Of a DNA stretch of 21,201 nt, positions 1-21,201 are shown piece after piece. The DNA comes from a virus: IMG/VR virus record IMGVR_UViG_3300021356_000202, positions 1 to 21,201 of that record; one strand, given 5' to 3'. The notes under the pieces were generated by a model. That model had not been told where the DNA came from. It worked only from the letters and a program-made list of their open reading frames with translations, and did not search any database. The position numbers were made by a program, and so were the translations under genes. The stretch's first letter is position 1. Each line of letters opens with the position of its first letter.

Positions 1-599
1 AGATCCTTATACTTTTCTTCTTTCTCGGTCAACCACCAGAGTGAGAACTGGTCCCAAGATTTGAGACTGTCCGCATACCCGTCTGGCCACCAAGTGTCAT
101 TCATCTGTCTGAATGTCAAGTCCCACCAATCATCCATGAACTCACGCACAATCGGTTTGGACATATCATATAAACATACTGCACCGCATAGTGTGAACTT
201 AGAGACACCCTCTGGGGTGTCGAAGTCACGTTCTGCATATATGTAGTCACGATCATCTGTCAAGGCAGTAAAGACCACATCATGATCTTTCATTTCATCC
301 CAAACTTTGCAGATGTCTTCGTGCTCTACTTCCATATCAGCATCGATATACATCGTTAGGTCATACGGCGATTTCGCCATACCCCATAACTTAGCGCGGT
401 AGTGATCGTCACATAAGAGAATATCGTCTGCGACATCTCGACCACGGTCATCAAGGAATCGTTCCTCGGTCACTAAACAGATCTTGCATTCCTCTTCTGG
501 TTCATAGTAGTCCCTGATAGACTCTGCAAGATTGATTGCGTACAAATAAAAGTTGCGTTTCTTTGACGCAACGATAATAAACCCTTTACTCTTTTCCAT
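1..599 (-). CDS. Glycosyltransferase-like protein, 3' end beyond the window
   Basis: Only the first 199 residues are visible; the frame is open to the left edge. The start ATG at 599-597 gives an N-terminus MEKSKGFIIVASKKRN, and residues 8-45 alternate hydrophobic strands and helix as in a GT-A Rossmann-like fold. The sequence YIDADMEVEHED puts a D-x-D metal and nucleotide-sugar motif at residues 86-88, preceded by an aromatic and hydrophobic strand as in GT8 and related nucleotide-diphospho-sugar transferases. The region after residue 155 is rich in Trp and Asp (DDWWD, DTWWPDGY). The gene overlaps the end of the upstream 153-aa gene by 14 bp, so the two are probably translated together. The role inferred is transfer of a sugar to a virion or host-surface target. 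The acceptor and sugar cannot be read. The GT-A assignment is fairly safe; the exact family is not. Confidence 0.72.
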   Translation of the reverse strand, partial: MEKSKGFIIVASKKRNFYLYAINLAESIRDYYEPEEECKICLVTEERFLDDRGRDVADDILLCDDHYRAKLWGMAKSPYDLTMYIDADMEVEHEDICKVWDEMKDHDVVFTALTDDRDYIYAERDFDTPEGVSKFTLCGAVCLYDMSKPIVREFMDDWWDLTFRQMNDTWWPDGYADSLKSWDQFSLWWLTEKEEKYKD

Positions 600-1047
600 C
601 TGTCTCGGCCTCTAGTTGGTCTTGTAGAATCATGATCGAGTACATATCCACTTCGATCTTAGATTTAGCACGACGCAATTTTGCCTTCAACTTGCGGTTC
701 TTAGAGTTCTTGATCTCCTCAACTTCAAACGCTTCTAGTTTGTAGTTAAACAGTTTCTCAAGTTTCCTTGCCTTTTGATGTTCTAACTCACGTTGCTTCT
801 CTTCTTCCGCCTCCGCAGCTTTGCGTTCGACTCGATCGGTAGTTTCCTTATCGATCAACTCTTCACCAAGCGCATCCACGACTTCCGCAAACAACTCGTT
901 AGGATTTCCATCACGATCATGTCTTGCCAACAACATCTGTTGACGGGTGACACGACCAACATCATCTTCCATTTCTAGGATACAGTTTAGTTCTTTCTTC
1001 TCTTCTGTTTCCCAGAATGCGTTGTCCATCCAACGTCTATAACTCAT
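586..1047 (-). CDS. Charged coiled-coil protein of unknown function (153 aa)
   Basis: The start ATG at 1047 is preceded by GGAG about nine bases upstream. The N-terminus is MSYRRWMDNAFWETEEKKEL. From about residue 66 to 150 the protein is dominated by Glu, Lys, Arg and Ala with spaced Leu, Val and Ile, which predicts long charged helices and probably a coiled coil. There is no signal peptide, membrane segment or recognisable catalytic motif. It lies downstream of the giant fibre gene, past a terminator, and overlaps the following glycosyltransferase by 14 bp. I recognise no named family. Its position suggests a helper for fibre assembly or for the glycosyltransferase, but nothing in the sequence shows this. 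No T4-type late promoter is visible in the 114-bp gap before it, so it may depend on readthrough or on a promoter I cannot recognise. Confidence 0.8.
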   Translation of the reverse strand: MSYRRWMDNAFWETEEKKELNCILEMEDDVGRVTRQQMLLARHDRDGNPNELFAEVVDALGEELIDKETTDRVERKAAEAEEEKQRELEHQKARKLEKLFNYKLEAFEVEEIKNSKNRKLKAKLRRAKSKIEVDMYSIMILQDQLEAETDGKE

Positions 1048-1106
1048 TTACTCATTCTCCAAAAGGGTTCAATTCAATATTCAAATCTATGTATATGACT
1101 AATAAA

Positions 1107-1124
1107 GTGGGTCCGAAGACCCAC
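1107..1124 (-). terminator. UUCG-loop terminator after the giant repeat gene
   Basis: On the minus strand the arms GTGGGTC and GACCCAC form a perfect 7-bp stem around TTCG, followed by TTTATT. The C(UUCG)G loop is a hallmark of T4-type intrinsic terminators. It lies 38 bp beyond the stop of the 1,691-residue gene. Confidence 0.85.
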
Positions 1125-1135
1125 CTGTATTCAGA

Positions 1136-1155
1136 CTTCTATTATAACATAGAAG
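1136..1155. other. Small inverted repeat between the giant gene stop and its terminator
   Basis: CTTCTAT and ATAGAAG form a perfect 7-bp stem around a six-base A/T-rich loop. It sits 7 bp past the stop codon and 11 bp before the UUCG-loop terminator. It could protect the mRNA 3' end or be a weak second terminator; no function is shown. Confidence 0.45.
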
Positions 1156-1161
1156 GGTCGC

Positions 1162-4100
1162 TTATGCAACCCTTACATATAGTGTGTATACATCTGTAAC
1201 GTGTGTCTGTGTATCGGAGATGGTTTGACCGATGTAGTTACCGACGAAACTACGTGCGTAGTTTCCAGCGAACTCACGGGTGTAGTTACCACCAAAGTCA
1301 CGAGAGTAGTTACCGATGAAGTTTCCTAGGTAAGAAGAAACACGGTCACGTGTGTATGCACCTGAGTAAGCAGATGTTCTGATACGTGCGTATGCAGATA
1401 CACGGACACGAGAGTAGTTACCTACGAAGTCACGAGAGTAAGCACCAGTGTACTCACCAACGAACCCACGGTTGTAGTTACCTACAAAGTTACCTACGAA
1501 GTCACGTGCATATGCACCAGTGTACTCACCAACAAACTCACGACTGTAGTTACCTACGAAGTCGCCAGCAAAGTCGCGTGTGTACTGACCGGAGAAGTCA
1601 CGTGAGTAGTTACCTGTGAATGTACGGTTGTAAGCACCAGTGTACTCACCAACAAATCCACGAGAGTAGTCACCTACGTAGTTTCCGCCAAAGTTTCGAG
1701 CGTAAGTACCAGAGTAAGTACCAGTGTATTCACCAGCGAAGTTACGTGCATAGTTACCTACGTAATCACCAGCGAAGTTACGTGCATAGTTACCGACGTA
1801 GTTTCCACCAAATTGACGGGTGAAGTTACCGACGTAGTTTCCTGCGAACGTTCCTACGTAATCACCAACATACTCACCAGCGAACTGACGTGTGTAGTTA
1901 CCAGTGAAGGTGCGAGCGTAGTTACCTACGAAGTCACCAGCAAAGTTAGTTACACGGTCACGGGTGTATGATGATCCACGGTTGCGGACGTATGCAGATA
2001 CACGAGTACGTGCGTATGCAGAGTAACGAGTGCGCGTTGATGTGCGAGTGTACTCACCAGTAAAGTTACCAGCAAAGTCACCAGCAAATCCACGTGCATA
2101 GTTACCAACAAAATCACCTGTAAACGTTGTTGCGTAGTTTCCTACGAAGTTACCAGCGAAGTTGGTTACACGATCACGTGCGTAAGCCGAACCACGGTTA
2201 CGAGTAGATGTGCGGGTTGAATCGCGTGTGAAGTCACCAACATAGTTAGTTACACGTGTGCGAGCGTATGCGCTGTAACGAGTACGAGCGTATGCGGATG
2301 CACGGTTACGTGTGTAGTAACCAGTGAAGTTCGTTTCACGTGTGCGAGCGTAAGAGTTCGCAAAGTTCTGTGTGCGGTTACGTGTGTAAGCAGAGTTACG
2401 AGTACGAGTGTAGTTTGTTACACGAGTACGTGCATAGTTACCCACGAAGTCACCAGCAAAGTTACCAGCAAATCCACGCACGTAGTTGCCTAGGAAGTTA
2501 CCTACATAGTCGCCCACAAAGTTACGCGAATAGTTACCGACGAAGTTACCCACGAAGTCACGAGCATAGTTACCTACGAAGTTACCAGCGTAGCTCAATG
2601 TACGTGTGTAGTAACCAGTATTGGTCGATGTGCGAGTCGAAGTACGTGAGTAGTTACCAGCGAAGTCTCCTACAAAGTCACCTGTGTAGTATAGAGTCGC
2701 TGCACGATCACGTGTGTAAGTGCCTGTCGCAACGCGAGTACGTGCGTAAGCACTGTAACGTGTACGTGTCGATGTACGGGTGTAGTTACCAGTGTAGTTA
2801 CCAGCACGGGTACGTGCGTAGTTTCCAGTGTAGGTACCAGTACGATCGCGTGTGTAGATAGTAACACGAGTACGAGCGTAATCAGTAGCACGAGTTCTCT
2901 GGTAGTTTACGTTACGTGCATATCCTGTTGCACGGGTACGTTGGAACGTATTAGTAAAGTTACCTACGAAGTCGCCTACGAAGTTACCACCGAAGTTACC
3001 AGCGTAACTAGCAGTTCCCACATAATCGCCAACAAAGTTACCTATGAAGTTACCAGTAAAGTCACCAGTAAAGTTACCAGTGTAAGGAACAGTTCCCACA
3101 TAATCGCCAACAAAGTTACCAGTGTAATTAGCAGTTCCTACAAAGTTTCCTACGAACGAAGAAGTTCGAGTTATTGTATTGGCAAAGTCACCAATATAGT
3201 TTGTAGAGATAGTGCCTGGTGCTTTACTTAGTTTATATGCAGTACGGAAAGAACCGTAGTTTGCTTGAAAATTTCCTCTGTAGTATCTTGAACCACCAAT
3301 GTCCCTGTAGGTCATGTGTACACTACCAGTAAACGCGTCGATCAGGTTACCGTCACGGTAAATCGAGTGGAAACCAACACCACCTTCAGTGTTTATTTCC
3401 CAACCAGTCGTTGTTCCGAAGTAGTTACCAGCATACACCTGAGAGAAGCCTGGATCATTTGCAGTACCAACGGAGGTACGAGTCGATGAACCTGTACGAG
3501 TATAGTTACCCACAAAGTCGGTCGTGTAATCCACGTTTCGACTATAGTTTGTAGCGCGTGTGCGTTGATAGTTTACTTCACGAGTGTACGTAGCTACTGA
3601 CGAACGGGTAAAGTTATTGGTGTAATCTGTAGCGCGTGTGCGTTGATAGTTTACTTCACGAGTAGATGTACGAGTTGATGTACGAACCGATGTGCGTGTG
3701 AAGTTTGTGGTGAAAGTGTTTGTATAGTTACCTACGAAATCACCTACGTAGTAAACGGTTCCTACGTAATCACCCAAGAAGTTACCAACGTAGTTTCCTA
3801 CGAAGTTGCCTTCATAGTTGCCAGTGTACGAGAATGCACGGTTACGAGCGTAGTTTCCTACGTATGAGAATGCACGGTTACGTGTGTAGTTACCTACGTA
3901 ATCACCAGCAAATGCACGAGCGTAGTTACCGACGTAGTATAGGTTACGTGTGTAGTTACCTGTGTAGGTTACACCTACCGCTGAAGCACGAGTGTAGTTT
4001 GTTACGCGGGTACGACCATAGTTACCTACGAAGTCACCTGCGTAGTATAGAGTACGTGCGTAAGAGAACGTAGATGGTCTGGTACGAGTAGATGTACGCG

Positions 4101-6237
4101 TAAAGTCACCAACATAGTTAGTAACACGAGTACGAGCGTAAGCTGAACCACGAGTTCTTGTATAGTTTGTCGCACGTGTACGAGCATATGCTGAGTAACG
4201 TGTGCGAGTCGATGTACGAGTTGAAGTACGAGCGTAGTCACCTACGAAGTTTCCAACGAAGTCACCGACGAAACCACGAGCGTAGTTTCCGGTGAAGTCA
4301 CCAAGGAAGTTACGGCTGTAGTTACCGACAAAGTTTCCAAGGAAGTTACGACCGTAGTTACCTACGAATGCACGAGAGTAGTTGCCTACGAATGCACGAG
4401 CGTAGTTACCAACGAAGTTTCCAACGAAGTCACGAGCGTAGTTTCCGATAAAGTTACCACCGTAGTTTCCTACGAAGGTACGAGCGTAGTTTCCTACGAA
4501 GTTACCCGCAAAGTTAGTGACGCGATCACGAGCAAAGTCACCAACATAGTTAGTGATGCGTGTTCTTGCGTAAGCACTGTAACGTGTGCGAGTTGATGTG
4601 CGTGTTGATACGCGAGAGTAGTTACCTACGAAGTCTCCAGCAAAACCACGAGAGTAGTTACCCACGAAGTTACGTGAATAGTTACCTTGGAAGCTGCGAG
4701 AGTAGTTTCCGATGAAGTTACCTGCGAAACCTGTTACACGGTTACGCGTATATGTTGATACACGAGCACGAGAGAATACGCCAGTATAGTAACCAGTGTA
4801 AGTCCCTGCGAAGTTTTCTTCACGGACGCGGGTAAAGTCAGTTGCGTAAGCAGATGTACGAGTACGCGTGTATGTTCCAGCGTAAGCAGATGTACGAGTA
4901 CGTGTGTATGTTCCAGCGTAAGCAGAAACACGTAGACGGGAGTAAGTCCCCGCATACGTTCCGGTATATGTAGATACACGAGTACGAGTATAGTCTGCTG
5001 AGTACGTTGATACACGGTTACGTGAGTAAGTACCTGCATAAGATGATACACGTCCACGAGTGTACGATGAAGTACGTGTGCGTGAGAATGTACCAGTGAA
5101 TGGTGTGATACGGTTACGAGTGTAAACCGAAACACGAGCACGGTTATATGTTCCCGCGAAGTATCCAGTAAACGCTGTTAGGCGAGTGCGTGAATACGAT
5201 GAAACGCGAGTACGTGCATATGTACCTGAGTACGATGATGGGCGAGTACGAGAGTAGTTCCCTTCAAAGTTACGTGAGTAGTTACCTACGAAGTCACGTG
5301 AATATGTACCTGTGTAGTCTCCTACAAAAGTACGAGCAAATGTTGAAACACTGTCACGCGTGTATGAAGATACACGAGTACGAGTGTATGCAGAAACACG
5401 TGCACGGTTGTATGAAGATACGCGAGTTCTTGCGTATGCAACGTCAACTGGTGTACGACGTGTGTTCTGTGCAGTACCTACAGACACCCATGTGCCTGGG
5501 ACTGTTGGTGCGCCTTGTGCTGTTGAACGTAGTTGGTATGAACCAATCGCTCCGGAAGTAGCACGAAGTGACTTGATGCGTTGACCTAGTGTATACTTGA
5601 TCTGTGCATCTGACATTTCTTTTAGACCGTTGAATCCAGTACCATCGTAGCTTGTCGCTACTGGGCGAACTGGGGCAACCGACGCCATAGAAGTACGCAT
5701 CCAAATGTGATAGTTTGTTACTACGGTACCTGCACCGCCGTTACCGTGAGTGTCAGAAAATACAGAGTCAATAAACTTTGTATAGTCTGCACTTGGTTGA
5801 GTAGCGGACAGTTTGAAAGTACCGATATAGTCGTTCTGTACTAAGTTAGACAGAACACGACCTGCTAAGTTGTCCAAGTCCCCGTCTACCATTTCGTAGA
5901 AGCCTGGGTTTGGAGCAACGTCGTAATAACCTACTGGACGGACAAAGTCTGCACCGGATTCGTCTGCTGGGCCACTCACTTGCTTCAGAGTGGTGGTCAC
6001 TGAGGTACCCGTGATCTGTGAAGCAGGGTGGGTACCAGATATTTCATTGTAGTAAGAATCTACAAACGAACCGATTGATTGGCCATCAGTTAAACTGATA
6101 TTACCAACGTCGTTAGATGCGGCCGCAACTAACGCTTCTCCCACTGCATAGGATAGATACAACTCATCCGATGGAGTGAATTCCTGTAGGTCACCATTAG
6201 CATTTTGAATTTTTAGTGGTATACTAGATGCTGACAC
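1162..6237 (-). CDS. Giant tetrapeptide-repeat virion protein, probable fibre (1,691 aa)
   Basis: The start is GTG at 6237: it is preceded by GAGAG, and an in-frame TAA lies seven codons upstream, so no earlier start is available. Residues 1 to about 265 are ordinary mixed sequence, plausibly a virion-attachment domain. Residues about 265-925 and 1010-1668 are tandem tetrapeptides of the form [G/R/S/T]-x-[Y/F/R]-[V/A/S/T], for example GNYS, RNFV, GDFV, SAYA, RTRV and RTST. About 330 units are present. Residues about 925-1010 are a non-repeat island containing Trp, His, Met and Lys, which the repeats entirely lack. The last 24 residues end in YTLYVRVA. There is no signal peptide or membrane segment. 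The gene has its own late promoter and terminator and follows the fibre genes and a tail-assembly chaperone gene. A structural, host-contacting fibre is the best inference. I can name no family for the repeat. Confidence 0.88.
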   Translation of the reverse strand: MSASSIPLKIQNANGDLQEFTPSDELYLSYAVGEALVAAASNDVGNISLTDGQSIGSFVDSYYNEISGTHPASQITGTSVTTTLKQVSGPADESGADFVRPVGYYDVAPNPGFYEMVDGDLDNLAGRVLSNLVQNDYIGTFKLSATQPSADYTKFIDSVFSDTHGNGGAGTVVTNYHIWMRTSMASVAPVRPVATSYDGTGFNGLKEMSDAQIKYTLGQRIKSLRATSGAIGSYQLRSTAQGAPTVPGTWVSVGTAQNTRRTPVDVAYARTRVSSYNRARVSAYTRTRVSSYTRDSVSTFARTFVGDYTGTYSRDFVGNYSRNFEGNYSRTRPSSYSGTYARTRVSSYSRTRLTAFTGYFAGTYNRARVSVYTRNRITPFTGTFSRTRTSSYTRGRVSSYAGTYSRNRVSTYSADYTRTRVSTYTGTYAGTYSRLRVSAYAGTYTRTRTSAYAGTYTRTRTSAYATDFTRVREENFAGTYTGYYTGVFSRARVSTYTRNRVTGFAGNFIGNYSRSFQGNYSRNFVGNYSRGFAGDFVGNYSRVSTRTSTRTRYSAYARTRITNYVGDFARDRVTNFAGNFVGNYARTFVGNYGGNFIGNYARDFVGNFVGNYARAFVGNYSRAFVGNYGRNFLGNFVGNYSRNFLGDFTGNYARGFVGDFVGNFVGDYARTSTRTSTRTRYSAYARTRATNYTRTRGSAYARTRVTNYVGDFTRTSTRTRPSTFSYARTLYYAGDFVGNYGRTRVTNYTRASAVGVTYTGNYTRNLYYVGNYARAFAGDYVGNYTRNRAFSYVGNYARNRAFSYTGNYEGNFVGNYVGNFLGDYVGTVYYVGDFVGNYTNTFTTNFTRTSVRTSTRTSTREVNYQRTRATDYTNNFTRSSVATYTREVNYQRTRATNYSRNVDYTTDFVGNYTRTGSSTRTSVGTANDPGFSQVYAGNYFGTTTGWEINTEGGVGFHSIYRDGNLIDAFTGSVHMTYRDIGGSRYYRGNFQANYGSFRTAYKLSKAPGTISTNYIGDFANTITRTSSFVGNFVGTANYTGNFVGDYVGTVPYTGNFTGDFTGNFIGNFVGDYVGTASYAGNFGGNFVGDFVGNFTNTFQRTRATGYARNVNYQRTRATDYARTRVTIYTRDRTGTYTGNYARTRAGNYTGNYTRTSTRTRYSAYARTRVATGTYTRDRAATLYYTGDFVGDFAGNYSRTSTRTSTNTGYYTRTLSYAGNFVGNYARDFVGNFVGNYSRNFVGDYVGNFLGNYVRGFAGNFAGDFVGNYARTRVTNYTRTRNSAYTRNRTQNFANSYARTRETNFTGYYTRNRASAYARTRYSAYARTRVTNYVGDFTRDSTRTSTRNRGSAYARDRVTNFAGNFVGNYATTFTGDFVGNYARGFAGDFAGNFTGEYTRTSTRTRYSAYARTRVSAYVRNRGSSYTRDRVTNFAGDFVGNYARTFTGNYTRQFAGEYVGDYVGTFAGNYVGNFTRQFGGNYVGNYARNFAGDYVGNYARNFAGEYTGTYSGTYARNFGGNYVGDYSRGFVGEYTGAYNRTFTGNYSRDFSGQYTRDFAGDFVGNYSREFVGEYTGAYARDFVGNFVGNYNRGFVGEYTGAYSRDFVGNYSRVRVSAYARIRTSAYSGAYTRDRVSSYLGNFIGNYSRDFGGNYTREFAGNYARSFVGNYIGQTISDTQTHVTDVYTLYVRVA
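1235..3210 (-). repeat. Tetrapeptide-repeat arm 2 (12-bp units)
   Basis: This encodes residues about 1010-1668 of the giant protein. It is a near-continuous run of 12-bp units, with the aromatic residue mostly at the third position of each unit. The first part is rich in GNFV/GDYV units. The middle holds RTST/RTRY/SAYA cassettes. The last 500 bp are dominated by an octad of the type RDFVGEYT/GAYx. Because units are 12 bp, gain or loss of a unit keeps the reading frame. Boundaries are approximate. Confidence 0.85.
3465..5445 (-). repeat. Tetrapeptide-repeat arm 1 (12-bp units)
   Basis: This encodes residues about 265-925. The N-terminal quarter is made mainly of RTRV-SSYT type octads. The middle is GNFV-GNYS-RAFV type. 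The distal end contains short phase shifts (around LYYV and the EVNYQRTRATDY segments) where the aromatic residue moves within the unit before the register recovers. Boundaries are approximate. Confidence 0.85.
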
Positions 6238-6288
6238 GATATCGTCTCTCTTTTAAGTTAAAAGGATTTTGTGGTTAATGACAAGAGT

Positions 6289-6296
6289 TATTTATA
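6289..6296 (-). promoter_or_regulatory. T4-type late promoter TATAAATA for the giant repeat gene
   Basis: The minus strand reads TATAAATA, an exact match to the T4 late consensus recognised by the gp55-type sigma factor. The predicted transcript start is about 6278, giving a leader of about 40 nt before the GTG at 6237. The element directly follows the T-run of the upstream terminator. Confidence 0.85.
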
Positions 6297-6302
6297 ATAA
6301 AA

Positions 6303-6335
6303 AAAATGTGTGCAACCGAAGTATACACACATTTT
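6303..6335 (-). terminator. UUCG-loop terminator ending the main late operon
   Basis: On the minus strand AAAATGTGTG and CACACATTTT pair perfectly over 10 bp. An internal loop (TAT against TG) separates this stem from AC-TTCG-GT, a UUCG tetraloop with C-G closure. A run of eight T residues counted from the 3' arm follows. A-tracts on the other side could make it partly bidirectional, but no gene approaches from the left on the plus strand. Confidence 0.88.
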
Positions 6336-6361
6336 ATGAAAATTTACAGTTGATGTTGATC

Positions 6362-6841
6362 TTACGAAAGAGTAGGCCAATCCACGTCAGTGATACAACT
6401 TGGATCACCTAAATTATCTATAAGATCTCTCAACGCTTGACGGTACTGAGACCAAGACTGTTTCTTTTCTTCTGAGATAGGAGCGTCCGGTAACTGTGTC
6501 CAATCCGATTGGGCCAATAGGATATTCCTCTGTTTTCTGATATCGTTGAGTAATAACTCTCTATCCCAATTCCAGCCGGGTATATCCTTATCCCAATAAG
6601 CATGGGAGTTGGGTCTTACCCCAACATGAACCCATTCATCTGATACTAAATCATACCAGTGTTGTTGTGAAAGATATGACATATCCCCACAACCCTCTGG
6701 CATATTTTCTGTCGTGATCCAGATAGCTTTGTTTTTTCCGTCGTCTACAATGGTACCGTGAGCTGGAGTTCCGTGTTGAGGGAGAACGGATCTTGCGACT
6801 CTCCCACTCTCCATATTAACATAAGCTACATATTTTAACAT
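6362..6841 (-). CDS. Tail-assembly chaperone, Phage_tail_APC type (159 aa)
   Basis: The C-terminal half carries the signature of the phage tail assembly chaperone family (Pfam Phage_tail_APC): residues about 93-157 include LLNDIRKQRNILLAQSDWTQ, then PDAPISEEKKQSWSQYRQAL and a terminal DVDWPTL. Residues 1-90 form a separate N-terminal portion with several Trp and His. Proteins of this type are usually encoded next to tail fibre genes and assist fibre folding or assembly; they are generally not major virion parts. The start ATG at 6841 has AAGGAAA a few bases upstream and lies 12 bp after the 641-aa gene. It is the last gene of the operon, followed by the UUCG-loop terminator. The likely client is the 641-aa protein or the giant repeat protein downstream. 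The family call is strong; the client is inference. Confidence 0.85.
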   Translation of the reverse strand: MLKYVAYVNMESGRVARSVLPQHGTPAHGTIVDDGKNKAIWITTENMPEGCGDMSYLSQQHWYDLVSDEWVHVGVRPNSHAYWDKDIPGWNWDRELLLNDIRKQRNILLAQSDWTQLPDAPISEEKKQSWSQYRQALRDLIDNLGDPSCITDVDWPTLS

Positions 6842-6853
6842 TTTTAATTTCCT

Positions 6854-8779
6854 TTAGTTTGCTATACCGCCAGGGAACGTGTCATCGTTACCCGTGTCGA
6901 TACCACCATTACCTGTGTCGTCTTCACTGTTCTGAGATCGGTTAACTGTAACATTCCCCCCAGGCTTAGAGACCCAACTTCCACCGTTCCTTCTGACCTG
7001 AGGCGTTAAAGATTCTGAATTGCCTGGAGCTGGTACAGAATTTAAGTTGAAGAATTGAGTGGTCGATGTAACCTGAGTGGCATTTAACACAACATCATTA
7101 CTATTCGTTGTATCCAAAATTCTCATCTCTTCACCTACAGTCATTCCTGAATATTCTAAAGTCAAATCGCCCACATCCGCTGGCAACTGAATGATACCAT
7201 TTGTTGCATTCTGAATACTTGGGTTACTCGTAGGAGTTGTTCCTTGTAACGGTCCCGCAGAGGTATCTCTATATATGTTAAATACTTTCGCATCCACATA
7301 AGTTCTGCCATTATATATCTGCAACGTATACTGCCTGCTGTTTCCTACGGAAGGTAGTTGACTATCTACTTGAACCGTAGTGTTAACGTCCTGTGGCAAA
7401 GTAAATGATTTAATAGTAGTAGAACCATATCGTATTCTCGCATTGACCGAACCCGATCCCTGAGATGCATAATAGAATTGAACCGCAGCACTAGTGTCGT
7501 CACTATAAATGTTGTATTGACTTCCTGTGGTTGTTCCTACCAGATTAGTACCACTGTCGTCATCGTATAAAGTAAAGTCGACAGACGCCAATAAATCACC
7601 AGAACCCAGAGTTATTCCTGTTCTTAGTTCTACGGTAAAGTTTTCTCCCTGCCATCCGGTCTCTGCCACATAATCGTTTTTTGCAGTAAAGGTAAAAGAA
7701 CTAGTTGCTGCCTGAAAATATTTCCCAGTAGCAGTCAAGAATTCTCCAGTTCCCACTTCACCCCCACCATCTTCTGGAGACTTACGAATAACCTTGAAGT
7801 TATAGTTTCCAGATTCACTCACAACAGCATTGACTGTAATTGAACCGTTTCCTCCAACACCTTCCTGCATGAAGGTTGCGCCGTTTGCGAATTCTAAACT
7901 AGCGCTGATACCACCACTTCCATCGTCACCACTATTACTTGTGTCCCCAGACGATGCGGATCCTCCGGAGGATCCGCCAGTGTGTAGGGTTGCGGAAAAC
8001 ATAGCGAAACCCGGCCTATAGAAAATTACATCTTGTCCACCATCATCAAACTGGAACTCACCATCGTAAATGTAAGCACCAGTATTGTTAATCGATATAG
8101 CCCTTAACCAAAATATAGCTAGATCCGGATCATGTATCGTTTGCAATAATGAAGTCCATTCGATGTTGGTATAACTTCCATGAACACCAAATGGGAAATA
8201 TTCTGTACTAGACTGTGGTGCCCAAGAAGCTGTTGTGTTGGTAACCGCATTTATATGAAATGTTTTGTTGGTTATCACCGCTCTCGAATCAAACGCAGTA
8301 TCTCCATTCGACGTTAATATCTGAAGTCCGTAATCGTCGTTTCTGTTTTGTCCATCTGCAAAGATTTTACCCACGTCTCTAACAACGAAGTAATCCATCT
8401 CCACTTCCCAACCACGATAAACTAGAGTCTGCGTACCTTGAATGGTGTTTGTGAAAACTGTTCTAAAACTTCCACCCCAAAACTGAACCACATTAGTGAC
8501 CGGATGTATGTTGCAGAAGTACCATTCTGGAGCATAGAAATAAGCAAAAGCTTGCCCCGTCGTTCCCTGATACGATTCTATGTGAGTGTCATAACTACCC
8601 CCAACAGGTTGTGGGTTTTTAACAAACAATAGATCGGTAGGACCCAGAGGACTGTCTAATGTAAACGAGTGTCCGGTGCCAGATTCCACCACTTGTAAAT
8701 TGATAAGGTTAAGGTTTGTGTCAGTGACAAGAAAACTTCCGCCACCGTCTGTTCCTTCTACCTTTAATCCATAAGTCAT
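6854..8779 (-). CDS. Fibre protein with a DUF6453-like N-terminus and Gly/Ser linker (641 aa)
   Basis: Residues 1 to about 60 (MTYGLKVEGTDGGGSFLV) match the opening of the adjacent 100-aa protein and resemble DUF6453-type phage proteins, which start M-x-[YH]-G-[LI]-x-V. The globular part extends to about residue 265 and contains many aromatics (YFYAPEWYFCN, FQFDDGGQDVIFYRPGF). A flexible linker rich in Gly, Ser and Asp follows at about 267-292. Two or more beta-rich, Ig-like segments fill residues about 293-615. The tail is again Gly/Asp/Asn-rich and ends GGIAN. There is no enzyme motif, signal peptide or membrane segment. The start ATG overlaps the previous stop in a TAATG. Its place between fibre genes and a tail-assembly chaperone suggests a tail fibre or tip adhesin. 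The fold assignments come from composition only. Confidence 0.75.
   Translation of the reverse strand: MTYGLKVEGTDGGGSFLVTDTNLNLINLQVVESGTGHSFTLDSPLGPTDLLFVKNPQPVGGSYDTHIESYQGTTGQAFAYFYAPEWYFCNIHPVTNVVQFWGGSFRTVFTNTIQGTQTLVYRGWEVEMDYFVVRDVGKIFADGQNRNDDYGLQILTSNGDTAFDSRAVITNKTFHINAVTNTTASWAPQSSTEYFPFGVHGSYTNIEWTSLLQTIHDPDLAIFWLRAISINNTGAYIYDGEFQFDDGGQDVIFYRPGFAMFSATLHTGGSSGGSASSGDTSNSGDDGSGGISASLEFANGATFMQEGVGGNGSITVNAVVSESGNYNFKVIRKSPEDGGGEVGTGEFLTATGKYFQAATSSFTFTAKNDYVAETGWQGENFTVELRTGITLGSGDLLASVDFTLYDDDSGTNLVGTTTGSQYNIYSDDTSAAVQFYYASQGSGSVNARIRYGSTTIKSFTLPQDVNTTVQVDSQLPSVGNSRQYTLQIYNGRTYVDAKVFNIYRDTSAGPLQGTTPTSNPSIQNATNGIIQLPADVGDLTLEYSGMTVGEEMRILDTTNSNDVVLNATQVTSTTQFFNLNSVPAPGNSESLTPQVRRNGGSWVSKPGGNVTVNRSQNSEDDTGNGGIDTGNDDTFPGGIAN
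7956..7977. repeat. Perfect 22-bp palindrome inside the Gly/Ser linker codons
   Basis: The 22 bases read identically on both strands and contain two BamHI sites (GGATCC) around a central TCCGGA. In frame they encode part of the GGSSGGSA linker. Alternating Gly and Ser codons can produce this by chance; no regulatory role is evident. Confidence 0.6.
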
Positions 8780-9081
8780 TATGCAATCCTCACTGCTATC
8801 ACATATCCCTCTCTGTTAGAAAAAGAGTTGACTCCACCGATTGTAAAACCAGTAGAAGTCCTTGAGGTGACCTTGACTCCTCTAAGGGGAGTTACCTGAT
8901 TAGTATTAAAAAAAGTTATTACGACTTTGCTCTGATCATCAGCATCTAAACAAGTGAATGATGGACTTGAATCTACAGTCAAATCGAAATAAGATAAAAC
9001 TTGTATGTTAGACGCTCGAATATTACTAGACCATACGACGGTCGAGTTGTCCGGACCATAAACTTCTATTCCGTGGCTCAT
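8779..9081 (-). CDS. Small DUF6453-like fibre-associated protein (100 aa)
   Basis: The opening MSHGIEVYGPDNSTVVWSSN is the same type as that of the following 641-aa protein, so this looks like a stand-alone version of that N-terminal domain. The remainder is beta-rich (SPSFTCLDADDQSKVVITFF, GVKVTSRTSTGFTIGG) and ends GYVIAVRIA. DUF6453-like proteins are small phage proteins usually found among tail or fibre genes; their function is not established. The ATG overlaps the 1,075-aa gene stop by ATGA, and its own stop overlaps the next start by TAATG, so expression is almost certainly coupled. It could be a fibre-tip or adaptor subunit. The family call is tentative. Confidence 0.7.
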   Translation of the reverse strand: MSHGIEVYGPDNSTVVWSSNIRASNIQVLSYFDLTVDSSPSFTCLDADDQSKVVITFFNTNQVTPLRGVKVTSRTSTGFTIGGVNSFSNREGYVIAVRIA

Positions 9082-12000
9082 ACCAGTTTCCCTAGTTTGA
9101 CGCGAAGACCTGTGGACTCATCCGTACTACTTGCGTCATAAATTCTAATATTTTCTCCGGTAAGAACCATTCTCTCACCCGACGCTGAGTAGTCGTCTGC
9201 CTGTGTGGTATCTATGTCTGTCGCAGTTCCACCAATGGTTAAGTTACTTTCAACGTGCGCAGTGATCGCGGTCAATGTTTCTGATTTTAATGAACCCACG
9301 TCAATTGTTTCTGCGGAAATGAATCCACCATCGATGACTGTTGCGCCACCATTGTCTCGACTCAGGGCACCTTGTGTGTTTGTAAAGGTTACCAAACCAT
9401 CGAATGAGTATGACTTAAACGGAGGACTGAACAATAGGTTACCTGAGGCAGTTGTCGCAGTTCGACTTCCCGCAGTATCTTCTACTGCAAAGAATCTTGC
9501 TGCCCATAGACTTCCGGTTAGATCCGTGTCTTGCGGTGGAGAGATAGACCAGTTGTTTGTTAACCCATCAAATGTTCCGTCAGTGCCTACCGTTCCGGTT
9601 CCTATGAAATTGAAACTGGTTGCGGTTGGAGTGTCTGGACCATTGGTCCCGTCCCCAACTAGGTAGTAGATATAACCGTTCTCTTGTTGAGGTATAGTAG
9701 TTGGGTCTACTTCGCCTGGCTGTCCATCGGTTGAAATCTTTACTGGTTCTGACCAAGTCAGTGTCGCGTCTGTTCCAGTAAGACCTTGCGTAGTTGCCGT
9801 CGCACGACATAACCACAGTGGATCGAGATCTGTATTGGATTCTTGTGGATCTTCTGTCCATCCACCAGATAAGTTCTCTACGCGATCATTGGTGAAACTA
9901 TATGTCGCGCCGACTGGTCCCCAGTTACCACTTCCGTCTGCTGGTGGTTTGTTGGCACTTCTTTTATAAACAGATGCGGAGAAGGTTGAGTAACCGTCCT
10001 CACCATTGTTGTGATCTTCGTATGGTGCAGACCATGTACCACCAACCTCGACACCAGTATCACCATCTGTGGCGAATTGATATTCTACTGCCCAGATCTT
10101 ACCTGTCGGTGCCTGATCGGATGGAATATCTGCAACGATATCGTACCAACCGTCCGGTGGGACTAAAGAGTTACCGCCGATGGTTAGGGTTCCACTGGAC
10201 GTGACGTTTGCGGCCGCAGCCTCTGCCTGTGTTCTTGTTACAGCGTCAGCACCGAAGTTTACAAAACCACCCGTTGGACTTGTTGGTGTTCCGGTTGATC
10301 TTTGAACAATAACTGCTCTGAATGTGGATCGACCATCACGACCAGAACCACCGGCGGTCGTTACGTCTGGTGTAGACCAAACGATAGTGGTATCGACGGT
10401 TTCGCCATCTGCTAAACCATTTGTCGAAGCAATACCCGACGACACATACAACTTCATGTTTGCATCGTTTTCGTCTGGGTTCTCCGGTATGGTCTTAGAC
10501 CACCCGCTTGGTTGTGTAAAGGTTTTCGTTGAGAAGTCGAAACTACCACCTGAAGGTGTGCCTGCATTGTTTGCAAGATCAGTATTCGACCACTTGTAAA
10601 CACTCAACTGTACGAAACTAAAACCATCCTCTGCGTCAACCGCATAGTTCATTACTAGTTTAGGTGCGCTGAAGGTTAATGTGTTGTCCGTACCAAGATA
10701 CCCAATAAGACTTGCAGTCGTCCTTACTTCATATAAGTTCAGAGGATTGTCTAGGTCTAACTCTGGCGGTTCTTCATACCACGTCCCGTCTGTTACACCA
10801 TTAACGACATCTGTATCACCTATCTTCACAAATCGATCGTCTGTGAAACTGTATGTCACGCCGTTGTTATCTGGGATAGGGTTTGGTAGTGTTGCGGATC
10901 GTGTGTATAGAGCCTTGGAGTATGTTGACACACTCTCGATAATACCCAGAGTGGGTTCACTCCATCCGTCCGCCACTGCATAGTCTGTTCCAGTATCACC
11001 GACGACACTGAACGCATAAGTAGATGACCATACGTCACCCGATCCTTCTGGTATACCTTCGAACCAAACACCCGACTCTCCTGCAACGGAATCTAGTGGG
11101 TCACCACCAAACACCTCGTTACCGAAATCGAAGAATCCGCCTTCTGGTTTAGATGGAGCTGGGATAGCGTCACCGACTTTCCATCCGTCTGGTTTAGGAA
11201 CCTTGCGGTATACTGCCTTCTCGAAGATAGACTTACCGTCTTGTCCGTCCAAACCTGTAGAGGTTTTGACTGGGTTAGTCCAGTTGATGTCTGTGTCTTC
11301 ACCCGTAGGATCCGCAAGTCCCGCGTTAGTTGCGATACCAGAACTAATGTATAAGTCGCCCGTTGGATTGCCATCTTCGTCTTGTGGCAGAGGGGGAACG
11401 ATAGACCATCCTGTTGGTGGAGTTAATACCTGAGATCCAAAATCAAATGATCCGCCCGTTGGTGCGGTCAATGATGTTGTCGATCTCTTGAAGATAGAAA
11501 CTTGAGCATACGAGTCGCCATTGTTCGCGTCAACAATACCACCCAACTTATATGGTTCTGACCAATCTGTTGCGGTGATCGTTCCTTGTTGTGATAGGTA
11601 ATCTCTGAATAGGAAGTTACACGCCCATAGGTCATCATCACCTGCTGGGATGGTACCTGACCAACCCGAAGGTGGGGTTAGTGTAACTGAAGGAAAGTCG
11701 AACGTACCACCATTGGGTGTTGATGGTTGAGTTGGAGATCTCTGGTAGATTGTTGCTTGATAGTAAGATGTTCCGTTCTGGCCTGGATCTGTTGGACCAC
11801 CACCACCACCACTGGCATCTTCTAGGTTAGTCCACTTGGTTCCGTCCCACTTGAGGACGTGACCGACCAACACGGGAGAACTAAACTGGACATCATCCAA
11901 GTCATCTAAAGACTCTACGTCCGAAGACCCCGTACCCACATCACTCTTGTTCGCAAGTTCAATCCATTGTCCACCGTGCGCAAAGTATGCAGCAGCAGTG

Positions 12001-12305
12001 TCATGAACATGCGCGAACATACCATGATGTGTCGCGGCGTCCGGTAAGTCCGATACCGAAGAATACATGTTGCCGAATAAAACTTTGTTACCACTCATGT
12101 CAAGAGTGGCACCCTCTATATGATCACGAATCTCTTGTAGAGAGAAGTGTGGGTTGTCGTTCAAGTGTTCTGTGATAAGAGCAATAACTTCGTCACGATC
12201 TAAACCTGCGTCTAGTAGTTCAAAGTTCTCGTTGATCTTATCGAACGCCGCGTTGATATTATCCGCGAGGTCGACTTTCTGTATTGTGTCGTCGCCGTGA
12301 CTCAT
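9078..12305 (-). CDS. Multidomain tail fibre of eight tandem modules (1,075 aa)
   Basis: Residues 1-50 (NINAAFDKINENFELLDAG) and 90-120 look like the attachment part seen in marine myovirus structural proteins. Residues about 180-967 are eight modules of 85-105 aa. Each begins with a strand of the type Y-x-x-x-[VIL]-Y-x-R-S, continues through P-x-G-G-x-[FY]-[DN]-F and PP-x-GW, and ends with W-[ST]-x-P. Similar modules occur beside lambda gpJ-like tail-tip proteins. The C-terminus resembles the end of tail-tip and collagen-like fibre proteins: GGFISAETIDVGSLKSE, then ENIRIYD and LRVKLGKLV. There is no enzyme motif. The start ATG overlaps the 76-aa gene stop (ATGA), and the stop overlaps the next start (ATGA). 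It probably forms an elongated trimeric fibre or baseplate-associated adhesin. Oligomeric state is inferred. Confidence 0.8.
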   Translation of the reverse strand: MSHGDDTIQKVDLADNINAAFDKINENFELLDAGLDRDEVIALITEHLNDNPHFSLQEIRDHIEGATLDMSGNKVLFGNMYSSVSDLPDAATHHGMFAHVHDTAAAYFAHGGQWIELANKSDVGTGSSDVESLDDLDDVQFSSPVLVGHVLKWDGTKWTNLEDASGGGGGPTDPGQNGTSYYQATIYQRSPTQPSTPNGGTFDFPSVTLTPPSGWSGTIPAGDDDLWACNFLFRDYLSQQGTITATDWSEPYKLGGIVDANNGDSYAQVSIFKRSTTSLTAPTGGSFDFGSQVLTPPTGWSIVPPLPQDEDGNPTGDLYISSGIATNAGLADPTGEDTDINWTNPVKTSTGLDGQDGKSIFEKAVYRKVPKPDGWKVGDAIPAPSKPEGGFFDFGNEVFGGDPLDSVAGESGVWFEGIPEGSGDVWSSTYAFSVVGDTGTDYAVADGWSEPTLGIIESVSTYSKALYTRSATLPNPIPDNNGVTYSFTDDRFVKIGDTDVVNGVTDGTWYEEPPELDLDNPLNLYEVRTTASLIGYLGTDNTLTFSAPKLVMNYAVDAEDGFSFVQLSVYKWSNTDLANNAGTPSGGSFDFSTKTFTQPSGWSKTIPENPDENDANMKLYVSSGIASTNGLADGETVDTTIVWSTPDVTTAGGSGRDGRSTFRAVIVQRSTGTPTSPTGGFVNFGADAVTRTQAEAAAANVTSSGTLTIGGNSLVPPDGWYDIVADIPSDQAPTGKIWAVEYQFATDGDTGVEVGGTWSAPYEDHNNGEDGYSTFSASVYKRSANKPPADGSGNWGPVGATYSFTNDRVENLSGGWTEDPQESNTDLDPLWLCRATATTQGLTGTDATLTWSEPVKISTDGQPGEVDPTTIPQQENGYIYYLVGDGTNGPDTPTATSFNFIGTGTVGTDGTFDGLTNNWSISPPQDTDLTGSLWAARFFAVEDTAGSRTATTASGNLLFSPPFKSYSFDGLVTFTNTQGALSRDNGGATVIDGGFISAETIDVGSLKSETLTAITAHVESNLTIGGTATDIDTTQADDYSASGERMVLTGENIRIYDASSTDESTGLRVKLGKLV
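9680..11525 (-). repeat. Duplicated three-module block inside the 1,075-aa fibre
   Basis: Modules 2-3-4 (about 11525-10635) and 5-6-7 (about 10634-9680) match in order. Modules 2 and 5 share LY[IV]SSGIA followed by GLAD. Modules 3 and 6 share [VI]W-x-x-x-Y-x-F with GDTG. Modules 4 and 7 share TYSFT[DN]DR with GTD-x-TL. The match is at protein level; boundaries are approximate. Confidence 0.7.
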
Positions 12306-12532
12306 TCTTTGTTCTCCACTAGACGGGTAAGTAATTGTTTGATCTCAGACATCTCGTTCTTCAGGGTAGTTACCTCTTCCGTGAGTGAGTTCATTCTTTC
12401 CGTCTCTAGTCTCTTAGCCTCTTTTATTTTTCTCGCCTTTGCGATTTCTGCACGGTTAGTGTTCAGGATCGCCCCTGTCTGTTTGTCTCTTACTAGATTA
12501 GTATGTCCTTCGACCTTCTGGTATTTATTCAT
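12302..12532 (-). CDS. Small leucine-zipper protein (76 aa)
   Basis: The N-terminal 30 residues carry NLVRDKQTGAILNTNR, a pattern I recall from small conserved proteins in the structural clusters of marine T4-like phages; I cannot attach a name to it. Residues 50-71 form a perfect heptad zipper, with hydrophobic residues at L50, V54, L57, M61, I64, L68 and L71, so a dimeric or trimeric coiled coil is predicted. The start ATG is joined to the 1,639-aa stop through TAATG, and its stop overlaps the 1,075-aa start through ATGA, so it is translated as part of a tightly coupled series. It may be a chaperone, connector or minor baseplate component linking the large baseplate protein to the fibre that follows. 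Confidence 0.82.
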   Translation of the reverse strand: MNKYQKVEGHTNLVRDKQTGAILNTNRAEIAKARKIKEAKRLETERMNSLTEEVTTLKNEMSEIKQLLTRLVENKE

Positions 12533-15500
12533 TACGTTGCCAATGCGATTACACGTAAGTCACGAATACGTGGTGACTTGGACGAGTTGTTTGATTTCAT
12601 AACAACCTTGACTTGGAACGAAGTGAACTCAAGTACGGTAGATCCTTCCGGACTCTCTTTAGTGTACTCGTACTCGCGGAATACAGACACATTGTCGTCT
12701 GAAGGGACAGCATTGTCCACATTCAATAGTTCCCAAGGGGCGTCTACCAGAGAGTCATCATCAACAGAAGTCTTAACATAAACCTCAAATGAAGATCCGG
12801 TTGGACGGTTCGCGCCAAAGATTACTTTTAAACCCACCGAACTTTCATCGATGGTTGTTGGTCGTGTAATGTGTTGGGCTTCATCGTTCGATCCGATTAT
12901 ATTTTCTAGTGCAAGCATCGACACTCTTTGCAAATCGATAAGAGGAGATACTTTAGAGTCGGATGTCGAAAGACCTAAAATGAATTCTAAACTTGGTATC
13001 GGATTACCAGATGTATCCTGTTTGTTATCCGCAGTCGCTACCACCGAAGGTTTGGTGAATGTATTAACTTCGTTAAGGAAAACATCACGGATGTTAAGAC
13101 CCTTCGAATAAGAGACTCCGGTAGTTGTATTGTTTCGATCTCCACCATATGAAGAACCTTCACACGTATCCACTTGAGCGGAGATAGAAGTTCCATTAGG
13201 CGTGATTGAAGAAATCTGAGGCGTGAACTCATCGAACATAACGTTTTGAGTTGCAGTAGTTGAGGCATAAGATACGGAATCGACAACAACGTCTCCTCCT
13301 GTCTCTGTTGATGTAGCTGTTATCCCCTGTCCTGCAACGATAGTATACCCTGAAGGTGTCACGTTGTCAATAACAAATGTTCCGTTTAAGTCGATACCAC
13401 CGACTACCGCCGTGTTTGCAAATGTGACTTCATCCAGTGCACTGAATCCATGACCCACATGTCTTACTAGAACCTGATTGCTTCCACTCGTTGTACTGAA
13501 CGGGGTGCTTCCCAGAGACACTGAAGGTAGAATTGCATTGACTAGGTGTACTGATCCCGACATGTCAAACTCCGCACGTTCTAGTTCGAACATTAGATCC
13601 TTTGTCTGATCTGGTGTCCAAGTAGAACCACTCTGTGACATGAACAGAGAACCAAGTGAAGGTTGCTTCGATACCTTACCTTCGTTACCACCAATAATAG
13701 TCTCGTAGGTTTGTGCTACGTATACGTTATACTCAACCGACTCTGCAAGTAGGACGATAGCATACTCTTCACCTGCGGTTAGGTATACTGGTTCGTCAAA
13801 CTCAATGGTCGTTCCATTAGATCGAATGTTTGCAATGTCTGTGTTAGGTGCGAGCGTGATGTCTTCGGGTTTGACAAACTTCACTGAGCCTGGTACAATA
13901 GTAGTTGTTGGTATGCCGTTTTCTACTGGGCGGATCTGAACCTGCATCGGAATCGTAGAGTCTTTACTCTGTACGTAGACGCGCACCTTAGTTAAGAAGA
14001 TACCGTTTGGATTTTCGGCTGGGTCAACGAAGAAAGACTGCGCGAGCGGATCCTTACGACGACGAACTCGTTGTGGTATACGTGTAGTCCTGACAGTACG
14101 TTGGATGGACTCGATAGTTCCGGTCGATGTATAAGGAGCGATAGAGTTCGTCAGTGACTCCGCCGCCTGTTCTGTTGTTAGTCTCGCGGATGTGGTGTCA
14201 ACATTGATGTCTAGGATCTGGAAGTCTTGGGTTCCAGTACGGAATCTTAAAGCATCTGTGTTTGGAATTAGAAATTGTCCAACGACCTCACCTCTGTTGT
14301 TGGTTGTCAACTGACCCGAACCAACGATACCAGTTGCGGATGCCTGTGATGATCCCACTTCAGAATCGGTTGTTGAAAACTCAACGAATGTGTTTGTTGG
14401 TCGACACCATGAAGAGACATTACGACTACCGAAGTATGCCCACACCTTTGCGTTTGGACGAAGACCTTCTGCCTTGAACGACACCAGACGCGATCGCATG
14501 AATGGAATGATCTCAACACCCGCAACACGTTCTCCGATAAATTCTTGAACGCTTCTTGACATGGTGGTTAGTGGGAATATGTTTTCTCCAAACCTTTCTA
14601 ATGAATCAAAACGATTGAATCCGTTCCAATTCCACATGTCATTGAAACCCACACCAAGGTTACGTGGTGGGGTACGACGAACAACCGTCTGCATGATTGG
14701 TGGTAGAGTTCGAGTCTCCACCCACTCATCACTTGATGGTGATAGTGTGATGTGACCTTCCTGCGTGATAACCGCGAACGGGTTGATGTTCATGGTACTG
14801 GTGGCTACATCCTGCGTGATGAATGGAGCGTGTGTGTACGGCAGAGTTGCGTAATCTCCGGTTCGAACTGAACTGCCTGAAGAATCATCATGTTTCAACT
14901 TAACAAGGTTCTCTCTGAAAGACGGCTGCATCTGTCCACTTGTGGTTTCTACCGATGCACGATAGTCTAACCCGTTCACGTCCGAAAAGTTAAATGAAGA
15001 GAAGTTGTCCGCGATGAATCCCGCTTTAGTTCTAGGGTTACCGTTCGCGTCTAATACATCTAGTGATTGCGTACTAGACTCCAGTAAACTTAGAGTCGTC
15101 AATTCATATAGTCCTTCTACTCTACTCTCGATTTTACCAATGTCCTTCATCGTATATCGTTTGTGAGATTGTTTCTCACTTGTTAGATCTGTGGAGTCAA
15201 AGGTGTATGCGTTAAGTCGGTAGACGTATAGAGGAAGAGATCCCGTAGGTGTCTCTGGTGGTCTAGGAGATGCAGAAGGTTGACCTTGAATTACTTGCAG
15301 CTCACCGAAACCAACATCACCATAACTGTCCATAACATTTGCTACCAGAACGTCAATACGAGGTAGGTAGTACTCGACATTATTAATAACCAGAGAGGAT
15401 GAGTTCTGTGGTAGAGGCATCACCTTAAATGTTCCGTCTGAATTCTTAGATGGACGGAAATCAATAACGTCACGAAGTGATATGGAAGTTCCGTTACGCA

Positions 15501-17451
15501 TTGTGTACGAAGGTATCTGGTCGTAAGTTAGCTGACCCTCACCTGTCTTGTATGAACTTGCAGAGAAGAAACCACCTGCACCCGAACTGTGTGCGAAGTG
15601 TTTAAACTTGACAGATACTGTCGCACCTGTTGGTATAGTGTTTCCTGGCTTTAGATTGAATCTGACAAAGTCATAATAGTTATCTCGTTGACCACCATCC
15701 ATTTCGTACATGAATGTTATGTCTGAAGAAATGTTGTCGACGGTTTGGGTTACCTGTGTCAACTCATATCCATCTACAACATCCGTAGAGATTATGTCGT
15801 ATCCACTGGTCACATTTACTTCACCGTCAGTTAAGACCTTTTCTTTAGCGGTAGCGTCTATCGCCTTGTAATATAGGATCGCATAAGTTTTCGCGTCGTC
15901 CAGTCCCGTGTATGTTCCGTCAAGACTAGGAACCGATATTTCTCCTGTCAAGACATTTCCATCTTCTTCTGCGATAATCCAGTTCTGAGACTCAACCCCT
16001 CTTGGGAGAGGTCCGATAACTCCGCCGGTAGGAGATGTTCTCTCGACTACCTGTGCGGTATATGATATGTTAGCCACTTTGTCTGCAACCGGACTTGATT
16101 GAGGAAGATCAAACAACAGATTGTTATCTGAAGTTCCATAAACATCCGCATTCTTTAGTTTCAGAGTTGAAGTGACACTAGACCCATTTGGGGTTGACAT
16201 CTTAACAACAGAACTGAAAGACTCATCTACATTCATAAAGATGTTAAACAGGTATGCCCTCATACCCAGTTGGTCTTCTTCGATTCCTCGTAAGTTCACA
16301 CTTCCTATATTGTTGTCAGCGGAATCGATCAAATCCAATTTGCCGAAGTTTTCAACATCACCTAGACCGATGGTTTCTGCACTTTCGTGATCTATGTAAA
16401 CCCAGTTGCCATAGGATGCAGCAACGTTGTCTGATTGTGGATTTGTTGAGGAACGTGCGCGTGGTACCTTGATAGGTGTACGACCGATGTCTAGTCGATA
16501 TCCATCTACGTATGCGATACCTTCGGACACGTCTAATAGAAGTTCCTGATCATTCAGGTCTTCGAAGATTGCGGTGAAGTCATCGACGATATAGTCACCC
16601 GACTCTTCCTTGGTACGTTGGGCAAGGAGTTTGTTGATACGGTTGTATCCGTCGTGACTTGTGACCTCGCGAGTTATGACACCGTCGAGAACACGTGCGA
16701 CAAAAACGAAGTTGTCTTCAGTCGATAGTTCGCGTGTGGTCGGTGTCAATAGAATTTTGTATCGGTGTGCGCCCGGCGAACTTATGTTTGGCACATCACC
16801 TTGGTTGTCGAACAAAGAATCATCATCACCTTCAGTGAAAACGTATTCTTCAATTCTGAATCCGATGTCTACTGGTTTCGGGTTTCCGTCTGAATCTAGG
16901 TGATCAGTCCCGTCCTTATCAAGAACAAAAGAACCGCCGATCGCATGGACGAAGTGTCCCTGTACAAAGTAGTCACCCGCAGCAAAGTGTGCGACGGTTG
17001 CGGTACCAGACGCCTCTAGGGTTCCTGCTTCAGTGTCGTCCCCCACAGAGAATCTCGGTGGGTGCTCACCACCAGCGTCTGAGAGTGTGTCTGTGTATTG
17101 GACATAAAGTGTTTTATCGTCTACTGATAGAACCTTCGCCTTTAGTCCAGCATCATTGGTAAGAGCGGAGATTCCTTCCGGAACGATACTGGTCGGTGTG
17201 ACACGAACAAATTCAACTTTGTTATCTACTGTGACACCACCAGGCTTTACTAATGCGCCTTCTTTAAATATGTTACCACCGAATCTCGCAATCTCTTCTT
17301 GGATGATTGTCTGTAACTCAGTAAGTTCTCGTGCTTGCAGTGCACGACCGGAATTAAAAAGAACTCGATGGTATCCGTCATCCGCGTCGTAAAAGTCGCG
17401 GTAATCTAACTTGAAAGTCGTATCAGTTTTTTTCTTTGCATTGATTTCCAT
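12532..17451 (-). CDS. Large baseplate/tail structural protein, DUF4815-like (1,639 aa)
   Basis: The N-terminus is of the DUF4815 type found in large phage structural proteins: an acidic opening with LDYRDFYDADDGYHRVLFNS, then RALQARELTELQTIIQEE and later GGNIFKEGALVKPGG. This probably spans the first 600 residues. Around residue 987 is IPFMRSRLVSFKAEGLRPNA, a motif I recall from cyanophage and other T4-like tail proteins. Around residue 1134 is a basic stretch (QRVRRRKDPLAQSFFVDP) followed by a conserved beta domain (FLTKVRVYVQSKD, VQIRPVENG). There is no enzyme motif or membrane segment. It starts 8 bp after the gp8-like gene with AGGGT upstream. In position it resembles the gp10 or fibre-attachment step of the T4 baseplate gene order, but I do not claim homology to gp10. 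The structural role is secure; the exact subunit is not. Confidence 0.82.
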   Translation of the reverse strand: MEINAKKKTDTTFKLDYRDFYDADDGYHRVLFNSGRALQARELTELQTIIQEEIARFGGNIFKEGALVKPGGVTVDNKVEFVRVTPTSIVPEGISALTNDAGLKAKVLSVDDKTLYVQYTDTLSDAGGEHPPRFSVGDDTEAGTLEASGTATVAHFAAGDYFVQGHFVHAIGGSFVLDKDGTDHLDSDGNPKPVDIGFRIEEYVFTEGDDDSLFDNQGDVPNISSPGAHRYKILLTPTTRELSTEDNFVFVARVLDGVITREVTSHDGYNRINKLLAQRTKEESGDYIVDDFTAIFEDLNDQELLLDVSEGIAYVDGYRLDIGRTPIKVPRARSSTNPQSDNVAASYGNWVYIDHESAETIGLGDVENFGKLDLIDSADNNIGSVNLRGIEEDQLGMRAYLFNIFMNVDESFSSVVKMSTPNGSSVTSTLKLKNADVYGTSDNNLLFDLPQSSPVADKVANISYTAQVVERTSPTGGVIGPLPRGVESQNWIIAEEDGNVLTGEISVPSLDGTYTGLDDAKTYAILYYKAIDATAKEKVLTDGEVNVTSGYDIISTDVVDGYELTQVTQTVDNISSDITFMYEMDGGQRDNYYDFVRFNLKPGNTIPTGATVSVKFKHFAHSSGAGGFFSASSYKTGEGQLTYDQIPSYTMRNGTSISLRDVIDFRPSKNSDGTFKVMPLPQNSSSLVINNVEYYLPRIDVLVANVMDSYGDVGFGELQVIQGQPSASPRPPETPTGSLPLYVYRLNAYTFDSTDLTSEKQSHKRYTMKDIGKIESRVEGLYELTTLSLLESSTQSLDVLDANGNPRTKAGFIADNFSSFNFSDVNGLDYRASVETTSGQMQPSFRENLVKLKHDDSSGSSVRTGDYATLPYTHAPFITQDVATSTMNINPFAVITQEGHITLSPSSDEWVETRTLPPIMQTVVRRTPPRNLGVGFNDMWNWNGFNRFDSLERFGENIFPLTTMSRSVQEFIGERVAGVEIIPFMRSRLVSFKAEGLRPNAKVWAYFGSRNVSSWCRPTNTFVEFSTTDSEVGSSQASATGIVGSGQLTTNNRGEVVGQFLIPNTDALRFRTGTQDFQILDINVDTTSARLTTEQAAESLTNSIAPYTSTGTIESIQRTVRTTRIPQRVRRRKDPLAQSFFVDPAENPNGIFLTKVRVYVQSKDSTIPMQVQIRPVENGIPTTTIVPGSVKFVKPEDITLAPNTDIANIRSNGTTIEFDEPVYLTAGEEYAIVLLAESVEYNVYVAQTYETIIGGNEGKVSKQPSLGSLFMSQSGSTWTPDQTKDLMFELERAEFDMSGSVHLVNAILPSVSLGSTPFSTTSGSNQVLVRHVGHGFSALDEVTFANTAVVGGIDLNGTFVIDNVTPSGYTIVAGQGITATSTETGGDVVVDSVSYASTTATQNVMFDEFTPQISSITPNGTSISAQVDTCEGSSYGGDRNNTTTGVSYSKGLNIRDVFLNEVNTFTKPSVVATADNKQDTSGNPIPSLEFILGLSTSDSKVSPLIDLQRVSMLALENIIGSNDEAQHITRPTTIDESSVGLKVIFGANRPTGSSFEVYVKTSVDDDSLVDAPWELLNVDNAVPSDDNVSVFREYEYTKESPEGSTVLEFTSFQVKVVMKSNNSSKSPRIRDLRVIALAT

Positions 17452-17459
17452 GATTTACC

Positions 17460-18887
17460 CTAGACTGTGATGACAACCTTGATGTCTTCTTGTTGTTCTG
17501 CGTCACGACGGATGCGTGGATGATTCTCGATGTATAACACATCTCCAGTATAACGATCAATCCCATACTTGGCGGTAGAACTTTGTACTGTCCCAGACTT
17601 ATTTGTATTGTCTACTTGAACCACGTTTCCATCAAGAGATGTGTATCCAGTAGAATCATTCTGGTGATAGAAGACAACTGGCCCAATGACTTCATCAACG
17701 TATGCTCTTGCTCCGTTGTCCGGTTCGTTTCGAATTAACTTTCCGTGTTCGAATGAAGCGTTAACGTTCATGGTAATAGCAGATAGACATTTATCTCCTG
17801 CGCCAGTATACGGTTGTCCGTCTGGTTTCTTAGGACCCTTGATGATACCGATTTGTCGGAAAGAGTTCTCTAGGATAAACCTATTGTTCTCATCACCGTT
17901 TGGTTTGATTGTCATTAGTACCGAACTTGTTTTGAAATCAGATGCAGCATCTGCACCTAGACCAGCACTGGATGTGATGACTGCACGAGCGACTGCATCG
18001 GTATCTTCTTCACCGTTGCCTGAGAATGTGATTATCGCACGACTGTATCCCTTACCATATGACGTTACGGTATTTCTTGTCTCTACATCTCCTGCCATTT
18101 CGCGATATGCTAATACGACTTTAACGATCGCACCATCTTTAACAACTGCTGTTGCTGTTGCGGTTTCAGTACCGTCTCCTAAGATTGTTACCGTTGGTGG
18201 ATTGTTTTCATCATATCCAGTACCACCGTCAGTTACTATGATGTTTGTGATCTGACCACCAATCGCCTTGTCAGCAACGTGCCACTGTAGATCTTCGATA
18301 GAGTCACCGTCACTCAGTTCATCTTCTAATGGTTGAACTGGAATGTGGTTTGATGATAGGAAGGTGTAAATATTTTCGGGAGTGAGAGAGAACATATACT
18401 TCCATGTGTAACCATCCGATAATGTGAATGGTAACCACTGCATAGGTTCACTTGGATTCAATGATGTATCCAATGGAGCATGATCGTAGTAGTTTGGTTC
18501 TACCATAGAAGGTTGATGTACCCCTGTGTCATCAATGCCAGGCGACAAACACAGGTACACTTCTTTTGCACTGTTCATTACGTAGAACGGGAACTCACTT
18601 CCCGTAGGTGATACTTTGTCGTCCCATCCAAGATACTTCGAACCCTGAGTCCAGTTGTATCTGCGGGTAACCATGACCGCACCCTCAACTTTCTTGATGG
18701 ATTGTAAATTGTTTCTGAACTCTCGTTCTTCCCATGAAGAATCTATTGGTGCTGGAACTGTGTCGTCTGTACCAAAGATATCGGACTTACCGATACCAAT
18801 GTAGTAGTCAGATTCAGTACCAAGAACACCTGCAAGGAGATCCTTAGCAAGAGAGGTTCTCAAAGGTTGTCTAACAATAGCTGGCAT
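17460..18887 (-). CDS. Baseplate wedge protein, gp8-like (475 aa)
   Basis: Several features agree with the larger gp8 homologues of marine T4-like phages: DYYIGIGKSD at about residues 26-35, PFTLSDGYTWKYMFSLTPEN in the first half, and ENSFRQIGIIKGP in the second half. Between them is a glycine-rich beta motif (GTGYDENNPPTVTILGDG) that is common in such proteins. T4 gp8 is 334 aa, so this is a longer form. Gp8 is part of the baseplate wedge, a hexagonal ring component around the tail tube. The start ATG at 18887 has AGGAAAG six bases upstream; an overlapping out-of-frame ATG just before it was rejected. The gene has its own late promoter and heads the operon. The stop lies 8 bp before the next start. 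The family call is probable, not certain. Confidence 0.7.
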   Translation of the reverse strand: MPAIVRQPLRTSLAKDLLAGVLGTESDYYIGIGKSDIFGTDDTVPAPIDSSWEEREFRNNLQSIKKVEGAVMVTRRYNWTQGSKYLGWDDKVSPTGSEFPFYVMNSAKEVYLCLSPGIDDTGVHQPSMVEPNYYDHAPLDTSLNPSEPMQWLPFTLSDGYTWKYMFSLTPENIYTFLSSNHIPVQPLEDELSDGDSIEDLQWHVADKAIGGQITNIIVTDGGTGYDENNPPTVTILGDGTETATATAVVKDGAIVKVVLAYREMAGDVETRNTVTSYGKGYSRAIITFSGNGEEDTDAVARAVITSSAGLGADAASDFKTSSVLMTIKPNGDENNRFILENSFRQIGIIKGPKKPDGQPYTGAGDKCLSAITMNVNASFEHGKLIRNEPDNGARAYVDEVIGPVVFYHQNDSTGYTSLDGNVVQVDNTNKSGTVQSSTAKYGIDRYTGDVLYIENHPRIRRDAEQQEDIKVVITV

Positions 18888-18918
18888 TTCATCTTTCCTG
18901 AATAGAAATAATATTTCA

Positions 18919-18926
18919 TATTTATA
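18919..18926 (-). promoter_or_regulatory. T4-type late promoter TATAAATA heading the main structural operon
   Basis: The minus strand reads TATAAATA, the exact T4 late consensus. The predicted start near 18908 gives a leader of about 20-25 nt that carries the AGGAAAG ribosome site of the gp8-like gene. It lies only 6 bp beyond the stop of the preceding glycosyltransferase, and no terminator separates them, so readthrough from upstream is also likely. Confidence 0.85.
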
Positions 18927-18932
18927 ACGATT

Positions 18933-19811
18933 CTACGAGTCTCTCAGAAAATTATTTAACCACGTCTCTTTCTGTAGGTGATTCATCAATAACTCTTTGT
19001 AGATAACAGGCAGTTCATATGGACTACTTCTGTGGTGACTGACATGACGCAAAGCCTCTTCTCTTAGAGGTCCAAGGTATTCGTCATAGTCGTGAACCTT
19101 CTGGGCACTCCCCTCTGTCGTCCTGTCGATACAATAGAGGTCGCTGGACATTGACAAGAAGTAACAGAGATTTCCTTTCTGGTGTTCTCCCAAAAGTTTG
19201 TAGGTGTATGCGTGATCTTCACCATTACCTATATCTGTGTTGAATCTATATTGCGCAGACTTTCGGCTTTGTAGAATGATGAAGTCTACAGAGACTGGTC
19301 TCTCATCTATAAACAGATGACTGACCTGCGGTCCCATGCTATCGGTGGGTGCGCACATAGAAGTTCCCCACACACTGGCATGGTATTTATCGTTCACCCA
19401 CCATCGGTGACCGGACTGCAATGCGTAGTCACAGATACAGTCGCACGGTATCACACCCAAGACATCTATGCATGGGAAGTGTTTGATGTGGTTGTACAGT
19501 GATTGGAGATAGGAAGGATATAAGAAGTCGTCTCCGTCAATCTGAGAAACATAGTCCGCATCGCTCTGTAAGAAAACTTCGAGACACGCGTTCTTGCCCA
19601 TTCCCGGCTTACCATTACTCTCTGTGTTGACGATACGAAATGGTTGGTCTATCTCAAGTACCTGTTCGTAATATCCTTCATGAATAGTATTGACCACAAT
19701 CACCACTTCCCATTCGATGGGAGATATTTTCACAACGTTTTGTACAGATCTGATTAGTCTCTCTAACTTTGGAATGTCATTAGAGGTCAGCAAGGTTGTC
19801 AATAGTTTCAT
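18933..19811 (-). CDS. Glycosyltransferase, family-2-like GT-A fold (292 aa)
   Basis: The N-terminus (MKLLTTLLTSNDIPKLERLI) is the nucleotide-binding strand-helix of a GT-A enzyme. EWEVVIVVNT forms the second strand, and NGKPGMGKN at residues 66-74 matches the loop that contacts the nucleotide-sugar. The metal-binding D-x-D-type motif is QIDGDDFLYPSYL, with Asp at 92, 94 and 95. HRWWVNDKYHASVWG and GNGEDHAYTYKLL follow, the latter in the place of the catalytic E-D-x-x segment of family 2. It is soluble, with no membrane helix. The start ATG has GGAG upstream and lies 2 bp after the oxygenase stop. It probably transfers a sugar to a phage or host polymer; the acceptor is unknown, and the nearby collagen-like fibre is one candidate. 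A DNA-modifying role is possible but less supported by location. Confidence 0.85.
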   Translation of the reverse strand: MKLLTTLLTSNDIPKLERLIRSVQNVVKISPIEWEVVIVVNTIHEGYYEQVLEIDQPFRIVNTESNGKPGMGKNACLEVFLQSDADYVSQIDGDDFLYPSYLQSLYNHIKHFPCIDVLGVIPCDCICDYALQSGHRWWVNDKYHASVWGTSMCAPTDSMGPQVSHLFIDERPVSVDFIILQSRKSAQYRFNTDIGNGEDHAYTYKLLGEHQKGNLCYFLSMSSDLYCIDRTTEGSAQKVHDYDEYLGPLREEALRHVSHHRSSPYELPVIYKELLMNHLQKETWLNNFLRDS

Positions 19812-19813
19812 AA

Positions 19814-20368
19814 TTACTCCGCATCAAAAAAGAATGTCTGGAACAGTCGACCGTTGTATTGGTCAGTTCCAAAGCCAGGCACTACACTGCGATGGTAATA
19901 CATCGAGTCATAGATGACCATTCGATTATAAATGTTCTTTGCCTCTGCGACCATCTCCCAGTCCGACTCTAAGAACTCAAACTCGTTGAAGTCAATTGCA
20001 ACGTCTGGACCATGTCGCATAATCCCAGTGGGACGATGGCGATAGATCGCAGTACCAGAGTCTAGTGGAGCGTCGGGGGTTAAGTATATGACTGCGGCGT
20101 AAGACATCTCATCATGGTGAATCCACGTTCGAGAGTCTTGTGTTGTATACTGGAATGCGGTATTGTAATTATCAGTAGGGAAGTAGGTTATCTCTTTTCC
20201 TATGATGGATTGGAAGTGTTCGATTAGATGTTCGTGATAACCACCATCACCAGAACATGGTTGTGTTCTAAGGCCTGGGTAGTTTCCTGTAACATTAAAC
20301 TCTTGACTAAGGGCGTATTCTCTAACTGCATCTGGGTTAGAATAAAAATCTTCAATTATAGTAAACAT
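19814..20368 (-). CDS. 2OG-Fe(II) oxygenase, DUF6445/prolyl-hydroxylase-like (184 aa)
   Basis: The start chosen is ATG at 20368 (MFTIIEDFYSNPDAVREYAL), with AGG about seven bases upstream. A longer frame from a TTG at 20410 would begin inside the terminator hairpin and is rejected. The double-stranded beta-helix signature is complete. The iron ligands are H84-x-D86 in TWIHHDEMSYAAVIYL and H159 in MYYHRSVVPG. R174 in YNGRLFQTFFF would bind the 2-oxoglutarate carboxylate. The segment GTAIYRHRPTGI is typical of DUF6445-type proteins. Such enzymes hydroxylate protein side chains or small molecules using 2-oxoglutarate, Fe(II) and oxygen. It lies between a collagen-like fibre and a glycosyltransferase. 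The substrate is not determined; prolyl hydroxylation of the fibre is an inference. Confidence 0.84.
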   Translation of the reverse strand: MFTIIEDFYSNPDAVREYALSQEFNVTGNYPGLRTQPCSGDGGYHEHLIEHFQSIIGKEITYFPTDNYNTAFQYTTQDSRTWIHHDEMSYAAVIYLTPDAPLDSGTAIYRHRPTGIMRHGPDVAIDFNEFEFLESDWEMVAEAKNIYNRMVIYDSMYYHRSVVPGFGTDQYNGRLFQTFFFDAE

Positions 20369-20386
20369 TATATACCTATGGTTAAA

Positions 20387-20403
20387 CCCCCCCTTGCGGG
20401 GGG
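20387..20403 (-). terminator. GCAA-loop terminator after the collagen-like gene
   Basis: On the minus strand six C, the loop GCAA and six or seven G form a very stable all-GC stem with a GNRA tetraloop, followed by TTTAA. It begins 7 bp after the TAA at 20413-20411. The T-tract is short, so some readthrough into the oxygenase gene is likely. No T4-type promoter is visible between the two. Confidence 0.8.
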
Positions 20404-20410
20404 ATATCAA

Positions 20411-21201
20411 TTAGTTCAACTTACCGATCTTCACCCTCAAACTATTGTTGTTATCAAAAATGTCTATAGACGTTGACGAAAACTCAAGTCGTTCATTAGG
20501 TGCTGTCCCTGTATTTAGGAGGCCACTCATATCAACAAATCCTTGATTGTTAGTCAACTCTGTGAAGTTAGCGTTTCCTGTTCCGGTCACATTCTGTGTT
20601 GATCTGAATACTCGACCTGTATTGATGTGCCACCAAACGTCACCGACAAAGATCTTATCAACTGTGCGGAAAGATTTAATTCCACTGGAGGCTGTTGCGT
20701 TTACATTCGATGGGAACGTAGTCGATGTGTTGAATAATACTGCGTTACCGAATCCACCGACTGGACCCTGCTGACCTTGGACACCAGCAACACCTGTTGC
20801 GCCTTGAGGACCGTCTGGGCCTGGTTGACCTTGATTACCTTGGCGACCTGTAGGACCCTGTTGTCCCTGCGCACCAGTGCTACCCATAGGACCTGTCACA
20901 CCTTGACGACCCTGCGGACCCTGTTGTCCTTGAGCACCTGTCGCACCAGTGACACCAGTTGCACCTTGGCGACCCTGTGGACCTTGTTGTCCTTGAGCAC
21001 CTGTCGCACCAGTGCTATCCATAGGACCTGTCACACCTTGGCGACCCTGTGGACCTTGTTGTCCTTGGACACCCTGTGGTCCAACATTACCAGTTGCACC
21101 TTGACGACCCTGCGGTCCTTGTTGTCCCTGAACACCTTGAGGTCCAACATTACCAGTTGCACCCTGTCGTCCTTGAGGGCCTTGTTGTCCTTGGACACCC
21201 T
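20411..21201 (-). CDS. Collagen-like fibre protein, N-terminus beyond the window
   Basis: The frame is open to the right edge; a GTG at 21034 lies mid-repeat and is not the start. Forty-nine Gly-X-Y triplets are visible (GPQ, GQQ, GRQ, GAT, GVT and so on), followed by a C-terminal head of about 115 residues. The head starts GGFGNAVLFNTSTTFPSN, contains VGDVWWHINTGRVFRSTQNV, and ends SIDIFDNNNSLRVKIGKLN. Collagen-like triplets in phages form trimeric rods in tail fibres, and the head probably carries trimerisation or receptor binding. The repeats are organised in groups of seven triplets. One triplet has Asp for Gly. Gln and Pro dominate and Lys is absent from the repeat. The C-terminal nonapeptide is nearly identical to that of the 1,075-aa fibre. 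A terminator follows directly. Confidence 0.87.
   Translation of the reverse strand, partial: GVQGQQGPQGRQGATGNVGPQGVQGQQGPQGRQGATGNVGPQGVQGQQGPQGRQGVTGPMDSTGATGAQGQQGPQGRQGATGVTGATGAQGQQGPQGRQGVTGPMGSTGAQGQQGPTGRQGNQGQPGPDGPQGATGVAGVQGQQGPVGGFGNAVLFNTSTTFPSNVNATASSGIKSFRTVDKIFVGDVWWHINTGRVFRSTQNVTGTGNANFTELTNNQGFVDMSGLLNTGTAPNERLEFSSTSIDIFDNNNSLRVKIGKLN
20759..21201 (-). repeat. Collagen-like repeat with 63-bp super-repeat
   Basis: Within the Gly-X-Y run, blocks of seven triplets recur. The two right-hand copies (GAT GNV GPQ GVQ GQQ GPQ GRQ) are identical in protein and close in DNA. Later copies vary the first three or four triplets but keep GQQ, GPQ or GPT, and GRQ. One block has an extra triplet. 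The array continues past the right edge. Confidence 0.85.

Follow-up and report, generated by a model that had tools for sequence, protein, structure and literature searches.

The giant gene of IMG/VR record IMGVR_UViG_3300021356_000202 comes from a T4-like marine phage and likely encodes a tail fiber that takes the form of a giant antiparallel β hairpin. Its main feature, absent from a preliminary description of the same 21.2-kb record (analyzed over its whole length of 21,201 nucleotides and here called the window), is the mirror complementarity of the two halves of a tetrapeptide array: residue a of the N-terminal arm (N-arm) pairs with residue 1936 − a of the C-terminal arm (C-arm) in one unbroken register of 451 residues. 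Computation shows that the array has two arms of equal length, and it yields both the register and the pairing rule. We infer that the arms would pair within a single chain, in β conformation throughout, and that the protein would be trimeric, located on the virion, and able to bind a receptor.

The giant gene and its family

The window virus is a T4-like phage whose closest annotated relative is phage C48C1 (Kyanoviridae), in which no photosystem genes are annotated. A sequence search with the N-terminal 270 residues of the giant protein matched 33 IMG/VR loci, and a profile of the N-terminal domain matched 92; we retained 80 of these. C48C1 was the single match in a collection of 50,697 phage records, its homologue being the hypothetical protein WJE88074.1 (3,347 aa). 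The same 270 residues had no match in bacterial and archaeal genomes, and neither the giant protein nor the N-domain profile matched a family in Pfam, PHROG, PADLOC, or the PDB. The preliminary description, which could not name the repeat class, had offered a match of the repeat to a solved family as grounds for giving up its reading; none was found in Pfam, PHROG, or the PDB. Its suspicion that other marine phages carry similar repeats proved correct, as many marine phage contigs have them; the family itself counts more than 90 IMG/VR loci. We discarded a match in the Enterococcus phage Riverwalk, which amounted to three short, weak segments lying across small, unrelated genes.

Complete family members span 834 to 3,347 aa, and every one of them consists of a ≈265-aa N-terminal domain, then the repeat array, and then an end resembling YTLYVRxA (Table 1). 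In relatives, AAAGAGAG is found upstream of the giant gene. The interval 1235 to 5445, to which the protein had previously been assigned, holds for the repeats but not for the whole gene, as the N-terminal domain, central insert, and C-terminal tail belong to it as well. At L087 (9986–15350), and also at L146, the giant gene occurs in two tandem copies; those of L087 are 839 and 942 aa long, and both own an N-domain and a YTLYVR end. The DNA pattern of the repeat also turned up in L293 and L294, which correspond to the 142-kb contig JAAXIF010000028.1; this contig has been binned into a Sphingobacteriales MAG but is probably a mis-binned phage or viral contig.

Table 1. Positions of the giant gene, its parts, and its immediate neighbors in the window
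Feature	Position (nt)	Strand	Basis or remark
Giant tetrapeptide-repeat fiber gene	1162..6237	minus	GTG start, 1,691 aa; start and end conserved in complete relatives
N-terminal domain, residues 1–266	5440..6237	minus	46–99% identity in relatives
N-arm of tetrapeptides, residues 267–925	3463..5439	minus	cyclic HMM and arm comparison
Central non-repeat (apex) domain, residues 926–1022 (97 aa)	3172..3462	minus	all-β by AlphaFold2
C-arm of tetrapeptides, residues 1023–1670	1228..3171	minus	cyclic HMM and arm comparison
Conserved 21-aa C-terminal tail, residues 1671–1691, ending VTDVYTLYVRVA	1162..1227	minus	conservation in relatives
Unbroken pairing register, N-arm side, residues 268–718	4084..5436	minus	
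Unbroken pairing register, C-arm side, residues 1668–1218 (a + b = 1936)	1234..2586	minus	
Apex strand, residues 915–922, mirror partner of 1014–1021	3472..3495	minus	AlphaFold2
Apex strand, residues 1014–1021	3175..3198	minus	AlphaFold2
Terminator-like hairpin, 3′ end of giant gene	1153..1174	minus	consensus match only
Phage_tail_APC / tail fiber assembly protein, directly upstream	6362..6841	minus	family match
153-aa charged protein, first downstream cassette gene	586..1047	minus	53/53 loci
Glycosyltransferase-like gene, second in cassette	3..599	minus	53/53 loci; runs off window

The tetrapeptide array

Identity autocorrelation of the window protein, an analysis that the preliminary description had proposed, confirms that the pattern recurs every four residues (z = 12.9 at lag 4, 22.2 at lag 8, and 19.6 at lag 12), with odd lags all strongly depleted (z about −5 to −9). 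The same values uphold its exclusion of a pentapeptide repeat (lag 5, z = −8.6, against enrichment at lags 4, 8, and 12) and of collagen (lag 3, z = −6.0), and they agree with its strand-like alternation, in which positions 1 and 3 lie on the opposite face from positions 2 and 4. Using a cyclic 4-state HMM trained on the family, we assigned 1,305 residues to the repeat, in line with the earlier estimate of ≈1,300 of the 1,691. These comprise 310 complete tetrads, 137 of them distinct; the tandem tetrapeptide array is therefore real, and only the former count of about 330 units was slightly high.

The tetrad profile is [G/R/S/T]-[N/T/D/A]-[Y/F/R]-[T/A/V/S]. Lys, His, and Trp are all absent from the window repeat, and the whole protein is devoid of Cys. 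Between close relatives, dN/dS is 0.20 to 0.35 in the repeats versus 0.07 to 0.32 in the N-domain; these substitution ratios mark the repeat as coding sequence on which purifying selection acts. In the comparison of the window with L010, the N-domain is nearly identical (dS 0.025) and the repeats are far more diverged (dS 0.28), a contrast that suggests recombination or faster turnover of the array. We also considered whether the repeat serves to supply N-glycosylation sequons (GNYS/GNYT) and rejected the idea, because Asn at position 2 has no link to Ser/Thr at position 4: the latter occurs in 35 of the 106 window tetrads with Asn at position 2 and in 75 of the 204 without it, and family-wide the two are anti-associated.

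Equal arms around a central insert

The single non-repeat segment of the window protein splits its array into 659 and 646 repeat residues. Comparable pairs of values are found for L010 (622/623), L023 (679/681), L025 (979/982), L051 (798/797), L065 (545/544), and L087 (193/197), so that the arms stay equal across the family despite a five-fold range in arm length. Even in C48C1, whose C-arm holds six further inserted stretches, 1,032 and 1,059 repeat residues flank the central insert. Of 41 distinct members having exactly one interruption of at least 25 aa, 37 have a left-arm fraction of about 0.46 to 0.52; the four exceptions (L081, L082, L083, and L088) are interrupted instead by another, large domain, which lies ≈380 residues away from the base at the C-terminal end.

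Large C-arm domains ≈380 residues from the base occur in several relatives. Examples of large C-arm domains lie at residues 1230–1630 in L078, where the domain bears a weak likeness to PA14/GLEYA domains, at protein positions 1807–2127 in L007, and at 1121–1347 in L040. The C48C1 segment KTRHRSYLYYSTDTST... is present in duplicate.

Degenerate tetrad arrays also appear in another fiber gene, found in L184 (nt 1478 onward) and, on the minus strand, in L242, L216, and L179; in L184 and L242 this gene starts like the window ORF at 6854–8779. The L242 version has equal arms, 393–629 and 737–975, around a central insert that by eye resembles the apex domain, and with the learned pairing scores no one register clearly stands out in it. 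Its equal arms and apex-like insert indicate that the array-plus-apex module may be portable and may also sit inside a different fiber gene.

A single mirror register between the arms

Mutual information (MI) between the arms, computed across ≈30 divergent members, has a sharp maximum of 0.44 at a single antiparallel offset, compared with a mean of 0.096. Secondary maxima flank it at ±2, and odd offsets score lower, as expected for same-face neighbors in an antiparallel sheet. The window protein taken alone, with no training, gives an MI of 0.776 at a residue sum of 1936, compared with 0.118 ± 0.043 over 100 other registers. When pairing scores learned from other clades were applied to the window arms, residues 268–718 aligned gap-free with residues 1668–1218, with a total score of 176 versus 18.4 ± 3.2 for tetrad shuffles and 5 in the parallel orientation. 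Pairing scores are weak near the apex (residues 719–898), where the path slips slightly in register before reaching 898/1038.

Relatives behave in the same manner. A single register spans 847 residues in L025 and 676 in L051, and the pairing path of L040, L078, and L081 is broken just once, at the large C-arm domain. For C48C1, an ungapped register scan fails because of the C-arm inserts, and we used a gapped pairing path, which jumps over the inserts and then resumes. Of the 52 distinct members, 50 have their fewest Arg clashes, among the offsets scanned, at the predicted register (±1, depending on tail length), with a clash rate there of 1.6% versus about 17%. The two exceptions are C48C1, with its inserts, and L085, a short divergent member of 909 aa that lacks the expected register. 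Direct co-substitution between close relatives is no more than suggestive, with an odds ratio of 7.4, versus 3.8 for a shifted control, from few changes.

A period of four and strict alternation would also suit a β-solenoid, whose successive coils, formed by a single chain, stack on one another with a fixed residue lag, as the preliminary description had suggested. Such a fold predicts fixed-lag coupling, but in the window MI at fixed lags is 0.398 at lag 4 and at most 0.223 elsewhere, far below the 0.776 of the mirror register. Nor would a solenoid explain why the arms are equal or why pairing picks up again beyond inserts present in one arm only; we consider it highly improbable.

Complementarity on the inward face

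The register signal is concentrated at tetrad positions 1 and 3 (z = 9.9 and 15.8), which would face inward, whereas positions 2 and 4 carry little register information (z = 1.7 and 3.1). Among the 113 pairs of position 3 with position 3 in the window, we counted Tyr:Tyr 42, Arg:Phe 25, Phe:Arg 16, and Phe:Tyr 10, the remainder being Ser:Phe 6, Phe:Phe 6, Tyr:Phe 5, Phe:Ser 2, and Tyr:Ser 1. Neither Arg:Arg nor Arg:Tyr occurs (0 of 113; shuffled mean 21.8, minimum 12). Position 1 faces position 1 mostly as Arg:Gly (34), Gly:Arg (23), Ser:Arg (17), and Arg:Ser (10), along with Gly:Gly (10), Thr:Gly (8), and Gly:Thr (6), and again Arg:Arg is missing (0 of 113; shuffled mean 15.9, minimum 6). Over both positions, the window register has no Arg:Arg or Arg:Tyr clash in 226 pairs, compared with about 32 at other registers. 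In effect, RxRxSxYx octads face GxYxRxFx octads, and pairing across the family follows the same rule.

These pairs bear on a further suggestion of the preliminary description, that of a self-associating low-complexity segment. A disordered, condensate-forming protein with Tyr and Arg stickers, like FUS-like proteins or spider silk, would share the composition of the repeat (Tyr, Arg, Gly, Ser, Asn, and Thr) and its net charge of about +108 in the window, and Arg–Tyr stickers are documented in silk (PMC12772222). It would not, however, predict a unique register, let alone one that continues over 451 residues without a break, free of Arg:Arg clashes and avoiding Arg:Tyr pairs, nor does it fit the depletion of odd lags and the conservation of residue positions across clades. 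We accordingly give this explanation very little weight.

Tandem DNA repeats do occur, and the mirror pattern could in principle be a by-product of DNA repeat dynamics or of shared ancestry. Tandem duplication and DNA inversion, however, do not yield a reversed complementary protein sequence, and the signal can be seen in a single protein with no training, comes mainly from the inward face, and skips inserted domains; we regard this origin as the least credible of those considered, with a negligible chance of being correct.

Predicted structure

We examined AlphaFold2 models of the window protein (residues 660–1276) and of the 850-aa homologue L069, reading strand pairing from secondary structure and residue sums alone. 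The window model contains one confident region, at ≈927–1008, which is all β with pLDDT of about 75 to 92. Two predicted strands, 915–922 and 1014–1021, flank the apex domain, and their residue sums are exactly 1936; because AlphaFold2 was not given the register, this is an independent match to the value found from the base half of the protein. In L069, the N-domain is predicted as a confident α/β fold (pLDDT mostly >90), and strands 262–270 and 824–832 sum to 1094, the value predicted from covariation. The last residues of L069 reach pLDDT values up to 95, and the model suggests that the C-terminal tail docks at the N-domain. The repeats themselves have very low confidence (pLDDT about 25 to 35), so the register argument does not rest on structure prediction. 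Fold comparison of both models with Foldseek, including the apex domain against the PDB, matched no known fold.

Genomic context and downstream cassette

The giant gene sits in a baseplate/fiber module and adjoins a fiber-assembly gene. Further upstream lie Gp8-like and DUF4815 baseplate genes, a phrog_9729 fiber gene, and two more ORFs, and synteny is similar in relatives, C48C1 included.

The same three genes lie downstream of the giant gene in all 53 loci with enough sequence, the cassette occupying 3–1047 in the window and 14917–16806 in L015. The 153-aa protein has no accepted family match in Pfam or PHROG. The glycosyltransferase-like protein is 245 aa long in L015, and 11 of 20 members give a weak, below-cutoff match to Glycos_transf_2. 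The third protein has dioxygenase-like motifs by eye, with weak or no Pfam support. Within the phage collection, each cassette gene is found only in C48C1. Conversely, a tetrad array lies upstream in 76 of the 80 IMG/VR places that carry the cassette glycosyltransferase; of the other four, two are near contig ends and two have other fiber genes in between; L155 is an example, its giant gene being located farther upstream of the glycosyltransferase. It is reasonable to suppose that the trio may modify or assemble the fiber.

Elsewhere in the window, a collagen-like Gly-x-y fiber fragment (20411–21199, minus strand) stands beside a DUF6445/phrog_1644 gene that is oxygenase-like by eye (19814–20410, minus strand), with a family-2 glycosyltransferase in the same stretch (18933–19811, minus strand). 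The genes at 18933–20410 are possibly a modification set for the collagen-like fiber.

Proposed architecture

We propose that from an N-terminal base domain the chain would run outward as one long β strand, the N-arm, and form a small all-β domain at the far tip. The C-arm would return as a second strand, antiparallel to and in register with the N-arm, and the C-terminal tail would dock back at the base domain, placing both ends at the base. Positions 1 and 3 of each tetrad would face inward and obey the complementarity rule. Mutual recognition of RxRxSxYx and GxYxRxFx octapeptides would select one register and let hundreds of residues zip correctly; the rule would thereby solve a folding problem, as a long repetitive hairpin could otherwise zip at many offsets. 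Fiber length would be set by repeat number, at ≈210 nm per window arm if fully extended (0.33 nm per residue), and the very long fiber of the preliminary description is probably right. The apex domain at the tip is the likely receptor-binding (host-binding) site, and C-arm inserts would be side decorations bulging from the fiber.

The arms might instead pair between different chains, as a trimeric six-stranded needle or an antiparallel dimer. Covariation cannot tell intrachain from interchain contacts, and phage fibers are usually trimers. The T4 gp37 needle is six-stranded and antiparallel (PMC9659904). Equal arms, a central domain, and the docking of the C-terminal tail predicted in a monomer model are a better fit to one hairpin per chain, and we consider interchain pairing unlikely; it would alter the assembly only and leave the out-and-back architecture unchanged. 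In the single-chain hairpin that we prefer, chains probably assemble as a trimer.

This apparently widespread family of marine phage proteins, nameless in Pfam, PHROGs, and the PDB, has an organizing principle readable from sequence: an amino acid pairing rule that fixes the register of a hairpin over hundreds of residues. If the proposal is true, the zipping resembles that of a nucleic acid hairpin, and the family would allow side-chain pairing in antiparallel sheets to be tested directly and would offer a template for programmable protein fibers. It would also account for phage fibers whose length depends on repeat number and point to the tip as the likely site of host recognition. The invariant downstream trio makes fiber modification or assisted assembly directly testable.

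Comparison with known systems

The closest counterpart is WJE88074.1 of C48C1, a true homologue that shares the N-domain, array, C-tail, neighbors, and downstream cassette but is longer, with six extra C-arm inserts. Structural proteins of the cyanophage S-RIM2 share a four-residue G-N-x-T motif (GNVT/GNLT tetrads); in these, the third position is aliphatic rather than aromatic or Arg, the stretch is short, and an Mtd_N domain lies at the N terminus. Pentapeptide-repeat and collagen-like proteins are likewise short-period and phage-borne, but their periods of five and three are not those found here. In spider dragline silk, Arg and Tyr occur at the β-sheet interfaces of the fiber (PMC12772222). 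The silk precursor, however, is disordered and has no pairing register, and the phage protein avoids Arg opposite Tyr, using Arg:Phe and Tyr:Tyr.

In T4 gp37, the N- and C-terminal ends lie near the collar, and the arms are tens of residues long, as against up to about 1,000 in the giant-protein family. The tip of this long tail fiber is described as a six-stranded antiparallel β needle (Bartual et al. 2010, as cited in PMC9659904 and PMC7291167). The likeness lies in a long antiparallel β needle on a tail fiber with a receptor-binding domain at its tip, the needle being proposed and the domain probable in our case; the mirror register, equal arms, and AlphaFold2 strand sums all point indirectly to out-and-back antiparallel strands whose termini both lie at the base and whose far end carries a domain. 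The window protein differs in having no homology to gp37 detectable by Pfam, PHROG, PDB, or Foldseek comparison, and in its array of ≈310 tetrapeptides with a complementarity rule. With zero His in the repeats, it also has no HxH metal sites, unlike gp37. We found no description of the repeat class or the pairing rule in the open-access papers searched. Given a gp37-like topology but neither homology nor metal motifs, we see an even chance that the family is a protein-architecture class of its own, in which complementary halves zip one chain into a unique antiparallel register, length changes through matched changes in both arms, inserts in one arm are tolerated, and the module perhaps also serves in a different fiber gene.
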